A stretch of 64,000 nt of DNA from Modestobacter roseus. Its GTDB lineage: Bacteria; Actinomycetota; Actinomycetes; Mycobacteriales; Geodermatophilaceae. Below the pieces are notes generated by a model. It searched no databases and was not told the origin of the DNA. It saw only the letters and a program-made list of their open reading frames with translations. Of the stretch, positions 1-64,000 are shown piece by piece. Within the stretch, counting starts at the first letter, position 1, and every line of letters starts with the position of its first letter. Both the position numbers and the translations under genes were made by a program. The stretch lies in assembly GCF_007994135.1 (NCBI RefSeq), contig NZ_VLKF01000001.1, positions 3,100,001-3,164,000 of the forward strand, read 5' to 3'.

Positions 1-942
1 ACCGGGAGCGGCAAGGGCGTGCTGCTGTCCGCCGGCGCGCTGCGCGCCTCGGCCACCGCCACCCTGGACCGGCTGGGCGGCGCGGGGAGCTGGCTGCTGG
101 CGCTGCCGGTGTCCGCCGTCGGCGGGCTGCAGGTGCTGGTGCGCAGCGCGCTGGCCGACCGGGAGCCGGTGGTGCTCGGCCGCGGCGAGCCGCTGGCCGC
201 CGCCACGGCCCGGCTGCCGGCCGGTGACCGCCGGTACGTCTCGCTCGTCCCGACCCAGCTGCGCCGGTTCCTGGCCGAGGAGCCCGACGCGCTGGCGTCC
301 TTCGACGGCGTGCTCGTCGGCGGCGCGGCCAGCGACCCCGCGCTGCTCGCCGCGGCGCACGCCGCCGGGGTGCGCGTGCGCACCACCTACGGCATGAGCG
401 AGACCGCCGGCGGCTGCGTCTACGACGGGGTGCCGCTGGACGGCGTCTCGGTGCGGGTGGCCGACGGCGGGATCGAGCTGACCGGGCCGGTGCTCGCGCA
501 CGGCTACCGGCTCGACCCCGCCGCCACCGCCGAGGCGTTCGCGCCTGGTCCCGGCGGCGGGGTGTGGTTCCGCACCCGGGACGCCGGGTCGGTCGACGAC
601 GACGGCCGGCTGACCGTGCACGGCCGGCTGGACGACGTGGTGATCAGCGGCGGGGTGAACGTCTCCCCGCCGGCGGTCGAGGCGCGGCTGCGCGAGCACC
701 CGTCGGTCGCCGACGCCGTCGTCGCCGGGGTGCCCGATCCCGAGTGGGGTCAGCGCGTCGTCGCCGCCGTCGTCGCCGCCCCGGGCGCCGCCCCCCGGCT
801 GGCCGAGCTGCGGCCGTGGGTGGCCGAGCGGCTCGGCGCCGCCGCCGCGCCCAAGGCGCTGCGCCTGATCGACACCGTCCCGACCCTGCACACCGGCAAG
901 CCCGACCGGCGCGCCGTCCTCCACATCCTGGGAGACATCTAG
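1..942 (+). CDS. menE: o-succinylbenzoate-CoA ligase MenE, 5' truncated by window edge
   Basis: The frame is open from base 1 and ends at TAG 940-942, so the N-terminal part lies outside the window. The visible part starts inside the adenylate-forming signature (TGSGKGV, equivalent to the TSGSTGxPKGV loop). It continues with YGMSETAGGC, the hinge region GRLDDVVISGGVNVSP and a C-terminal GKPDRRAV with the catalytic lysine. This is the ANL superfamily layout of acyl-CoA ligases. MenE activates o-succinylbenzoate with ATP and CoA in menaquinone synthesis. The assignment rests on the directly following menA, whose GTG start overlaps the stop by one base. The short C-terminal domain fits MenE better than a general fatty acyl-CoA ligase. 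Confidence 0.88.
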   Translation, partial: TGSGKGVLLSAGALRASATATLDRLGGAGSWLLALPVSAVGGLQVLVRSALADREPVVLGRGEPLAAATARLPAGDRRYVSLVPTQLRRFLAEEPDALASFDGVLVGGAASDPALLAAAHAAGVRVRTTYGMSETAGGCVYDGVPLDGVSVRVADGGIELTGPVLAHGYRLDPAATAEAFAPGPGGGVWFRTRDAGSVDDDGRLTVHGRLDDVVISGGVNVSPPAVEARLREHPSVADAVVAGVPDPEWGQRVVAAVVAAPGAAPRLAELRPWVAERLGAAAAPKALRLIDTVPTLHTGKPDRRAVLHILGDI

Positions 943-1811
943 TGGCCACCCCTGCCCAGTGGCTGGCGGGTGCCCGCCCCCGCACCCTGCCCGCCGCCCT
1001 CGCGCCGGTGTTCGTCGGCTCCGGCGTCGCCGCCGCGCTCGACGGGTTCCGGCTCGCCCCCGCCCTGCTGGCGCTGCTCGTGGCGCTCGCCCTGCAGGTC
1101 GCGGTGAACTACGCCAACGACCACTCCGACGGCAAGCGCGGCACCGACGCCGACCGGGTGGGCCCGATGCGGTTGGTCGGCTCCGGCGCCGCCAGCGCCC
1201 GGCAGGTGCTGGTCGCGGCGATGCTCGCCTTCGCCGTGGCCGCGGTGGCCGGCCTGGCGCTGGCCGCACTGTCCAGCTGGTGGCTGGTCGCGGTCGGCGC
1301 GGTGAGCATCCTCGCCGCCTGGACCTACACCGGCGGCCCGATCCCCTACGGCTACCGGGCGCTGGGCGAGGTGTTCGTCTTCGTCTTCTTCGGGCTGGTC
1401 GCCGTCGTCGGGACGACGTTCGCCCAGACCGAGTCGCTGGACGGGCTGGCGTTCGCGGCCGCGGTGCCGATCGGGCTGTGCTCGGTGGCGCTGCTGGTGG
1501 TGAACAACCTGCGGGACGTGCACGGCGACGCCGCCGTCGGCAAGCGCACGCTGGCGGTGCTCCTCGGCGAGGGGCGCACCCGGCTGTTCTTCACCGGGCT
1601 GCTCGTGGTGGTCTTCGCCGCGATCGTGCTGATCGGCCTGGCCCGGCCGTGGGCGCTGTCGGGGCTGCTCGCCGCGCCGCTGGCCGTGCCACCGGTGCGC
1701 ACCGTGCTCGGCGGTGGCCGGGGCCCGGTCCTGATCGATGCGCTCAAGGGCACCGGTCAGCTGACCCTCGCCGTCGGCGTGCTGCTCGCCGTCGGCCTCG
1801 CCCTCAGCTGA
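942..1811 (+). CDS. menA: 1,4-dihydroxy-2-naphthoate polyprenyltransferase MenA
   Basis: A 289-residue integral membrane prenyltransferase of the UbiA superfamily. It attaches the polyprenyl chain to 1,4-dihydroxy-2-naphthoate to give demethylmenaquinone. The first aspartate-rich motif is visible as NYANDHSDGKRGTD near residue 50, in the MenA form NDxxDxxxGTD. The second polar motif NNLRDVHGDAAVGKRT lies near residue 190, and about eight to nine hydrophobic segments follow one another. The GTG start at 942 shares its first base with the menE stop, indicating translational coupling. The last codons and the TGA (1809-1811) lie inside a 24-bp repeat that recurs at 2187-2210. Confidence 0.95.
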   Translation: MATPAQWLAGARPRTLPAALAPVFVGSGVAAALDGFRLAPALLALLVALALQVAVNYANDHSDGKRGTDADRVGPMRLVGSGAASARQVLVAAMLAFAVAAVAGLALAALSSWWLVAVGAVSILAAWTYTGGPIPYGYRALGEVFVFVFFGLVAVVGTTFAQTESLDGLAFAAAVPIGLCSVALLVVNNLRDVHGDAAVGKRTLAVLLGEGRTRLFFTGLLVVVFAAIVLIGLARPWALSGLLAAPLAVPPVRTVLGGGRGPVLIDALKGTGQLTLAVGVLLAVGLALS

Positions 1812-2210
1812 CAGGGCCCTCAGCTGAGTTCGGCAGCAAGGTGTGGCAGATGTGCGTGAGTCCCGCTGTCGTTCACTAGTCACGCGGCGTGGACGGCGGC
1901 CCGCAGGAGGAGCAGTTCGCCAGGGGGTACGGCCGCACAGCCAGGCCGTCCGCGAACGGCGGGCCCGAGCAATGTGCGGTCATGGCCGGTTCTGGACGCG
2001 GAAGCCGCCACGAACGCACATCACCGAGCCGTTGAACCGCCGAGAACCACAAGGAGGCTGCTTCTGGGCCTGGGTGGTCCATCGTCTCCGCTGTGCGTGC
2101 CGACCGCGGTCGGCCGCGCCCGGTTCTCTCACGGAACGTAGCCGGACTTGCGCACAGAACAACACACCCTGCTGCCGAACTCGCCGTCAGCTGACGGGGC
2201 CCTCAGCTGA
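1804..2210. mobile_element. MITE-like insertion flanked by a 24-bp duplication
   Basis: The stretch between menA and the convergent DUF4229 gene has no credible gene. It is bounded by two nearly identical 24-bp copies (1804-1827 and 2187-2210, 23 of 24 matching) in direct orientation. Each copy is itself almost palindromic (TCAGCTGA, GGGCCC, TCAGCTGA). Just inside, 1826-1845 and the complement of 2163-2182 form a 20-bp terminal inverted repeat with one mismatch, and weaker similarity continues about 20 bases further inward. Both neighbouring stop codons lie inside the 24-bp copies. This is what insertion of a roughly 360-bp non-autonomous element into a shared terminator with target duplication would leave. 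No transposase is encoded, and the element family is unknown. Confidence 0.6.
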
Positions 2211-2529
2211 CGGCGTCGTCCTCGCCGCGCAGCTGGGCCCGGATCTGCTGCTTGCGCACGCTGCGCCCCGCGATCGCCTCGGTGAGCCGGTCGCGCATCG
2301 GGCGCAGCGCCAGGTAGGCCACCGGCATGCCCAGCAGCAGCCCGATCAGCAGCGCCGGGAAGCCGGGCAGCCCCAGCACCCAGATCAGCGCGATCAGGCC
2401 GGCCACGATCGCCAGCCGGGCCGCGGTGTAGGCCAGCAGCCACGGCACCAGCGGCGGCGGCTCCGCTGGTCCACCGGTCGGTCCGACCGGCCCCACGGGG
2501 GTCACCGGTGCCTGCGCGTCGTCAGCCAC
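2203..2529 (-). CDS. DUF4229 family small membrane protein
   Basis: A protein of about 108 residues with a proline/glycine-rich N-terminus. Two adjacent hydrophobic segments follow (around LAIVAGLIALIWVLG and LLIGLLLGMPVAYLAL), then a charged tail (RPMRDRLTEAI...RKQQIRAQLRGEDD). This arrangement is that of the actinobacterial DUF4229 family, whose function is unknown. I chose the GTG at 2529 because a strong ribosome-binding sequence GGGAGGG precedes it by six bases. A longer reading frame exists upstream but would run far into the Lrp gene. The first 8 bases overlap the 3' end of the Lrp-type gene, suggesting co-transcription. The stop lies in the 24-bp repeat described for 1804-2210. Confidence 0.8.
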   Translation of the reverse strand: MADDAQAPVTPVGPVGPTGGPAEPPPLVPWLLAYTAARLAIVAGLIALIWVLGLPGFPALLIGLLLGMPVAYLALRPMRDRLTEAIAGRSVRKQQIRAQLRGEDDAVS

Positions 2530-2989
2530 GACGTCCCTCCCACTTCGTTGAAAGAACCACCGTGGTCCGGGTGCGGGCCACGCCCCGGATCCGGTTGATG
2601 GCACTGATGGTGTCCTCCAGCGCCGGGATGTCGGGCACCCGCACCTTGAGCACGTAGCCCTCGCTGCCGGCCACCCGCCAGCAGTCCTCGACCGGGGTGA
2701 GCGCGGCGAGCGCCTCCTCCAGACCGACGTCGTCCACCTGGTCGCTCTCGATCACGCCCACCAGCGCGGTGACGCCCAGGCCCACCGCGGCCGGGTCGAC
2801 CTCCGCGCGGTACCCGGTGATCACCCCGGCGGCCTCCAGCTTGCCCACCCGTTCGTGCACGGAGGGCGCCGAGAGGCCCACCTGCCGGGCGAGCTCGGCG
2901 TAGCTGGCCCGCCCGTTCGCCCCCAGCAGCGCGATCAGCTGCTCGTCCACCGCGTCGATGACGCCCCTCCGGTCCTGCCGTGGTCGCAC
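2522..2989 (-). CDS. Lrp/AsnC family transcriptional regulator
   Basis: An N-terminal winged HTH (DAVDEQLIALLGANGRASYAELARQVGLSAPSVHERV) and a C-terminal RAM/AsnC ligand-binding domain with the G-x-x-D region (CWRVAGSEGYVLKVRV) give the usual Lrp size of about 155 residues. Lrp proteins sense amino acids or small metabolites and form octamers. I place the start at GTG 2989; an in-frame GTG at 3052 would add 21 residues without family support. The gene overlaps the downstream DUF4229 gene by 8 bases. The regulated genes cannot be read from this window. Confidence 0.88.
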   Translation of the reverse strand: MRPRQDRRGVIDAVDEQLIALLGANGRASYAELARQVGLSAPSVHERVGKLEAAGVITGYRAEVDPAAVGLGVTALVGVIESDQVDDVGLEEALAALTPVEDCWRVAGSEGYVLKVRVPDIPALEDTISAINRIRGVARTRTTVVLSTKWEGRRG

Positions 2990-3107
2990 CCGGCGTCCCT
3001 GTGGAGCCGCTGTGCCCGGTCTGTGCGCCTCGCACGCTCCGCGCGAGATCACCGGGTCCCAGTATCGGCGCGGTCGTACATTGGGTGCTGACGAGGGGGG
3101 TGGACCG

Positions 3108-3350
3108 ATGGTCTTCCTGGTGATGCTGGTGATCGCTGCCGCGGTGGTCGTGCTCGTGATGCGGGCTGCCGCGGCTCAGGGCGGGGGTCCCGGCGGCTCG
3201 GGTGGGATCGGGCGGCCCGGTGCCGGACCCCGGCCGCCACGGCCGCCGAAGGCCCAGCGCCCGACCCGGCCGGTGGCGCCCGACGACGACCCGGAGTTCC
3301 TCCGGGAGCTCGAGCGCCGGGCCAAGCGGGACGACGGCAGCCTGAGCTGA
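3108..3350 (+). CDS. Small single-span membrane protein, unknown function
   Basis: An 80-residue protein whose first 22 residues are a hydrophobic segment (MVFLVMLVIAAAVVVLVM). A Gly/Pro/Arg-rich linker and an acidic then basic C-terminus (DDDPEFLRELERRAKRDDGS) follow. The ATG at 3108 has a G-rich ribosome-binding site (GAGGGGGG) at good distance. It is divergent from the Lrp gene and ends just before a long perfect hairpin (3365-3410). I do not recognise a family. The single N-terminal span with a charged cytoplasmic tail suggests a small membrane-anchored protein. Confidence 0.65.
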   Translation: MVFLVMLVIAAAVVVLVMRAAAAQGGGPGGSGGIGRPGAGPRPPRPPKAQRPTRPVAPDDDPEFLRELERRAKRDDGSLS

Positions 3351-3364
3351 ACCGCCGCCCGCAG

Positions 3365-3410
3365 ACGACGCGAGCCGTCAGCCTCCCCGGAGGCTGACGG
3401 CTCGCGTCGT
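3365..3410. terminator. Bidirectional terminator hairpin
   Basis: A perfect inverted repeat with 22-bp arms (ACGACGCGAGCCGTCAGCCT... and its complement) and a 2-base centre. It lies 14 bases after the stop of the gene ending at 3350 and 63 bases before the end of the convergent gene at 3474, so it can terminate transcription from both sides. No T tract follows, as usual in high-GC actinobacteria. Confidence 0.85.
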
Positions 3411-3473
3411 TCCCGGCCCCGCTGCCGGGTCCCACCGCGAGCCAGCGAGTGGTGGGGGCAGCGGGGTCCTTGT

Positions 3474-3749
3474 TCAGGCGGCGGTGCGAGAGCCGCCGAA
3501 GAGCCGGCGCCAGCCGGTCCGGCGCGGGGTGGCGTGCTCCTCCGCCGGGACCTCAGCACGGTCGGTGCCGCCGTCGACGTCCAGGTCGCCGGGCCAGCCG
3601 AGGCCGGTGCCGTCGGCCGGGTCGCCCGGCCAGCCGAGCCCACCGGAGCCGGCGGCGTGCCGGGGGCCGGACGGCTCGGGCCGCTGCTGCAGCGCCGCGG
3701 CGACGAGCGGGTGCACGGACGCGCCCTCAGCCGCCAGGTGCCTACCCAC
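3474..3749 (-). CDS. Hypothetical protein with GLGWPGD repeats
   Basis: A protein of about 91 residues. Its N-terminus (GRHLAAEGASVHPLVAAALQQRPEP) is followed by two copies of a GLGWPGD motif and a basic C-terminus (TPRRTGWRRLFGGSRTAA). The start was set at GTG 3749, which has GGAG six bases upstream; GTG 3761 is an in-frame alternative. Codon composition and the repeated motif favour a real gene. I do not know the family and see no catalytic signature. It lies downstream of the region upstream of the cytochrome c genes, on the same strand. Confidence 0.55.
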   Translation of the reverse strand: MGRHLAAEGASVHPLVAAALQQRPEPSGPRHAAGSGGLGWPGDPADGTGLGWPGDLDVDGGTDRAEVPAEEHATPRRTGWRRLFGGSRTAA

Positions 3750-3870
3750 AGTGAACTCCACCGGGTTCAGTCATGCGCCGAGGATGGCACGAACGCGCAC
3801 CTGGCCGCGAGTCGCCACCGACCCACCCGGTGTGCCATTCACCCGATCGTGACCCTGGGTGACCGGAGGG

Positions 3871-4839
3871 TCAGTTGACGCCGCCGTAGCTGTGCAGCCC
3901 GGTGGACACCAGGTTGACGAACAGCAGGTTGAAGATCATCACGACCAGGCCGACGATGTTGATCCAGGCGGCGGGGCGACCGCGCCAGCCGGACGTCGTC
4001 CGGGCGTGCAGGTAGGCGGCGTAGACCACCCAGGCGATGAACGCCCAGGTCTCCTTGGGGTCCCAGCCCCAGAAGCGGCCCCAGGCGCTCTCCGCCCAGA
4101 TCGCACCGGCGATGACCGCGAACGTCCAGATCGGGAAGCCGAAGACGGCCGTGCGGTGCGCGGTGCGGTCGAGCGCCGCCGCCGTGGGCAGCCGGTCCAG
4201 CAGGGACGGCGCCAGGACCTCCCCCGCCGCCGCGCGGGACTCGCGGCGACTGCGGACCAGGTACAGGATGCTGGCGATCCCGCTGACGAAGAAGATGCCG
4301 AAGCCCAGCGTCGCGGTGCTCACGTGCACCGCCAGCCAGCTGGAGCGCAGCGCGGCCACCAGCGGACCGGTCTCCACGTAGAGGAACAGCCCGATCAGCA
4401 CCAGCGAGAGGACGACCGGGGCCAGCACGAAGACGCCGATGTGCCGCAGGGACGGCGTGCGCACGGCCAGCACCGCGTAGGCGATGACCGCCACGAGCAC
4501 CACCGCGGTGGAGAACTCGTACATGTTGCCCCAGGGCAGCCGGTCGGCGGCCATCCCCCGGGTGACCAGCACCCCGGCGTGGGTCAACGCGCCGGCGACG
4601 GTGAGGACCATCCCGGCCAGGCCCAGCCGGCGGGCCCGGCCGGTCTCCGGCGCGTCGTCCGCACCGGCCGGGGTGCCGATGGGCTCGGCCGGTGCGTGGC
4701 CGGCCGCGACGAGCGCACGGGCACGGGCGGGCCGGCCGAAGGCCAGCTCGGCGCAGAACGCCACCACGGCGAGCGAGTACAGGCCCACGGTGACGGAGAA
4801 GAGCGTGTCGGACAGCGCGGCGAGCGACTCGTCGATCAC
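3871..4839 (-). CDS. ccsB: Cytochrome c biogenesis protein CcsB/CcsA (ResC), haem handling
   Basis: A 322-residue polytopic membrane protein with the tryptophan-rich signature WGRFWGWDPKETWAFIAW near residue 255. This is the hallmark of CcsA/ResC proteins, which present haem outside the membrane for attachment to apocytochrome c in system II. Around eight membrane spans are visible, and the N-terminal cytoplasmic loop is long and Ala/Pro-rich. The GTG start at 4839 overlaps the end of resB (4836), so ResB and CcsB, which form one complex, are translationally coupled. Downstream of ccdA and tlpA on the same strand, it completes a standard cytochrome c maturation operon. Confidence 0.95.
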   Translation of the reverse strand: MIDESLAALSDTLFSVTVGLYSLAVVAFCAELAFGRPARARALVAAGHAPAEPIGTPAGADDAPETGRARRLGLAGMVLTVAGALTHAGVLVTRGMAADRLPWGNMYEFSTAVVLVAVIAYAVLAVRTPSLRHIGVFVLAPVVLSLVLIGLFLYVETGPLVAALRSSWLAVHVSTATLGFGIFFVSGIASILYLVRSRRESRAAAGEVLAPSLLDRLPTAAALDRTAHRTAVFGFPIWTFAVIAGAIWAESAWGRFWGWDPKETWAFIAWVVYAAYLHARTTSGWRGRPAAWINIVGLVVMIFNLLFVNLVSTGLHSYGGVN

Positions 4840-6350
4840 GACGGCGGTGCCTCTCTCTCGGGTGACGGGGGCGGTGCCGGTGCGGTCGCGGCCAGCGCGC
4901 GCGTGACGTCGTCGGTCAGCTCGGCGAACCGGGGGCCGGTGTCGGCGCTGCCCCGCGTCAGCGAGCCGATCGACAGCACCGTACCCCCGCCGTCGGCCGC
5001 CGGGCCGACCCGGGCGAAGACCCGCTCGCGGCGCACCAGCAGCATGCCGAGCAGCCCGACGAGGACCGCGATCGCGGCGCCGAGCACCCAGATCTGGCCG
5101 GGGTCGTGGGACAGCTGCAGGGCGGCGAACTGCCGGTAGCTGCTGAAGGTGACCACGGTGCCGTCCGGCAGCGTCGTCGACTCCCCGACCGCCAGGTTGG
5201 CCCGGCCGACCTCGGTGAGCCGGTCCTGGTCGATCAGCCGCTGGTCGAGCGTGTAGACCGACTGCGGCAGCCCCGAGTCCAGCCCCAGGTAACCGGAGTA
5301 GACGAAGACCGCGACCTGCGGGTCGAGCGGGCGCGGGTCGGCCGAGGAGAGGATGCCGCCCTGCACGACACCGGTGGGGGCGAAGAAGCCCTGGATCGCC
5401 AGCTGCTCGGTGATGCCGGCCCCGAGGTCGGGGAGCTTGAGCACGCCCTCGCTGCCCATGACGGCCTGATCGGTGGGGAGGAACGGAGCGCAGGCGTCGG
5501 TGATCGGCTCGGCGCCGGGCACCGCCACGGTGAAGCACGGGCTGTAGCCGTGGCCGGTCACGTACACCCGGTCGCCGTCGGTGCGCAGCGGGTCGTTGAC
5601 CCCGATCGTCGTCTCCTGGTCGGCACCCCCGCCGGCCGGGCCGTAGGTGATGTCGGCGGTGTAGGAGGCCGCAGTGCCGTTCTCCTCGTAGGTGGCGGAG
5701 AAGTCGGCCAGGTCCACGCAGAGGTCCGACATCTCGCCGTTGTCGACCAGCGGGCCGGCCGAGTAGGTGTCGTACTGCTGGACGGTGTTGCAGAACCCGG
5801 AGCCCTCGGTGACCAGGATGCTGCCCTCGTAGCCCCACAGCTTCCCGCCGGCCAGGCCGAGCAGCAGCGCCAGCAGGGAGAGGTGGAACAGCACGTTGCC
5901 GGTCTCGCGCAGGTACCCCTTCTCCGCCGACAGCTCCGGACCGGCCTTCCCGTCGCGGCGGACCACCCGGAACCGGCGGACCCGCAGCTCCTCCTCCACC
6001 ACGTCCAGCGCCGCGGGTGCGGCCAGCGGGGTGGGCAGCGTGGCCGACTCCGGCAGCCGGTGCAGGTGCCGGGGTGCCGTGGGCGGCGGGGTGAACAGCG
6101 TGCGGCCGTGCTCGACCGCCCGCGGGAACACGCAGCCGATCAGCGAGATGAACAGCAGCAGGTAGATCGCGGCGAACCACGGCGAGCTGAACACGTCGAA
6201 CAGGAACAGCCGGTCCAGCCACGGCGCGAGGGTCGGGTGGTCGACGAAGTACTGGTTGACGTTGGTCTGCGACAGCGACCGCTGCGGCAGCAACGACCCG
6301 GGGATGGCGGCCAGGGCGAGCAGGAACAGCAGGATCAGCGCGGTGCGCAT
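4836..6350 (-). CDS. resB: Cytochrome c biogenesis protein ResB (Ccs1), apparent 5' frame break
   Basis: The annotated frame from ATG 6350 gives 504 residues beginning MRTALILLFLLALAAIPGSL, with further spans, a large extracytoplasmic region and a final span before the C-terminal tail. ResB holds apocytochrome c for haem ligation with CcsB. ResB homologues normally begin with a basic leader before this helix. Here the in-frame codons upstream do encode RRLANRLLRWWRQLTA, but no ATG, GTG or TTG opens that frame. A GTG at 6461-6463, overlapping the ccdA stop in the same GTGA manner as other operon genes, reads VTTTAQPRAAA and is out of frame by one base. A single missing base near 6380-6440 would restore a full-length protein. 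Confidence 0.9.
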   Translation of the reverse strand: MRTALILLFLLALAAIPGSLLPQRSLSQTNVNQYFVDHPTLAPWLDRLFLFDVFSSPWFAAIYLLLFISLIGCVFPRAVEHGRTLFTPPPTAPRHLHRLPESATLPTPLAAPAALDVVEEELRVRRFRVVRRDGKAGPELSAEKGYLRETGNVLFHLSLLALLLGLAGGKLWGYEGSILVTEGSGFCNTVQQYDTYSAGPLVDNGEMSDLCVDLADFSATYEENGTAASYTADITYGPAGGGADQETTIGVNDPLRTDGDRVYVTGHGYSPCFTVAVPGAEPITDACAPFLPTDQAVMGSEGVLKLPDLGAGITEQLAIQGFFAPTGVVQGGILSSADPRPLDPQVAVFVYSGYLGLDSGLPQSVYTLDQRLIDQDRLTEVGRANLAVGESTTLPDGTVVTFSSYRQFAALQLSHDPGQIWVLGAAIAVLVGLLGMLLVRRERVFARVGPAADGGGTVLSIGSLTRGSADTGPRFAELTDDVTRALAATAPAPPPSPEREAPPS

Positions 6351-6459
6351 GGCGGTGAGCTGTCGCCACCAGCGGAGCAGGCGGTTGGCCAGCCGGCGCC
6401 CGGCCGAGGGCGGGGCGGCGGGGCCGGGGCGGCAGCCGCGCGCGGCTGGGCGGTGGTGG

Positions 6460-7284
6460 TCACAGCGGCGCGCTCTCCGCGAGGCCGGTGGCGGCCAGCC
6501 AGCCCTGCAGCCAGCGCATCATCTCGGTCCACGCGCCGGTGACCAGCAGCAGCCCGACGAGCACCAGGACGGCGCCGCCGAAACGGGTCACCGCGCGGGC
6601 GTGGGTCTTCAGGAAGGACATGGTGCCGACCGCCCAGCGCGCGCCGAGCGCGACCAGCACGAACGGCACGCCCAGCCCCAGGCAGTAGGCCAGGCCCAGC
6701 AGTGCACCGCGGCCGGCGGTCGCCTCCTGGAAGGCGAGGTTCTGCACCGCCGACAGGGTGGGGCCCAGGCACGGGGTCCAGCCGAGGCCGAAGACGACAC
6801 CGAGCAGCGGTGCCCCGGCCAGCCCGGCGGCCGGGCGGGCGTTCAGCCGGGCGGTGCGCTGCAGGAACGGCAGCCAGCCGAGGAAGCCGAGCCCGACGGC
6901 GATGGTGACCACGCCCATCACCCGGGTGATGATGTCGTTGTACTGCAGCAGCAGCCGACCCATACCGCCGAAGGCGCTGCTCAGCGCCACGAAGACCACG
7001 GTGAAGCCGAGCACGAACAGGACGGCGCCGAGCACCATGCGCCGGCGCGGCGCCCGCTCGGTGGTCTCCTGCCGCACCGCCGTCGCCACGCCGCTCCCGG
7101 TGGCCGGAGCCGTGGCGCGGGTGCCGGTGCCGGTGCCGACCAGGCCGGTGACGTAGGAGAGGTAGCCGGGCACCAGCGGCAGCACGCAGGGGGAGGCGAA
7201 GCTGATCAGCCCGGCGAGCGCGGACACCAGCGCCGCGACCAGCAGCGGGCCGTCGGCGACCAGGCCCTGCACCCCGTCGCCCAC
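6460..7284 (-). CDS. ccdA: CcdA-type thiol-disulfide transporter
   Basis: A 274-residue DsbD/CcdA family membrane protein. The two redox cysteines are in SFASPCVLPLVPGYLSYV (near residue 33) and GLGWTPCLGPTLSA (near residue 175). An Arg-rich cytoplasmic loop follows the second helix. CcdA passes electrons from cytoplasmic thioredoxin to extracytoplasmic thioredoxin-like proteins, keeping apocytochrome c cysteines reduced. The partner here is the TlpA/ResA-like lipoprotein encoded directly upstream, whose stop is one base from this GTG start. The stop codon overlaps a GTG that probably was the resB start. Confidence 0.95.
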   Translation of the reverse strand: MGDGVQGLVADGPLLVAALVSALAGLISFASPCVLPLVPGYLSYVTGLVGTGTGTRATAPATGSGVATAVRQETTERAPRRRMVLGAVLFVLGFTVVFVALSSAFGGMGRLLLQYNDIITRVMGVVTIAVGLGFLGWLPFLQRTARLNARPAAGLAGAPLLGVVFGLGWTPCLGPTLSAVQNLAFQEATAGRGALLGLAYCLGLGVPFVLVALGARWAVGTMSFLKTHARAVTRFGGAVLVLVGLLLVTGAWTEMMRWLQGWLAATGLAESAPL

Positions 7285-7285
7285 C

Positions 7286-7864
7286 TCAGGCCTCCCCGGT
7301 CAGCTGCGCCAGCACCGTGCGCAGGTCGTCCTGGCGCACCTCACCGGTGTACACCGCCGCGACCCGGTTCTCGCGGTCGAGGACGATCGTCGAGGGGATG
7401 GCGTTGGCCGGGTAGTCGCGGAAGGCCAGCGCGACCTCGCCCCGCGGGTCGTAGAGCGAGGGGAAGGTGATGCCCTTCGTCGCCACGAAAGCGTCGGCGA
7501 ACTGCTGATCGGTTTCCTTGACGTTGAGGCCGAGGAACTGGACGCCGTCGTCGCGCACCTCGTCGTAGACCTCCTGAAACTGCGGGGTCTCCACCCGGCA
7601 CGGCGGGCACCAGGACCCCCAGAAGTTGAGCACCGCGACGTCGCCGGCCAGCTCGGTGGAGTCGAAGTCCCCACCGTCGAGCAGGGTGCCGGAGAACTCC
7701 GGCGCGCTCTCCCGCTCCCCCTCGGGGATGACCTCGCCGGCCGGGGTGCTCGCCACGTAGCGGAACTCCCCGCCGTTGTTCACGTCCACGGCGCTCTCGC
7801 CGCTCGTGCACCCGGCCAGCAGGACGCCGGCCAGCGCGAGCGCGGCCGCCAGGCTGCTACGCAC
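7286..7864 (-). CDS. TlpA/ResA-like thioredoxin-fold lipoprotein
   Basis: A 192-residue protein with a lipoprotein signal peptide ending in LAGC (cysteine near residue 19). A thioredoxin fold follows, with the active site FWGSWCPPCRVETPQF near residue 88 and the cis-proline region NAIPSTIVLD. It would sit on the outer face of the membrane and reduce the cysteine pair of apocytochrome c, recharged by CcdA encoded next to it. The GTG start (7862-7864) overlaps the stop of the phosphatase gene by 8 bases, joining the cytochrome c genes to the hem operon. Confidence 0.93.
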   Translation of the reverse strand: MRSSLAAALALAGVLLAGCTSGESAVDVNNGGEFRYVASTPAGEVIPEGERESAPEFSGTLLDGGDFDSTELAGDVAVLNFWGSWCPPCRVETPQFQEVYDEVRDDGVQFLGLNVKETDQQFADAFVATKGITFPSLYDPRGEVALAFRDYPANAIPSTIVLDRENRVAAVYTGEVRQDDLRTVLAQLTGEA

Positions 7865-8489
7865 CGGGCACCTCGTCCGGGTCGGTGGCGCCGGCCGGCT
7901 CGGCGTAGGAGATGCCCACCAGCCGGTCGCCGTCGTAGCTGAGGGAGGTGACGCTGGCCAGGCCGCACTCCCGTCGGCGCGGGTCGTGCACGTACCGGCG
8001 ACCCTCCACGTGCAGCCGCACCGTCCAGATCGGCAGCTGGTGGCTGACCAGCACCGCGGCCGAGCCGCGGGCAGCGTCCCGGGCGGTCTCGACCGCGGCC
8101 AGCATGCGGGCGGCGATCTCCACGTACGGCTCGCCCCAGGACGGCCGGAAGGGGTTGCGCATCAGCCACCAGTTGGCCGGCCGGCGCAGCGCGCCGTCGC
8201 CGACCCCGAAGGTCTTGCCCTCGAACGCGTTGCCGGCCTCGATGATCCGGTCGTCGGTGTGGATCTCCAGCCCCAGCGCATCGCTGATCGGCTGCGCGGT
8301 CTGCTGCGCCCGCTCCAGCGGGCTGGCCACCAGGTGCGTGACGCCCTTGTCGGCGAACCACTCGGCGCCCGCCAGCGCCATCGCCTCACCGGTGACCGAC
8401 AGCCGGTAGCCGGGCAGCCGGCCGTAGAGCACGCCCGCCGGGTTGTGCACCTCGCCGTGCCGCATCAGGTGGACGGTCGTCTGGCTCAC
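7857..8489 (-). CDS. Histidine phosphatase family protein
   Basis: A protein of about 210 residues with the phosphohistidine motif LMRHGEVHNP at the N-terminus, the second arginine in SPLERAQQTAQ, and the second histidine in LVSHQLPIW. This places it in the phosphoglycerate mutase-like histidine phosphatases. The substrate is unknown; the position between hemL and the cytochrome c genes is common in actinobacteria. Start choice is uncertain. GTG 8489 gives the family core. TTG 8498 has a GGGAG at good distance. GTG 8570 would overlap the hemL stop in a GTGA and add a translated low-complexity repeat (8499-8570). Confidence 0.88.
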   Translation of the reverse strand: MSQTTVHLMRHGEVHNPAGVLYGRLPGYRLSVTGEAMALAGAEWFADKGVTHLVASPLERAQQTAQPISDALGLEIHTDDRIIEAGNAFEGKTFGVGDGALRRPANWWLMRNPFRPSWGEPYVEIAARMLAAVETARDAARGSAAVLVSHQLPIWTVRLHVEGRRYVHDPRRRECGLASVTSLSYDGDRLVGISYAEPAGATDPDEVPGA

Positions 8490-8566
8490 GCTGTTCAACG
8501 GTTCGCTCCCGCCCAGCGCTCCGCTCCTCGCTCGTTCCTCGCTGCGATGCTCACGCTGGTCTTCGC

Positions 8567-9967
8567 TCACGGCTGCAGCTCCTGGGCGTCGGTGGAGACG
8601 GCGGACGGCGCCGGTCCCCCGGCAGCGGCCGCGGCGGCCGAGGCGGCGGCGGGCAGGGCGGCGAGCACGTGCTCGACGGCCTCGTCGTCCAGCGCGGCGC
8701 TGACGAACCACGCCTCGAACGCCGACGGCGGCAGGTACACCCCGCGGGCGAGCATCGCGTGGAAGAAGGCGGTGTGCGCCGCGACGTCCTGGGTGCGGGC
8801 GTCGGCGTAGTCGCGCACCTGCCGCTCGTCGGGGACGAAGAACACCGAGAACATCGACCCGGCCTGCTGCACCCGGTGCGGCACGCCGGCGGCGAACAGC
8901 GCCGCGCTGGCGGCGCCGCGCAGCGTGGCGGCGACCTCGTCGCAGCGCGCGTAGACCTCGTCGGTGCACAGCCGCAGCGTGGTGAGCCCGGCGGCGACGG
9001 CGACCGGGTTCCCGGCCAGCGTGCCCGCCTGGTACACCGGCCCGGACGGGGCGAGCTGCTCCATCACCTCGGCGCGGCCGCCGAACGCCGCGGCCGGCAT
9101 GCCGCCGCCCATGACCTTGCCGAAGGTGAACAGGTCGGCGTCGACCGGGTCGAGGCCGTACCAGCCGGCGCGGGACACCCGGAAGCCGGTCATCACCTCG
9201 TCGACGAGCAGCAGCGCGCCGTGCGCGGCGGTGATCCGGCGCAGCTCGGCGTTGAAGCCGTCCAGCGGCGGGACGACGCCCATGTTGCCCGGCGCCGCCT
9301 CGGTGACCACGCACGCGATCTGGTCACCGCGCTCGGCGAAGACGGCCTCGACCGCGGCGACGTCGTTGTAGGGCAGCACGATCGTGTCGGCCGCGGCCCC
9401 GGTGGTGACGCCCGGGGTGTCGGGCAGGCCGAGCCGGGCGACGTCGGAGCCGGAGGCGTGCAGCAGGGTGGCGACGCCGGAGCCGGCGGAGGCCAGCAGC
9501 GCGTCGACGTGGCCGTGGTAGCAGCCGGCGAACTTCACCACCAGCGGCCGCCCGGTGTACCCGCGGGCCAGCCGGAGCGCCGAGAGCACCGCCTCGGTGC
9601 CGGAGTTGACCAGCCGCACCCGCTCGACCGGGTCGACGCGGCCGGCGATCTCCTCGGCCAGCTCGGCCTCGGCCGCGGTGGGCGTGCCGAAGGTGAAGCC
9701 GTTGCGGGCCGCGGCGGTGACGGCGGCGACCACCTCGGGGTGCGCGTGCCCCAGGATCATCGGCCCCCAGGAGGCCACCAGGTCGACGTAGCGGCGGCCG
9801 TCGGCGTCGGTGAGCCAGGGGCCGGAGCCCGAGGCCATGAACCGGGGGGTGCCACCGACGGCGCGGAAGGCGCGCACCGGGGAGTTGACCCCGCCCGGCG
9901 TCACCTGCCGGGCCCGGTCGAACAACTGCGCCGACGCCGGCGCCTCGTACGGGTAGGGCTCGGTCAC
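8567..9967 (-). CDS. hemL: Glutamate-1-semialdehyde 2,1-aminomutase HemL
   Basis: A 466-residue class III PLP aminotransferase. The N-terminal signature [15 protein letters not shown] and the PLP lysine in [18 protein letters not shown] identify glutamate-1-semialdehyde aminomutase, which makes 5-aminolevulinate in the C5 haem pathway. It uses the product of HemA, encoded in the same operon. The GTG start at 9967 has GGAG upstream and overlaps the preceding gene's stop by 4 bases. The C-terminus carries an alanine-rich extension ([11 protein letters not shown]) beyond the usual family end. Confidence 0.97.
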
Positions 9968-10482
9968 GGCTCCACTCTCCCAGGCGGATCTGTGGGAGCG
10001 CCGCCCCCGGGGTGCCCGGCCAGGATGGCGACGGTCACAGCCCGCGGCGCGCGGGTCGGGACGAGCACGGTGCCGCCGTCGGTACGCCGCAGCGGCAGCC
10101 CGGTGCGGCCCCGCGGCAGCGACCAGCCACCGCCCAGCACGGGGGCGCCGGCGTCCACCCCCGCCGTCCCGGCCTGGACGGCGCGCAGGTGGTCGGCGTC
10201 GACGTCGGCCAGCGGGATCCGCTCCCGGCCGACGCTCAGCGCGGCGTCGGAGCCGCGACCGCCGACCCGCACGGTCCAGGCCCGGCGGGCCGACAGCGTG
10301 CCGGCGGCCAGCACCCCCAGCACGAGGCCGGCGACCACGGCGACCACCCCGGCCGACAGGCCCGGCAGCAGTGCGGCGAGCACCAGCAGCGCGCCCAGCA
10401 CGGCGGCGGCCAGCCAGAACAGCCGCCACGACCCCCCGGGCTCGACGTAGGTCGCGTCGGCCGGGGGCTCGGGGTCGGTCAT
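9964..10482 (-). CDS. DUF3093-like membrane protein
   Basis: A 172-residue protein starting with [12 protein letters not shown], then two hydrophobic segments ([18 protein letters not shown] and [16 protein letters not shown]). A soluble beta-rich domain follows with basic residues and a closing [16 protein letters not shown]. This order (aromatic motif, two spans, PH-like domain) resembles DUF3093 proteins, but I could not align it in detail. It sits between hemB and hemL with a 4-base overlap to hemL, so it is in the haem operon. Its role there is unknown. Confidence 0.75.
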
Positions 10483-10493
10483 CGGGGTTCCGC

Positions 10494-11501
10494 TTACCGC
10501 AGCCAGCGGGCGGCCTCGACCGCCCAGTAGGTGAGCACCGACCCCGCGCCGGCCCGGCGGATCGCGGTCAGCGTCTCCAGCACGGCCCGCTGCCGGTCGA
10601 CCCAGCCGTTCGCGGCGGCCGCCTCGACCATCGCGTACTCACCGCTGACCTGGTAAGCGGCCACCGGGACGTCGACGGCGTCGGCGACCCGGGCGACGAT
10701 GTCCAGGTAGGGCAGCGCCGGCTTGACCATGACGGCGTCCGCGCCCTCGGCGAGGTCCTGCGCGACCTCGCGCAGCGCCTCGTCGGCGTTCGGCGGGTCC
10801 ATCTGGTAGGTCGAGCGGTCGCCGAACTGCGGCGCGCCCTCGGCGGCCTCACGGAAGGGGCCGTAGAAGCCGGAGGCGTACTTCGCCGCGTAGGCGAGGA
10901 TCGGCGTCTCGGTGTACGCGGCGCTGTCCAGCCCGGCGCGGATGGCCGCGACCTGGCCGTCCATCATCCCGCTGGGCGCGATCACGTGCGCCCCGGCCTG
11001 GGCCTGGGCGATCGCCACGGCGGCGTACCGGTCCAGCGTGGGGTCGTTGTCCACGACGCCGGCGGGTGTCACGACGCCGCAGTGCCCGTGGTCGGTGTAC
11101 TCGCAGAGGCAGAGGTCGGCCATCAGCACCAGCTCGTCGCCGAGGTCGGCGCGCAGGTGCTGCAGGGCACGGTTGACCACGCCGTCGGCCGCGTCGGCCT
11201 GCGACCCGACCGGGTCCTTGTCGGCGGGGATGCCGAAGAGCATCAGCCCGCTGATGCCCGCCTCGGCGGCCTCGTGCGCGGCCTGCCGCAGCGAGTCCTG
11301 GGTGTGCTGGACGACACCGGGCATCGAGCTGATCGGCTGCGGCTCGGCGATGCCCTCCTTGACGAAGACGGGCAGCACCAGGTCGGCCGGGGCCAGCCGG
11401 GTCTGCGCGGTCCACCGCCGCATCGCCGGGGTGGAGCGGAGCCGGCGCCCCCGGGCGAACCCGGGGTGAGCGCCGGCCCGGCGTACGTCGGGGTCGGTCA
11501 C
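10494..11501 (-). CDS. hemB: Porphobilinogen synthase (delta-aminolevulinate dehydratase) HemB
   Basis: A 335-residue enzyme that condenses two 5-aminolevulinate molecules to porphobilinogen. The active-site zinc cysteine cluster is [14 protein letters not shown] near residue 125. The two lysines are in [14 protein letters not shown] and [10 protein letters not shown] (the Schiff-base lysine). The cysteine-rich form points to a zinc-dependent enzyme. GTG 11501 overlaps the hemD stop by 4 bases. Stop TAA at 10494-10496 is followed by the DUF3093-like gene after 11 bases. Confidence 0.97.
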
Positions 11502-13054
11502 TTCTCGCCCTCGGCCTCGGCCCGGCGGGCCTGCGCGAACTCGGCCAGCGCGTCGACCAGCGGGCCGACGGCCGCGGTCTCGGGCTGGACGTCGACCCGC
11601 AGGCCGAACTCGGTGGCGCTGGCGGCGGTGGCCGGGCCGATCACCGCGACGACGGTCTTGGCGTGCGGCTTGCCGGCGATGCCGACCAGGTTGCGCACGG
11701 TGCTGGAGGAGGTGAAGCAGACCGCGTCGAAGCCGCCACCCTTGATCGCCTCGCGCACCGCGGCCGCCGGCGGCGCCGCCCGGACGGTCCGGTAGGCGGT
11801 GACGTCGTCGATCTCCCAGCCACGCTCGACCAGGCCCGCGGCCAGGGTCTCGGTCGCGATGTCGGCGCGGGGCAGCAGCACCCGGTCGATCGGGTCGAAG
11901 ACGTCGTCGTAGGGCGGGAAGTCGGCCAGCAGGCCCTCGCTGGACTGCTCGCCGGTGGGCACCAGCTCCGGCACGATGCCGAAGTCGCGCACCGCCTGGG
12001 CGGTCTGCTCACCGACGCAGGCGACCTTGACGCCGGCGAAGGCCCGGGCGTCCAGGCCCAGCTCCACGAACTTCTCCCGCACCGCGCGCACGGCGTTGGT
12101 GGAGGTGAACACGATCCAGCCGTAGCGGCCGGTGACCAGGCCCTTGACCGCGCGGTCCATCTGCGCGGGGCTGCGCGGCGGCTCGACGGCGATGGTCGGC
12201 ACCTCGACCGGGACGGCGCCGTAGGCGCGCAGCCGCTCGCTCATCTCGCCGGCCTGCTCCTTGGTGCGGGGCACCAGCACGCGCCAGCCGAACAGCGGGC
12301 GGCTCTCCCACCAGCCGAGCTTGCCGCGCTTGTCCACGGCGGAGCCGACGGTCACCACGACCGGGCCGGTGAGCGCGTCGAGCCCGGCGGACTTCTCCGC
12401 CACGGCCGCCAGCTTGCCGGCGATGCTCTTCTGCGCGGTGCCGCTGCCCCCGGTGGTGACCAGGACCGGCGTGGCGCCGGAGAGGCCGCCCTCGACCAGG
12501 CCGGCGGCCAGGGTCGGCAGCTGCTCGGCGGAGGCCTGCAGCACCAGCGCGGCCCCGGTGCCCGAGGCGGCGGCGGCCAGCGCGGCCAGGTCGGCCGGGG
12601 CCTCGGCGCCCGGGCGCACGTCGGCGGTCACCGAGGTGCCACCCAGCGGGACGCCGGCGTAGCCGGGCACCGCGGTGCTCACCGCGACGCCGGGGACGAC
12701 GTCGAACGGGACGCTGGTACGGGTGACCGCGAGCGCCTCCTTGACCACGGCGTCACTGGTGAACGGGTCACCGGCGACCAGCCGGACCACCACGTTGCCG
12801 CTCTTGGCCGCGGCGACGGCGCCCTTGGCCACGTCGGCCGGCTCACCGCTCACCGGGGTCAGCTCGAGGTCCGGGTACGCCTCGCGCACCGCCTCGGTGA
12901 CGGCGGCGGAGACGTCGGGGTCGACCAGCACCGTGTCGGCGCCGGCGAGCGCTGCGCTCGCCCGGGCGGTCAGCAGCTCCGGGTCACCGGGGCCGGCACC
13001 GACGAACACCACGGTGCCCTTGCTGCTGCCGTTCTGCTTGCGTGAGCGCGTCAT
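11498..13054 (-). CDS. hemD: HemD uroporphyrinogen-III synthase fused to a degenerate SUMT-like domain
   Basis: A 518-residue fusion. The N-terminal half has a tetrapyrrole methylase fold (VFVGAGPGDPELLTARA). The C-terminal half, from about residue 255 (GWRVLVPRTKEQAGEM), is uroporphyrinogen-III synthase, ending in IGPATAASATEFGLRVDV. HemD closes hydroxymethylbilane to uroporphyrinogen III. In the methylase half the usual GGDPFVFGRGGEE loop reads VAGDPFTSDAVVKEA, and other SUMT motifs are also worn. Methyltransferase activity (precorrin-2 or sirohaem route) is therefore doubtful; this degenerate fusion is usual in actinobacteria. ATG 13054 starts 88 bases after hemC. Confidence 0.93.
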   Translation of the reverse strand: MTRSRKQNGSSKGTVVFVGAGPGDPELLTARASAALAGADTVLVDPDVSAAVTEAVREAYPDLELTPVSGEPADVAKGAVAAAKSGNVVVRLVAGDPFTSDAVVKEALAVTRTSVPFDVVPGVAVSTAVPGYAGVPLGGTSVTADVRPGAEAPADLAALAAAASGTGAALVLQASAEQLPTLAAGLVEGGLSGATPVLVTTGGSGTAQKSIAGKLAAVAEKSAGLDALTGPVVVTVGSAVDKRGKLGWWESRPLFGWRVLVPRTKEQAGEMSERLRAYGAVPVEVPTIAVEPPRSPAQMDRAVKGLVTGRYGWIVFTSTNAVRAVREKFVELGLDARAFAGVKVACVGEQTAQAVRDFGIVPELVPTGEQSSEGLLADFPPYDDVFDPIDRVLLPRADIATETLAAGLVERGWEIDDVTAYRTVRAAPPAAAVREAIKGGGFDAVCFTSSSTVRNLVGIAGKPHAKTVVAVIGPATAASATEFGLRVDVQPETAAVGPLVDALAEFAQARRAEAEGEK

Positions 13055-13142
13055 CGCGTGCTCCTGTTCCTGCCCCCGGAGGGGGTCGCTGCGGGTGGTA
13101 CGGGGTCGGAGGAGCGGGTGGGCACCCGCTCGGGATGGCGCG

Positions 13143-14084
13143 TCACCGGGGTGTCGCCATCAGCGCGGCGGCGCCGCGGTCGAGCAGTTCGGCGGCCAGC
13201 TGGCGGCCCAGCGCCTCGGCCTCGACGGCCGGGCCGGTGAGCGAGCCGCGGATGCCGTCGCTGCCGTCGATCGCGGTCACCGAGGCGCGCAGGTAGAGCT
13301 CGGCCGCGCCGTGCTCGTCCTCGGCCAGCTCGGCGGAGGCCGCCACGGGCGCGCTGCAGCCGGCCTCCAGCGCGGCGAGCACGGCGCGCTCGGCGGCGAC
13401 GCAGGCGCGGGTGGCCGGGTCCTCCAGGACGGCGAGCAGCTCGCGCACCCGGGAGTCCTCGGTGCGGCACTCGACGGCGAGCGCGCCCTGGGCCGGCGCG
13501 GGCAGCACCTGGAGCGGGTCGAGCACCTCGGTCACCGCGGCCAGCCGGTCGATCCGGGCCAGCCCGGCGCGGGCCAGCACGACGGCGTCCAGGTCGGCGT
13601 CCGGCCCGAGGGCGCGGGCCATCCGGGTGTCCACGTTGCCGCGGATCGGCACCACGTCCAGGCCGAGGCCGAGCGCGCGCAGCTGCGCCATCCGCCGGGG
13701 AGCGCCGGTGCCCACGCGGGCGCCGGCGGGCAGCTCACCGAGGGTGAGCCCGTCCCGGGCGACGAGCGCGTCCCGGGCGTCCTCGCGGGGCGGGACGGCG
13801 GCGAGCGTCAGCCCCGGGGCGGGCGCGGTGGGCAGGTCCTTGTAGCTGTGCACCGCGAGGTCGACCTCACCGCGCAGCAGCGCCTCGCGCAGCGCCGCGA
13901 CGAAGACGCCGGTGCCGCCGAGCTGGGTGATCGCCTCCATCGAGCGGTCGCCGTAGGTGCTCACGTGCACCAGCTCGACCGGCACGCCGGTGGCCGCGGT
14001 CAGCGCGTCGGCGACGTGCGAGGACTGGGTGAGGGCGAGCTGGCTGGCGCGGGTGCCCAGCCGCAGCGGCGCGGCGGCGGTCAC
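13143..14084 (-). CDS. hemC: Hydroxymethylbilane synthase (porphobilinogen deaminase) HemC
   Basis: A 313-residue enzyme that polymerises four porphobilinogen units. Visible family features are [14 protein letters not shown] at the N-terminus, HSYKDLPT, the arginines of [12 protein letters not shown] and IRGNVDTRM, and the dipyrromethane-cofactor cysteine in [11 protein letters not shown] near residue 240. The GTG start shares a GTGA overlap with the hemA stop, so both are read from one transcript. Product passes to HemD encoded next. Confidence 0.97.
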
Positions 14085-15499
14085 GGGGCACCCCCGGCGC
14101 GCCCCTCGCGGGCGGCCTCGATCCGCGGGTCCAGCGCCGACAGCGGGGTGCCGGCCGGGAGCTGCGGGTCGACGGTGACCGCGTCGGAGAGGGTGGCCCG
14201 GTCGCCGTCGGTGGCGCCGGACAGGCCCAGGCCGAACAGCGCGCGCAGCGCGTCGGCGTAGTCGGTGCCGCCGGGAGCGGAGGCCAGCTCCTTCACCCGG
14301 ACGGTCGGCTCGTGCAGCAGCTTGTCGACGACGCGGCGCACGGTGCGGGCGATCTCGCTGCGGGCCTTGGCGTCCAGGTCGGGCAGCCGGGTGGACAGCC
14401 GCAGCAGCTCGGCGTCGACGACGTCGGCGGCCTGGCTGCGCAGCGCGGAGACGGTGGGCGCCACGGCGGCGGCCTGCCGCTCGGCACGCAGCAGCGAGGT
14501 CTCCAGCTCGACGAGCGCGTGGGCGGCGGCGATGTCGTCGGCGGCGACCGACCCGGCCACCGGCTGCCCCGGGTGGGCGGCCCGCTCCCCCTGCAGCATC
14601 GCCAGGTCGACCACGTGCACGCCGGGCAGGCCGGCGACGGTGGCCTCGACGTCGCGGGGCAGCGCCAGGTCGACGACGACCAGGCGCCGGTCACCCCGGC
14701 CGCTCATCGCGCCGGCGACCAGCTCCTCGCCGATCACCGTGCCGGTGGCGCCAGTGCAGGTGACCAGCACGTCGGCGGCGGCCAGCTCCACGGGCAGCTG
14801 GTCCAGGTCGGCCTGCCGGCCGCCGATCGTCTCGGCCAGGCGCGCGGCGCTGGCCGGGGTGCGGCTGCTGACGGTGACCGCGGCGCCGCGGCGGGCCAGC
14901 GTGGTCGCGGCCAGCGCGCCCATCGAGCCCGCGCCGACGACGAGCACCGGGCGGCCGGTCAGGTCACCGATCAGGTCGGTCACCCGGTCCAGCGCGACCG
15001 ACACCAGCGAGGCGCCGGCCCGGTCGATGCCGGTCTCGGCGTGCACCCGCTTGCCCACCCGCAGCGCGCGCTGGGCGATCGGGTGCAGCTCGCGCCCGAC
15101 CGTGCCCTGCTCCTGGGCCAGCGCGTAGGCGGCGCGCAGCTGCCCGAGCACCTGCGTCTCCCCCACGACCATCGAGTCCAGGCCCGCGGCGACCGTGCAC
15201 AGGTGCCCGATCGCCTGGTCCTCGTAGTAGACGGTGACGTAGGGCGAGAGCTCCTCGACCGTGGCGCCGGCGTGCCGGGCGAGCACCCGGCTGACGTCGG
15301 TGACGCCGCCGTGGAAGCGGTCGACCTCGGCGAAGACCTCGATCCGGTTGCAGGTGGCCAGCACCATGGCCTCGCTGACGTGGTCGCTGTCGAGGAGCTC
15401 GTGCAGCGTCTTGACCGTGTCGTCGCCGCTCATGCTGACCTGCTCGAGCAGGGCGACCGGCGCGGTCTGGTGGCTGATCCCGACGGCGAGCAGGCTCAT
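14081..15499 (-). CDS. hemA: Glutamyl-tRNA reductase HemA
   Basis: A 472-residue enzyme that starts the C5 haem pathway by reducing glutamyl-tRNA to glutamate-1-semialdehyde. The nucleophilic cysteine lies in [13 protein letters not shown] near residue 50. The motif [12 protein letters not shown], the NADPH fold [14 protein letters not shown], and the C-terminal dimerisation helix ([19 protein letters not shown]) follow in the expected order. ATG 15499 overlaps the rex stop by 4 bases, giving the rex-hemA-hemC-hemD order known from Streptomyces. Transcription is likely controlled by Rex through the site at 16317-16334. Confidence 0.97.
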
Positions 15500-16182
15500 C
15501 CCAGGCTCCCCGCGGTGCGCAGTGCGGCTGCCGGCGCGGGCACCTGGGCGCGCTGCTGGTCCAGGAAGGCCAGCACCTGCAGCTCGACGGACAGGTCGAC
15601 CTTGCGGACGTCGACGCCCGCGGGGACGGACAACGCCACCGGCGCGAAGTTCAAGATGCTCCTCACCCCGGCCGCGACGAGCCGGTCGCAGACCGACTGC
15701 GCCACCTCGGCCGGTGTCGTGATGACGCCGATCGTGGCGGCGGTGGCTCGCACCACCGCCTCGAGCTCCTCCACCGGGCGGACCGTGCAGCCGCCCACCC
15801 GGGTCCCCACCGTGGCGGGGTCGCTGTCCAGCAGGCCGACGAAGGTGAAGCCGCGGCTGGCGAAGCCGGTGTAGTCGGCCAGCGCCGAGCCGAGGCGGCC
15901 GAGCCCGACGAGCACGCACGGCCGGGACCGCTCGCCGCCGAGAGCCTCGGAGAGACGTGCGCGCAGACCGGCCACCGAGTAGCCGACCCCCCGCACGCCG
16001 CAGGGCCCCAGGTGCGAGAGGTCCTTGCGGAGGCCGGCGGGGTTGACCCCGGCGGCGGAGGCCAGCTCGCCGGAGGAGACATGGCTGCGACCGTCGTCGG
16101 CGAGACCGGCCAGCACCCGCAGGTACACGGCCAGCCGGGCGACGGTGGCCTCCGGGATGTTCCGGGGCCGCGACTGGGTCAC
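15496..16182 (-). CDS. rex: Redox-sensing transcriptional repressor Rex
   Basis: A 228-residue protein with an N-terminal winged HTH (IPEATVARLAVYLRVL, SSGELASAAGVNPAGLRKDLSHLG) and a C-terminal NADH-binding Rossmann fold (VLVGLGRLGSALADY). A domain-swapped helix closes the protein. Rex senses the NADH/NAD ratio and represses respiratory and haem genes until NADH rises. I chose GTG 16182 as start; the longer frame adds 24 residues without family support. A Rex-operator-like palindrome overlapping a promoter lies about 135 bases upstream, consistent with autoregulation of rex-hemACD. Confidence 0.94.
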   Translation of the reverse strand: MTQSRPRNIPEATVARLAVYLRVLAGLADDGRSHVSSGELASAAGVNPAGLRKDLSHLGPCGVRGVGYSVAGLRARLSEALGGERSRPCVLVGLGRLGSALADYTGFASRGFTFVGLLDSDPATVGTRVGGCTVRPVEELEAVVRATAATIGVITTPAEVAQSVCDRLVAAGVRSILNFAPVALSVPAGVDVRKVDLSVELQVLAFLDQQRAQVPAPAAALRTAGSLG

Positions 16183-16305
16183 GGGCAGACTCTCCAGCGA
16201 TCCGAACGCGACCCGGACGGGACCGGACGTTCGGGGGACTCGGGGCACGGGCACGTGGGGCTACGGCACGTGTAGGACCTGGGCGCGTCAGCGCCCGGCC
16301 ACCTC

Positions 16306-16334
16306 ACGGTAACCGCTTGTGAAGCCGTGAACAA
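16306..16334 (-). promoter_or_regulatory. Candidate rex-hem operon promoter with Rex operator
   Basis: On the minus strand, a -35-like TTGTTC (16329-16334), a 17-base spacer and a -10 TACCGT (16306-16311) form a plausible promoter upstream of rex. Overlapping the -35 and spacer, plus-strand bases 16317-16334 read TTGTGAAGCCGTGAACAA. This resembles the Rex operator (TGTGAAC...TTCACA type) with a perfect left half and a degenerate right half. The geometry would let Rex block RNA polymerase. Inferred from pattern only. Confidence 0.5.
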
Positions 16335-16421
16335 AGTCGTCGACCCCGTTCGCGCAGGTCACGGGCGCCCGCTGTGGCGGATGCCACGCCGTGCGCCACC
16401 CGGTCGGGTGCGGCCGGTGGC

Positions 16422-16673
16422 TCAGCCGGTGCCGAGGTCGCGCCGCAGCCGCACCACGTCGACGGTGAAGTAGCTGTGCTCCCGGCCGTCGAGCAGCACC
16501 ACCGGGACGCGGTCACCGTACTCGGCGCGCAGCTCCTCGTCGCCGTCGACGTCGACCAGCACCGGCGTCAGACCGGCCTCCGCACCGATGCGGGTGAGCG
16601 TCTCCTCGGCCACGGCGCACAGGTGGCACCCGGTCCGGGTGAGCAGCTGCAGGCGCGGTGTCGGCTCAGTCAC
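16422..16673 (-). CDS. Glutaredoxin-like thioredoxin-fold protein
   Basis: An 83-residue protein with the redox motif RTGCHLCAVAEE near residue 15 and the cis-proline segment DRVPVVLLDGREH. The size and Cys-x-x-Cys position fit the glutaredoxin-like DUF836 group. The fold suggests thiol-disulfide exchange, with mycothiol or thioredoxin as possible partners in an actinobacterium. GTG 16673 overlaps the acyl-CoA ligase stop by 8 bases. In many actinobacteria a protein like this sits next to rex-hem, which fits a redox role. Confidence 0.85.
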   Translation of the reverse strand: MTEPTPRLQLLTRTGCHLCAVAEETLTRIGAEAGLTPVLVDVDGDEELRAEYGDRVPVVLLDGREHSYFTVDVVRLRRDLGTG

Positions 16674-18246
16674 CGGGTTCCTCCCAGAGGGCGGCGCGGG
16701 CCGCTCGTTCCATCCCCAGCTCCCGCAGCCGGGCGCGGCTCACCTTGCCGGTCAGCGACTGCGGCAGCTCGGGCACGACGTGCACCGCGACCGGCACCTT
16801 GAACCGCGCCAGCGACGCCGCGGCGTGCGCGCGCAGCTCCGCCTCGTCGACCTCGGCACCCGGCGCGGCCACCACGACGGCGTGCACCGCCTCCCCGGTC
16901 CGCGGGTCGGGCAGCCCGATGACCGCGCTCCGGGCGACCCCCGGGTGCGCGTCGAGCACCCGCTCGACCTCGCCCGGGTAGACGTTGAACCCGTTGACCA
17001 GCACCAGGTCGCGCCGGCGGTCGACCAGCACCAGGTCGCCGTCGACGTCGCGGTAGGCGATGTCGCCGGTGAGCAGCCAGCCCTGCGCGTCCGGGCCGTC
17101 GGCGCCGTCGGGCCAGTAGCCGCTGAACAGGTTGGGGCCGCGGGCGCAGATCTCCCCGGCCTCCTCCTGCTCGTCCTCCAGCCGGTCGTCCGAGGGGTCG
17201 TCACCGGCCGTCGGGCCACCCGCGGTGTCCCGCAGCCGCAGCTCGATCCCCGGCAGCGGTCCGCCGATGCGCCGGGGCACCGGCCGGCCGGTGACCAGCG
17301 TGCTGGCCAGCACGGGCCCGGCCTCGGTGAGCCCGTAGCCCTCCCAGACGGTGACCGCGGCCCGGTCCCGCATCGCGGTGAGCACCGCCGCCGCCAGCGG
17401 CGCGGACCCGGAGCTGGCCGTGCGGACGGCGGCGAAGGCCCGGCGGAGGACGGCGTCGGAGCCGGCGGCGTCCGCGGCCGCCAGCCAGGCCGCGTACATC
17501 GGTGGTGCCGCCGGGACGGTGGTGACCTCCTCCTCGGCCATCAGCCGGAGGGTGGCCAGCGGGTCGAACTCCTCGACCAGGACGGCGCAGGCGCCGGTGG
17601 CGGCGGCCAGCCCCCAGGCGCTGGTGAAGCCGTAGACGTGGAAGAGCGGGAGCGCGACCAGCACCCGGTCACCGGCGCGCACCGGCGGCGGGTCCAGGGC
17701 CAGGCACTGCCGCTGGTTGGCCAGCAGCGCTGCGTGGGTGAGCATCGCGCCCCGCGGCCGGCCGGTGGAGCCGCTGGTGTAGGCGAGCAGCGCCAGCGCG
17801 GCCGGGTCCTCGGGGTCGTCGGGAGCCGGGCCGTCGTCGTCCGGCGGCCCGGCCAGCACCGGCACCCCGGCCAGCTCCGGCCGCTCGGCGGTGGCCACCA
17901 GCAGCCGCGCGCCGGAGTCGGTGAGCAGGTGCGACACCTCGGGGTCGGTGTAGGCGGTGTTGACCGGGACGACGACCAGCCCGGCCCGCAGCGCGCCGGT
18001 GACCGCGACGACCCAGTCGACGCCGTTGCGCAGCTGCACCGCCACCCGGTCGCCGGTGGCCAGGCCCCGGGCGCGGTAGCCGGCGGCGGCCCGGTCGACG
18101 AGCGCGTCGAGCTCCGCCCAGGTCAGCCGGCGGTCCCCGTGCACCAGCGCCGGGGATCCGCCCGAGGTGGCGGCCGCGCGTCGCACCAGCGCGGCCAGGG
18201 ACCCCACCGGCGCGGTCGACGCCACCGGGGCGCCCTCTCCTGTCAC
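16666..18246 (-). CDS. AMP-dependent acyl-CoA synthetase/ligase
   Basis: A 526-residue ANL-superfamily enzyme. The P-loop is LLAYTSGSTGRPRGAMLTH near residue 165. YGLTEAGP and GWLLTGDIAYRDVDGDLVLVDR are the A4/A5 and hinge motifs, and the catalytic lysine is in LTGKVSRARLREL. It activates a carboxylic acid, probably a fatty acid, as acyl-AMP and then acyl-CoA. The substrate cannot be read from sequence. An Asp/Glu-rich insert (DDPSDDRLEDEQEEAGE) before the A5 region is unusual. GTG 18246 follows GGGAGGT by a few bases. Confidence 0.9.
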   Translation of the reverse strand: MTGEGAPVASTAPVGSLAALVRRAAATSGGSPALVHGDRRLTWAELDALVDRAAAGYRARGLATGDRVAVQLRNGVDWVVAVTGALRAGLVVVPVNTAYTDPEVSHLLTDSGARLLVATAERPELAGVPVLAGPPDDDGPAPDDPEDPAALALLAYTSGSTGRPRGAMLTHAALLANQRQCLALDPPPVRAGDRVLVALPLFHVYGFTSAWGLAAATGACAVLVEEFDPLATLRLMAEEEVTTVPAAPPMYAAWLAAADAAGSDAVLRRAFAAVRTASSGSAPLAAAVLTAMRDRAAVTVWEGYGLTEAGPVLASTLVTGRPVPRRIGGPLPGIELRLRDTAGGPTAGDDPSDDRLEDEQEEAGEICARGPNLFSGYWPDGADGPDAQGWLLTGDIAYRDVDGDLVLVDRRRDLVLVNGFNVYPGEVERVLDAHPGVARSAVIGLPDPRTGEAVHAVVVAAPGAEVDEAELRAHAAASLARFKVPVAVHVVPELPQSLTGKVSRARLRELGMERAARAALWEEPGD

Positions 18247-18392
18247 ACGGACCTCCCTGGACCCACGCACCGCCCCCGACCGGCGGCGACGACGCCATCG
18301 GGGCACGATGGTGTCATCCCGGTGAGCCGCCCGCAGCGGGTCGTGCCACGCCGGGCGAGCCGGCCGGACCAGGGGTGGAGGAGCTGCACGGC

Positions 18393-19120
18393 ATGACCCG
18401 CGCCCACCCGTCCGCGCCCGTCAGCGCGCTGCCCGGCGCCGGGCCGCGCCGCCGGTCGGTCCCCGCCCCCGGCCCGAGCCGCCCCTGGCGGGCGGCCCTC
18501 CGGTCGTCGTCGGCGAGGCGCCGGCGCCCCCCGTCGAGGACAGCGGGTCCGCGCCCGCCGGCCCGCACGCGGACCCGGACGAGGTCTGGGAGTTCGTCCG
18601 CCGGGCGCAGCAGGGCGACGCCGAGGGGTTCGGCCTGCTCTACGACCGGTACGTCGACGTGGTCTACCGCTTCCTGCTGCTCCGGGTGGGCGACCGGGCG
18701 ACCGCGGAGGACTTCACCAGCGAGACCTTCGTCCGCGCGCTGCGCCGGATCGACTCGCTCACCTTCCAGGGCCGCGACGTGGGTGCCTGGCTGGTCACGA
18801 TCGCCCGCAACATCGTGCTCGACCACGTGAAGAGCAGCCGCCACCGGCTGGAGGTCACCACCGCGGACATGCGCACCGCGGACCGGGCGACCGGGAGCCC
18901 GGAGGACACGGTCGTGCAGCGGCTCACGGACGCCGAGCTCGTCGCCTGCATGCAGCAGCTCTCCGCCGACCAGCGAGAGTGCCTGGAACTGCGCTTCCTC
19001 CAGGACCTCAGCGTCGCCGAGACCGCGGCCGCGATGGGCCGGAAGGACGGCGCGATCAAGGCGCTGCAGCACCGCGCGGTCCGCCGGCTCGCCGCGTTGG
19101 TGCCCCCGGGACTGCGGTGA
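18393..19120 (+). CDS. bldN: BldN-family ECF sigma factor, N-terminal frame break
   Basis: The conserved part reads EVWEFVRRAQQGDAEGFGLL, then region 2 (VVYRFLLLRVGDRATAEDFT, RNIVLDHVKSSRHRLEVTTA) and region 4 (LSADQRECLELRFLQDLSVA... KALQHRAVRRLAAL). This is the BldN type of ECF sigma factor, and the RsbN-like gene follows as in Streptomyces. BldN has an N-terminal pro-sequence; here about 85 proline/alanine-rich residues precede region 2. That stretch contains no in-frame ATG, GTG or TTG before GTG 18659. The likely start, ATG 18393 with GGAGGAG upstream, reads MTRAHPSAPVSALPGAG and is one base out of frame. A missing base near 18460-18485 would join them. As written only 18659-19120 is continuous from a start. 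Confidence 0.8.
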
Positions 19121-19235
19121 CCCCTGTGACCGTGCGGCCGCGCTGCGTAACGCCGGGCCCGGCCCGGTCGTTGCCTGGGTGGGGACGGCGCACCGATCGG
19201 CGGAGCGCGACCCGGGAGGTCCGCGGAGGGCGACG

Positions 19236-20393
19236 GTGACGGTGCAGCAGGACGACGCGACGGGCGCCGTCCGCCGTACCGCCGGCCCGCCCCCCAAGGC
19301 CCTGCCCTTCACCCCGGAGGACCTGGTGCTCGCCCGGCTGGAGGGGCTGCCGGCGGAGCACGCCGCCCGGCCCGACCCGGTGTTCCGCGCGACGACCCGG
19401 ACCCGGCTGGTCGCGATGGCCGCCGTGCGGGAGCCCGTGACGCGACGGTGGGGCTCCCGGCGCGCGGGCGCCTCCCCCTGGCGGGGCCGGATCACCGCCG
19501 GCCTGGCCGGCGCCACCCTCACCGTCGGTGCGCTCGGGGGCCTGCTGGCCGCCGCCCAGGGCGCCGCCCCCGGCGACCTGCTCTACCAGGTCAAGCGCGG
19601 CGGCGAGGCGACCCAGCTGGTGCTCGCCGGCGACAGCAGCCGGGGGGCGACGCTGCTGGCGTTCGCCAGCGCCCGGCTCGGGGAGCTCAACGAGCTGGCC
19701 GCCGCCGGCAACGGCGCACCCGTGGTCGAGACGTTGCGCACCATGGACCGGCAGACCACCGACGGCGCCGCCTGGCTCACCGCCCGCGCGGTCGCCGACG
19801 ACGACGCGGCCGCGTTGCGCGCGCTCACCAGCTGGACCGCCGGGCAGCGCGCCGGGCTGGACGCGCTCGCCGACGACGTCCCGCCCGGCGCCGACGGGGC
19901 ACTGGACAGCTCCCGCGAGCTGGTCGCCGCCGTCGCCGACCGCGCCGACGCACTGGGCACCGCCCTCGACTGCCCCGGCGGGCCGGCGGTCGCGGCCGGC
20001 GACGAGCTCGGCCCGCTCCCCGCACCGTGCCCGGCCGGCGCGGCGACGGCGCAGGAGTCCGCGGGCGGTGCACCCTCGCCCTCCCCGACCGGGTCGGACA
20101 CCGAGCCCGCGGCGCCGGGCCGCGTCGCGCCACCGGTCGCCTCCGGGGCGACATCCACACCGCCGCCCGCCCCGGCCGAGGCCGGGGCAGCAGCCCCCGC
20201 GCCGGCACCGACCCCTGCTCCGGCCCCGCCGCCTGCTCCCGCCGTCCGGCCCGAGCCGGCCGCCCCGGCGCCGGCCGCCACCGCGACGCCGTCCCGGCCG
20301 CGGGTGGTCGTCGAGCTGCCGCCCGTCGTCCCGGGCCTGCGGGTGTGCCTGCCGCCGGTGATCTCGCTCGACTGCCGACCTGCCGCCGACTGA
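19236..20393 (+). CDS. rsbN: RsbN-like anti-sigma factor (DUF5667 type)
   Basis: A 385-residue protein with a cytoplasmic N-terminus (FTPEDLVLARLEGLPAEHAA, TRTRLVAMAAVREP). One membrane span (ITAGLAGATLTVGALGGLLA) lies near residue 95, followed by an extracytoplasmic helical domain with GDLLYQVKRGGEATQL and a long Pro/Ala tail ending in a two-cysteine segment (LRVCLPPVISLDCR). Layout, the LYxxKR motif after the span and position directly after the BldN-type sigma gene match RsbN, which holds sigma-BldN inactive at the membrane. GTG 19236 has GGAGGG five bases upstream. The external signal is unknown. Confidence 0.82.
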   Translation: MTVQQDDATGAVRRTAGPPPKALPFTPEDLVLARLEGLPAEHAARPDPVFRATTRTRLVAMAAVREPVTRRWGSRRAGASPWRGRITAGLAGATLTVGALGGLLAAAQGAAPGDLLYQVKRGGEATQLVLAGDSSRGATLLAFASARLGELNELAAAGNGAPVVETLRTMDRQTTDGAAWLTARAVADDDAAALRALTSWTAGQRAGLDALADDVPPGADGALDSSRELVAAVADRADALGTALDCPGGPAVAAGDELGPLPAPCPAGAATAQESAGGAPSPSPTGSDTEPAAPGRVAPPVASGATSTPPPAPAEAGAAAPAPAPTPAPAPPPAPAVRPEPAAPAPAATATPSRPRVVVELPPVVPGLRVCLPPVISLDCRPAAD

Positions 20394-20452
20394 GCGGTCC
20401 GGCTCGCTAGGGTCGGGTGCCCAGTGCAACCCCGACCGGGAGGTGACCCGTC

Positions 20453-21364
20453 GTGCGAGTTCCCTTCCGCGGGCGGGGTGCGCGCCTCCCCGGCGGGCTG
20501 GCCGACGAGGAGACCCGCGCGCTCGTCGCCGGCACCGCGTCCGCCGAGGCCGCCGAGACGACACCGGCGCCGGTCCCGCACCCGGACCCGACGGGCGCGG
20601 CGTTCTTCGACGTCGACAACACGATGATGATGGGCGCCTCGCTGTTCTGGTTCGCCCGCGGTCTGGCCGCCCGCAAGTACTTCACCAGCCGCGACGTGGC
20701 CTCCTTCATCTGGCAGCAGGCGAAGTTCCGGATCGCGGGCAGCGAGAGCAGCATCGACATGCACACCGTCCGGGACAACGCGCTCGCCTTCGTCGCGGGC
20801 CGGCCGGTCGAGGAGATCAAGCAGGCCAGCGAGGAGATCTACGACGAGCTGATGGCCGACCGGATCTGGTCGGGCACCCGGCTGCTCGCCCAGCAGCACC
20901 TGGACGCGGGGCAGCGGGTCTGGCTGGTCACCGCCACCCCGGTGGAGCTCGCCTCGATCATCGCCCACCGGCTCGGGCTCACCGGCGCGCTGGGCACGGT
21001 GGCGGAGGTGGTCGACGACCGGTTCACCGGGCGACTGGTCGGTGAGCTGATGCACGGCGACGCCAAGGCTCAGGCGGTGCGGGTGCTGGCCGAACGCGAG
21101 GGCCTCGACCTGACCCGTTGCACCGCCTACAGCGACTCCAGCAACGACCTGCCGATGCTCAGCCTGGTCGGCACGGCGGTCGCGGTGAACCCCGACTCGG
21201 AGCTGCGCGCCATCGCCCGCTCCCGCGGCTGGACGATCAAGGACTTCCGCACCGGGCGGAAGGCGGCCAAGATCGGCGTCCCCACGGTCGGCGCGGCAGC
21301 GGTCTCCGGCGGCGTGGTCGGCGGGCTGGTCGCACTCCGGCGCCGCAACCGCTGGCCGTTCTAG
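20453..21364 (+). CDS. HAD-IB family phosphatase (SerB-like)
   Basis: A 303-residue HAD-superfamily hydrolase of the IB subfamily. Motif I is [12 protein letters not shown] (nucleophile aspartate near residue 53), motif II is LVTATPVEL, motif III has the lysine in [11 protein letters not shown], and motif IV is [12 protein letters not shown]. The C-terminus is hydrophobic then basic ([20 protein letters not shown]), suggesting membrane anchoring. The substrate is uncertain; phosphoserine or a lysophospholipid-type phosphomonoester are possible. GTG 20453 follows GGGAGGTG. The stop overlaps the convergent gene's stop in a CTAG. Confidence 0.88.
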
Positions 21365-21636
21365 CCGCCGGCGGTCGCCAGTCCGCCGCCCGCGCCGTCC
21401 TGGCGCAGCGGGTCGACGAGCATCATCCGCAGCAGCGTCTGCTCCCAGGCCGTCCGCACGGCGCAGGGCTGGTCGGCGAGAGCGCCCGGTGCCGACACGC
21501 GGACGCCGCGCACGTCGTCCACCACCGCGTCGAAGGCCAACCGGAACACCAGGTCACTGGCCTGGTCCGCGGACAGGCCGGCGCCCAGCAGCGGCTCCAG
21601 CACCCAGCCCAGACCGTGCTCCTCGACGTCCACCAC
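21361..21636 (-). CDS. Hypothetical protein, about 91 residues
   Basis: The frame reads [20 protein letters not shown], then [20 protein letters not shown] and [18 protein letters not shown]. It has amphipathic helical character and balanced composition, unlike the shadow frames around it. The start is unclear (GTG 21636 or GTG 21633; no good ribosome-binding site). It ends convergently with the HAD phosphatase gene, the two stops sharing CTAG. I do not recognise a family. About 85 bases upstream, before the acyltransferase end, hold nothing I can name. Confidence 0.5.
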
Positions 21637-21720
21637 GAACGGTCTTCGCGTCGGCCACCCCGTTCGGATGCACCGCGGGGCCGACGTCCCGTGTTCGTCG
21701 GCGGGTGGTGCGGCCGGCGC

Positions 21721-22626
21721 TCAGCTGAAGACGCTGCGGCGCTGCAGGAGGAGCCGGTAGATGGAGTGCTGGATCGTCTCCCGCACCTGGTCGGTGAGGT
21801 TGAAGACGATCATCGGGTCGTCGGCGGCGGCCGGTCCGTAGGACGCGGTCTCGATCGGCTCGCCGAAGGCGATGAACCACTTCGACGGCAGCGGCACCGC
21901 GCCCAGCGGCCCCAGCAGCGGGAAGGTCGGCGTGATCGGGAAGTAGGGCAGCCCGAGCAGCCGGGCGGCGGCCTTCGCGTTGCCGAGCATCGGGTAGATC
22001 TCCTCGGCGCCGACGATCGCGCACGGCACGATCGGCACCCCGGTGCGCAGCGCGGCGCTGACGAACCCGCCACGGCCGAACCGCTGCAGCGTGTACCGCT
22101 CGCTGAACGGCTTGCCCACGCCCTTGAAGCCCTCGGGGAAGACGCCCACCAGCTCCCCGGCCGACAGCAGCCGCTCGGCGTCCTCGTTGCACGCCAGCGT
22201 CGTGCCGAGCTTGCGCGCCAGCGCGCCGATGAACGGCACCTGGAAGACGAGGTCGGCGCCGAGCAGACGCAGCCGACGTCCGGCCGGATGGTGGTCGCGC
22301 AGCGCGACGGTCTCCATCAGCGCGTCGACCGGGACGGTGCCGGAGTGGTTGGCGACCACCAGCGCGCCGCCGGTGTCCGGCACGTTCTCCAGCCCCTGCA
22401 CCTCGACCCGGAACCAGCGCTCGAACCACGGCCGCAGCAGCGGGAGGAACAGGTGGTCGGTCAGGTCGGGGTCGAAGCCGAACTCGTCGGTGTCGTACTC
22501 GCCGGTCAGCCGGCGCCGCAGGAAGTCCAGGCCGGCAGCGACCTCCGCGTCCCAGCCGGGCTGCGCGGCGGGCGGCGGGAGGGGCTCGTCGTCGGGGCGG
22601 AGTGGGATGACCTGGGCCTCAGGCAT
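21721..22626 (-). CDS. 1-acyl-sn-glycerol-3-phosphate acyltransferase-like protein
   Basis: A 301-residue PlsC-family protein. The acceptor motif is VVANHSGTVPVDALM near residue 95, the second block is GVFPEGFKGVGKPFSERY, and VPIVPCAIVGAEEIYPML is the usual third block. It probably transfers an acyl group to a lysophospholipid or glycolipid at the membrane; the acceptor is not known. ATG 22626 overlaps the 3' end of the epimerase gene by 8 bases. The pair epimerase-acyltransferase is conserved next to bldN in actinobacteria, and their joint role is unresolved. Confidence 0.88.
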   Translation of the reverse strand: MPEAQVIPLRPDDEPLPPPAAQPGWDAEVAAGLDFLRRRLTGEYDTDEFGFDPDLTDHLFLPLLRPWFERWFRVEVQGLENVPDTGGALVVANHSGTVPVDALMETVALRDHHPAGRRLRLLGADLVFQVPFIGALARKLGTTLACNEDAERLLSAGELVGVFPEGFKGVGKPFSERYTLQRFGRGGFVSAALRTGVPIVPCAIVGAEEIYPMLGNAKAAARLLGLPYFPITPTFPLLGPLGAVPLPSKWFIAFGEPIETASYGPAAADDPMIVFNLTDQVRETIQHSIYRLLLQRRSVFS

Positions 22627-23737
22627 CGTGCACCGCCCGCAGGCCGGGCACCGACGGCGCGGGACGCCGGCGCGGGGTGCACAGGCTGGAGGCGGTGGTC
22701 AGCCCACCGGCGAGCCGGCCCACGGCCGTGCGCACCCCGCCGGTCACCCCCGCCACCAGCTGGGGGTCCACCACCGGGGGGAGGGTGCGGCCGTAGTCGG
22801 CCAGCGCCTCGGCGGTCGTGTAGTGCGGCGAGTACCCGAAGTCCTCGCGCAGCACGCGGGTGTCGACGACCCGGCCGAAGTTGAGGAAGCGCATCTGCTC
22901 CGGGGACCAGTCGACGAGTCCGGGGCGACGGGTGAGCCGGCCGAGCGACCCCATCGCGGCCTCGGGCAGCGGCAGCTGCACCCGGCCCAGCCGGCGGATG
23001 GCCTGGGAGAGCAGCACGGTGCCCTGGGCGCCGACGTTGACCGTGCCGACGAAGTCGCCGGTGGCCGCGCGGGCCAGCACCGCCACGGCGTCGTCCTCGT
23101 GGAGGAGCTGCACCCGGGCGTCGTAGCCGAGGGCGGTGGGGATCACCGGCATCCGGAAGAACCCGGACAGCAGGGAGTCGATGCGGGGGCCGATGAGGTT
23201 CGTGAACCGCAGCACGGCCACGCCCACGTCGGGGCGGCGCCGGGCGAAGGACCGGACGTAGCCCTCGATGTCCAGGCTGTCCTTGGCGAAGCCCCCACCG
23301 GGGACCCGCCGCGCCTGCATCGTCTCGGAGAACACCGCCGGGTCGCGGGGGCTGGCCCCGTAGACCGCGCTGGTGGACTTGAGCACCAGCCGGCGCACCC
23401 GCGGCGACCGCTGGCAGGCGGCCAGCAGCTGCATGGAGCCGATGACGTTGAGCTCCTTCATCGACACCCGCCCACCGGCGCTGGCCGGGGTCGCGCTGAT
23501 GTTCATGTGGACCACGGTGTCCACCGCGGCCGACTCGATCACCTTCCCGATCAACGGGTTGCGGATGTCGGCGCGGACGAACTCGGTCCGCCCGAGGCGA
23601 CGGAGCACCTCGGGGGCCGGGGGGACGGTGTCCACCCCGATGACCCGGTCGATGCCCGGGTCGGCTGCGAGCTCGGCCGCCAGCGCGCCGCCCAGCCACC
23701 GGCTCACACCGGTGACGAGGACGACCGCGGGCGGCAC
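22619..23737 (-). CDS. NAD-dependent epimerase/dehydratase family protein
   Basis: A 372-residue extended short-chain dehydrogenase-like protein with a modified nucleotide-binding loop (VVLVTGVSRWLGGALAAEL). DADIRNP-type aspartates appear as VRADIRNPLI, and VLKSTSAVYGASPRDP comes near residue 115. The classical YxxxK tyrosine-lysine pair is not obvious, so catalysis is uncertain. GTG 23737 was chosen because the next upstream codons run into the bS22 gene. It lies 10 bases after bS22 and overlaps the acyltransferase gene. Confidence 0.85.
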   Translation of the reverse strand: MPPAVVLVTGVSRWLGGALAAELAADPGIDRVIGVDTVPPAPEVLRRLGRTEFVRADIRNPLIGKVIESAAVDTVVHMNISATPASAGGRVSMKELNVIGSMQLLAACQRSPRVRRLVLKSTSAVYGASPRDPAVFSETMQARRVPGGGFAKDSLDIEGYVRSFARRRPDVGVAVLRFTNLIGPRIDSLLSGFFRMPVIPTALGYDARVQLLHEDDAVAVLARAATGDFVGTVNVGAQGTVLLSQAIRRLGRVQLPLPEAAMGSLGRLTRRPGLVDWSPEQMRFLNFGRVVDTRVLREDFGYSPHYTTAEALADYGRTLPPVVDPQLVAGVTGGVRTAVGRLAGGLTTASSLCTPRRRPAPSVPGLRAVHDA

Positions 23738-23747
23738 GAGCGTCAGC

Positions 23748-23846
23748 TCACTTCTTGTTGCGGCGCTGCACGCGGGTCTTCTTGAGCAGCTTGCGGTGCT
23801 TCTTCTTCGCCATCCGCTTGCGGCGCTTCTTGATGACCGAACCCAT
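23748..23846 (-). CDS. Small ribosomal protein bS22 (AURKAIP1/COX24 domain)
   Basis: A 32-residue, extremely basic peptide: it begins [20 protein letters not shown] and ends TRVQRRNKK, 18 of 32 residues being Lys or Arg. This is the actinobacterial bS22 protein first seen on mycobacterial 30S subunits, usually annotated as AURKAIP1/COX24 domain protein. It starts at ATG 23846, with GGAGCAGG shortly upstream on the minus strand. The codon use (AAG, CGC) is typical of the genome. It is followed at 10 bases by the epimerase gene. Confidence 0.93.
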
Positions 23847-24056
23847 GTCCTGCTCCCGACGTCGTGGTCACGCGGCGCCGGGGGCGGTGACCGGGTGGTC
23901 ACGCGGTTCCTTGTCCGGGCACCGTGCGAGGTGTTCAGCTCCAGCGCGGGCCACCCCCGTGCGGGGGTGGCACCGCTCAGCGCCCGAGACTACCTGGTGC
24001 CGTTCCGGGACGGCCGCCTCGCAGGGACACGCCCTGAGCAGGTGACCGGGTGGAAC

Positions 24057-24104
24057 GGCCGCCTCGCAGGGACCCCCGAGCGTGCGAGGGGGGCGAGGCG
24101 GTCC
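24057..24104 (-). terminator. Terminator hairpin of the HTH gene
   Basis: Outer arms GGCCGCCTCG and CGAGGCGGTCC flank an inner CCCCCGAG/GAGGGGG pairing with a short loop. The hairpin lies 5 bases beyond the HTH gene stop (24109). A second copy of the left arm and adjoining bases occurs upstream at 24011-24030. The gap 23847-24056 otherwise holds no gene I can support. Confidence 0.7.
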
Positions 24105-24108
24105 TTCG

Positions 24109-24465
24109 TCAGGCGATGTCGGTGTAGGCGTCGCGCAGGTAGTCGTGCACGGCGCGCTCGGGCACCCGGAAGGAGCGGCCGACGCGGACGGCGGAGAGCT
24201 CGCCGCCGTGCACGAGGCGGTAGACGGTCATCTTCGAGACGCGCATGAGAGCGGCGACCTCGGCGACGGTCAGGAAGGCGACCGCGGCGCGGGGGGCCGG
24301 GACGGCGCCGGGGCGGCCGACCGGCGCGGCGGCCGGGTGGGCGGCCGGGACCGGACGCGACATGGCGGCGGCGGACATCGGCCGGCCCATCGGTCGCGGC
24401 GCCGGGACACCCGGGCGGGAGGTCTGCTGGAGCGGTGCGCGCTGGGGCATGGTCACGTCGATCAT
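24109..24465 (-). CDS. Excisionase-like helix-turn-helix DNA-binding protein
   Basis: A protein of 113-118 residues. The N-terminal half is Pro/Ala-rich and unstructured. The C-terminal half is a MerR/excisionase HTH reading VAFLTVAEVAALMRVSKMTV, then VGRSFRVPERAVHDYLRDAY. The domain is highly conserved in actinobacteria next to bS22 and the epimerase gene, and is thought to be a small DNA-binding regulator. It is not BldC, whose helix sequence differs. Possible starts are ATG 24465, GTG 24456 (GGAG nine bases upstream) and ATG 24450. The long palindrome-rich leader upstream (24466-24905) suggests regulation. Confidence 0.88.
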   Translation of the reverse strand: MIDVTMPQRAPLQQTSRPGVPAPRPMGRPMSAAAMSRPVPAAHPAAAPVGRPGAVPAPRAAVAFLTVAEVAALMRVSKMTVYRLVHGGELSAVRVGRSFRVPERAVHDYLRDAYTDIA

Positions 24466-24905
24466 CTCCGGTATCAGCACATCTTCGCGGCCACCGGCTT
24501 CCCCACCGGCGAACAGAACGCTCATGTGCTGGCACTGACAGTAAGGGGACCTGTGGGACAGAAGCGATGGGTGAAACGAACAGGCGGACCGGTCCGTCCT
24601 GGGCACAAGTGGACAGAGACAACGCGTGACACACCCGTCACGGCGTGTTGTCCCCAAGTCGACTCGCCCCGACGACCCCGCTGTCCACAGAATCTGTGGA
24701 AAACCACACCGGTGTGATTCGGATCGGGAAACAGCGGACAGCTCGGCTGGGGACCGCCCTGGGGAGCCGCTGTGGGGAGTGCGCAACCGGATGGGGCACC
24801 GACGGGCGTCCCGCGGACGACCGACCGTCGGGTCCTGGTGGGCACATGTCGACACCACCTGTCGCCATGTCGACGTCGACATGGCGACTCGACGCCCGGC
24901 CCGGC
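24466..24905. other. 440-nt intergenic region rich in palindromes
   Basis: No credible gene. Visible inverted repeats are CGTGAC/GTCACG spaced by 6 (24625-24642), TCCACAGAATCTGTGGA (24684-24700), CACACCGGTGTG (24704-24715), and a perfect 28-bp palindrome at 24861-24888 built from GTCGCCATGTCGAC and its complement. The last lies 18 bases past the proC stop and may be its terminator. The others lie upstream of the HTH gene and could be operators. The base composition is less GC-rich than the flanking genes. Confidence 0.6.
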
Positions 24906-25730
24906 TCAGTCCTGCGGGCGCCCCAGCTCCACCGACCGCTGGTGCGCGGCCTCGATCGCCGCGATCAGCGCGGCCCGCACCCCGTGCCGCTCCAGCTCGC
25001 GGATCGCGGCGATCGTCGTCCCGCCGGGGCTCGTGACCGCCTCGCGCAGCTGGACCGGGTGCTCACCGGAGTCCCGGAGCATCACCGCCGAGCCGTAGGC
25101 CGTCTGGACGATCAGGTCCGCGGCCAGCGACCGCGGCAGGCCGAGCAGGATCCCGGCGTCGATCATCGCCTCGACCAGGAAGAAGAAGTACGCCGGGCCG
25201 CTGCCCGACAGCGCCGTCACCGCGTCCTGCTGGCTCTCCGGCACGCGCTGGACCCGGCCGACCGGCGCGAGCAGCGCCTCGGCCTCGTCCAGGTGCTCCT
25301 CGGTGGCGTGCGCCCCGGCGGACAGCACGCTCATCCCGGCGTCGACCAGCGCGGGGGTGTTGGGCATGACCCGGACCACCGGGGTGCCGGCGGGCAGCGC
25401 GGCCTCGATGCGCGCGGTGGGAACCCCGGCCGCCACGGAGACGACCAGGTGCGCGTCGGCGGCCACGTGCGGGGCGAGCAGGGCCAGCAGCGCGTCGACG
25501 TCCTGCGGCTTGACCGCGAGCAGCAGCACGCGCGCGTGCGCGGCGGCCTCGGCGAGGTCGACCGTGCCCACCCCGTACCGCGCGGCCAGTTCGGCGGCCC
25601 GCTGCGGACTGCGCTCGACGACCCAGATGCCGGCCCCGCTCCCCGCCTGGCGGACCAGCCCGGCCAGCAGCGCCTCGCCGATCTTCCCCCCACCGACGAC
25701 GGCCAGCCCGCGACGACTCCCAGCGATCAT
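24906..25730 (-). CDS. proC: Pyrroline-5-carboxylate reductase ProC
   Basis: A 274-residue NAD(P)H-dependent enzyme that makes proline from pyrroline-5-carboxylate. The N-terminal Rossmann loop is LAVVGGGKIGEALLAGL. VRVMPNTPALVDAG lies near residue 118, and the C-terminal signature is ALSGSGPAYFFFLVEAMIDA followed by AVTSPGGTTIAAI. ATG 25730 is the natural family start. The gene stands alone, with a palindrome 18 bases after its stop. Confidence 0.96.
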   Translation of the reverse strand: MIAGSRRGLAVVGGGKIGEALLAGLVRQAGSGAGIWVVERSPQRAAELAARYGVGTVDLAEAAAHARVLLLAVKPQDVDALLALLAPHVAADAHLVVSVAAGVPTARIEAALPAGTPVVRVMPNTPALVDAGMSVLSAGAHATEEHLDEAEALLAPVGRVQRVPESQQDAVTALSGSGPAYFFFLVEAMIDAGILLGLPRSLAADLIVQTAYGSAVMLRDSGEHPVQLREAVTSPGGTTIAAIRELERHGVRAALIAAIEAAHQRSVELGRPQD

Positions 25731-25764
25731 GTCCGCGACGGTAGCGCCCGGCCCCGGCCCGCTC

Positions 25765-25809
25765 CGACGAGGTGTGGGCCGACGAGGTGTGGGCCGGCGA
25801 GGTGTGCTC
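25765..25809. repeat. Three tandem copies of a 15-bp unit
   Basis: CGACGAGGTGTGGGC occurs twice without interruption (25765-25794), followed by a third diverged copy (25795-25809, CGGCGAGGTGTGCTC). It lies in the short space between divergent proC and the PfpI gene, where both promoters must be, so it may be a protein-binding array or a slippage product. Confidence 0.8.
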
Positions 25810-25835
25810 CGGGGCGGCCGGGGTAGCCAGCGCCC

Positions 25836-26378
25836 ATGTCCGGAGAACTGAACGGCAAGCGGGTGGCCGTGCTGGCCACCGACGGTGTGGAGCAGGTCGA
25901 ACTGGAGCGGCCCTGGCAGGCCCTGGTGGACGCCGGCGCCCAGCCGCAGCTGGTGGGCCTGGAGCCCGGGTCGATCACCATGTACCAGCACATCGACAAG
26001 GGCGACACCAAGCCCGTCGACGTCGTGGTGTCCCAGGCGGACCCCGGCGCCTTCGACGCCCTGGTCCTGCCCGGCGGGGTCATCAACGGTGACTTCGTCC
26101 GCGCCGACGCCGACGCGGTGGCCTTCGCGAAGGCGTTCTTCGACGCCGGCAAGCCGGTGGCGGCGATCTGCCACGCCCCCTGGGTGCTCGCCGAGGCCGA
26201 CGTCGTCCGGGGCCGGCGGATGACCTCCTGGCCGTCGCTGCAGACCGACCTGCGCAACGCCGGCGCGGACTGGGTGGACGAGGAGGTCGTCGTCGACGGC
26301 AACCTGACCACCAGTCGCAACCCCGACGACCTCGACACCTTCAGCGCGACGCTCGTCCAGCAGTTCGCCAGCGCCTGA
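25836..26378 (+). CDS. DJ-1/PfpI family protein (type 1 glutamine amidotransferase-like)
   Basis: A 180-residue protein with the nucleophile cysteine in AAICHAPWVLAEAD near residue 114, the preceding FDALVLPGGVINGD block and a final TTSRNPDDLDTFSATL. This is the YhbO/PfpI subgroup of the DJ-1 superfamily, linked to stress resistance and proposed protein or nucleotide deglycation or peptidase activity. ATG 25836 is the start. It is a single-gene unit ended by the hairpin at 26393-26425. Confidence 0.92.
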   Translation: MSGELNGKRVAVLATDGVEQVELERPWQALVDAGAQPQLVGLEPGSITMYQHIDKGDTKPVDVVVSQADPGAFDALVLPGGVINGDFVRADADAVAFAKAFFDAGKPVAAICHAPWVLAEADVVRGRRMTSWPSLQTDLRNAGADWVDEEVVVDGNLTTSRNPDDLDTFSATLVQQFASA

Positions 26379-26392
26379 GCGCGGCGGACGAC

Positions 26393-26425
26393 GGTCCTGA
26401 CCCGGCGGGTGGCCGGGTCAGGACC
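26393..26425. terminator. Terminator hairpin between convergent genes
   Basis: A perfect 14-bp stem, GGTCCTGACCCGGC with its complement, and a 5-base loop. It starts 15 bases after the PfpI stop and overlaps the last codons of the convergent gene at 26418, so it can serve both. Confidence 0.85.
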
Positions 26426-27461
26426 CCGCGAGCAGCCCGGCGGCCGGCGCGATGGCCAACATCGTGCCGGCCAGCACCAGACCGGCCAGCAACGGGACGG
26501 CGAGCGGCCCCTGGCCCTGCCTCTTCCGCCACGCGGCCACCCCGGCGACCAGCCCGGTGACGACGAGCGGCGCGGCGACCAGCGCGGCGTAGGGCATCAG
26601 TTCCCAGAGGAACGTGAACGCGAAGTAGAGCCCGATGCCGACCGCGAGGGCCACGACGAGCTCACCGACGAAGCGGACCCAGGCCAGCGCCCCCTGCGGA
26701 CCACCCGCCGCGTCGGCGTCGGCCCCCGGGACCGCCGGCTGCGGCCCGGTGCGGTGCGCCCCGGCACGCCGCTCACCGGTGGTCGGTCCGCTCGAGGGCT
26801 GCAGCGCCGGGATCGCCGCCGTCGAGGGCCCGGCCACCGCCGGACCGGTGGCGGGCGCCGGGGTGGGCGCCGCGGCGGCCGGGGCCGCCGGTGACGAGGG
26901 CGGCCCGTCCGCGACCCGGGCAGGCGCATCGGTGTGCCGCCGTCCCTGCTGCGCAGGGGTGGCCGTGGGCTCCACCCGGGCCACCGGCCCGGACGCGGCG
27001 AGATCGCCCAGGCCGCTGCCCCGTGGCCGGTCGTGGGCCGGGGTCCAGCTGGGGACGGGCGCAGGCGCTGCCGCCGACGAGGACCCGGTCCGCACCGGCG
27101 GCGCGCCGTTGCGGTTGGCGTCGGGCTGGCGCGGCTGCTCACCGCGACCGGGCGACCGCCCGGCTGCCGGGGCGTGGGCTGCCGCGGACTGTGCGCGTGC
27201 GGTGACCGGACGGACCCCGGGTGCGGGGGCGGCCGGGCGCCCGGGCGTGCCGGGCCGCGGCGACGGCGCACCCGGCGCGGGCCGCGGTGTGCCGGCAGCC
27301 GGACGGCCGTTGAGGTCCACGGGCGCGGAGCGGCCGGTGGGCGCGTCGTCGGGACCCCGGCGGCGGCGACCGGGGCGGGTGCCCTGCTCGCTCTCCAGGC
27401 CGTGTTCGCGCAGGATCTCGGCCAGCGAGCGGACGTTGTACGAGTCCGACGGCTCCCCCAT
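26418..27461 (-). CDS. Membrane protein with long proline-rich N-terminus, unknown
   Basis: A 347-residue protein. The first 30 residues (SDSYNVRSLAEILREHGLES) form a short helical motif. About 200 residues of Pro/Ala/Gly-rich disordered sequence follow, and then three hydrophobic segments (LVVALAVGIGLYFAFTFLW, ALVAAPLVVTGLVAGVAAW, AVPLLAGLVLAGTMLAIAPA) with a basic loop RKRQGQG. Function unknown. The ATG shares one base with the ppx stop, and GTG 27464 directly before it is an alternative, so it is co-transcribed with the phosphatase gene. The conserved N-terminal motif may be a docking site. Confidence 0.75.
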   Translation of the reverse strand: MGEPSDSYNVRSLAEILREHGLESEQGTRPGRRRRGPDDAPTGRSAPVDLNGRPAAGTPRPAPGAPSPRPGTPGRPAAPAPGVRPVTARAQSAAAHAPAAGRSPGRGEQPRQPDANRNGAPPVRTGSSSAAAPAPVPSWTPAHDRPRGSGLGDLAASGPVARVEPTATPAQQGRRHTDAPARVADGPPSSPAAPAAAAPTPAPATGPAVAGPSTAAIPALQPSSGPTTGERRAGAHRTGPQPAVPGADADAAGGPQGALAWVRFVGELVVALAVGIGLYFAFTFLWELMPYAALVAAPLVVTGLVAGVAAWRKRQGQGPLAVPLLAGLVLAGTMLAIAPAAGLLAGS

Positions 27462-28405
27462 CACGCTCCCTCCAGCGAGTCCAGGCGCCGGAGGATGATC
27501 CCCTCCCGTAGCGCCCACGGACAGATCCGCACGAACGGTACGTCCACCGCGCGCATCGCGGCCTGCGCCACGACGGCGCCGGCCGGGACCTGATGGGCAC
27601 GCTGGACCGACACCCCCTGCAGCTCGGCCAGGGCGCCGGCCTCGATCCGGGACACGAACCCGAGCACCTGCCCCAGACCTGTCACGCTCAGCTCCCGGGG
27701 CACGCGCAGGCCCGCGGCGTAGGGCGCGGCGCCGGCGAGCCGGGCGAGGGTGCGGAAGGTCTTCGAGGTGGCGGCCACCAGGTCCGGCTCCCCCGCCGCG
27801 CGCAGCTTGCGCCCGGCCGGGGCGAGCACCTCCGCGGCGTGCTCCTCCAGCCGGGCCAGGGCGGCGAGGTCCGGGCGCCCCCCGGTCTCGGCGTCGGGGA
27901 GGAAGCGCCGGGTCATCCGCCCCGCACCGAGCGGCACCGACAGGGCGACGTCGGGGTCCTCGTCCAACCCGGTGGCCAGCTCCAGCGACCCGCCACCGAT
28001 GTCGAGCACCAGCAGCCGGCCGGCGCTCCAGCCGAACCACCGGCGGACGGCGAGGAACGTCAGCCGGGCCTCGTCCTCCCCGCTGAGCACCTGCAGCTCC
28101 ACCCCGGTCTGCTCGCGCACCCGCCGGAGCACCGCGGCCCCGTTGTCGGCGTCGCGGATGGCGGAGGTGACGAAGGCCAGCAGCTCGTCGCAGCGCCGGT
28201 CGGCGGCCTGCCGCTTGGCCTTCTGCACCGCGGTCAGCAGTGCCTTCTCACCCGCCTTGGACAGCTTGCCGTCCTCGCCCACGTGCTCGGCCAGGCGCAG
28301 CAGCCAGCGGTCGTCGTGCATCGGGGTCGGGTGCGCACCGCGGTGCGCATCGACGACCAGCAGGTGCACGGTGTTCGAGCCGACGTCCAGCACGCCCAGT
28401 CGCAT
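27461..28405 (-). CDS. Ppx/GppA family phosphatase
   Basis: A 314-residue ASKHA-fold protein with the phosphate-binding motifs [18 protein letters not shown] at the N-terminus and [17 protein letters not shown] near residue 137. The short form lacks the C-terminal domain of E. coli Ppx. Actinobacteria carry two such short Ppx/GppA proteins; activity on short polyphosphates or (p)ppGpp is known for the family, but which applies here is open. ATG 28405. It overlaps the downstream membrane protein gene by one base. Confidence 0.9.
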
Positions 28406-28447
28406 GGAGGGCAGTCTGCCGGTTCACCCGCCGCCTACGCTGCGCCG

Positions 28448-29287
28448 GTGGACCCGAACACCCCCACCGACCCGCCACCCGAGGTCGGGCTGGACTTCCC
28501 CCGCGAGTGGATCGAGTTCCTCGACCCGGCCGACCCCGAGCACCTCGTGCGGGCGGACCTGACCTGGCTGACCAGCGCGTGGACCTGCGTCTTCGGTCGC
28601 GGTTGCGCCGGTGTGGTGGTCGGTCGCGCGGAGGACGGGTGCTGCAACCACGGCGCCTTCTTCACCGACACCGACGACCTGGAGCGGGTCGCGGCGTCGG
28701 TGGCCGAGCTCACCCCGCTGGACTGGCAGCGCCACCCCGGGCACGCACCGGCCCGGGAGGAGTGGACCGAGCCGGACACGCTCACCGAGCCCGAGCCCGG
28801 GGAGGCCGCCGAGGAGGCGTTGCGGACCCGGGTCGTCGACGGCGCCTGCGTCTTCCTCAACCGGCCCGGTCACCCCGGCGGCGCGGGCTGCGCGCTGCAC
28901 GCGATGGCGCTGCGCCAGGGCCGTCACCCGCTGGAGACCAAGCCCGACGTGTGCTGGCAGCTGCCCGTGCGCCGGGAGCAGGAGTGGGTCGACCGCCCCG
29001 ACGACACCCGGGTGCTGGTCTCCTCCATCGGCGAGTTCGACCGCCGCGGCTGGGGACCGGGCGGGCACGAACTGCACTGGTGGTGCACCGGTTCCCCCAC
29101 CGCCCACGTGTCCGCGCAGCCACTGGTGGAGACCTACGGCCCGGAGCTGACGGCGCTGCTGGGCGAGGCGGCCTACGCCGAGCTACGCCGGCTCACCGAG
29201 GCGCGCCTCGACGCCGGCCTCGTCGCCCCGCACCCGGCCAGCCCCCGCCCGGTGCCCGTCGAGCTGCACCGGCGACGTCCCGACTGA
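28448..29287 (+). CDS. Cysteine-rich hypothetical protein, possible metal-binding
   Basis: A 279-residue protein with well-spaced cysteines: [49 protein letters not shown] and HWWCTG. These could bind an iron-sulfur cluster or zinc, as in YkgJ/DUF3109-type proteins, but I cannot assign a family firmly. The rest is acidic and tryptophan-rich. GTG 28448 lies 43 bases from the divergent ppx start. Its last 105 bases overlap the 3' end of the convergent GlxA-type regulator. Confidence 0.75.
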
Positions 29288-30283
29288 GGCCGCCGGGGCG
29301 GTGCCGGCGCGGGCGGCCCGGAAGGTCTGCCGGTAGGCCCGCGGGGAGACGCCGCGGCGACGGCCGAACTGCTCCCGCAGCCCCGCCGCGGTGCCGAAGC
29401 CGACCAGCCGGGCGATCTCCTCCACCGGGGCGTCACTGCCCTCCAGCAGCGACTCAGCCGCGGCGAGCCGCTGGGCGAGCAGCCAGGCGTGCGGCGTCGT
29501 CCCGGTGGCGGCCTTGAACCGCCGCGCGAAGCTGCGCGGGCTCATCAGCGCCCGGCGGGCCAGCAGCTCGACGGTGATCTCCTCGGCCAGGTGCGCCCGC
29601 GCCCACTCCAGGACGATCCCGAGCAGGTCGTCCTCGACCCGGGCGACCGGCTCGTCGATGAACTGGGCCTGCCCGCCGTCGCGGTGCGGGGGCACGACCA
29701 TGTCGCGGGCCAGGGCGTTCGCGGCCGCGGGTCCCCACTCCCGGCGGACCAGGTGCAGCAGGGTGTCGACGCCAGCGGCGGTGCCCGCCCCGGTGATCAG
29801 CCGCCCGCAGTCGACGTAGAGGACGGCAGGGTCGACGGTCACGGCCGGGAAACGGGCGGCCAGCTCACCGGCGAAGCGCCAGTGCGTGGTGGCCCGGCAG
29901 CCGTCGAGCAGGCCGGCGGCGGCGACGACGAAGGCGCCGCTGCACTGGCTGACCACGGTCGCGCCCCGGGCGTGCGCGTCCCGGATCGCGGCGATCAGGG
30001 CAGCCGAGGGCTCGACGTCGAACGCCTCCCAGGCGGTGACCAGCACGATGTCGGAGACCGCCAGCCGTTCCAGCCCCTCGTCGACCAGCAACCGGACGCC
30101 CGTGTCGGTCCGCACCACCCCGGGGACCTCGCTCACCAGCGCGAAGTCGAAGCGCGGGAGGCCCATCGCGGTGCGGTCGTAGCCGAAGACCTCCGACGTC
30201 ACCCCCAGGCCGAAGCTGCCCACGACGCCGTCGGCGACGACGACGCTCACCACCAGCGGACGGTCGGTCGGGTGCACGACCAC
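29183..30283 (-). CDS. GlxA family transcriptional regulator (DJ-1 domain plus AraC HTH)
   Basis: A 366-residue regulator. Residues 10-180 are a DJ-1/PfpI-like sensor domain with the cysteine in [16 protein letters not shown]. Residues 220-330 are an AraC double HTH ([40 protein letters not shown]). The protein then continues about 40 residues past the usual AraC end, translated from the antisense of the convergent gene. The start is GTG 30283 or one of the following GTGs. The target genes are unknown. Confidence 0.88.
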
Positions 30284-30358
30284 AGCATGGCAGGAAAGAC
30301 GCGATCCCGGTCATCTCTGCCACTCGTCCGGTCGATCGCCCCGGCGGAGGCTCTGGGC

Positions 30359-30577
30359 ATGTTCCTGATCACCTGCCCCGTCACCCGGACCACCGAGCTG
30401 GTGGCCGACCGGCGCGTCCGGTCGGTCGTCAACCACCCGACGCACATCGCGATGACGGTCGCCTGCCCGTGCGGCGGCGAGCACGTCTACCGCACCGGAC
30501 GGAACTGGGAGGCGGCCGGCTCGCCCGCGAGCCGACCGGCCCCGGTTCGGGCTGCGGACCAGCCGGTCCCCGCGTAG
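30359..30577 (+). CDS. Small hypothetical protein, possible zinc-binding
   Basis: A 72-residue protein beginning MFLITCPVTRTTELVADRRV, with cysteines at positions 6 and in TVACPCGGEHVYRTGRNW near residue 41. The CxC plus TCP pattern suggests a small zinc-ribbon-like fold. ATG 30359 has GGAGG eight bases upstream. Ten bases separate its stop from the DUF3072 gene, so both are likely one transcript. The Arg/Pro-rich C-terminus is probably disordered. Confidence 0.65.
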   Translation: MFLITCPVTRTTELVADRRVRSVVNHPTHIAMTVACPCGGEHVYRTGRNWEAAGSPASRPAPVRAADQPVPA

Positions 30578-30587
30578 CTTCGAACAC

Positions 30588-30803
30588 ATGAGCGAAGCGG
30601 ACACCGGGCCCGACAGCCCGCGCAGCACCGAGAAGGACCCGTCGGACTGGGTGACCGGTGACGAACCGGCCACCGGCGCGCAGAAGAGCTACCTGCACAC
30701 CCTCGCGCGCGAGGCCGGGGAGGACGTCCCCGACGACATCAACAAGGCCGACGCGTCCAAGAAGATCGACGAGCTCCAAGACGAGACCGGCCGCGGCCAG
30801 TGA
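30588..30803 (+). CDS. DUF3072 domain protein
   Basis: A 71-residue acidic protein with the conserved core PATGAQKSYLHTLAREAGED and INKADASKKIDELQDETGRG, which is the DUF3072 pattern. The function is unknown; the fold is expected to be a small helical domain as in SAP/LEM-like motifs, and this last point is inference. ATG 30588. The stop lies inside the terminator hairpin 30799-30844. Confidence 0.9.
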   Translation: MSEADTGPDSPRSTEKDPSDWVTGDEPATGAQKSYLHTLAREAGEDVPDDINKADASKKIDELQDETGRGQ

Positions 30804-30844
30804 CCCACCGGGCGGGGCCCGGAGGGTCCCCCCGGTGAGTCACT
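30799..30844 (+). terminator. Terminator hairpin after DUF3072 gene
   Basis: Arms AGTGACCCACCGGG and CCCGGTGAGTCACT pair with one mismatch around a G/C-rich loop. The left arm includes the stop codon of the DUF3072 gene. Confidence 0.75.
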
Positions 30845-30877
30845 GGAGCTGAGCTGCCGGTACGGACGCCGCAGGCG

Positions 30878-30919
30878 GTCCCCTCGCGCGGAGGCCCGGA
30901 GGGTCTCCCGCGAGGGGAC
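30878..30919 (-). terminator. Terminator hairpin after regX3
   Basis: Perfect arms GTCCCCTCGCG and CGCGAGGGGAC surround an inner GGAG/CTCC pairing. It lies 68 bases beyond the regX3 stop (30987) on the minus strand and faces the terminator at 30799-30844. The space between them holds nothing else. Confidence 0.75.
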
Positions 30920-30986
30920 GGGGATCGGCTCAGCGCAACGCACCCCGGCACCTGGCCGCGGTGGGAGGCCGGAGGCCGACGATCAA

Positions 30987-31667
30987 CTACGCCTCGAACT
31001 TGTAGCCGAGCCCGCGCACCGTGACGAGGTACTTGGGGTTGGCCGGGTCGGGCTCGAGCTTGGCGCGCAGCCGCTTGACGTGGACGTCGAGGGTCTTGGT
31101 GTCCCCGACGTAGTCCGCGCCCCAGACCCGGTCGATGAGCTGGCCGCGGGTGAGCACCCGCCCGGCGTTGCGCAGCAGCAGCTCGAGCAGGTCGAACTCC
31201 TTGAGCGGGAGGGCGACGGGCTGCCCGTCGACGGCGACGACGTGCCGTTCGACGTCCAGCCGCACCGGGCCGGCCTCCAGCGTGCTGTCGGCCATCGGTT
31301 CGGCGTCGGTACCGCGGCGCAGCACGGCACGGATCCGGGCCACGAGCTCACGCGCCGAGTAGGGCTTGGTGACGTAGTCGTCGGCGCCCAGCTCCAGCCC
31401 GACGACCTTGTCGATCTCGGCGTCCTTGGCGGTGAGCATGATGATCGGCACCGAACTCCGGGCCCGCAGCGAGCGGCAGACCTCGGTGCCGGAGAGCCCG
31501 GGCAGCATGAGGTCGAGCAGCACGATGTCGGCCCCGGCCCGGTCGAACTCGGCGAGCGCGTCCGTGCCGGTGGCGGCCACGACGGTGTCGTAGCCCTCTC
31601 GCCGCAGCATGTAGGACAGCGCGTCGCTGAAGGACTCCTCGTCCTCCACCACGAGCACTCGGGTCAT
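30987..31667 (-). CDS. regX3: Response regulator RegX3 (phosphate response)
   Basis: A 226-residue OmpR/PhoB-type regulator. The receiver domain has VEDEESF at the N-terminus, phospho-acceptor Asp52 in VLLDLMLPGLSG and Lys in VTKPYSARELVARI. The winged HTH has EFDLLELLLRNAGRVLTRGQ and VHVKRLRAKLEPDP, ending VTVRGLGYKFEA. RegX3 (PhoP in Streptomyces) controls phosphate uptake genes. ATG 31667 overlaps the senX3 stop by 4 bases. The gene neighbours phoU across a shared regulatory region. Confidence 0.95.
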   Translation of the reverse strand: MTRVLVVEDEESFSDALSYMLRREGYDTVVAATGTDALAEFDRAGADIVLLDLMLPGLSGTEVCRSLRARSSVPIIMLTAKDAEIDKVVGLELGADDYVTKPYSARELVARIRAVLRRGTDAEPMADSTLEAGPVRLDVERHVVAVDGQPVALPLKEFDLLELLLRNAGRVLTRGQLIDRVWGADYVGDTKTLDVHVKRLRAKLEPDPANPKYLVTVRGLGYKFEA

Positions 31668-32962
31668 GACCGTCCTCTCCTCGTGGCCCCTGCGGGGCCG
31701 TCGTCGTGGGACCCGACCGCGGCGTCGTGGACGTCGAGGGGTCGGGCCGGGTGGAGCGGCGGCACGGGCGGCCGCTCGGGTGCGCCGTCGTCGTCCAGGG
31801 GCTGGTCGACGCCGGCGGCGAGGGGGATGCGCAGGGTGAAGGTCGACCCCAGGCCCTCCTCGCTCCAGACGGTGACCGAGCCGCCGTGGTTGCTGGCGAC
31901 GTGCTTGACGATCGCCAGCCCGAGGCCGGTGCCGCCGGTGGCGCTGGCCCGGGACTGGTCGACCCGGTAGAAGCGCTCGAAGACCCGGGAGCGGTCCGAG
32001 CGGGGGATGCCGATGCCGGAGTCGGTGACGGCGATCTCGGCGAACCCCGAGCGGGCCCGAGCGCCGACGGCGATGGTGGTCGCGGCGGGACTGTAGGCGA
32101 CCGCGTTGGCCAGCAGGTTGGTGAGGGCGGTGGCCAGCTGGGCCTCGACGCCGCGCACCACCAGTCCGGGCTGGGCGGCGACGGCGAGCTGGATGTCCTT
32201 GGCGGCGGCGGCGGCGCGGGTGCGGTCGACGGCCTCGGCCACGACGGTGGCGACCGCGACGGGCACGAGGTCGGGCATCGGCTCGGCGCCCTGCAGGCGG
32301 GACAGGTCGATGAGCTCGCGCACCAGCCGGGCCAGCCGGTCGGCCTCGTGGCTCATCCGGGCGGCGAACCGCTGCACCGTCTCCGGGTCGTCGGCGGCGC
32401 CCTGGACCGCTTCGGCGAGCAGCGCGAGCGCCCCCACGGGGGTCTTCAGCTCGTGGCCCACGTTGGCCACGAAGTCCCGCCGGACGGCTTCGACCCGGCG
32501 GGCCTCGGTGACGTCCTGCAGCTCCAGGGCGACCGGTCCGGCGGCGCCGAGCGGCGCGTTGCCGAGCCGGATGCCGTGCACGCCCACGGTGCGCGGCCCG
32601 GCGCCGACCAGGTCGCCGGGGAGGGCGACGTCGGTCCGCCGACTGCCGGCGGTCTGCGCGTCGCGGGCGACCTCGAGCAGCCCGGGCACCAGCAGGCGGC
32701 TGCCGCGGACGATGCCGAGCGCTCGCGCCGAGGGGTTGGCCAGCAGGACCGCGTCGTCCGGGCCGACGACGACCACGGCGGGGTCCATGAGGTCGACCAG
32801 GCGGCGGGCGAGGGCCGCTTCCTCGTCGGCTCGGGGGTCGATCTGGCCGCGCGGGCTCACCGCGCCCCCCTCGTCGACGGGACGGTGGCGGGCGCGGACC
32901 ACGGTGAGCGCCAGCAGCAGGCCGGTCGCAAGGCCCGCCACCAGGGCGACCAGCGGTTCCAC
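31664..32962 (-). CDS. senX3: Sensor histidine kinase SenX3
   Basis: A protein of about 432 residues with a short N-terminal membrane segment (VEPLVALVAGLATGLLLALT) and a PAS domain (DPAVVVVGPDDAVLLANPSA). The phospho-acceptor helix is VANVGHELKTPVGALALLAE. The ATPase boxes are NLLANAVAYSP, DSGIGIPRSDR and GGTGLGLAIVKHV. Few external residues are visible, as expected for a kinase that senses phosphate through PhoU and the Pst transporter. I chose GTG 32962, seven bases after a -10-like TAGCAT, which would give a leaderless mRNA. GTG 32995 is the longer alternative. Confidence 0.93.
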   Translation of the reverse strand: MEPLVALVAGLATGLLLALTVVRARHRPVDEGGAVSPRGQIDPRADEEAALARRLVDLMDPAVVVVGPDDAVLLANPSARALGIVRGSRLLVPGLLEVARDAQTAGSRRTDVALPGDLVGAGPRTVGVHGIRLGNAPLGAAGPVALELQDVTEARRVEAVRRDFVANVGHELKTPVGALALLAEAVQGAADDPETVQRFAARMSHEADRLARLVRELIDLSRLQGAEPMPDLVPVAVATVVAEAVDRTRAAAAAKDIQLAVAAQPGLVVRGVEAQLATALTNLLANAVAYSPAATTIAVGARARSGFAEIAVTDSGIGIPRSDRSRVFERFYRVDQSRASATGGTGLGLAIVKHVASNHGGSVTVWSEEGLGSTFTLRIPLAAGVDQPLDDDGAPERPPVPPLHPARPLDVHDAAVGSHDDGPAGATRRGRS

Positions 32963-33033
32963 GGTGCTGATGCTAGACAGGGCAGGCGACCGCACGGTCC
33001 GCTGCAGAACGCATCACCCGTCCGGGCGGGACA

Positions 33034-33100
33034 GTTCATCGTGCCGTGCCCACCCGTTCACCTGGCGGCCTCCTGCGCTGCGTGGCACCGTCTCTAGGCT
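33034..33100 (+). promoter_or_regulatory. Candidate PHO box and phoU promoter
   Basis: GTTCATCGTGC (33034-33044) and GTTCACCTGGC (33056-33066) are spaced exactly 22 bases apart, two 11-base repeat units, as in PhoP/RegX3 PHO boxes (GTTCAyyyrG type). They lie upstream of a -10-like TAGGCT (33095-33100) that lacks a good -35, as expected for an activator-dependent promoter in front of phoU. The same region could control divergent senX3-regX3. Confidence 0.5.
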
Positions 33101-33219
33101 CGTGTGCACACGCGTTCCGACGACCACCCGGGCGTCCGGGCGGTGGGCGGAGACGCCACGCGCCGAGCGGCTGGGCCAGCCGGGCCCGGACCCGGCGCGG
33201 CGACTGGACGGAGGAAAGC

Positions 33220-33885
33220 GTGCTGCGGGAGAGCTACCGCGAGGAACTGGACGACATCAACGCCTGCCTGGTGGAGATGGCCAACTCGGTGGGGTCCGCG
33301 ATGAGCACCGCGACCACCGCCCTGCTCGACGCCGACGTGGCGCTGGCCGACCTGGTGATCGCCGGCGACGAGCGGATCGACTCCATGCGGGAGAGCATCG
33401 AGGAGCGCTGCTTCACCCTGCTGGCCCGGCAGCAGCCGGTGGCCACCGACCTGCGCACGGTCACCACCGCGATGCGGATCGTCGGTGACCTGGAGCGGAT
33501 GGGCGACCTGGCCGAGCACATCGCCAAGGTCGCGCGGATGCGCTTCCCGGAGCACGCGGTGCCGCAGGAGGTGCGCCCGGTCTTCCTGGAGGCCGGCCAC
33601 GTGGCCGAGAGCCTGGTCGCCAAGGCCGGCACGGTCATCGCCAAGCGCGACGTGGAGGCGGCCGCCGAGCTGGAGGCCGAGGACGACGTCATGGACCAGC
33701 TGCACAAGCAGCTGTTCCGCGAGCTGCTGCTGCCCACCTGGGGCCACGGCATCGAGTCGGCCATCGACGTCACGCTGCTGGGCCGCTACTACGAGCGCTT
33801 CGCCGACCACGCGGTCAGCGTGGCCCGCCGGGTGGTCTACCTGGTCACCGGCGAGCGTGCGATGGCCGCGACGCACGACTCCTGA
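33220..33885 (+). CDS. phoU: Phosphate signalling protein PhoU
   Basis: A 221-residue all-helical protein with two PhoU domains, each carrying the metal-binding E/DxxxD pattern (MRIVGDLERMGDLAEHIAKV and TLLGRYYERFADHAVSVARR). PhoU couples the Pst transporter to the SenX3-RegX3 system and keeps the response off when phosphate is plentiful. GTG 33220 has GGAGGAAA upstream. No pst genes are in this window. The last 49 bases overlap the convergent HTH gene. Confidence 0.94.
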   Translation: MLRESYREELDDINACLVEMANSVGSAMSTATTALLDADVALADLVIAGDERIDSMRESIEERCFTLLARQQPVATDLRTVTTAMRIVGDLERMGDLAEHIAKVARMRFPEHAVPQEVRPVFLEAGHVAESLVAKAGTVIAKRDVEAAAELEAEDDVMDQLHKQLFRELLLPTWGHGIESAIDVTLLGRYYERFADHAVSVARRVVYLVTGERAMAATHDS

Positions 33886-34856
33886 GGCAGGGAGCCCCCC
33901 GGTCGCCCGCCACCGGCGCGGGCGACCGGGGGCTCGGTGCCGGGCTCGGGCGGCGGCACCTGACCGACGACGAGGGCGCTGCCCGGTGCGTCAGCGCCCG
34001 TTCGACGGCTGACGAGCCGGGCCAGGCGGTCGGCGTCCGGCGTGCCCGGCGCGGGTGAGTAGACCACCATGCGCACGTCGTCACCGGGCGCCTGGAGGAC
34101 GTCGCCGTCCAGGACGAGCAGTCCGACGTCCGGGTGCTCGACGTGCTTGCGCATGCCCCGGAAGCGGGCCGGACGCGCGGCGTCCCAGCGCTCGACGAAC
34201 TCCGGGCTGACCTCGCGCAGTGCGGCGACGAGGTCCACCAGCTCCGGGTCGTCCGGGTGCTCGATCAGGGACACCCGCAGGTCGCCCACGATGGCGTCCC
34301 GGTAGTTCTCGTCCTCCCGGGGGTCGATCCACACCCGCGGGTTGGGCTGGGTCATCTCGAACCAGACCACGTTGCGCTCCCGGCCCTCCTGGGAGGCGGG
34401 GTCACCGAGCAGGGCCGACCACGCCCCGTTCCACCGCAGCAACCACCAGTCCGCCGAGTACACCGCCACCGGCCAGTGCTCGAGCCGGCCCACCATGCGC
34501 TCGACGCCCTCGGGCACCGCGCGGGCCACGGGTGCGGTGACGGGGGCCAGGCCAGCGGCACGGTGCAGGAGCGCGGACTCCTCGGCGTCCAGGCGCAACG
34601 CCCGGGACAGCGCCGCGACCACGGGCGCCGACGGTCGGGAGGACCGTCCCTGCTCCAGCTGGACCAGGTAGTCCACCGAGACGCCCGCGAGCAGCGCCAG
34701 CTCCTCGCGGCGGAGACCGGGGGCACGCCGGGCGGCGACCGCACCGACGAGCCCGGACGTGCAGCGGTCCCGGAACTCGCGGAGCAGGGGTCCGAGCCCG
34801 GCCGCGCTCACCGGTTCGATCCGTGGGCCCGCACGCGCCTCATTGTGCCGCCCCAC
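33837..34856 (-). CDS. MmyB-type helix-turn-helix regulator
   Basis: A 339-residue regulator. The N-terminal Cro/C1-type HTH (PGLRREELALLAGVSVDYLV, EQGRSSRPSAPVVAALSRAL) is followed by a MmyB-like PAS-fold ligand domain with ADWWLLRWNGAWSALLG and the closing region DVLQAPGDDVRMVVYSPAPG. Such proteins often control an adjacent dehydrogenase; here the divergent neighbour is the short-chain dehydrogenase at 34949, a likely target. The C-terminal 30 residues run into the phoU gene. ATG or GTG near 34856. Confidence 0.9.
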   Translation of the reverse strand: MGRHNEARAGPRIEPVSAAGLGPLLREFRDRCTSGLVGAVAARRAPGLRREELALLAGVSVDYLVQLEQGRSSRPSAPVVAALSRALRLDAEESALLHRAAGLAPVTAPVARAVPEGVERMVGRLEHWPVAVYSADWWLLRWNGAWSALLGDPASQEGRERNVVWFEMTQPNPRVWIDPREDENYRDAIVGDLRVSLIEHPDDPELVDLVAALREVSPEFVERWDAARPARFRGMRKHVEHPDVGLLVLDGDVLQAPGDDVRMVVYSPAPGTPDADRLARLVSRRTGADAPGSALVVGQVPPPEPGTEPPVARAGGGRPGGSLPQESCVAAIARSPVTR

Positions 34857-34948
34857 GAGCCGGGCCCGGGGAGCGGTGGGTGGTAGCGCGAGTCCTACCG
34901 ACCCACGTCGCCTTCCGGCCCGCTCCGCGGCGTCGCAGGCTCCTGCCC

Positions 34949-35647
34949 ATGGACACCATCAGCCTCATCACCGGGGGCAACAAGGGCATCGGGCACGAGA
35001 CCGCCCGCCGGCTCCGGGACGCCGGGCACACGGTCCTGATCGGCGCGCGCGACGCCGGCCGCGGCCGAGCCGCCGCCGACGAACTCGGTGTCGGTCTCGT
35101 GCACCTGGACGTGACCGACCAGGCCAGCGTCGACCGGGCGGCCGCGCAGGTGCGCGAGGACCACGGGCGCCTGGACGTGCTGGTCAACAACGCGGCCGTC
35201 AACAGCGTGGTCGCACCACTGGCGGGCACCACGGCCACCGAGGCCGCCGCCCTGCTCGACGTGAACGTGCTCGGCGCGATGCGGGTGACCAACGCCTTCC
35301 TCCCGCTCCTGCACGCGTCCCGGCACGCGCGGATCGTGAACGTCTCCTCCCGCGTCGGCTCGTTCGCGGCCACCATCGAGCAGGACATGTTCGACTGGCG
35401 CGTGGTCCCGCCCGTCTACGCGATCTCCAAGACGGCGTTGACGATGCTCACCCTCAAGTACGCCCGGGAACTGCCCGGGATCCTCGTCAACGCCGCCGAC
35501 CCCGGGTACACGAAGACCGACCTGAACGACCACCAGGGCACCCAGACGGTGACCGAGGGCACCGACGCGATCGTGCACCTGGCCACGCTGGGAGCAGGTG
35601 GCCCCACCGGGACCTGCATCAGCCGCGAGGACGTGGTGCCCTGGTGA
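34949..35647 (+). CDS. Short-chain dehydrogenase/reductase
   Basis: A 232-residue classical SDR: cofactor loop ITGGNKGIGHETARRL, NNAAVNS at the expected place, catalytic serine in VNVSSRVGSF and YAISKTAL as YxxxK. The insertion FAATIEQDMFDWRVVPP before the tyrosine resembles carbonyl reductase-like SDRs. The substrate is unknown. ATG 34949. It is divergent from the MmyB-type regulator, which probably controls it. Confidence 0.92.
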   Translation: MDTISLITGGNKGIGHETARRLRDAGHTVLIGARDAGRGRAAADELGVGLVHLDVTDQASVDRAAAQVREDHGRLDVLVNNAAVNSVVAPLAGTTATEAAALLDVNVLGAMRVTNAFLPLLHASRHARIVNVSSRVGSFAATIEQDMFDWRVVPPVYAISKTALTMLTLKYARELPGILVNAADPGYTKTDLNDHQGTQTVTEGTDAIVHLATLGAGGPTGTCISREDVVPW

Positions 35648-35686
35648 GCTGAGCGGTTGCGCGCGCTCGCCGGCGTGTGCACCGCT

Positions 35687-35726
35687 CGACGGAGCCCCCG
35701 GCAGCGGACTGCTGGGGGCTCCGTCG
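35687..35726. terminator. Terminator hairpin between SDR and gpmA
   Basis: Arms CGACGGAGCCCCC and GGGGGCTCCGTCG form a perfect stem with a loop that itself contains GCAG/CTGC. It lies 40 bases after the SDR stop and 21 bases before the end of convergent gpmA. Confidence 0.85.
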
Positions 35727-35746
35727 TCGGTCTCCTCGTCCTCGGA

Positions 35747-36514
35747 CTACTTCTTGCCCTGGTTCTTGACCGCCTCGATCGCGGCGGCAGCGGCGGCCGG
35801 GTCGAGGTACTGGCCGCCCTTCTGCAGCGGGCGCAGGTCGGCGTCCAGTTCGTACCGCAGGGGCACGCCGGTCGGGATGTTCAGGCCGACGACCTCCTCG
35901 TCGCCCATCCCGTCCAGGTGCTTCACCAGCGCCCGCAGGCTGTTGCCGTGCGCGGCGACCAGCACGGTGTTCCCCGACCGCAGGTCCGGCACGATCGCGT
36001 CGTACCAGTAGGGCAGCATCCGGACGACGACGTCGGCCAGGCACTCGGTGGCCGGGCGCACCTCCGGCGGCAGCATCGCGTACCGCGGGTCGCCGTCCTG
36101 GCTGTACTCGCTGCCGGGCTCGATGGGCGGCGGCGGGGTGTCGTAGGAGCGGCGCCAGGTCATGAACTGCTCCTCGCCGTACTCGGCGAGCGTCGCGGCC
36201 TTGTCCTTGCCCTGGAGCGCGCCGTAGTGCCGCTCGTTGAGCCGCCAGGAGCGCCGCACCGGGATCCACTGCCGGTCGGCGGCGGCCAGTGCCAGTTCGG
36301 AGGTGGCGATCGCCCGCTTGAGCAGCGAGGTGTGCAGGACGTCGGGCAGCACGCCCTGCTCGGCCATCAACTGGCCACCACGGGCGGCCTCGGCCCGGCC
36401 CTTCTCCGACAGCGGGACGTCCACCCAGCCGGTGAACAGGTTGGCCTTGTTCCACTCGCTCTCGCCGTGGCGGAGCAGCACGAGGGTCGCAGCGGGGCTC
36501 GCGGTCTCAGTCAC
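35747..36514 (-). CDS. gpmA: 2,3-bisphosphoglycerate-dependent phosphoglycerate mutase
   Basis: A 255-residue glycolytic enzyme interconverting 3- and 2-phosphoglycerate. Motifs: [20 protein letters not shown] with the phospho-histidine, [40 protein letters not shown] and [19 protein letters not shown] with the second histidine. Length and insertions are those of true GpmA, unlike the short phosphatase at 7857. GTG 36514. In mycobacteria gpm1 also sits beside senX3-regX3, as here. Confidence 0.96.
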
Positions 36515-36538
36515 GCCGCCATCCTGCCCGACCGGCGT

Positions 36539-36841
36539 TCAGCGCGTGAGCAGTGGCCAGCACACCCACAGCTCGAACAGCACCGGGGGCACCAGCCCCA
36601 CGAGCAGCCACGGGCTCCGGATCCGCCGTCCGGCGCCCCAGCGCACCGCGGCGACCATGCCGAGGCTGCAGGCGACCGCGACGGCGCCCCAGAGCGCCAG
36701 CCGCCCGGGGTCCGGCTGGAACAGCTGCACGACCAGCAGCTGGACCGCGCACAGCAGCAGGGGGTAGGCCAGCGCGGAGGCGGCGACCAGGCCGATGAGC
36801 GCCCGGCCCTGCCGGGCCGGCGCGGGCGTCTGGTCCACCAT
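36539..36841 (-). CDS. Hypothetical membrane protein, three spans
   Basis: A 100-residue protein with three hydrophobic segments (ALIGLVAASALAYPLLLCAV, LALWGAVAVACSLGMVAAV, WLLVGLVPPVLFELWVCW), basic loops between and a short cytoplasmic N-terminus (MVDQTPAPARQGR). No known family seen. ATG 36841. It ends 25 bases before gpmA and may be co-transcribed with it. Confidence 0.7.
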   Translation of the reverse strand: MVDQTPAPARQGRALIGLVAASALAYPLLLCAVQLLVVQLFQPDPGRLALWGAVAVACSLGMVAAVRWGAGRRIRSPWLLVGLVPPVLFELWVCWPLLTR

Positions 36842-36878
36842 CGCCGCCCACGCTAGCCCGGCGGGGCAGGATCGGCCC

Positions 36879-37643
36879 GTGCGTGCGACGGAGCGGTGGG
36901 CGGCGGAGCTGGCGGCGTGGGCGATCGACCCCGAGCTGCTGGCCGCCGCGCCGGAGTCCCCCTACGGGTTCCCCCCGGGCCTGTTCGGCGCCGACCGGGG
37001 CGCTGCGGCGACCCTCGCCGCGGTGGGCGACGTCGGCCCGGGCAGCGTGCTGGACGTCGGCTGCGGGGGCGGGGCGGCCAGCGTGCCCGTGGGCGCGCCG
37101 GAGCTGCTGGGCGTCGACGAGTCCGCGGAGCTGCTGGCCCGGTTCACCGCCGCGGCGCTGCGCTCCCCGGCGACGGCGGTGCGCACCTGGGTCGGCCGGT
37201 GGCCGGACATGGCGGACCGGGTGCCGGCGGCCGACGTCGTGGTGTGCGCGAACGTCGCCTACAACGTGCCCGACGTCGCCGCATTCGTCACCGCGCTGAC
37301 GGCGCACGCCCGCCGCCGGGTGGTGGTCGAGCTGACGGACGTGCACCCGTGGACGTCGCTGGGCGGGCTGTGGTGGCACTTCCACGGCCAGGAGCGGCCC
37401 ACCGGCCCGACGGCCGCGCTCTTCGGCGAGGTGCTCGCGGAGCTGGGCGTCGCGGCGGAGCAGGTGACGTGGACGCGGGCCGACCCGTGGCGCGACGCCC
37501 CCGACGACGTGGTGCTGGCCTTCACCCGCCGGCGGCTGTGCCTGCCCGTCGAACGCGAGCCGGAGGTCGCCGCGGCGATGCGGCGCACCCCCGACGACCG
37601 GCCGCGCACCGCGACCACCTTCTGGTGGCCCGGCGGCGCGTGA
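36879..37643 (+). CDS. Class I SAM-dependent methyltransferase
   Basis: A 254-residue protein with the SAM-binding motif SVLDVGCGGGAASVPVGA near residue 53, an acidic residue after the second strand (LLGVDESAELL), and NVAYNVPDVAAFV as motif IV. The C-terminal half is tryptophan-rich (PWTSLGGLWWHFHGQERP). The substrate is not evident. GTG 36879 was used because it is the first start downstream of the divergent gene. Confidence 0.83.
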   Translation: MRATERWAAELAAWAIDPELLAAAPESPYGFPPGLFGADRGAAATLAAVGDVGPGSVLDVGCGGGAASVPVGAPELLGVDESAELLARFTAAALRSPATAVRTWVGRWPDMADRVPAADVVVCANVAYNVPDVAAFVTALTAHARRRVVVELTDVHPWTSLGGLWWHFHGQERPTGPTAALFGEVLAELGVAAEQVTWTRADPWRDAPDDVVLAFTRRRLCLPVEREPEVAAAMRRTPDDRPRTATTFWWPGGA

Positions 37644-37644
37644 G

Positions 37645-38898
37645 TCAGCTCATCGCGGCGGCGCGCTCGGGGGCGCGGGTGCGGCGGACGGCCTCGGCGA
37701 CGAGCTCCCCGGCCAGCTGCAGCTGCTCGGGGGTGTGGGTCGCCATGGCCGCCAGGCGCAGCACGCCCTGACCGCGCGGGACCGCGGGCCAGCCGACGGC
37801 GTTGGTGTAGACGCCGGCGTCGTGGGCGGCGGCCCACGCGGCGCAGGTCGCCTCGTCGTCGCCGGTGGGGACGGCGATCACCGCGCCCGAGCCGGGCAGC
37901 GGTGCGGCGCCGTGCTCGGTCAGCACGCGGCGCAGCAGCGCCCCGTTGTCCCGCAGCCGCTGCATCCGCTCGGGTTCGCGGCGCAGCACCCGCAGCGCGG
38001 CCAGCGCGGCCGCGGTCGCTGCCGGGTCGCCCGCCGCGCTGAACAGATAGGGCATGGCGGTGGTCCGGATCCCGTCGGCCACCGCGCGCGAGGTCAGCAC
38101 CGCGCCGCCGACGCTGGCCAGGGACTTGCTGAACGCGACGGTGACCGCGTCGACGCGGTCGAGCACGCCGGCGGCCTCGGCGGCCCCGCGACCCCGCTCC
38201 CCCAGCACGCCCAGGCCGTGCGCCTCGTCGACGACCAGCCGGGCGCCGAACCGCCGGCACATGCCGGCGATGGCGGCCAGCGGCGCGGCCTCCCCGCTCA
38301 TCGAGTAGACGCCGTCGACGACGACCACCGCGCCGGCGTCGGGCGCCAGCCGGTCCAGCCGCCGTTCCAGGGACGCCACGGAGTTGTGGGTGAACCGCTG
38401 CACGGTGCCCCGGCTGGCGGCCGCGGCGGCGTGCAGGCTGGCGTGGGCGTGGGCGTCGACCAGCAGCACGTCACCGGGGGCACCGGCGCTGGCCAGCACC
38501 GCGACGTTGGCGTTGACCCCGGCGGAGGTCAGCACGGCGTCCTCGGTCCCGTAGTGGTCGGCCAGCTCCTCCTCCAGCGTGAGGTGCAGCCGGGTGGTGC
38601 CGTTGAGCACCCGGCTGCCGGCGGCGCTGGTGCCGTAGCGGCGCAGCGCCTCGACGGCGGCCTCGACGACCTGCGGGTCGCCGGCCAGACCCAGGTAGTT
38701 GTTCGTCCCCAGGTTGATCCGCGACCGGCCGTCGTCGAACAGGGTGACCGGCTGGGGCGCGCCGCCGGTGGGCACCGAGTGGGTCGCCCGCCCCTCACGG
38801 GTGTGCCGCCGCATGGTCTCCGCGCGCGGGCTGTCCAGCAGCGGGGCGAAGGCGTCACGTCGGAGCGCGTCGCGTCGGGCGGGAGGGGCGTCGGGCAC
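37645..38898 (-). CDS. AOS-family PLP enzyme (8-amino-7-oxononanoate synthase-like)
   Basis: A fold-type I alpha-oxoamine synthase, about 417 residues. Motifs: NLGTNNYLGLAGDP, GSRVLNGTTRLHLTLEEELA, VVDEAHGLGVLGERG and the PLP lysine in VAFSKSLASVGGAVL. Such enzymes condense an amino acid with an acyl-CoA, as in BioF, Kbl or serine palmitoyltransferase. No other biotin genes are near, so the exact reaction is open. GTG 38898 with GGAG five bases upstream was chosen; GTG 38970 would add 24 Arg/Pro-rich residues. The last base of the stop region adjoins the methyltransferase stop. Confidence 0.87.
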   Translation of the reverse strand: MPDAPPARRDALRRDAFAPLLDSPRAETMRRHTREGRATHSVPTGGAPQPVTLFDDGRSRINLGTNNYLGLAGDPQVVEAAVEALRRYGTSAAGSRVLNGTTRLHLTLEEELADHYGTEDAVLTSAGVNANVAVLASAGAPGDVLLVDAHAHASLHAAAAASRGTVQRFTHNSVASLERRLDRLAPDAGAVVVVDGVYSMSGEAAPLAAIAGMCRRFGARLVVDEAHGLGVLGERGRGAAEAAGVLDRVDAVTVAFSKSLASVGGAVLTSRAVADGIRTTAMPYLFSAAGDPAATAAALAALRVLRREPERMQRLRDNGALLRRVLTEHGAAPLPGSGAVIAVPTGDDEATCAAWAAAHDAGVYTNAVGWPAVPRGQGVLRLAAMATHTPEQLQLAGELVAEAVRRTRAPERAAAMS

Positions 38899-39078
38899 GG
38901 GGACTCCGGGAGGTCGGCGCGGTGGTCGGCGCGCGGGGTCCGCGGCCGCCCTGACCCTGGCGGTCGACACGCTCCGTGGTCAACGGTTGTCACACGGTCC
39001 CGTCGGGTGTCACCTGACCGGGCGTGGGCGGGGCCACTGATCGACGCAGCGTCCGCAGCGGGGCACGCGCGCGGGCGT

Positions 39079-39097
39079 GGCCGGGTGACACCCGGCC
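39079..39097 (-). terminator. Short terminator hairpin after the MFS gene
   Basis: GGCCGGGT and ACCCGGCC pair around a GAC loop, 17 bases past the MFS stop. The rest of the gap 38899-39113 shows only promoter-like sequence for the AOS gene (TTGACC on the minus strand). Confidence 0.6.
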
Positions 39098-39113
39098 GCG
39101 CAGGAGGGAGAGG

Positions 39114-40670
39114 TCAGACCGGCCGGCGACGGCCGGGCAGCCACACCAGCACGACCACCGCGGCGACGACCGCACAGCCGGCGGTGCCGACGGCGGTCAG
39201 GTGCATGGCCCCGACGAATGCCTCCCGGGCCGGCTCGACGACGGCGCCGGCCCCGGCCGCGGCCTCCCCGCCGGCGGCCCGGGCCCGTTCGACGGCGGCC
39301 AGCGTCCCGATGATCGACTCGCCGGCCTGCTCCCGGGCCGCGGGCGGCAGCGCGTCGACGTCGGCCCCGAGGCGGGTGGCGTAGGCGCCGGCCAGCACCG
39401 AGCCGAGGATCGCCACGCCCAGCGCGCCGCCCACCTGGCGCACCGCGTTGTTGACCGCCGCGCCGGCACCGGCCTTCTCCCGCGGGACGACGGACATGAT
39501 CGACTCCGTGGCCGGTGCCAGCACCGAGCCCATCCCGATGCCCTGCAGCGCCAGCACGGTGAGCACCAGCCACACCGGGGTGTCGGCGTCCAGCAGCTGG
39601 ATGCCGGCGAAGGAGACCGTGATGAGCGTGAACCCGGTGGCGCACACGGCCTTGGCGCCGAACCGCTCGGCGAGCCCCGAGCTGCGCGGGGCCATCAGCA
39701 CGATGCCCAGCGCCACCGGCACCAGGCTGGCCCCGCTGGCCAGCGGGGAGTACCCGCGCACGCCCTGCAGGTAGTAGACGAGGTAGAACGTCGCCCCCTG
39801 CAGCGCGAAGAAGTTCAGCGCGAGCGCGCCGGCCGCGGCGGAGAAGGCCGGGTTGCGGAAGAGGGTCACGTCCAGCGCCGGGTGGTCGGTGCGCCGCTGC
39901 CACCAGACGAAGAGCGCCAGCAGCAGCAGGCCACCACCCAGCGGGGCCCAGGTCTGCGGCGCGCTCCAGCCGTCACTGCCACCCCGGATGATGCCGAACA
40001 CCAGGCCCGCGAGCGCCACGATCGACAGCAGCACCCCCGGCACGTCCAGCCGGCCGGGCGCGGGGTCCTTCGACTCCGGGACGACCAGCAAGATGCCCAG
40101 CACCCCCACCGCCGCGACCGGGACGCCGATCAGGAAGACCGCGCCCCACCAGTAGTGCTCGAGCACCAGCCCGCCGGCCAGCGGGCCACCGGCGACCGCG
40201 AGGCCGGAGGCGCCGGCCCACAGCCCGATCGCCCTGCCCCGTTCCCGGGCCGGGAAGACGTTGGTGATCACCGCGAGGGTGGCGGGCTGGACGGCGGCAC
40301 CACCGACCCCCATGAGCGCCCGCCAGCCGATCAGCTCCAGCGCCGAGTCGCTGAACGCGGCGAGCACCGAGCCGATGGCGAAGATCGTCAGCCCGGCCAG
40401 GAGCACCTTCCGCCGGCCGAACCGGTCCCCGAGCACGCCCCAGCTGAACAGCAGCCCGGCGAAGACGAGGATGTAGGAGTCGATCGCCCACTGGAGCTCG
40501 CCCTGGGTGGCGTCGAGCTCGCGCTGCAGGGTGGGCAGGGCGACGTTCAGGATGGTGTTGCCCATGATCACCATCAGCAGGCAGACGACCATGGTGGCCA
40601 GCACCCACCACCGCCGCTCGTAGCCGGCCGGCAACGAGGTCGTCGACGAGGTCGCGGCGGGCGGGGTCAC
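39114..40670 (-). CDS. MFS transporter, DHA2 (14-span) drug exporter family
   Basis: A 518-residue protein with about 14 spans. Family motifs are LNVALPTLQRELDATQGELQ in span 1, GVLGDRFGRRKVLLAGLTIF (motif A) and GLAVAGGPLAGGLVLEHYWW (motif C). The C-terminal region carries a long Ala-rich extracytoplasmic loop before the last span. The closest functional class is multidrug efflux. GTG 40670 overlaps the YbjN gene by 4 bases, so it is transcribed with mshA. Confidence 0.93.
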   Translation of the reverse strand: MTPPAATSSTTSLPAGYERRWWVLATMVVCLLMVIMGNTILNVALPTLQRELDATQGELQWAIDSYILVFAGLLFSWGVLGDRFGRRKVLLAGLTIFAIGSVLAAFSDSALELIGWRALMGVGGAAVQPATLAVITNVFPARERGRAIGLWAGASGLAVAGGPLAGGLVLEHYWWGAVFLIGVPVAAVGVLGILLVVPESKDPAPGRLDVPGVLLSIVALAGLVFGIIRGGSDGWSAPQTWAPLGGGLLLLALFVWWQRRTDHPALDVTLFRNPAFSAAAGALALNFFALQGATFYLVYYLQGVRGYSPLASGASLVPVALGIVLMAPRSSGLAERFGAKAVCATGFTLITVSFAGIQLLDADTPVWLVLTVLALQGIGMGSVLAPATESIMSVVPREKAGAGAAVNNAVRQVGGALGVAILGSVLAGAYATRLGADVDALPPAAREQAGESIIGTLAAVERARAAGGEAAAGAGAVVEPAREAFVGAMHLTAVGTAGCAVVAAVVVLVWLPGRRRPV

Positions 40671-41182
40671 CCGGGCGGCCGCCGGGTGGGGTCGGCGAAG
40701 GCGGCGAACGCCTCCAGGTTGCGCAACGACTCCCCGCGCTTGACCCGCCACTCCCACTCACGGCGGATCGAGCTGCCGAAGCCGATCTCCAGCATCGTGT
40801 TGAAGTGCTCGTCGGCGTAGGTGAGCACCGCGCCGAGGATGCGGTCGATCTCCTCGGCGGACACCGCGGCATGGGCGAAGGTGCCGGTCAGGTACACGTC
40901 GCCGACGCTGTCGATGGAGTACGCGACCCCGTACATCCGGGCGTTGTGCTGCAGCAGCCAGGCCCACAGCTGCTCCCGGTTCTCGTCGGGCTGGCGGCAG
41001 ACGAAGGCCTCGACCCGGACGCCGTGCGCGCCGATGGTCATCCCGACGACGGTGCGCAGCTTCTTCACCCCGGGCAAGGTCACCACGAAGCGGCCGGTGC
41101 CGGGGTGCTCGTACTCCAGCTCGGCGGCGCGCAGGGCCTCCTCGACGACCCCGTCGAGCTCCGCCACGCTGCGCCGGCTCAT
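40667..41182 (-). CDS. YbjN domain protein
   Basis: A 171-residue protein with the YbjN fold pattern ([60 protein letters not shown]). In actinobacteria it follows mshA almost invariably; the function is unknown, with a chaperone- or sensor-like role proposed for the family. ATG 41182 overlaps the mshA stop in an ATGA. Confidence 0.9.
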
Positions 41183-42639
41183 CGACCCGCCGTGCCCCCG
41201 GAGAGGAGCCGCACGGCGTCCGCGCCGCGCAGCCGGGCCGCCCGCACCGGCCGCCGGGCCCGCTCGGCCATCTCGGCCATCTCGGCCATCGCCGCGGCGT
41301 AGCCGTCGACCAGGGAGTCGACGGTGCGGTCCCAGCTGAAGGCGGCGGCGTGCCGTCGGGCGCCGGCCGCCAGCAGCTCACGGCGCTCGAGCACCCGGGT
41401 GATCGCGCCGGCGTAGTCCTCGGGGTCCCGGCCGGTGACCAGCAGGCCGGAGACGCCGTCGTCGACCGCGGTCGGGAGACCACCCACGCGGGCGGCGACC
41501 ACGGGCGTGCCGCAGGCCTGTGCCTCCAGGGCCACCAGCCCGAAGGACTCGTTGTGGCTCGGGACGACGGCGACGTCGGCGGCCCGGTAGTGGTCGGCCA
41601 GCTGCGCCGGCGGCTGCGGCGGCAGGAACCGGACGACGTCGGTGACCCCGAGCCGCACCGCCAGCTCCTGGAGTCGCCGCGGCTCGGCCAGCCCGGACCC
41701 GCTGGGGGCGCCGACCACGAGCACCTGCAGCCGCGCACGCAGCGCCGGGTCGCCGGCGAGCACCCGGGCGGCGGCGTGCAGCAGCATGTCCGGCGCCTTG
41801 AGCGGCTGGATCCGGCCGACGAACAGCAGGACGACGGCGTCGTCGGGCACGCCGATCCGCGCGCGGGCGCTGCGCCGGGAGCCGGGGCGGAAGGTGCGCA
41901 GGTCGACCCCGGGCGGCACCACCAGGGTGCGGCGGGGATCGGCGCCGTAGAAGTCGACGAGCTCGCGCGCCTCCTCCGCGGTGTTGGCGACCAGCCGGTC
42001 GGCCTCGGCGACGACCTGCTCCTCGCCGATCACCCGGGCGCGCGGCTCGGGCTCGTCGCCCTCGGCCAGCGCGGCGTTCTTGACCTTGGCCAGGGTGTGC
42101 GCGGAGTGCACCAGCGGCACGCCCCAGCGGTCCCGGGCCAGCCAGCCGACCTGGCCCGAGAGCCAGTAGTGGGAGTGGACGACGTCGAAGTGCCCGGGGT
42201 CGTGCTGCGCCTCCTCGCGCAGCACCGCCGCGGTGAAGGCGCACATCTGGGCGGGCAGCTCGTTCTTGCCCAGGCCCTCGAACGGGCCGGCGCTGACGTG
42301 CCGGACGGTGACGCCCGGGCTCATCTCGACCACCGGCGGCTGGTCGCTGGAGGTGGCCCGGGTGAACACGTCGACGGCGATGCCGCGCTCGGCCAGCCGG
42401 CGGGACACCTCGACGACGTAGACGTTCATGCCCCCGGCGTCACCGGCCCCGGGCTGCTCCAGCGGGCTGGTGTGCACCGAGAGCGTCGCGACCCGGCGCG
42501 GGAGCACCGGCGCCGTGGTGTTCCCGGCAGCGCTGTCCCGGGAGGTGCTGTCCCGGGAGGTCGTGTCCCGGGCCGTCGTCTTCCCACCCGTGGTGCTGCG
42601 CCACAGGACGCCGGGACGACCGGGCCGACGACCAGGCAC
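41179..42639 (-). CDS. mshA: D-inositol-3-phosphate glycosyltransferase MshA
   Basis: A 486-residue GT4 glycosyltransferase that starts mycothiol synthesis by joining UDP-GlcNAc to inositol 3-phosphate. Signatures: [20 protein letters not shown] at the N-terminal domain, [32 protein letters not shown] and the nucleotide-sugar EX7E region [20 protein letters not shown]. About 55 residues with a degenerate pentapeptide repeat precede the catalytic domain. GTG 42639 has GGAGGT seven bases upstream. Confidence 0.95.
42518..42592. repeat. In-frame 15-bp repeats inside the 5' part of mshA
   Basis: CTGTCCCGGGAGGTG and its near copy lie in tandem (42533-42562), a third copy follows at 42563-42577 and weaker copies flank them. 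They encode the repeated pentapeptide [ST]RD[ST]T in the non-catalytic N-terminal extension of MshA. Expansion in units of five codons keeps the frame. Confidence 0.75.
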
Positions 42640-42724
42640 GGTGCCACCTCCGCTCGGGCGTCCATGGCGCCCGCGGCGGACACCCTGTCGGTGGTTCAGT
42701 GTGCAACAAGGCCAGGATGGGCAC

Positions 42725-43510
42725 ATGTCCAGCCCCGTTGCCCCCTCCCCCTCCCGAGTGCCCTTCCCCGGTACGGGCCGGGTCGCCGTCGTCACCGGAG
42801 CCTCCAGCGGGATCGGCGCCGCGACCGCGGAGCGGCTGGCCGCCGAGGGGTTCGAGGTCGTGCTCGCCGCGCGCCGGCTGGACCGGCTCACCGCGCTGGC
42901 GGAGCGGATCGGCGGCCGCGCGGTGGAGCTCGACGTCACCGACCCGGCCTCGGTCGCGGCGCTGGCGGCGTCCCTGGACCGGGTCGACGTGCTGGTGAAC
43001 AACGCCGGCGGCGCGTTCGACGCCAACCCGGTGGCCGAGGCCGACCTGAACTCGTGGGAGCGCAGCTACGACGTCAACGTGCTGGGCCCGGTGCGGGTGA
43101 CGAAGGCGCTGCTGCCGGCCCTCACGGCCTCCGGCGCCGGCGACCTGGTGTTCGTCGGCTCCACCGCCGGGCTGGTCAGCTACGAGGGCGGCGCCAGCTA
43201 CACCGCCGCCAAGCACGGGGTGCACACGCTGGCCGAGACGCTGCGCCTGGAGCTGGTGTACGACCCGGTGCGGGTCATCGAGATCGCCCCCGGGATGGTT
43301 CGCACCGACGAGTTCTCGCTGAACCGCACCGGCAGCCAGGAGAAGGCCGACGCCGTCTACCGGGGCGTGCGCGAGCCGCTGGTGGCCGAGGACGTCGCCG
43401 ACGTCATCTCCTGGGCGGTCACCCGGCCGCACCACGTGAACGTCGACCTGCTCGTCGTCCGCCCGCGGGCCCAGGCCGCCCAGCACAAGGTCGCCCGCGA
43501 GGACGGGTGA
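42725..43510 (+). CDS. Short-chain dehydrogenase/reductase
   Basis: A 261-residue classical [43 protein letters not shown] and YTAAKHGV (YxxxK), followed by [17 protein letters not shown]. It belongs to the YdfG/serine dehydrogenase-like group; the substrate is unknown. ATG 42725 lies 85 bases from the divergent mshA start, a position conserved in many actinobacteria. The stop overlaps the next gene by 4 bases. Confidence 0.92.
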
Positions 43511-43893
43511 CCGCACCCTGGGGCTCGTTCGGACGGGACCGGCTGTCCACCGGCTGGTCGTGGCCGGCCGAGCGGGAGCAGGTGGCCGACGAACTCAGGG
43601 CCACCGGTGCGCGGGTGGGCAGCTGCACGTTCGCCGTGCCGGAGCTCGCAGCCGTCGGGGAGCCGCTGGTGCTCGAGGTGCGCTGGGCGCCCGGTGGGCA
43701 GCTGGCGCTGCGGATCTGGGCGGTACCCACCGCCGACGCGGCGGCCGTGGCCGCCGAGCTGGCGGGCGGCTGGCTGGCGCGCGCCTGCCGGTGGGCGGCG
43801 GACGCGCCGTCCCGCGACGCCGGGTGGACGGCGACCACGCACGCGCTGTTCGTCACCCGCCCCGCCGGCCGGCTCACCGCCCTGGAGGCGTGA
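43507..43893 (+). CDS. Hypothetical protein, 128 residues
   Basis: A small soluble protein with tryptophans ([20 protein letters not shown]) and an alternating strand-helix pattern (PLVLEVRWAPGGQLALRIWA, AAAVAAELAGGWLARACRWA). No family recognised. GTG 43507 overlaps the SDR stop, and no independent promoter is visible, so it is the second gene of that unit. It ends 7 bases before the convergent guanidinium exporter gene. Confidence 0.65.
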   Translation: MTAPWGSFGRDRLSTGWSWPAEREQVADELRATGARVGSCTFAVPELAAVGEPLVLEVRWAPGGQLALRIWAVPTADAAAVAAELAGGWLARACRWAADAPSRDAGWTATTHALFVTRPAGRLTALEA

Positions 43894-43899
43894 GCAGGT

Positions 43900-44214
43900 T
43901 CAGGACACGAGCTTCAGGCCGATGACGCAGCCGACGATGCCGGCCAGCAGCAGCACCCGGACCACCGAGACCGGCTCCGCGCCGGTGGCCATCGCCCAGC
44001 CGGCGGTCAGCGTCGCCCCGATGCCCACCCAGACGGCGTAGGCGGTGCCCAGCGGCAGGGTGCGCATCGCGAGGGCGAGCCCGCCCATGCTGCCGGCGAG
44101 GGCCACGCCGAAGACGACGCTCGGCCACAGGCGGGTGAAGCCCTGCGACCGGTCGAGCGCGGTGGCCCAGACGGCCTCCAGCGCGCCGGAGACGACGAGG
44201 ACGAGCCAGGCCAT
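43900..44214 (-). CDS. gdx: SMR-family guanidinium exporter (Gdx/SugE)
   Basis: A 104-residue, four-span small multidrug resistance protein. Its essential glutamate is at position 13 (SGALEAVWATALDRSQGFTR). The Gdx-type sequence RLWPSVVFGVALAGSMGGLA and GTAYAVWVGIGATLTAGWA follow. Gdx proteins export guanidinium in exchange for protons as antiparallel dimers. The subtype call is supported by the guanidine-III riboswitch directly upstream (44228-44271). ATG 44214 has GGGAG seven bases upstream. Confidence 0.94.
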   Translation of the reverse strand: MAWLVLVVSGALEAVWATALDRSQGFTRLWPSVVFGVALAGSMGGLALAMRTLPLGTAYAVWVGIGATLTAGWAMATGAEPVSVVRVLLLAGIVGCVIGLKLVS

Positions 44215-44227
44215 GACCACTCCCGAG

Positions 44228-44271
44228 AACGCCGTCTTGTCGCTGTCCGGGTACGGCGCCGCTCGTCCGGG
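44228..44271 (-). promoter_or_regulatory. Guanidine-III riboswitch upstream of gdx
   Basis: The minus strand reads CCGGACGAG, then GGCGCCGTACCCGG, then ACAAGACGGCG. I recall the same blocks, in the same order and spacing, from the guanidine-III (ykkC-III) aptamer. CCGG pairs with CCGG, and CGCCGT pairs with ACGGCG to give the pseudoknot. The aptamer ends a few bases before the ribosome-binding site of gdx, so ligand binding probably controls translation start. Sequence match by eye only. Confidence 0.85.
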
Positions 44272-44377
44272 AGCTCCGCTGCGGGGCTCACCTCCAGGCT
44301 CGCACGCACCGGTCGCCGTGGCCAGCGGCGTCGGACGGGGGTCGACGGACGGCGCCGTGTGGGGGCACCATCGCGGG

Positions 44378-44569
44378 ATGCACGGGGACGGGCGTGAGAC
44401 GAACCAGTACTCCCCGGCCGGCACGATCGGGAAGCTCGGCGAGCTGACGGGTGGCTGGGTCACCAACCCGCGCGGCCGGCGGCGGGCGCTGCGCATGCTG
44501 CTGTGGCTGGCCGTCACCCTGGCCGTGCTGACCGCGCTGGGGGTGGGGCTCGCCCTCCTGCTGGCCTGA
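44378..44569 (+). CDS. Small single-span membrane protein, unknown
   Basis: A 63-residue protein: a polar N-terminus (MHGDGRETNQYSPAGTIGKL), a basic patch (NPRGRRRALRML) and a C-terminal hydrophobic segment (LWLAVTLAVLTALGVGLALL). It looks like a tail-anchored protein. The start at ATG 44378 has no clear ribosome-binding site. No family recognised. It stands between the gdx riboswitch and the convergent gene at 44577. Confidence 0.5.
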   Translation: MHGDGRETNQYSPAGTIGKLGELTGGWVTNPRGRRRALRMLLWLAVTLAVLTALGVGLALLLA

Positions 44570-44576
44570 CCGCCGG

Positions 44577-44861
44577 TCAGGCGGCGTGGGCGAGGAGCAG
44601 CTCGTAGGCGGCCGCGACCTGTGCGGGCGCGGCCGAGGTACCGGCGGACGCCGTCAGCGCCCGGGCAGCCTCGACGTCGGTGCTGAGCAGGTCGCCGCCG
44701 TTGAGCAGCCGCGAGATCAGCCCGGCCAGCGCGCCGTCGGCCTCCACCCGGGCCATCCAGGCGGCCATCGCACCCGCGCCACCGCCGGCCGGCACCGCGG
44801 GCGCCCGCAACGTCTCGTACAGCCCACCCAGCCGCCGGGCGTCGTCCGGCCGCACGCTCAC
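44577..44861 (-). CDS. Hypothetical protein following murB
   Basis: A 94-residue Ala/Gly-rich, mostly helical protein (DDARRLGGLYETLRAP, AWMARVEADGALAGLISRLL, AAPAQVAAAYELLLAHAA). GTG 44861 overlaps the murB stop in a GTGA, which favours real translation. No family recognised and no cysteine or catalytic pattern. Confidence 0.6.
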   Translation of the reverse strand: MSVRPDDARRLGGLYETLRAPAVPAGGGAGAMAAWMARVEADGALAGLISRLLNGGDLLSTDVEAARALTASAGTSAAPAQVAAAYELLLAHAA

Positions 44862-45886
44862 GGGCGCACCGGCTCGGGCACCAGGGTCACGCCGAACTGC
44901 CCGCGGACCGCGTCGACGACCCGGCCGGCGAAGGCCATCAGCTCCGCCGACGTCGCGCCGGGCTCGGTGGTCAGCGCCAGGCTGTGCCGCGGTGACGTGC
45001 CGACCCGCCCGTCGCGGGTGCCCTTGCTGAACCCGGCCGACTGCACCAGCCAGGCGGCCGAGAGCTTGAGCTGCTCGGCCCCGTCGGCGCCGATCCCGGC
45101 CGGCCAGCTCGGGCAGCCGGGCACCGCCGCGGCCACCGGCACGATCGGGTTGGTGAAGAACGACCCGGCGCTGCGGGTGTCCGGGTCGGCCGGGTCCCAC
45201 ACCATGCCCTTGCCGCGGCGCAGGCCGAGGACCGCGTCCCGCACGGCGGCCAACGGGGCGGTCTCCCCCAGCCCGACGCCGAGGGTCCGGGCCAGCTCGG
45301 CGTAGCTCACCGCACCCGACTGCGCCGAGGGCCGCAGCGCGAAGGTCACCGCGAGCACGACGTGGGCGCCGGGCTGGGACTTGAACCGGCTCTCCCGGTA
45401 GGCGAACCCGCACTCCTCCGGGGTGAACACCCGTTCGGTGCCCGCGGCGCGGTCCCAGGTGCGCACCGAGGTGATCAGCGCGGCGACCTCCTGGCCGTAG
45501 GCGCCGACGTTCTGCACCGGGGTCGCCCCGGTCGACCCGGGGATGCCCGACAGCGCCTCCAGGCCCGCCAGCTGCTGGCCCACGGTGGCCGCGACCAGGT
45601 CGTCCCACGGCTCGCCGGCCTCGACCTCCAGCTCGACCAGTCCACCGGCGTCCCGGCGGGTCACCCCGCGGGTGCGGACCAGCACCACGTCTCCGGACCA
45701 GCCGGCGTCCGGGCCGATCAGGTTGGAACCCCCACCGAGCACCAGCAGCGGGCGGCCGGCGTCGTCGGCATCGCGGACGGCCGAGACCAGCTCCTCCCGC
45801 GTGGTGACCTCGACCAGCCGGTCGATCGGGCCGCCGACCCCGAGGGTGGTCAGCTCCGCGAAGCGGGCGTCGCGGTGTACCTGCAC
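44858..45886 (-). CDS. murB: UDP-N-acetylmuramate dehydrogenase MurB
   Basis: A 342-residue FAD enzyme that reduces UDP-GlcNAc-enolpyruvate to UDP-MurNAc in peptidoglycan synthesis. Visible motifs: FAELTTLGVGGPIDRLVEVT, LVLGGGSNLIGPDAGW (FAD pyrophosphate), GIPGSTGATPVQNVGAYGQE, the catalytic serine in RSAGSFFTNPIVP and SAAWLVQSAGFSKGTR. It is a type I MurB by the insertion around CGFAYRESRFK. GTG 45886; the longer frame upstream would overlap the divergent methyltransferase and is unlikely. Confidence 0.96.
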   Translation of the reverse strand: MQVHRDARFAELTTLGVGGPIDRLVEVTTREELVSAVRDADDAGRPLLVLGGGSNLIGPDAGWSGDVVLVRTRGVTRRDAGGLVELEVEAGEPWDDLVAATVGQQLAGLEALSGIPGSTGATPVQNVGAYGQEVAALITSVRTWDRAAGTERVFTPEECGFAYRESRFKSQPGAHVVLAVTFALRPSAQSGAVSYAELARTLGVGLGETAPLAAVRDAVLGLRRGKGMVWDPADPDTRSAGSFFTNPIVPVAAAVPGCPSWPAGIGADGAEQLKLSAAWLVQSAGFSKGTRDGRVGTSPRHSLALTTEPGATSAELMAFAGRVVDAVRGQFGVTLVPEPVRP

Positions 45887-45926
45887 CCGACCACCGTAAT
45901 CCGCGGCGCGACTAACCTCGTCCACC

Positions 45927-46772
45927 GTGAGCGACCACACCCGGCGTGCGTCGCTGCCCCCCACCCGGAAGACGCCCCGGCTCGCCGCCGGCCGCGCCCG
46001 GGCGATGGGCCTGCCCACCCGCGGCACCACCAACGCCAACCGGCTGCGCCGGGTCGACCGCTGGATCGTGACCACCCAGGTGGCCCGGCTGCGCGACGCC
46101 GCCCGGCCGCTCGTCGTCGACCTGGGCTACGGCGCCTCCGCGGTGACCACGCTGGAGCTGGCCGAGCGGCTGACCCCCGAGGTGGCCGGGCTGGAGGTGG
46201 TCGGCCTGGAGATCGACCCGGAGCGGGTGGCCGCGGTCGCCGAGCACCGTGACCCGCCGCGGGTCGACTTCCGGGTGGGCGGGTTCGAGCTGGCCGGGCT
46301 GCAGCCGGTGCTCGTGCGGGCGTTCAACGTGCTCCGCCAGTACGACGAGGAGTCCGCGGCCCGCGCCTGGGACACCATGCGCGGCGCGCTGGCCCCCGGC
46401 GGGCTGCTGGTCGAGGGCACCTGCGACGAGTGGGGACGGCGGGCGACCTGGGTCGCGCTGGACGAGGACGGGCCGCTGACCCTCACCCTGGCCGCCCGGG
46501 TGTCCGACCTCGACCGCCCGTCGGACCTGGCCGAGCGGCTGCCCAAGGCGTTGATCCACCACAACGTGCCCGGCCAGCCGGTGCACCGGTTCCTGACCGC
46601 CTTCGACGCCGCCTGGGCGTCCGCCGCCGGGCTGTCCACCTTCGGCCCGCGCCAGCGGTGGGCCGCGGCGGTGGAGACGCTGGCCGACGAGGGCTGGCCG
46701 CTGGTCGGCCCGACCCGGCGGTGGAAGCACGGCGAGGTCAGCGTCCGCTGGTCCGCGGTCGCGCCGGTCTGA
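45927..46772 (+). CDS. Class I SAM-dependent methyltransferase next to murB
   Basis: A 281-residue protein with an Arg-rich N-terminus, SAM motif VVDLGYGASAVTTLELAERL, the acidic VVGLEIDPERVAAV and LVRAFNVLRQYDEESAARAW. Actinobacterial genomes commonly have this protein divergent from murB; the substrate is not known. GTG 45927 is 40 bases from the murB start. Its last 35 bases overlap the convergent AraC-family gene. Confidence 0.85.
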   Translation: MSDHTRRASLPPTRKTPRLAAGRARAMGLPTRGTTNANRLRRVDRWIVTTQVARLRDAARPLVVDLGYGASAVTTLELAERLTPEVAGLEVVGLEIDPERVAAVAEHRDPPRVDFRVGGFELAGLQPVLVRAFNVLRQYDEESAARAWDTMRGALAPGGLLVEGTCDEWGRRATWVALDEDGPLTLTLAARVSDLDRPSDLAERLPKALIHHNVPGQPVHRFLTAFDAAWASAAGLSTFGPRQRWAAAVETLADEGWPLVGPTRRWKHGEVSVRWSAVAPV

Positions 46773-47637
46773 CCCGCCCGGTCCCCGGGTCGGCCCGCGC
46801 GCGGGCGAGATAGGCCGACGGCGGCACACCGACGACCGCCCGGAAGTCCCGGCTGAAGTGCGACTGGTCGAACCAGCCGAGCGAGGCCGCCAGCCCGGCG
46901 AGGTCGTCGGCACCCGCGTCGATCGCCGCGGCGGCGTCCTGCAGCCGGTAGCGCGCGAGCACCGCCTTGGGCTGCACGCCGACCCACCGGGCGAACCGGC
47001 GCTGCAGCGACCGCACGCCCACCCCGGCCCGGCCGGCGACCTGGTCGACCCGGACCACGGACCGGTCGGCGACCATCTCCGCCAGCAGCGCGCTCAGCTC
47101 GACGAACTCCGCCGGCGGCTCGGGCACCACCGGCAGCAGGGCGGCCTCCAGCACCGCGACGCGGTCGGCGTCGTCGGCCTGGGCGAGGAGGTCGGTCACC
47201 AACCGGACGGCGTCGACCGGGAGTTCGTGGCCGAGCGGGGTGACCGTGCCGACCGCTGGCGGCCGCCCGGTGAACGCGGCCCAGCCGCCGGGGCGGAACT
47301 TGGCCGCCGTCACCCGGCCGGCGCCCACCAGGTCGACGGTGAACCGGCGGGTCACCACCCCGTGCACCAGCACCGCGGGCAGCTCGAACCCGAAGCGGGG
47401 GTGCGTGCCCTCCTCCACCGAGAGGTTCACGCTGGGGTGGCTGAGCACCTCCGAGCGGAACGGCGGCTGACCGGTGCGGTCCCAGCGCACCGACCACCAG
47501 CGCTCGACGAAGGGCGCGAGCACCGGGTGCACGGCGACGTCCCGGCGCAGGCCGGCCACCTGCTGGGTCGCCGCCGGCCGCAGCACCCCGCGGGAGAGCG
47601 GGTCGTCCCGCGGTGTCGTGTTCGTCCAAGACGGCAC
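46738..47637 (-). CDS. AraC-family transcriptional regulator
   Basis: A 299-residue regulator. The N-terminal sensor domain (PVLAPFVERWWSVRWDRTGQ, KFRPGGWAAFTGRP) is of the DUF6597 type. The C-terminal AraC double HTH has VDQVAGRAGVGVRSLQRRFA and LAASLGWFDQSHFSRDFRAV, then GVPPSAYLARAR. GTG 47637 lies 28 bases from the divergent VOC gene, a likely target. The C-terminal tail overlaps the murB-side methyltransferase gene by 35 bases. Confidence 0.9.
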   Translation of the reverse strand: MPSWTNTTPRDDPLSRGVLRPAATQQVAGLRRDVAVHPVLAPFVERWWSVRWDRTGQPPFRSEVLSHPSVNLSVEEGTHPRFGFELPAVLVHGVVTRRFTVDLVGAGRVTAAKFRPGGWAAFTGRPPAVGTVTPLGHELPVDAVRLVTDLLAQADDADRVAVLEAALLPVVPEPPAEFVELSALLAEMVADRSVVRVDQVAGRAGVGVRSLQRRFARWVGVQPKAVLARYRLQDAAAAIDAGADDLAGLAASLGWFDQSHFSRDFRAVVGVPPSAYLARARADPGTGRVRPARPRTSGR

Positions 47638-47664
47638 GGCAGGAGCCTAGGCAGGGTGACCGAC

Positions 47665-48135
47665 ATGACGATCGAGAACGGCCGTCCCGACGGCTACACG
47701 ACCCTCACCCCGTTCCTGGTCTGCTCTCCGGCGGCTCGGGCCATCGACTTCTACTGCGCCGTGTTCGGCGCCCGGGTGGTCAGCCGGATGGACGCTGCCG
47801 ACGGCTCGGTGCCGCACGCCGAGCTCGACCTCGGGCTGGGGCGGTTGCAGCTCGGGGACCCGAACGGGGCCTACGAGCTCGTCGCCCCGACCGCCGGCCC
47901 GGTCAGCGCCTCGACCTGCGTCTACGTCGCGGACGTCGACGCGGTCACCGCGGCCGCCATCGAGCGGGGCGCCACGCTGCGCGAAGCGCCCGCCACCTTC
48001 GTCACCGGCGACCGGTTCGCCTCGATCATCGACCCGTTCGGGCACCGCTGGGCGGTGATGACCCGCGTGGAGGACGTGAGCCCGGCCGAGGCCGAGCGCC
48101 GGCTGGCCGAGTGGGCGGCGAGCGGCGGGGTCTGA
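47665..48135 (+). CDS. VOC superfamily (PhnB/glyoxalase-like) protein
   Basis: A 156-residue protein with paired beta-alpha-beta-beta-beta units: TPFLVCSPAARAIDFYCAVF, HAELDLGLGRLQLGD, CVYVADVDAVTAAAIERGAT and IIDPFGHRWAVMTRVEDVSP. The GHRW ending is typical of PhnB-like VOC proteins with a metal site. ATG 47665. Probably regulated by the adjacent AraC protein; the substrate is unknown. Confidence 0.9.
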   Translation: MTIENGRPDGYTTLTPFLVCSPAARAIDFYCAVFGARVVSRMDAADGSVPHAELDLGLGRLQLGDPNGAYELVAPTAGPVSASTCVYVADVDAVTAAAIERGATLREAPATFVTGDRFASIIDPFGHRWAVMTRVEDVSPAEAERRLAEWAASGGV

Positions 48136-48159
48136 GCCGGCGTCCGGCAGGATGGCCGG

Positions 48160-49020
48160 GTGGGCCGGAGGAGGAGCGAGCACCTGACGCCGCTGCCCGG
48201 GCCGGTCGAGGTCGGTGGCGGGACGGCGGAGCTGCTGGCCGATGCCGACCGGGACGGCGCGTGGGAGCTGCACCTGGACGGCGTCCCGCAGTCGCACGTC
48301 GACCTCGGCGACCCGACCCACCTGGAGTTCGAGTACGTCCGCCGGATGGGGCACGTCGTCGACCTGGTCGCCCCGGCGGGTGCGCCGCTGGACGTCGTCC
48401 ACCTGGGCGGCGGGGCGCTGACCCTGGCCCGCTACGTGGCCGCCACCCGGCCCGGCTCCGCGCAGCGGGTGATGGAGCTCGACGGGCGGCTCACCGACCT
48501 GGTGCGGTCGCGGCTGCCGCTGCCCCGGGGTGCCCGGGTCCGGGTGCGGGCCATCGACGCCCGGGCCGGGCTCGCCGCGCTGCCGGACGCCAGCGCCGAC
48601 CTGGTGCTGGTCGACGTCTTCGCCGGCGCCCGGACCCCGGCGCACCTGACCACCGTGGAGTTCGCCACCGACGTCGCCCGGGTGCTGCGCCCGGGCGGGA
48701 CGACGGCGTGGAACGTCTCCGACGGCCCGCCGCTGCGGTTCGCCCGCACCGAGGCCGCGACGCTCGCCGCGGTCTTCGAGCACCTGGCCCTGGTCGCGGA
48801 GCCGAGCACGTTCAAGGGCCGCCGGTTCGGCAACCTGGTCGCGGTCGCCTCGGACGCCGAGCTGCCGGTCGCCGAGCTGACCCGCCGCTGCCTGACCGAC
48901 CCGATGCCCGCCCGGCTGGTGCAGGGCGCCGAGCTGGGGACGTTCGTCGGGCAGCAGGCGCCGGTCACCGACGTCGACGCGCAGCCCTCGCCGCAACCCC
49001 CGGCCGGCGTCTTCGGCTGA
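48160..49020 (+). CDS. Spermidine synthase-like methyltransferase-fold protein
   Basis: A 286-residue protein with the polyamine synthase pattern PLDVVHLGGGALTLARYVAA, QRVMELDGRLTDLVRSRL, ARVRVRAIDARAGLAALPDA and LVLVDVFAGARTPAHLTTVE. It lacks membrane spans and the strict DxxD active-site acids of true spermidine synthase. It may therefore act on another substrate or be non-enzymatic, as is common for actinobacterial SpeE-like proteins. GTG 48160 is 24 bases after the VOC gene. Confidence 0.85.
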   Translation: MGRRRSEHLTPLPGPVEVGGGTAELLADADRDGAWELHLDGVPQSHVDLGDPTHLEFEYVRRMGHVVDLVAPAGAPLDVVHLGGGALTLARYVAATRPGSAQRVMELDGRLTDLVRSRLPLPRGARVRVRAIDARAGLAALPDASADLVLVDVFAGARTPAHLTTVEFATDVARVLRPGGTTAWNVSDGPPLRFARTEAATLAAVFEHLALVAEPSTFKGRRFGNLVAVASDAELPVAELTRRCLTDPMPARLVQGAELGTFVGQQAPVTDVDAQPSPQPPAGVFG

Positions 49021-49077
49021 GGACGGCGGGTCTCACCGGAGCTGCACAGGTCGACCCGGTGCCCCTAGGGTCGGGCC

Positions 49078-49284
49078 ATGACAGCTCCTGCGTCCCGCCG
49101 CCTGACCCGCGACTCCCGGCACAAGGTGATCGCGGGGGTGTGCGCCGGCCTGGCCCGGCGGTTCGGCCTGTCCCGGAACGGCCTGCGCCTGGCGTTCGTC
49201 GTCTCCTGCGTGCTGCCGGGCCCGCAGTTCATCGCCTACATCGCCCTGTGGGTGCTCATGCCGTCGGACCGCCGCGGGTACTGA
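49078..49284 (+). CDS. PspC domain protein
   Basis: A 68-residue protein of a single PspC domain: LTRDSRHKVIAGVCAGLARR, FGLSRNGLRLAFVVSCVLPG, FIAYIALWVLMPSDRRGY. One or two membrane spans are visible. PspC domains are linked to envelope-stress signalling. ATG 49078. The next gene converges 9 bases after its stop. Confidence 0.92.
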   Translation: MTAPASRRLTRDSRHKVIAGVCAGLARRFGLSRNGLRLAFVVSCVLPGPQFIAYIALWVLMPSDRRGY

Positions 49285-49293
49285 CCCACCGGG

Positions 49294-49584
49294 TCACCAG
49301 CTGGTGTCGTTCCCGCCCCGCCGCAGCCCGCGCACCGCGGGGCGCACGTCGACCAGGTAGACCACGGCCGCGATGACCGCCGGCAACCCGAACAGGTTGA
49401 GCGGCCCCTGCCACCACAGCAGCAGCGCGGCCAGGCCGGTGATCGCCATCCAGCCGGGCTTGGTCAGCTTCCCCGCGGCCACGAAGGCGGGCGCCGGGCG
49501 GATCACCGCGTCGACGAACGCCCACAGCGCGAGCGCCAGCGTGCCCAGGCGGACCAGCTCGTAGACGAACCCGTCGAAGCCCAT
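49294..49584 (-). CDS. DUF2516 family membrane protein
   Basis: A 96-residue protein with three hydrophobic segments (LVRLGTLALALWAFVDAVIR, KPGWMAITGLAALLLWWQGP, GLPAVIAAVVYLVDVRPAV). The conserved AFVAAGKLTKPGW loop matches DUF2516. In mycobacteria the homologue (Rv0476) follows hbhA, and the same order is seen here. ATG 49584. Function unknown. Confidence 0.88.
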   Translation of the reverse strand: MGFDGFVYELVRLGTLALALWAFVDAVIRPAPAFVAAGKLTKPGWMAITGLAALLLWWQGPLNLFGLPAVIAAVVYLVDVRPAVRGLRRGGNDTSW

Positions 49585-49666
49585 GCCCCCGAGGATAGGC
49601 GTCCCCGGGCCCGCTCCGGCGGGTCTGCCCGCGGCACGTCGGCGACCTGACCCGCCCGGGTGAGAC

Positions 49667-49715
49667 GCACGCCGCCCCGGCACCCGCGACGATCGCGGGT
49701 ACCGGGGCGGCGTGC
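49667..49715 (-). terminator. Terminator hairpin after the HbhA-like gene
   Basis: Arms of 23 bases (GCACGCCGCCCCGGCACCCG... and complement) with one mismatch and a CGA loop. It begins 15 bases after the stop at 49730 on the minus strand, separating that gene from the DUF2516 gene. Confidence 0.85.
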
Positions 49716-49729
49716 CGGGCGGAGGTGCC

Positions 49730-50548
49730 TTACTCGGTGTCGCTGCTCTTGGCCGGGACGGCGAGCGGGTCGGGCACCGGGGTGCTGCTCTGCGCGGCGG
49801 TGTCCGGTGCTGCCGCCTTCTTGGCCGGGGACTTGCGGGCGGTGGCCTTCTTCGCCGGCTTCGGGGCGCCGTCCCGGACGCGCCGCTTCGTGGCCGCGGC
49901 GGCCTCGGCGGTCTCGTCGGTGACGGTGTCGAGCGCGTCGTCGGCGCGGGCCGCCGTCTTCTGCGCCACCGAGGTGACCTCGTTCGACGCGGCGTCGACG
50001 GTCTCCTGCACGGTGTCGGCGGCGTCGGCGACGGCATCCTCGACCGTGTCGACGGCCTGCTCGGCGCGCCCGGCGAACCGCTGGAACGTCGGGCCGACCA
50101 GCGTCGCGCCCCGGTCGGCGAGCTCGCCGATCGTGGTCAGCGCCTGGGTGCGGGCGGTGCCGACCAGGCCGGTGACCGTGCCGAAGACCGTCTCCGGCCG
50201 CACGGTGGCGGCGGCGTCGACCGCCGCGGTGCGTGCCTGGGCGGCGGCGACGCGGGCCTGCTGGGCCGCCGCGGCGGCCTGCTCGCGGGCCTGACCGGCG
50301 CGGGCGCGGGCCTCGGCGGCGGCGTGGGCGGCGCGGGTGCGGGCGTCCTCGGCGCGGGTGCGCGCCTCCTTGCCGGCGAGGTCGGCCTGGACCTGGGCCT
50401 CACCGGGCAGCGCCTCGGCGCGGGAGCGGAACTGGCCCACGACGGTGCGGGCCCGGTCGACGGCGACGTCGCCGGCGCCGAGGGCGGCCAGCAGGCCGGT
50501 GCGGACGACGTTCTCGCCGTGCTTGATCAGGGTGTCGGTGCGGCTCAT
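49730..50548 (-). CDS. HbhA-like coiled-coil protein with basic tail
   Basis: A 272-residue Ala-rich helical protein. A short N-terminal hydrophobic stretch (VVRTGLLAALGAGDVAVDRA) is followed by a long heptad-like Ala/Arg/Gln coiled coil (residues 50-115) and an acidic helix. The lysine/proline-rich repeat tail (APKPAKKATARKSPAKKAAA) resembles the heparin-binding C-terminus of mycobacterial HbhA. The flanking HTH regulator and DUF2516 gene match the Rv0474-Rv0475-Rv0476 order. A role as adhesin is known only in mycobacteria; here membrane or lipid organisation is equally possible. ATG 50548 overlaps the HTH stop. Confidence 0.82.
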   Translation of the reverse strand: MSRTDTLIKHGENVVRTGLLAALGAGDVAVDRARTVVGQFRSRAEALPGEAQVQADLAGKEARTRAEDARTRAAHAAAEARARAGQAREQAAAAAQQARVAAAQARTAAVDAAATVRPETVFGTVTGLVGTARTQALTTIGELADRGATLVGPTFQRFAGRAEQAVDTVEDAVADAADTVQETVDAASNEVTSVAQKTAARADDALDTVTDETAEAAAATKRRVRDGAPKPAKKATARKSPAKKAAAPDTAAQSSTPVPDPLAVPAKSSDTE

Positions 50549-51075
50549 GCCGTCTCCTCCTGAGGTGACTGGGGTGACTGGGTGGGTGACTGGGGTGCGG
50601 CCGGCTGCGCTGCCGCGGTGTGTGCCTGCTCGGTGCGCGCCTGCTCGGTGCGCGCCTGCTCGCGGGCGTAGGTCTCGTAGAGCTCCAGCAGCACCGCCTT
50701 GTGCCGCTCGGAGAGCGCCGGGTCGGCCCGGATGGCGGCGACCGTGCCGGCGGTGCCCGACCGGCGGTCGAGGATGCCGGCCTGCTCGTAGAGGGTCTCG
50801 GCGGAGATCTTCAGGCCGCGGGCGATCTGGGCCAGGATCTCCGCCGACGGCTTGCGCAGGCCGCGCTCGACCTGGGACAGGTAGGGGTTACTCACCCCCG
50901 CGGCGCGGGCCAGTTCGCGCAGCGACACCTGGGCGGCGCTGCGCTGGCTGCGGATGAAGTCGCCCACGTGGGTGCCCACGCTGGCCGGCACGTGGCCGGC
51001 CTCGGCCGCGGCCGAGGTGACCGTCTCGCGGACGGCGCTCACCTGGTCGCGGACGAACTCCGTGGGGCGTGGCAC
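50545..51075 (-). CDS. Cro/C1-type HTH regulator upstream of the HbhA-like gene
   Basis: A 176-residue protein with a central HTH (FIRSQRSAAQVSLRELARAA, GVSNPYLSQVERGLRKPSAE) and the helix ILAQIARGLKISAETLYEQA. A C-terminal region with QARTEQARTEQAH repeats and Gln/Pro/Ser-rich tail closes it. It corresponds to mycobacterial Rv0474. The start codon GTG 51075 lies six bases after a -10 box, so the mRNA is probably leaderless. Direct repeats in the promoter suggest autoregulation. Confidence 0.9.
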   Translation of the reverse strand: MPRPTEFVRDQVSAVRETVTSAAAEAGHVPASVGTHVGDFIRSQRSAAQVSLRELARAAGVSNPYLSQVERGLRKPSAEILAQIARGLKISAETLYEQAGILDRRSGTAGTVAAIRADPALSERHKAVLLELYETYAREQARTEQARTEQAHTAAAQPAAPQSPTQSPQSPQEETA

Positions 51076-51081
51076 GACTCC

Positions 51082-51122
51082 ACGGTAACCTCGTGTGCTA
51101 GCTCTTGCAAGCGCAGTGCTAG
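51082..51122 (-). promoter_or_regulatory. Leaderless promoter with GCTAGCAC repeats
   Basis: On the minus strand: -35 TTGCAA (51105-51110), a 17-base spacer, -10 TACCGT (51082-51087), then six bases to the GTG start at 51075. Two copies of GCTAGCAC (one upstream of the -35, one inside the spacer) lie 21 bases apart, two helical turns, and could be the operator of the HTH protein itself. Confidence 0.6.
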
Positions 51123-51135
51123 CACCTGTCGGTCG

Positions 51136-52167
51136 TCAGGCGAGCGATGCCGCCGCCCGCACCTGGCCGACGACGCCGTCGCCTCCGCTCACCGGCGTGA
51201 GCAGCCAGCGGGACAGCGACTGGGCCGGCAGCCCCAGCCGCAGCAGACCGGCGGTCAGCGCCGGCAGCCGCCCGCGGTCACCGCCGTCGTCGAGCTTGAG
51301 GGCCACCGCACCCGCGCCGGGCAGGGCGGCGACGTGCACGCCGTCGGCACCGCCCTTCACCAGGAGTCCGGGCACCCCCTGCATCAGCTCGGTGTCGTCG
51401 CGGCCGGTGCCGGCGACCAGCCAGGGGTGGGCGCGCATCGCGTCGGCGACCAGGCGCTCCGGCGTGCCGGGGTCGGCCTCCACCAGCGACAGCACCCCGC
51501 GCGCCAGCCCGGTCAGTGACAGGGCGTGCTGCGGGGCGCCGCAGCCGTCGACGACGACGGCGCTGACCGGCTCACCGGAGGCCTCGCCGAGACGCGCCTC
51601 GATCGCCTGCTGCAGCGGGTGCTCCCGCTCCAGGTAGCCCTGGGTCGGCCAGCCGGCCGCCACGCAGGCGGACAGCATCGCCGCGTGCTTGCCCGAGCAG
51701 TTCATCGCCAGCCGGTCCGGCGACCGGCCGGCCACCAGCCACTGCGCCCGGGTGCCCTCGTGCTGGGGCAGCGCGGGCGGGCAGCCCAGGTCGTCCGGCC
51801 CGAGACCGGCCACCGCCAGCACCTGGGCGGCGAGCTCCCGGTGCTCGTCCTCGCCGTTGTGCGAGGCGGCACCCAGGGCCAGCTCCCGGTCGTTCCGGGG
51901 CCGCCAGCCGGCCGCCAGCAGCGCCGTCGCCTGCACCGGCTTGTTCGCCGAGCGGGGCAGCACCGGGCGGCGGACGTCGCCCACCTCCAGCAGCGGGGCG
52001 CCAGCGGCGTCCAGCACGACCAGCGAGCCCCGGTGCACCGACTCGAGGAAGCCCGAGCGCCACACCTCGACCAGCACCGGGGAGTCCGGCCACGCGCTCT
52101 GCTGGCCCCCGTGCAGGGGCCCGGGCCGAGCCTGCGAGGCCTGGGGAGCACGGGGGTCCTTCATCAC
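51136..52167 (-). CDS. Asparaginase family protein (L-asparaginase II type)
   Basis: A 343-residue protein of the actinobacterial/rhizobial asparaginase family. Conserved stretches: VEVWRSGFLESVHRGSLVVL, PRSANKPVQATALLAAGW, GAASHNGEDEHRELAAQVLA, MNCSGKHAAMLSACVAAGW and VDGCGAPQHALSLTGLARG. It is unrelated to E. coli asparaginase by sequence. Expected reaction: asparagine to aspartate and ammonia. GTG 52167 overlaps the rsiG stop by 4 bases (ATG 52164 is the next start). Confidence 0.9.
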   Translation of the reverse strand: MMKDPRAPQASQARPGPLHGGQQSAWPDSPVLVEVWRSGFLESVHRGSLVVLDAAGAPLLEVGDVRRPVLPRSANKPVQATALLAAGWRPRNDRELALGAASHNGEDEHRELAAQVLAVAGLGPDDLGCPPALPQHEGTRAQWLVAGRSPDRLAMNCSGKHAAMLSACVAAGWPTQGYLEREHPLQQAIEARLGEASGEPVSAVVVDGCGAPQHALSLTGLARGVLSLVEADPGTPERLVADAMRAHPWLVAGTGRDDTELMQGVPGLLVKGGADGVHVAALPGAGAVALKLDDGGDRGRLPALTAGLLRLGLPAQSLSRWLLTPVSGGDGVVGQVRAAASLA

Positions 52168-52727
52168 GCGCGGTGCCGCGACTCGTCGGCGAGCAGCTGG
52201 GCGACGTCGGCCAGCCCGTCCCGGTACCGCCGGCCCAGCTCCCCGGCGAGCGCGTCCATGACCTGCTGCACCCCGCGCCGGCGCTCGGACAGGCTGCGCT
52301 CGCCCTCACCCAGGGCTCGCGCCGCGCGCTCGAGGTGGTCGTCCGGCAGCGCCGGGACGTCGGAGAGGTCGACCCCGGGGGCCAGCCCGTTCACCCAGTG
52401 CTCGTGCTGCTCGGGGGCGGTCGGCTGCACCGTCTGGTGCCGGCCCAGGCCGTGCGCGGGCCCACGGCCCTTCTCGGCCAGGATCTCCGGCAGCAGGTCG
52501 ACCAGCGAGCGGCCGTCGTGCTCCGCGCGGCGCTGCAGCTCGCGGCGGACGATGTCCAGCCGGCCCTGCAGCAGGCGGCGCGTGTAGGAGAGGTTGACCT
52601 CGGCCTGCTCGGCCTGCTGGCGCAGCGCGCGGACCTCGGCCATCGGCAGGTGCTCCACGCCGTCGAGGAAGGACGGGTCGAGCAGCGCGTCGACGGCGGC
52701 GCCGCCGGCAGCGGTCGGGCTGGTCAC
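52164..52727 (-). CDS. rsiG: RsiG-type anti-sigma factor with two cyclic di-GMP motifs
   Basis: A 187-residue helical protein. Two copies of the motif E(x3)S(x2)R(x3)Q(x3)D are exact: E43-S47-R50-Q54-D58 in EVNLSYTRRLLQGRLD and E143-S147-R150-Q154-D158 in ERSLSERRRGVQQVMD. In Streptomyces RsiG this repeated motif binds a cyclic di-GMP dimer and lets RsiG hold sigma-WhiG. The linker between the two helices is long and contains LPEILAEKGRGPAHG. WhiG is not in the window. The gene is the fourth of a five-gene unit with 4-base overlaps. Confidence 0.88.
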   Translation of the reverse strand: MTSPTAAGGAAVDALLDPSFLDGVEHLPMAEVRALRQQAEQAEVNLSYTRRLLQGRLDIVRRELQRRAEHDGRSLVDLLPEILAEKGRGPAHGLGRHQTVQPTAPEQHEHWVNGLAPGVDLSDVPALPDDHLERAARALGEGERSLSERRRGVQQVMDALAGELGRRYRDGLADVAQLLADESRHRA

Positions 52728-53611
52728 GAGGAGACCTCCGCGGGGGTGTGGGACGGACCGGTTCGGGGGGACGGGGGTGCGATGCCCAGCAGCTGCCGGG
52801 CCTGCCCCGTGGACAGCGGTGGACGCTGGGCGATCCGGGCGAGCCCGGCCGCACGCGCCACCAGCTGGGCGTTGTCACGCACCGGCTCACCCGGTGCGTA
52901 GGTGAGGGTGTCCTCCATGCCCACGCGCAGGTGCCCGCCGGCCGACAGCGCGGCCAGCATCACCGGCAGCGAGGTGCGCCCCACGCCGGTGGCGGCGAAG
53001 GTCGCGCCGGGCGGCAGCGCGGGCAGGCAGGCGGCCAGCGCCGCCGTCGTCCCGGGCATGCCGCCGGGGACGCCCATCACCAGGTCGACGTGCACGTGGC
53101 CACCGTGCGGCGGGCCGTACCGGTCGAGCAGGCGGGTCAGGGTGGCCAGCTGCCCGAGGTCGAACACCTCGTACTCGGGGACGACGCCGCGCTGCTGCAT
53201 CTGCGTGTGCAGCTCGACGATCAGGTCCCACGGGTTGTAGAAGACGCCGCGGCCGAAGTTCACCGTGCCCAGTGACAGCGAGGCGGCGTCCGGCTCCGCG
53301 TCCAGGACGGCGAGCCGCGCGTCCGCGGGGTCGGTGACCGCCCCGCCGGTGGACAGCTGCACCACCAGGTCGGTGGCCTCGCACACCGCGGCGACCACCT
53401 CGCGCACGCGGGGCAGGTCGAGCGTGGGGCGGGTGTCGGTGCCGCGCACGTGCAGGTGCAGGACGCCGGCGCCCAGCGCCTGGCAGTCCCGGGCGGTGGC
53501 GACGACCTCCTCGACCGTGACCGGCAGCGCCGGCACGTCGGCCTTCGCCGACTCGGCTCCGGTGGGGGCGAGGGTGATCAGCGTCCCCTCGACCCCGCCG
53601 GCAGCACTCAC
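52724..53611 (-). CDS. BKACE family protein (3-keto-5-aminohexanoate cleavage enzyme-like)
   Basis: A 295-residue TIM-barrel enzyme: ITLAPTGAESAKADVPALPV, the metal histidines in GVLHLHVRGTDTRP and PPHGGHVHVDLVMGVPGG, and GRGVFYNPWDLIVELHTQMQ. BKACE enzymes split beta-keto acids with acetyl-CoA; substrates vary and are not clear here. GTG 53611 overlaps the ygfZ stop. No lysine-fermentation genes accompany it, so that route is unlikely. Confidence 0.9.
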   Translation of the reverse strand: MSAAGGVEGTLITLAPTGAESAKADVPALPVTVEEVVATARDCQALGAGVLHLHVRGTDTRPTLDLPRVREVVAAVCEATDLVVQLSTGGAVTDPADARLAVLDAEPDAASLSLGTVNFGRGVFYNPWDLIVELHTQMQQRGVVPEYEVFDLGQLATLTRLLDRYGPPHGGHVHVDLVMGVPGGMPGTTAALAACLPALPPGATFAATGVGRTSLPVMLAALSAGGHLRVGMEDTLTYAPGEPVRDNAQLVARAAGLARIAQRPPLSTGQARQLLGIAPPSPRTGPSHTPAEVSS

Positions 53612-54732
53612 CCCCGCATCGTCGCAGACCGCACGGCCTTGACCCGGTTGCGGGCCGCCGCCACGTCGGCGTCGACCTCCTGCGGGGCGTCGTCGGGGTC
53701 GATGCCGGCGACGGCCTCACCGACGTGCAGCGCCGCGTCCGGGGCCACGGACTGCTTGACCAGGGCCAGGGCGATGACCCCGAGCTCGTGGTGGCGGACC
53801 ACGGTGCCGACCCGGCCGACCTCGCGACTGCCGGAGGTGACCGCGGTCCCGGGGGCGGGGAGCGTCTCGCTCATGCCATCGAGGTGCAGCAGCACCAGCC
53901 GACGCGGCGGGCGGCCCAGGTTGTGCACCCGGGCGACCGTCTCCTGACCGCGGTAGCACCCCTTGTCCAGGTGCACCGCGGTGCGCAGCCAGGGCAGCTC
54001 GTTGGGGATGGTGCGGTGGTCGGTGTCGACGCCGGCCCGCGGGCGCCGGGCCTCCACCCGAAGCGCCTCGAACGCCTCGAACCCCGCCGGGACGGCGCCG
54101 GCGGCGAACAACGCATCGGCGCGGGCGGCCAGCTCGGCGCGCGGCACGAGCAGGTCGACCACCGCCGCGGTCCCGTCGCCGATCGCGGCCGACCGGCGGG
54201 CCCACCCGCCGTCGGGCAGGGCGACGACGGTGCCCACCACGCCCGGCACCGGCCAGCCGGCCGCGGTCAGCACGTCCTCGGCGCGCGGCCCCACCAGGCT
54301 CAGCAGCGCCCAGGCGTCGGTGACCAGCGCCGGGTCCACGCGGAGCATGAACCGCATCTTCTGCAGCCACCCGGCCAGCTCGGCGCCCGCCTCCGGCTCG
54401 ACGTCGGCCCAGGTCGTGCCCGCCAGCTCGGCGAGGACGGCGTGGTGCTCCACGTGCCCGTTGGGGCCGAGGAACAGCGCCTCGGTGCCGGCGCCGTCGG
54501 CCAGCTCCCGCAGGTGCTGGGAGCTGAGGTCGTGCAGCCAGGACAACCGGTCGGCGCCGGTCACGGTGAGCACGTCGCGGTCGCTGCGGTCGACCAGCCC
54601 GGCGCCCTCGGCCAGGCGGCGCTGCTCGGGCAGCGGCTCGCCGTAGTGGGCGGCGACCGTGCCGGTGCCGCCCTCGGGGAGGGCGAGCGCGACGGCGCCC
54701 GGCCGGGACAGCAACGGGGAGGGGGTGGTCAT
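53608..54732 (-). CDS. ygfZ: YgfZ/GcvT folate-binding protein (Fe-S cluster protein)
   Basis: A 374-residue GcvT-like protein with the YgfZ signature KGCYRGQETVARVHNLG near residue 255 and the N-terminal DRDVLTVTGADRLSWLHDLS. YgfZ uses tetrahydrofolate and assists iron-sulfur enzyme repair or assembly. ATG 54732 overlaps the fur stop in an ATGA. Pairing with a Fur-family regulator in one operon fits a role in metal or iron-sulfur homeostasis. Confidence 0.93.
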   Translation of the reverse strand: MTTPSPLLSRPGAVALALPEGGTGTVAAHYGEPLPEQRRLAEGAGLVDRSDRDVLTVTGADRLSWLHDLSSQHLRELADGAGTEALFLGPNGHVEHHAVLAELAGTTWADVEPEAGAELAGWLQKMRFMLRVDPALVTDAWALLSLVGPRAEDVLTAAGWPVPGVVGTVVALPDGGWARRSAAIGDGTAAVVDLLVPRAELAARADALFAAGAVPAGFEAFEALRVEARRPRAGVDTDHRTIPNELPWLRTAVHLDKGCYRGQETVARVHNLGRPPRRLVLLHLDGMSETLPAPGTAVTSGSREVGRVGTVVRHHELGVIALALVKQSVAPDAALHVGEAVAGIDPDDAPQEVDADVAAARNRVKAVRSATMRG

Positions 54733-55226
54733 GGGTGCTCCGTCCGGATCGTGTCGGCACAGGCCCGGCAGGTGCCCGACAGGGCCACGTGGCCCACGTC
54801 CAGGGTGAAACCCAACTCGGCCCCCAGACGTTCCGCGGCGCCGTCGAGCACCGCGGGGTCGACCGAGCTGATCTCCCCGCAGGTCTGGCAGACCACGTGG
54901 ACGTGCCGGTGCTGCTGGCCCGCGTGGTAGATCGGAGCGCCCTTGCCCAGGTGGGTGTGCCAGACCAGGCCGAGCTGCTCCAGCAGCTCCAGGGTCCGGT
55001 AGACCGTGGAGGTGTCCGGCGCGGCGCCGTCCGGACCGGCCTCGGCGCGCAGCCGGGAGCTGATGTCCTCGGGGGTGCCGTGCGAGAGCGCGGTGACGGC
55101 GGCGAGCACCCGCTGGCGCTGGGTGGTCAGCCGCAGCCCCCGGGACCGCAGCTGCTCGGCCAGCGGTGCGGTGCTGGGTCCCTCGGACGGACTGGGTCCC
55201 TCGGACGGACTGGGCTCCTCGGACAC
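54729..55226 (-). CDS. fur: Fur family metal-responsive repressor
   Basis: A 165-residue regulator. The winged HTH contains LRLTTQRQRVLAAVTALSHG and DTSTVYRTLELLEQLGLV, then the metal-sensing region QQHRHVHVVCQTCGEISSVD and the second Cys pair CRACADT. Whether it senses iron, zinc or manganese cannot be told. It has a low-complexity N-terminus encoded by an 18-bp tandem repeat. GTG 55226 is 39 bases from divergent pabC. It heads the fur-ygfZ-BKACE-rsiG-asparaginase unit. Confidence 0.92.
   Translation of the reverse strand: MSEEPSPSEGPSPSEGPSTAPLAEQLRSRGLRLTTQRQRVLAAVTALSHGTPEDISSRLRAEAGPDGAAPDTSTVYRTLELLEQLGLVWHTHLGKGAPIYHAGQQHRHVHVVCQTCGEISSVDPAVLDGAAERLGAELGFTLDVGHVALSGTCRACADTIRTEHP
55176..55220. 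repeat. 18-bp tandem repeat at the fur 5' end
   Basis: Two full and one partial copies of an 18-bp unit containing CCTCGGACGGACTGGG. In the fur frame they encode repeated EGPSPS hexapeptides (EEPSPSEGPSPSEGPS). The unit length keeps the frame. Confidence 0.8.
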
Positions 55227-55265
55227 GCCGCCCAGCCTAGGACCGCCGTACGGCAGGGTGGAGCC

Positions 55266-56111
55266 GTGACGAGCGCGCGCGTGGCGGTCTGGACCGACGG
55301 TGGGGCCCGGGTGGTCGACCCCACCGAGCCGGTGGTGACGGCGCTGGACCTGGGACTGGGGCGCGGTGACGGCTGCTTCGAGTCGGTGCTGGTCACCGGC
55401 GGCTCGACCCCACAGCTGGCCGGGCACCTGACCCGGCTGCGCCGGTCGGCCGCGCTGATGGAGCTCGCCCACCCCGGCGACGACGCGGTCCGCGCGGTGG
55501 TCGGCGCGCTCGTCGCGGACTGGCCGGGCGAGGTCGACGGCGCCTGCCGGGTCTTCCTCACCCGCGGGCTCGGCGACGGCACCCCGCCGACGCTGCTGGC
55601 CCTGCTGGCCCCGGTGCCGGCCGAGACCCTCCGCCAGCGGGCGCAGGGCGTGGCGGTGGTGACGCTGACGCTGGGCCTGGCCGCCGACGTGCGGGCGGCG
55701 TCGCCGTGGCTGCTCGGCGGGGCCAAGACGCTCTCCTACGCGGTCAACATGGCCGCGCTGCGCGAGGCCCACCGGCGCGGCGCCGACGACGTCGTCTTCA
55801 CCTCCCTGGAGGGGCAGCTGCTGGAGGGCCCGACGTCGACCGTGGTCTGGGCCGCCGGCGGGCGGCTGCACACCCCGCCGCCGGAGACCGGCATCCTCGC
55901 CGGCACCACCCAGGCGCGGCTGTTCGCCGCCGCCGAGGCCGACGGCTGGCCGACCGCGGTCACCCCCGGCACGGTCGCCGACCTGCACGCCGCCGACGCG
56001 GTGTGGCTGCTGTCCGGGATCCGGGGGGCGACGGCCGTCGTCCGGCTCGACGGCGCCCAGCGCGGGGACGCGGGGCTCACCCCGCGCGTGCGGGAGCTGC
56101 TCGCCGGCTGA
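55266..56111 (+). CDS. pabC: Aminodeoxychorismate lyase-like PLP enzyme
   Basis: A 281-residue fold-type IV PLP enzyme: LDLGLGRGDGCFESVLVTGG, the lysine in GGAKTLSYAVNMAALREA, TSLEGQLLEGPTSTVVWAAG and the final GIRGATAVVRLDG. Subgroup features fit PabC, which makes 4-aminobenzoate for folate. Placement beside ygfZ, a folate-binding protein, supports this. D-amino-acid transaminase-like activity is an alternative. GTG 55266. Confidence 0.88.
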   Translation: MTSARVAVWTDGGARVVDPTEPVVTALDLGLGRGDGCFESVLVTGGSTPQLAGHLTRLRRSAALMELAHPGDDAVRAVVGALVADWPGEVDGACRVFLTRGLGDGTPPTLLALLAPVPAETLRQRAQGVAVVTLTLGLAADVRAASPWLLGGAKTLSYAVNMAALREAHRRGADDVVFTSLEGQLLEGPTSTVVWAAGGRLHTPPPETGILAGTTQARLFAAAEADGWPTAVTPGTVADLHAADAVWLLSGIRGATAVVRLDGAQRGDAGLTPRVRELLAG

Positions 56112-56133
56112 CCGTCGTCCAGCGGGTGACCCT

Positions 56134-56216
56134 CGTCGCCGGTAGTGTGGCCGGGAGGTGCGCCGGGAAGTCTGGTCGGCAAGTCCATTCCCGACCCCGC
56201 ACAACGGAGCCGCCTC
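56134..56216 (+). promoter_or_regulatory. Structured leader upstream of nhaA
   Basis: A -10-like TAGTGT (56143-56148) is followed by about 65 bases with two mutually exclusive pairings: CGGGAA (56164-56169) with TTCCCG (56188-56193), and GGTCGG (56174-56179) with CCGACC (56191-56196). Sharing of 56191-56193 makes them alternatives, as in a switch. The leader ends at the nhaA ribosome-binding site. I cannot match it to a named class from memory. Confidence 0.45.
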
Positions 56217-57614
56217 GTGAGCACACCCACCCGCCTGTTCAGCCGGGGGTCGTACCCGGAGGCCACGCGCATCGCCGCGATCCTCCGCAAGGAGACCATC
56301 GGCGGGGCCCTGTTGCTGGTGGGCACGGTCATCGCCCTGGTCTGGGCCAACTCGCCGTGGTCGGAGGCCTACGAGTCGCTGCGTGACACCCGGGTGGGGC
56401 CCGAGTCGCTGCACCTGGACCTCACGCTGGGCACCTGGGCGGCCGACGGGCTGCTGGCGATCTTCTTCTTCGTCGTCGGGCTGGAGCTGAAGCGCGAGTT
56501 CGTCGCCGGCGACCTGCGCGACCCCCGGCGGGCGGCCCTCCCGGTCGCCGCGGCGGTCGGCGGCATGGTCGTCCCCGCCCTGCTGTTCGTCCTGGTGAAC
56601 CTCGGCACCGGTGACGGCGCGCTGCGCGGCTGGGCCATCCCGACGGCCACCGACATCGCCTTCGCCCTCGCCGTCCTCGCGGTGATCAGCACCCACCTGC
56701 CGACCGCGCTGCGCACCTTCCTGCTCACCCTCGCGGTGGTCGACGACCTGCTGGCCATCACGGTCATCGCGGTCTTCTACACCTCCAGCCTGGCGATGAC
56801 ACCGCTCCTGCTGGCGCTGATCCCGCTGGCCGTGTTCGGCTTCCTGGTGCAGAAGCGGATCCGCTCCTGGTGGCTGCTCGTCCCGCTCGCCGTCATCACC
56901 TGGGTCCTGGTGCACGAGTCCGGGGTGCACGCCACCGTCGCCGGCGTGCTGCTGGCCTTCACCGTGCCCGTGGTGCGCAGCCAGGCAGCCGGTGGACCGG
57001 ACGCCGGGCCGGGCCTGGCCGAGCACTTCGAGCACCGCATCCGGCCCATCTCCGCCGGCTTCGCCGTCCCGGTGTTCGCCTTCTTCGCCGCCGGCGTCAC
57101 CATCGGCGGGTTGTCCGGGCTGGTCGAGTCGCTGTCCGACCCGGTGGCCATCGGCATCGTGGTCGGCCTGGTGGCCGGCAAGACGATCGGCATCACCGGC
57201 GCCACCTGGCTGGTGTCCCGCTTCACCCGCGCCGAGCTCGACGAGTCGCTGGGCTGGCCCGACGTCATCGGCCTGGCGATGCTGGCCGGGATCGGGTTCA
57301 CCGTGTCCCTGCTCATCGGCGCACTGGCGTACGGCGAGGGCTCGCTGCGCGACGAGCACGTGAAGGTCGGCGTACTGGTCGGCACCCTCACCGCCGCGCT
57401 GCTGGCGTCGATCCTGCTGAAGTCGCGCGACCGCCGGTACCGGCAGATCGCCGTCATCGAGAGCGCGGACGTCAACGCGGACGGCGTGCCCGACGTCTAC
57501 CAGACCGAGGACGGGCAGCAGGTCCACACGGTCGACGACAAGGCCCGCCACGACCCGGACTGGGAGGGCAGGACGCCGCCCGGGCGCACCGCCGGTCCGT
57601 CCGCCGACAGCTGA
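56217..57614 (+). CDS. nhaA: Na+/H+ antiporter NhaA
   Basis: A 465-residue transporter with the NhaA hallmarks [20 protein letters not shown] and [18 protein letters not shown], the latter holding the paired aspartates for ion exchange. [20 protein letters not shown] follows span 2, and [18 protein letters not shown] is in the last third. About twelve spans and a long acidic C-terminal tail ([20 protein letters not shown]) are present. GTG 56217 has GGAG eight bases upstream. It exchanges sodium for protons and helps pH and salt balance. Confidence 0.95.
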
Positions 57615-57624
57615 ACGAATGTCG

Positions 57625-57654
57625 TTGCCGACCTCCCGGCAGCCGTCGTACCGT
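57625..57654 (+). promoter_or_regulatory. Strong promoter-like sequence for the tiny reading frame
   Basis: -35 TTGCCG (57625-57630), an 18-base spacer and -10 TACCGT (57649-57654). Transcription would begin near 57661, just before the strong ribosome-binding site at 57669-57678. Confidence 0.5.
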
Positions 57655-57687
57655 CTCAGGTACACGAGAGAGGAGGTGGTCCAGAAG

Positions 57688-57726
57688 TTGCATACGTTCA
57701 GGACTCGTGAGGTGGCTGTCCGCTAG
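57688..57726 (+). CDS. Candidate 12-residue peptide or leader reading frame
   Basis: TTG 57688 to TAG 57726 encodes MHTFRTREVAVR (with TTG read as Met). It is preceded at about nine bases by GAGGAGGTG, a near-perfect complement to the 16S anti-Shine-Dalgarno sequence, and by a good promoter. GTG 57676 in the same frame would add four residues but leaves no room for a ribosome-binding site. A stem-loop follows at 57748-57784. It may be a free-standing small peptide or the leader of an attenuation system for the gene at 57954. I recall similar short frames ending in EVAVR in actinobacteria but cannot name them. Confidence 0.4.
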   Translation: MHTFRTREVAVR

Positions 57727-57747
57727 CCGCCGTCCAGATGGGCCGCC

Positions 57748-57784
57748 CGTTCAGGTGCTGCTGGAGACCGGCAGGAACTGAACG
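57748..57784 (+). terminator. Two-part hairpin after the tiny reading frame
   Basis: CGTTCAG-GTG-CTGCTGG-AGA-CCGGCAG-GAA-CTGAACG: two 7-bp stems (one G-T pair) separated by a symmetric 3x3 internal loop and closed by a 3-base loop. It could terminate the short transcript or be an RNA regulatory element. The rest of the gap 57785-57953 holds nothing else I can support. Confidence 0.65.
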
Positions 57785-57953
57785 ACGGCAATCCCGCCCG
57801 TCCGTCGTACGGCGGCGAGCGAGAACCGGACAGTCACCCGACCCCCGGGCCGCCGACCGTTGTCCAGTCGGCCCGCGTGCAGCTCCCCGCTCCGGCGGGT
57901 CCAGCGCCGCGGAACAGCCCGGGGGTTGTCCGTTCCCTGGGAGACTCGACGCC

Positions 57954-58679
57954 GTGCAGTTCGCCGGGCGCGCGGTCGCGCTGGACACCACCGCGGGCCA
58001 GTGGCTCGCCGACGCAGCCCGCGGCGCCCGCCCGGACACCGTCGGGAAGCTGGTCCCCGGCACGTTCCCGGCGCTGGCCCGGGTGTTCCACCCCGCCGTC
58101 CGCTACGTCGGGGACGACGACGTCGAGGTCCCCTGGTCCTCCGTCGCCGCCGCCAACGGCACCGCCGCCCACCCGCTGATGCAGTGGGGCTCGGTCACCG
58201 GGGCGATGGACTACTTCGAGAACGACGACCAGGCGCCGCTGTGGCACGGTGCACCCGCGCGCGGGCACCTGCCGGTGCCGGTCGCCGAGCGGCTCGTCGA
58301 GGTGCTCACCCGCTGGACGCGCACGCCTGACGTCTGCTGGTTCGGCGTCGCGCTGGGCGGCGCCGTGCTCACCGACCACCCGACCCTGACCCTGCCCGAG
58401 CGGGAGTACTGGCTGGTCAACGGGCCGATCACGCTGGCCGCGGAGAACTTCGCCGCCGAGCCCTACGAGCAGAGCGCCAACCTGTGGTGGCCCGCCGACC
58501 GGGCCTGGTGCGTGGCCACCGACATCGACCTGGTGACCACCTACGTCGGGGGCAGCGCGGCCTGCATCGCCGAGCTGCTGGAGCTGGCGGAGCTGGAGAC
58601 CGCGCCGGCAGCCGCGACCGACCGCACGACCTGGGACGCCGACGAGGTCAACCCCGTTCCCGCCGACGCCCCCGACTGA
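57954..58679 (+). CDS. Hypothetical protein, 241 residues
   Basis: A soluble protein rich in tryptophan and acidic residues: GKLVPGTFPALARVFHPAVR, ALGGAVLTDHPTLTLPEREY, ANLWWPADRAWCVATDIDLV, TYVGGSAACIAELLELAELE. Homologue-like patterns suggest a conserved actinobacterial protein, but I do not know a function. GTG 57954 has GGGAG twelve bases upstream. It ends before a short palindromic stretch (58680-58739) and the convergent DUF885 gene. Confidence 0.75.
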   Translation: MQFAGRAVALDTTAGQWLADAARGARPDTVGKLVPGTFPALARVFHPAVRYVGDDDVEVPWSSVAAANGTAAHPLMQWGSVTGAMDYFENDDQAPLWHGAPARGHLPVPVAERLVEVLTRWTRTPDVCWFGVALGGAVLTDHPTLTLPEREYWLVNGPITLAAENFAAEPYEQSANLWWPADRAWCVATDIDLVTTYVGGSAACIAELLELAELETAPAAATDRTTWDADEVNPVPADAPD

Positions 58680-58739
58680 AGAAGGACCCCCTTCCTCCCC
58701 ACCCTTCGCACGCTCAGCGCGGGCCCCTGGAAGGAGGCC

Positions 58740-60443
58740 TCACAGCTGGGCGAGCTCGGCCTCGAGGTCGTCCAGGCCCAGGCTGCCCTGGGCGAGGGCG
58801 GCCATGTGCCAGGCCTTGAGGTCGAAGTCGGCGCCGCGGGCCTGCTGGGCGGCCGCGCGGCCGGCGAGCCAGGCCCGCTCCCCCAGCTTGTAGCTGATCG
58901 CCTGCCCCGGCATGCCCAGGTAACGGACCAGCTCGCTGTCCAGGAACTCCGGGTCGCGGCCGCAGTTCTCCCCGAAGAACGCGCGGGCCAGCTCCGGGGT
59001 CCACGGCCGGCCGCGGTGGTCGGCGACCGCACCCTCCGCGTCGTCCGGGATCGGCAGCTCCAGGTGCATGCCGATGTCGATCACCACGCGGACGGCGCGC
59101 ATCTGCTGCGCGTCCAGATAGCCCAGCCGGGCGCCGGCGTCGCCCAGGAAACCGAGCTCGTCCATCAGCCGCTCGGCGTAGAGCGCCCAGCCCTCCGCGT
59201 TGGCGCTGACCATGCCCAGCGACGTCTGGTAGGTCGACAGCTCGCCGGAGACGTAGGCCCACTGGGCCAGCTGCAGGTGGTGGCCGGGAACGCCCTCGTG
59301 GTACCAGGTGGAGACCAGGTCCCACAGCGGGAAGCGGTCCTTGCCCATGGTCGGGAGCCAGGTGCGGCCCGGGCGGGAGAAGTCCTGCGTGGGCCGGGTG
59401 TAGTACGGCGCGGCCGCACTGCCGGGCGGAGCGATCATCGCCTCGACCCGGCGCACCGGCTCGGCGATGTCGAAGTGCACGCCGTCCAGGGCGTCCACCG
59501 CCTCGTCCATCATCGACTGCAGCCGCTGCCGGACGGGCTCGACGCCCTCGACCGCCTCGCCGTGCTCGTTGAGCCAGCGCATCGCCTCCATCGGCGTGCT
59601 GCCCGGCAGCACGAGCTCGGCGAGGGTGCGCTGCTCGGCGAGGATCCGCTGGTGCTCGGCCCAGCCCCAGGCGTAGGCCTCCTCGAGTCCACGGTCGACG
59701 CCGAGGTCGCTGCCGTTCCAGGACCGGGCGAAGCGGACGTAGCGCTCCCGGCCCACGGCGTCCGGGGTGCCCTCGGCCCGCGGCGCGTACTGGTCGCGGA
59801 GGAAGTCGCGGACCTCGGCGACCGCGGCGTCCGCGGCCTGCGCCGCGGCGTCCAGGTCACCGCGCAACTCGTCCGGCCCCGCGGCGACCAGGCCGGCGAA
59901 GTAGGGCCCGGTCAGCCACTCGTCGAGCTGGCCGACGACGGTGTGCACCTGCCGCGGTGCGGCGAACAGCCCCTGGGCCGCCCCCGCCGACAGCGAGGCG
60001 CAGTACCCGCGGTAGGCCTCCGGCACCCGGGCCAGCCGACGGCCCAGCACGGCCCAGTCCTCGGTGCTCTGCGTGGGCATGAGCGAGAAGACCTGCCGGA
60101 TGGCGTGCACCGGGGAGAACAGGTTGGACACCGAGCGGAGGTGCTCGCCCGCCTCGTGCAGGTCCAGCGCGGCGGTCAGCCGCTCGCGCAGCAGCCGGGC
60201 GCACCGGCGCTCCACCGGGTCGTCGGCCAGCGCCGGGTCCTCGGCCAGCACCCGGTCGAGCTCGGTCAGCGTCCGGCGGAGCAGCTCCGCCTCCGCCTCG
60301 GCGCCGGCCGGACTGGTGTCGGGCAGCCGGTCGTCGCCGGGCCGGGTGCCCAGGCCGGTCGCCACGAGCGGGTCGAGGTCGGAGATCGCCTCGACGTAGG
60401 CGTCGGCGACCTGCCGCGGTGTGCGGGGGGCGGGGCTGGTCAC
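58740..60443 (-). CDS. DUF885 family protein, probable zinc peptidase
   Basis: A 567-residue protein with the metallopeptidase-like motif STWYHEGVPGHHLQLAQWAY near residue 370 and the downstream glutamate in NAEGWALYAERLMDELGF, giving the HExxGHH plus E arrangement of DUF885. The C-terminal part has GMPGQAISYKLGERAWLAGR. No signal peptide is visible, so it is likely cytoplasmic. GTG 60443 lies 2 bases after the nitrobindin-like gene's stop, so the two are co-transcribed. Confidence 0.9.
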   Translation of the reverse strand: MTSPAPRTPRQVADAYVEAISDLDPLVATGLGTRPGDDRLPDTSPAGAEAEAELLRRTLTELDRVLAEDPALADDPVERRCARLLRERLTAALDLHEAGEHLRSVSNLFSPVHAIRQVFSLMPTQSTEDWAVLGRRLARVPEAYRGYCASLSAGAAQGLFAAPRQVHTVVGQLDEWLTGPYFAGLVAAGPDELRGDLDAAAQAADAAVAEVRDFLRDQYAPRAEGTPDAVGRERYVRFARSWNGSDLGVDRGLEEAYAWGWAEHQRILAEQRTLAELVLPGSTPMEAMRWLNEHGEAVEGVEPVRQRLQSMMDEAVDALDGVHFDIAEPVRRVEAMIAPPGSAAAPYYTRPTQDFSRPGRTWLPTMGKDRFPLWDLVSTWYHEGVPGHHLQLAQWAYVSGELSTYQTSLGMVSANAEGWALYAERLMDELGFLGDAGARLGYLDAQQMRAVRVVIDIGMHLELPIPDDAEGAVADHRGRPWTPELARAFFGENCGRDPEFLDSELVRYLGMPGQAISYKLGERAWLAGRAAAQQARGADFDLKAWHMAALAQGSLGLDDLEAELAQL

Positions 60444-60445
60444 GG

Positions 60446-61018
60446 TCAGCGGATCCTCTCCAGGCGGGCGGACATGGTGGGCCGCAGCGGCTGGTCACCG
60501 GCGGCCCGGTCGATGGCGTACATCAGCGCGCCGTCGACGATGCCGTAGAGCCGGGTGGCGCGGCTGGTGTCGGGGTGGTCCGGGGTGCGGGCCAGCACGT
60601 CGCTGACCAGCTCCCAGCTCGTCGTGGTCCGGGCCGTGCCGGCGTAGATCTCGACGAGGCCGGCCGGGGAGGCGACCAGCAGCTCGACCTCCTCCTCACC
60701 GCGCGGGCGCCAGAAGCCGGACTCCCGCTGGTCGGCGCCGGCGACCTCGCCGTCGACCCCGATCCGCCAGGTGCGCGACTCGTAGAAGAGGAAGCCCCGG
60801 CCGTCGTGGGCGAAGCGCATCCACTGGCCGAAGCGGTGGTCGCCCTCGGCTCCGGCCGCCTGGCCCTCGCCGTGCCACTCCCCCAGCAGCGGGAGCAGCG
60901 ACAGCAGCTCGTGGGCGACCTCCGGGCCCTCGCGGACGTCGACGGTGTCGGGCACCGGCAGCTCGGTCGGCCCGGCGGCCGGCTGCTCGGGCAGGCCGGG
61001 CGGGGTGGCGGCGGTCAT
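60446..61018 (-). CDS. Nitrobindin-like haem-binding beta-barrel protein
   Basis: A 190-residue FABP-like protein. The core starts with LLGEWHGEGQAAGAEGDHRF, the G-x-W-x-G-x-G motif of nitrobindin, then YESRTWRIGVDGEVAGADQR, ARTTTSWELVSDVLA and a closing DQPLRPTMSARLERI. Nitrobindins bind ferric haem and handle nitric oxide or peroxynitrite. The proximal histidine normally lies in the last strands and is not evident here, so haem binding is uncertain. ATG 61018 overlaps a 37-codon gene upstream. Confidence 0.8.
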   Translation of the reverse strand: MTAATPPGLPEQPAAGPTELPVPDTVDVREGPEVAHELLSLLPLLGEWHGEGQAAGAEGDHRFGQWMRFAHDGRGFLFYESRTWRIGVDGEVAGADQRESGFWRPRGEEEVELLVASPAGLVEIYAGTARTTTSWELVSDVLARTPDHPDTSRATRLYGIVDGALMYAIDRAAGDQPLRPTMSARLERIR

Positions 61019-61128
61019 CGGGCGCGCTCCGGACGCTCGCGGCGCGTCAGCCGCCACGCGGACACCGCGCAGCCGGCAGCGGTCAGCGCGGTGCACGCGA
61101 CCAGGAACCAGGCGGAGAACAGACCCAT
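61015..61128 (-). CDS. 37-residue single-span membrane peptide
   Basis: The frame from ATG 61128 encodes MGLFSAWFLVACTALTAAGC followed by AVSAWRLTRRERPERAR: one hydrophobic span and a basic tail, positive inside. Its TGA overlaps the nitrobindin-like ATG in an ATGA, as for real coupled genes here. A -10-like TACCGT lies six bases before the ATG, allowing a leaderless mRNA. No family known. Confidence 0.55.
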   Translation of the reverse strand: MGLFSAWFLVACTALTAAGCAVSAWRLTRRERPERAR

Positions 61129-61302
61129 GCCGTCACGGTAGTGCGCCGCCCCGCCGGCCCCAGGAACGGGTCGCGCTCGTCCGCGCGGGGCACACCGGGC
61201 TCGACCGCCGCGTGCTCCCCGCCGACGTACGGGTCGGCACGGGCGGGGAGACGACGGCGAGCGGGATGCGCTGACCGCGCCGGGTAGGCACCGGCCCGGG
61301 GC

Positions 61303-62271
61303 CTACGCCGCCGGCCGGCCCGTGCTGGGCGCGGACGCGCGGTTGCCGGCCGTCGTGCCGGCCTGAGCGGTCGCCCGCACCACGTCCTCCCACGGCGTGG
61401 CCCGCAGGCCGAGGACGGCGGTGGTCTCGCTGCCGTCCATCACGAAGTCGGCGTCCCACTGGTGCCGGATGGCGACGAGCTCGCGCATCTGGGAGTCCAC
61501 GACCCCGAGCGCGCGCAGCACCGGCCAGGGGATGCCGCTCACCCGCGCCGGTCGGCTGCCCATCGCGGCGGCGAGGTCGGTGAGCACCTCCCGCTGGCTG
61601 CGCGGTGCGCCGCTGGGCACCAACCAGGCCCGCCCCTCCGCCTGCGGGTCGGCACCGAGGGCGACCAGGGTCGCCGCGACGTCGGGGAGGTAGGTCCAGC
61701 TGTGCCGGGCGTCGGGGTCCCCGATCACCCAGGCGCGCCGGCCGGCACGCAGCGTGGCCAGCTGCCGGACGACGTGCGACTGCGGAGCCGGGACGGTCGG
61801 TCCGACGAAGTCCGAGGCCCGCGCCTCGGTGACCCGCACCCGCCCGGCGGCCCGGGCGGCGAGCGCGTCGCTCCACATCCGCGCCTTGAGCCGCCCCTTG
61901 ACGTCGGTGGCCGCCAGCGGGCTGCCGGCGGTGATCGGACCGTCGGGACGGCCGTACCCGTAGAGACTGCCCATCACCACCAGCAGGCCGGTGCGCTCGG
62001 CCGCGCTGAGCACTGCGGCCGCGATCGGCGGCCAGTCGCGGGTCCAGCGGTCGTACCTCGGCGGGTTGATGGCGTTGTACAGCACGTCGGCCGCGCCGAC
62101 CGCGGTGGTGAGCGCTCCGGCGTCGGCGGCGTCCACGGCCCGGTGCGCCACGGCGTCCGTGCTCACCCCGCCGCTGCGGGAGAGCACGACCACCTCGTGC
62201 CCGCGCTCGGCCAGCAGCTGCGCGGTCGCCGTCCCGACCGGGCCCTTGCCCAGCACCACGTGTCGCCCCAT
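61303..62271 (-). CDS. NAD-dependent epimerase/dehydratase-like protein
   Basis: A 322-residue atypical SDR: HVVLGKGPVGTATAQLLAER is the nucleotide loop, and VLYNAINPPRYDRWTRDWPP, GSLYGYGRPDGPITAGSPLA and HSWTYLPDVAATLVALGADP follow. Tyr is in LYGYGR but the lysine of YxxxK is missing, so it may only bind the cofactor. ATG 62271 has GGAGGA five bases upstream. It is divergent from the TetR gene, with palindromic sites between them, so it is the likely target. Confidence 0.88.
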   Translation of the reverse strand: MGRHVVLGKGPVGTATAQLLAERGHEVVVLSRSGGVSTDAVAHRAVDAADAGALTTAVGAADVLYNAINPPRYDRWTRDWPPIAAAVLSAAERTGLLVVMGSLYGYGRPDGPITAGSPLAATDVKGRLKARMWSDALAARAAGRVRVTEARASDFVGPTVPAPQSHVVRQLATLRAGRRAWVIGDPDARHSWTYLPDVAATLVALGADPQAEGRAWLVPSGAPRSQREVLTDLAAAMGSRPARVSGIPWPVLRALGVVDSQMRELVAIRHQWDADFVMDGSETTAVLGLRATPWEDVVRATAQAGTTAGNRASAPSTGRPAA

Positions 62272-62290
62272 GACGTCCTCCGATCGACAT

Positions 62291-62360
62291 CCGAGAGCGG
62301 TGCTCTCGGTCATGTCGTGACCGTCCTCGCCGTCCGCCCGCTTGTCAAGAGCAGTGCTCT
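62291..62360. promoter_or_regulatory. TetR operator palindromes between divergent genes
   Basis: CCGAGAGCGGTGCTCTCGG (62291-62309) is a perfect inverted repeat with a 3-base centre. A second site with the same core, AGAGCAGTGCTCT (62348-62360), overlaps a minus-strand -35 box TTGACA, and a half site GTGCTCTC follows at 62373-62380. They lie between the epimerase and TetR genes and probably bind the TetR protein, repressing both. Confidence 0.75.
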
Positions 62361-62398
62361 CCTTTGCGTGCAGTGCTCTCGTCGCGCACACTGGGCGG

Positions 62399-63082
62399 AT
62401 GCCGACCGCCCGGGACCGCGCCCGCGCCGAGCTGACCGCCGAGATCACCGATCTCGCGCGGGCCCAGCTGGCCACCGTCGGTGCCGCCGGCCTGTCGCTG
62501 CGCGCCGTGGCCCGGGAGCTGGGCATGGCGTCCTCGGCCGTCTACCGCTACTTCCCGAGCCGCGACGAGCTGCTCACCCGGCTGATCGTCGAGGGGTACG
62601 ACGCCCTGGGCGCGGCCGCCGAACAGGCCGACGACCCGACGGCGTCGCCGATGACCCGGTGGCTGGGGGTCTGCCGCGCGGTCCGCCGGTGGGCGCTGCG
62701 CCACCCGCACGAGTACGCCCTGCTCTACGGCTCACCCGTGCCCGGGTACCGGGCGCCCGAGGACACGGTCCGGCCGGCGATGCGGGTCGCCGCCGTCCTG
62801 GGCGGCATCCTCGGCGACGCCGCCCAGGCCGGCCTGCTGCCCCCGTCGGCCGGCCGGTCGCCCGGTCCGGTGAGCCCGGCCGTGACGCCGGTGCTGGGCG
62901 GGGAGCACCCGGCGCTGGACGACGCGGTGCGGGCCCGCGGGCTGCTGACCTGGAGCAGCGTGTTCGGCGCGATCAGCTTCGAGCTCTTCGGCCACTTCAC
63001 CGGCGCCGTCACCGACGCCGATGCGTTCTTCGACGAGGCGATGCGGGACCTCGCCGGGCTCATCGGTCTGCCGGAGACCTGA
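62399..63082 (+). CDS. TetR family transcriptional regulator
   Basis: A 227-residue regulator with the TetR HTH (ITDLARAQLATVGAAGLSLR, AVARELGMASSAVYRYFPSR) and a C-terminal TetR_C-type ligand domain (GLLTWSSVFGAISFELFGHF). ATG 62399. Repeated GAGAGC/GCTCTC palindromes lie just upstream, and the divergent epimerase gene is the probable target. The ligand is unknown. Confidence 0.92.
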   Translation: MPTARDRARAELTAEITDLARAQLATVGAAGLSLRAVARELGMASSAVYRYFPSRDELLTRLIVEGYDALGAAAEQADDPTASPMTRWLGVCRAVRRWALRHPHEYALLYGSPVPGYRAPEDTVRPAMRVAAVLGGILGDAAQAGLLPPSAGRSPGPVSPAVTPVLGGEHPALDDAVRARGLLTWSSVFGAISFELFGHFTGAVTDADAFFDEAMRDLAGLIGLPET

Positions 63083-63105
63083 CCAGGGTCCTGGGCCGCA
63101 CACGA

Positions 63106-63141
63106 CAGCGCCCGCCCCGGCCGGGGCCGGGACGGGCGCTG
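63106..63141. terminator. Terminator hairpin between TetR and sseC
   Basis: CAGCGCCCG and CGGGCGCTG pair around an inner CCCGGCC/GGCCGGG stem. It starts 24 bases after the TetR stop and ends 12 bases before the convergent DUF1416 gene stop. Confidence 0.8.
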
Positions 63142-63153
63142 GGTGATCGCGCG

Positions 63154-63447
63154 TCAGGAGATGGCGAGGGTGGTCTCGTTGAGGCCCACCTCGGCGTCGA
63201 CCTTCCGCTCCGCGCGCCCCACGGGGGCCAGGGTGCGCAGGGTCCACGTGCCCGGCGCCGCGAAGAACCGGAACTCACCCTCGGGGCTGGTCACCACCTC
63301 GGCGGTGAACTCGTCCGTGGCGTCGAGCAGGCGCACGTAGGCGCCGGCCACCGGGGAGCCGTCGTGCCAGACCGAGCCCTGGATCACCGTCTGGGTGGTC
63401 AGGTCGATCCCGGCCAGGGCCCCGCCCTGCTTCGGGGCGCCGCACAC
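63154..63447 (-). CDS. sseC: DUF1416 protein (SseC-like)
   Basis: A 97-residue beta-sandwich protein beginning VCGAPKQGGALAGIDLTTQT, then QGSVWHDGSPVAGAYVRLLD and TSPEGEFRFFAAPGTWTLRT. It is DUF1416, which follows thiosulfate sulfurtransferase in actinobacteria (SseC in mycobacteria). A role in sulfur transfer is presumed from that pairing. GTG 63447 lies one base after the sulfurtransferase stop. Confidence 0.92.
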   Translation of the reverse strand: MCGAPKQGGALAGIDLTTQTVIQGSVWHDGSPVAGAYVRLLDATDEFTAEVVTSPEGEFRFFAAPGTWTLRTLAPVGRAERKVDAEVGLNETTLAIS

Positions 63448-63448
63448 G

Positions 63449-64000
63449 TCAGGCGCCCTTCGCGATCGGGACGCCGACCAGCGAGCCGTACTCGGTCCAG
63501 GAGCCGTCGTAGTTCTTGACGTTCTCCTGGCCGAGCAGCTCCCGCAGCACGAACCAGGTGTGGCTCGAGCGCTCGCCGATGCGGCAGTAGGCGATGGTGT
63601 CCTTGCCGCTGTCCAGGCCGGCGTCGGCGTAGAGCGCCCGCAGCTCGTCGTCGCTCTTGAAGGTGCCGTCCTCGTTGGCGGCCTTGCTCCACGGCACGTT
63701 GATCGCACTGGGGACGTGGCCGGGGCGCTGGGCGCCCTCCTGCGGCAGGTGCGCCGGGGCGGTGAGCTTGCCGGAGAACTCGTCGGGCGAGCGGACGTCG
63801 ACCAGGTTCTGCGTGTCGATCGCGGCCACGACCTCGTCGCGGAACGCGCGGATCGAGGTGTCCGGCTCGGCGGCGGCGTACTGGGTGGCCGGGCGCTGCA
63901 CGGTGTCGGTGGACAGCGGGCGGCTGTCCAGCTCCCACTTCTTGCGGCCGCCGTCGATCAGCTTGACGTCGCGGTGGCCGTAGACCTTGAAGTACCAGTA
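63449..64000 (-). CDS. Thiosulfate sulfurtransferase (two-domain rhodanese), 5' part beyond window
   Basis: The reverse frame is open to base 64000, so the N-terminus is missing. Seen are the end of the first rhodanese domain (YFKVYGHRDVKLIDGGRKKW) and the whole second domain, with LVDVRSPDEFSGKLTAPAHL, PSAINVPWSKAANEDGTFKS and the catalytic cysteine in AYCRIGERSSHTWFVLREL. The loop CRIGERS is the CysA/SseA actinobacterial form. It transfers sulfane sulfur from thiosulfate to an acceptor. Directly followed by sseC. Confidence 0.93.
   Translation of the reverse strand, partial: YWYFKVYGHRDVKLIDGGRKKWELDSRPLSTDTVQRPATQYAAAEPDTSIRAFRDEVVAAIDTQNLVDVRSPDEFSGKLTAPAHLPQEGAQRPGHVPSAINVPWSKAANEDGTFKSDDELRALYADAGLDSGKDTIAYCRIGERSSHTWFVLRELLGQENVKNYDGSWTEYGSLVGVPIAKGA

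Follow-up and report, generated by a model that had tools for sequence, protein, structure and literature searches.

A short inverted-repeat element between two convergent genes of Modestobacter roseus is probably a MITE of a transposon group that inserts at TCA-N8-TGA

The 357 bp from position 1826 to position 2182 of the window (the whole stretch of 64,000 nucleotides of Modestobacter roseus DNA analysed here) are very probably a non-autonomous MITE, most likely moved in trans by the transposase of larger two-gene elements that insert at the target TCA-N8-TGA. The insert lies between a UbiA-family gene and a convergent DUF4229 gene. The first-pass annotation, made from the letters alone, had proposed a MITE-like insertion at this place, and this proposal is now backed by a second copy, by empty sites in relatives and by a family of elements with the same ends and target. 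The element and its neighbours are the following.

Positions 1826 to 2182, no strand: MITE-like element, non-coding (second copy, not found at this junction in 18 relatives, no Rfam family at gathering score).
Positions 1826 to 1845, plus strand: left terminal inverted repeat, core GAGTTCGGCAGCAAGGTGTG; a weaker repeat runs to about 1873 by eye.
Positions 2163 to 2182, minus strand: right terminal inverted repeat with the core GAGTTCGGCAGCAGGGTGTG, read on that strand; a weaker repeat runs from about 2134 by eye.
Positions 1972 to 2021, no strand: imperfect hairpin inside the element, arms 1972 to 1992 and 2001 to 2021.
Positions 942 to 1811, plus strand: UbiA prenyltransferase family gene upstream of the insert (menA in the first-pass annotation), assigned by Pfam and intact to its TGA.
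Positions 2203 to 2604, minus strand: convergent DUF4229 gene, assigned by Pfam and intact to its stop; its start codon is uncertain.

The 20-bp inverted repeat with one mismatch was found as it had been described, positions 1826-1845 pairing with the complement of 2163-2182 at 19 of 20 bases. When up to 3 mismatches are allowed, the window has two occurrences of this terminal 20-mer, against 0.01 expected from 100 dinucleotide shuffles. A second copy of the element is present in the same genome (G000:C1:3421413-3421785), 95% identical over 373 bases, where it adjoins the stop codon of glyA, the serine hydroxymethyltransferase gene, and is flanked by a 10/10 duplication. Moreover, the junction was compared in 22 other Modestobacter genomes, 18 of which have both flanking genes, and the element was found at the menA/DUF4229 junction in none of these 18 relatives; the aligned genes are spaced by -5 to 97 bases in 16 of them. 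In the remaining four genomes, which are 67-80% complete, no menA was found among the matches listed. Two junctions hold longer sequence of another kind: 820 bases in G005 (L235), read as a LysE-like transporter gene, and 906 bases in G017 (L229) with no match to the element. A search of plasmids and phages for the window element gave nothing. Thus, the insert looks mobile, as far as can be judged from these comparisons. It had been stated in advance that the same bases in all close relatives, with no copies elsewhere, would speak against an insertion; the outcome was the reverse, with 18 relatives free of the element and a further copy by glyA. The other expectation, of relatives keeping one 24-bp copy and no insert, came out only in part: the insert was not found at the 18 junctions, and G006 has an array of three 16-bp units there.

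With inverted repeats matching at 19/20, a duplication matching at 9/10, a length of 357 bp without a transposase gene, two copies in the genome and empty sites in relatives, the element has both the structure and the polymorphic presence of a MITE. No supported gene was found between the flanking genes when the open reading frames of the insert were inspected, and a protein-coding insert is unlikely because the window copy and the second copy differ by a 1-base indel. An Rfam scan of the window element returned no family at gathering score and one weak sub-threshold match (E 0.32); a conserved RNA or gene inside the insert, which the first-pass annotation had considered damaging to its reading, did not appear in these searches. 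Short matches to the interior in other Modestobacter look unrelated by eye, except for a hairpin in G016. This is a free-standing long hairpin after a gene (L005, about 1501-1561) that resembles the window hairpin at 1972-2021.

It might be argued that the element contains a conserved regulatory RNA or a terminator kept for its function at gene ends. Indeed, the whole element folds as DNA with a z of -4.9, and the internal hairpin and its counterpart after a gene in G016 would fit such a role. However, part of the folding is due to the inverted repeats, and folding of this origin is common for MITEs. The Rfam result, the lack of any terminator-like site in a scan of 1700-2300 and the 18 relatives in which the element was not found at the junction also argue against a conserved function, which we consider most improbable. 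The same scan gave no support to the earlier idea that the MITE had inserted into a terminator; what the insertion sites have in common is TCA-N8-TGA, usually at a stop codon.

The direct repeat around the insert deserves separate consideration. Two 24-bp copies, at 1804-1827 and 2187-2210, match at 23/24 as claimed, and each contains the stop codon of one flanking gene (1809-1811 for the UbiA-family gene, 2203-2205 for the DUF4229 gene). They had been interpreted as a 24-bp target duplication, with only 8 bases between the two stops before insertion. Judged from the related elements and from G006, the most plausible reading of this apparent duplication is a 10-bp duplication within a three-unit tandem array of 16 bp, with the following parts.

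Positions 1816 to 1825, plus strand: left target duplication GCCCTCAGCT, matching the right copy at 9/10, placed by the family rule.
Positions 2183 to 2192, plus strand: right target duplication GCCGTCAGCT, matching the left copy at 9/10, placed by the family rule.
Positions 1803 to 1818, plus strand: unit 1 of a tandem array of 16-bp units, a source of the apparent 24-bp repeat.
Positions 2202 to 2217, plus strand: unit 3 of the array; the element interrupts unit 2, whose two parts are 1819-1825 and 2193-2201.

When the element and one 10-bp copy are taken out of the window, three 16-bp units remain, of which units 1 and 2 differ at one base and unit 3 deviates in its last bases. In this model, the 24-bp repeat would pair unit 1 and part of unit 2 with unit 2 and part of unit 3, and the two stops would have been separated by 24 bases, not 8. 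Three units, CTCAGCTGAGGCCGCG, are also present in G006, where the menA/DUF4229 junction lacks the element. If the MITE had truly duplicated 24 bp of its target, the 23/24 direct repeat would be accounted for and, at this locus alone, taking out 24 bp likewise gives a tidy two-unit junction. Nevertheless, the duplication is 10 bp long in relatives that have these ends, the match between the two sides stops at exactly 10 in L161-L163, and G006 has its comparable array without any element, so that a 24-bp duplication seems highly improbable. In L161-L163 the ends also differ from the flanks, so that the terminal GA and TC are part of the element rather than of the duplication. With a 10-bp duplication, the window target is an imperfect one, GGG-N8-TGA, whose left half is GGG in place of TCA.

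The wider family was searched for in 112 genomes of the bacterial family with a 20-bp end and up to 3 mismatches; pairs of ends were taken from among the matches listed, and the set is a sample. We collected 25 elements that either have matching ends or share transposase and layout; they come from Geodermatophilaceae and, in part, from other Actinomycetes, and among the named loci with end pairs are Geodermatophilus, Blastococcus, Nocardioides and an Actinomycetales MAG. The stretches read out between matching ends measure 226 to 4375 bp. For the exact terminal 18-mer, 21 occurrences were counted across 10 of 397 genomes of the order, against 2 for the reversed control, and four stretches of viral contigs contain one exact match each to the terminal repeat. 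The duplication matches at 9 or 10 of 10 positions in all 14 elements read without a duplication filter (in L163 with the left end shifted by one base). These 14 provide the unbiased figure, as the elements found later were prefiltered for a duplication of at least 7/10 or nearly perfect ends, and L250 for an exact duplication. Over the 25 elements the mean match is 9.36/10, compared with 4.86 for mismatched pairs; among the latter at least 7 bases match in 17% and at least 9 in 0.5%, chance matches that arise because the target itself is conserved.

Several candidates were dropped from the 25: L097, which has 3 mismatches in one end and was thought to be due to chance; L251, which has another target; pairs with a weak second end (L170 1534-3039 and extra pairs of L208, L100 and L056); and terminal-repeat matches that lacked a partner or a duplication (L166/L212, L210, L254 and most of 119 stretches). 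L015, L026, L033, L034, L045, L049, L064, L093, L099 and L148 were dropped as repeats of one element.

The target rule emerges from the bases around the duplication. Outside it, the left flank is TC and the right flank GA, each in 23/25 elements, with P about 5e-26 for each if the elements were independent, values that are rough because the elements share ancestry. The left copy of the duplication begins with A in 22/25 and ends with T in 23/25, and these bases together with the flanks give TCA-N8-TGA. At the level of sequence, TGA is restored at each junction by the terminal GA and TC of the element. In 20/25 elements, a frame with a coding-like GC pattern is closed by a stop that spans at least one junction, against 9/27 background TCA-N8-TGA sites (Fisher P 0.0009, rough for the same reason of shared ancestry). 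An earlier gene-end count of 18/23 became 20/25 when L250 and the G066 element were added, and the background, at first 11/33, became 9/27 when six sites (two of them positive) that were themselves element targets were removed. The stop is present at one junction only in 12/25 elements; in 10 of these 12 the stop side has a gene-like frame, in the window and in L205 neither side has one, and in L172 and L207, which are among the ten, a second frame scores on the non-stop side too. The window copy is one of the 5/25 elements without a gene ending at the junction. The excess at stop codons would fit aim or selection alike.

Location at gene 3' ends, restored gene ends and varied cargo might also evoke a site-specific cassette, integrated by a tyrosine or serine recombinase, whose direct repeats would be attL and attR. 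Against such a cassette stand the terminal inverted repeats at both ends and an N8 that mostly differs from site to site. No recombinase was found among the element proteins scanned, and the two-gene elements hold instead an IS256-like transposase and an exonuclease. An origin of this kind is scarcely credible to us.

The larger members point to the possible source of transposition activity. L164 (4375 bp) and L250 (4581 bp) have both ends and the same target, and they enclose two genes, the first for a transposase-like protein and the next for a DEDDh exonuclease. The ends of L250 were located without using the known end sequence, by a 20/20 inverted repeat, a 10/10 duplication and TCA-N8-TGA. 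A third transposase and exonuclease pair, in G066, has its left end and right end on different contigs, with 10/10 duplications. These ends, at L203 2736 (G066:C313) and L204 3886 (G066:C246), form an inverted repeat of 35 bp in which a single base is mismatched; should the two contigs be adjacent, the element would be about 28 kb long and include a gene read as NRPS-like (L255 8277-13079, minus strand). L251 (about 1087-6148) is a divergent fourth member with transposase and exonuclease, a long inverted repeat that spans about 50 bp by eye and a likely GGTGCGACGC duplication, likewise by eye without the TCA-N8-TGA target.

An RNase_T exonuclease domain was found in all four members, with E from 4.5e-13 to 2.1e-19. 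The four transposases share invariant D357, D436, H462 and E563, a pattern that we take to be the DDE triad with a histidine after the second aspartate, as in the IS256/Mutator superfamily. The L251 transposase matches the IS1249 model at E 1.8e-9 and the IS256 model at 2.5e-5, and that of L250 matches the IS1249 model at E 0.012, all below the curated cut-offs; neither model matched the L203 and L164 transposases. In hhalign comparisons, a profile of the four sequences matched IS256 transposases at 86% (E 4.7e-6) and a three-sequence profile without L251 at 42% (E 2.6e-4), against 0.1% for control comparisons of the three-sequence profile. These profile similarities suggest that the transposase of the larger members is distantly related to IS256/IS1249. 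Relatives of this transposase were found only in G044, G066, G049 and G050 (2/15, 2/35 and 1/26 genomes, the last being G044 again). None was found in the 23 Modestobacter genomes including that of the window, of which five are 67-80% complete; the L164 transposase had no match in plasmids, and relatives of the transposase and of the TnpB-like proteins described below were not confirmed in viral contigs.

The outermost 21 bases of the right end of the G066 two-gene element are identical to those of the left end of the window element. We infer trans mobilisation, the cutting steps and any part that the exonuclease may have in transposition, whereas the element ends, second copy, empty sites, 10-bp duplication, target rule, rebuilt stops and two-gene elements were observed. 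The transposase of this distant IS256/IS1249-type family, supplied by two-gene elements in related genera, would recognise the MITE ends in trans, make a 10-bp staggered cut across the palindromic TCA-N8-TGA and insert the element, whose terminal GA and TC would complete TGA on both sides; a gene targeted at its stop codon would thereby keep a stop. The window element would have landed in the second 16-bp unit between the two convergent genes, leaving both intact. As no relative of the transposase was found in 23 Modestobacter genomes, the helper would be elsewhere, lost or different.

Several observations count against this model, namely the imperfect GGG-N8-TGA target, the 9/10 duplication and the absence of a gene ending at the window junctions, together with L251 lacking the target, the IS256 link staying below curated cut-offs and a differing inner terminal repeat. 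Indeed, the inner repeat of the window element, TGTGCGTGAGTCC, differs from those of the two-gene elements and is closer to those of the members bearing TnpB-like and maleylpyruvate-isomerase-like genes. Instead, Modestobacter could have an unseen transposase of unrelated type that moves a MITE with these ends, as the differing inner repeat and the missing transposase relatives in the 23 genomes might suggest. The 21 identical outer bases and the shared target rule argue otherwise, and we regard an unrelated enzyme as unlikely in comparison with mobilisation by the two-gene elements.

The same ends also enclose other genes. L161, L162 and L163 carry a TnpB-like gene matching NF040570 at E 5.6e-6 to 3.5e-8, in each case below the curated cut-off. 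The TnpB-like protein has an invariant histidine (H466) in 7/7 aligned relatives, at what is presumably the site of the RuvC-III motif. The flanking gene-like frame lies on the same side in all three elements and is closed by a rebuilt TAG. Among 27 plasmid records of TnpB relatives, the 5 inspected showed no clear matching ends; one plasmid relative, L197, shows an inverted repeat matching at 17/20 but no good duplication. A maleylpyruvate-isomerase-like gene is present in L208 (1266-2189) and L209 (3408-4309), whose elements are 89% identical and lie in opposite orientation in two Geodermatophilaceae genomes. L211 (1347-4261) has a complete PAS-GGDEF-EAL gene between the same ends in G120, which is from another family of the order, and L165 contains small ORFs of no known family.

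In comparison with described systems, the transposases resemble the IS256 family and the IS1249 group (Mutator superfamily) in profile similarity around the second aspartate and in the residues D, D, H and E. IS256 and IS1249 are single-gene elements with 8-9 bp duplications. The present family differs by a 10-bp duplication, a second gene for a DEDDh exonuclease, a size of 4.4-4.6 kb in two complete members and the TCA-N8-TGA target with rebuilding of the stop. The TnpB-like gene of L161-L163 recalls TnpB-bearing IS200/IS605 elements, from which these three differ by their terminal inverted repeats and 10-bp duplications. Like YPAL/RU-2 and other bacterial MITEs, the window element is short and non-coding and its target is duplicated. 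YPAL/RU-2 targets span or adjoin dyad symmetry, but its inverted repeats are internal and its duplications measure 3-26 bp, and the accessible part of the report contains no stop-codon rule (PMC2229807). Palindromic targets are also described for IS1272 and the IS1182 family, where, in the portion of the source at hand, IS1272 replaces its inverted-repeat target (PMC5678879), whereas the present family duplicates and keeps its own. Among titles and abstract openings, a sample that covers few subscription journals, no published stop-codon-targeting transposon with an exonuclease gene was recognised.

These elements may represent a previously undescribed group of actinobacterial transposons that aims at stop codons, combining a distant IS256-type transposase with its own DEDDh exonuclease and stop-rebuilding ends, and mobilising MITEs and cargo; the evidence leaves this broader proposal evenly balanced. 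An orphan MITE would then be linked to a probable helper, which has an exonuclease as its second enzyme. By aiming at a stop codon and bringing the missing bases, a transposon could spread in a simple way and leave genes unbroken. If this is true, insertion would be nearly harmless, and the same ends would mobilise both MITEs and cargo such as the TnpB-like, GGDEF-EAL and maleylpyruvate-isomerase-like genes. The rule of TCA-N8-TGA with a 10-bp duplication could be used to find such elements and their cargo in other Actinomycetes.

Lastly, L253 1628-2679 (G049:C82) is a further element outside the set of 25; it measures about 1.05 kb, its ends match and its 10-bp duplication agrees at 9/10.
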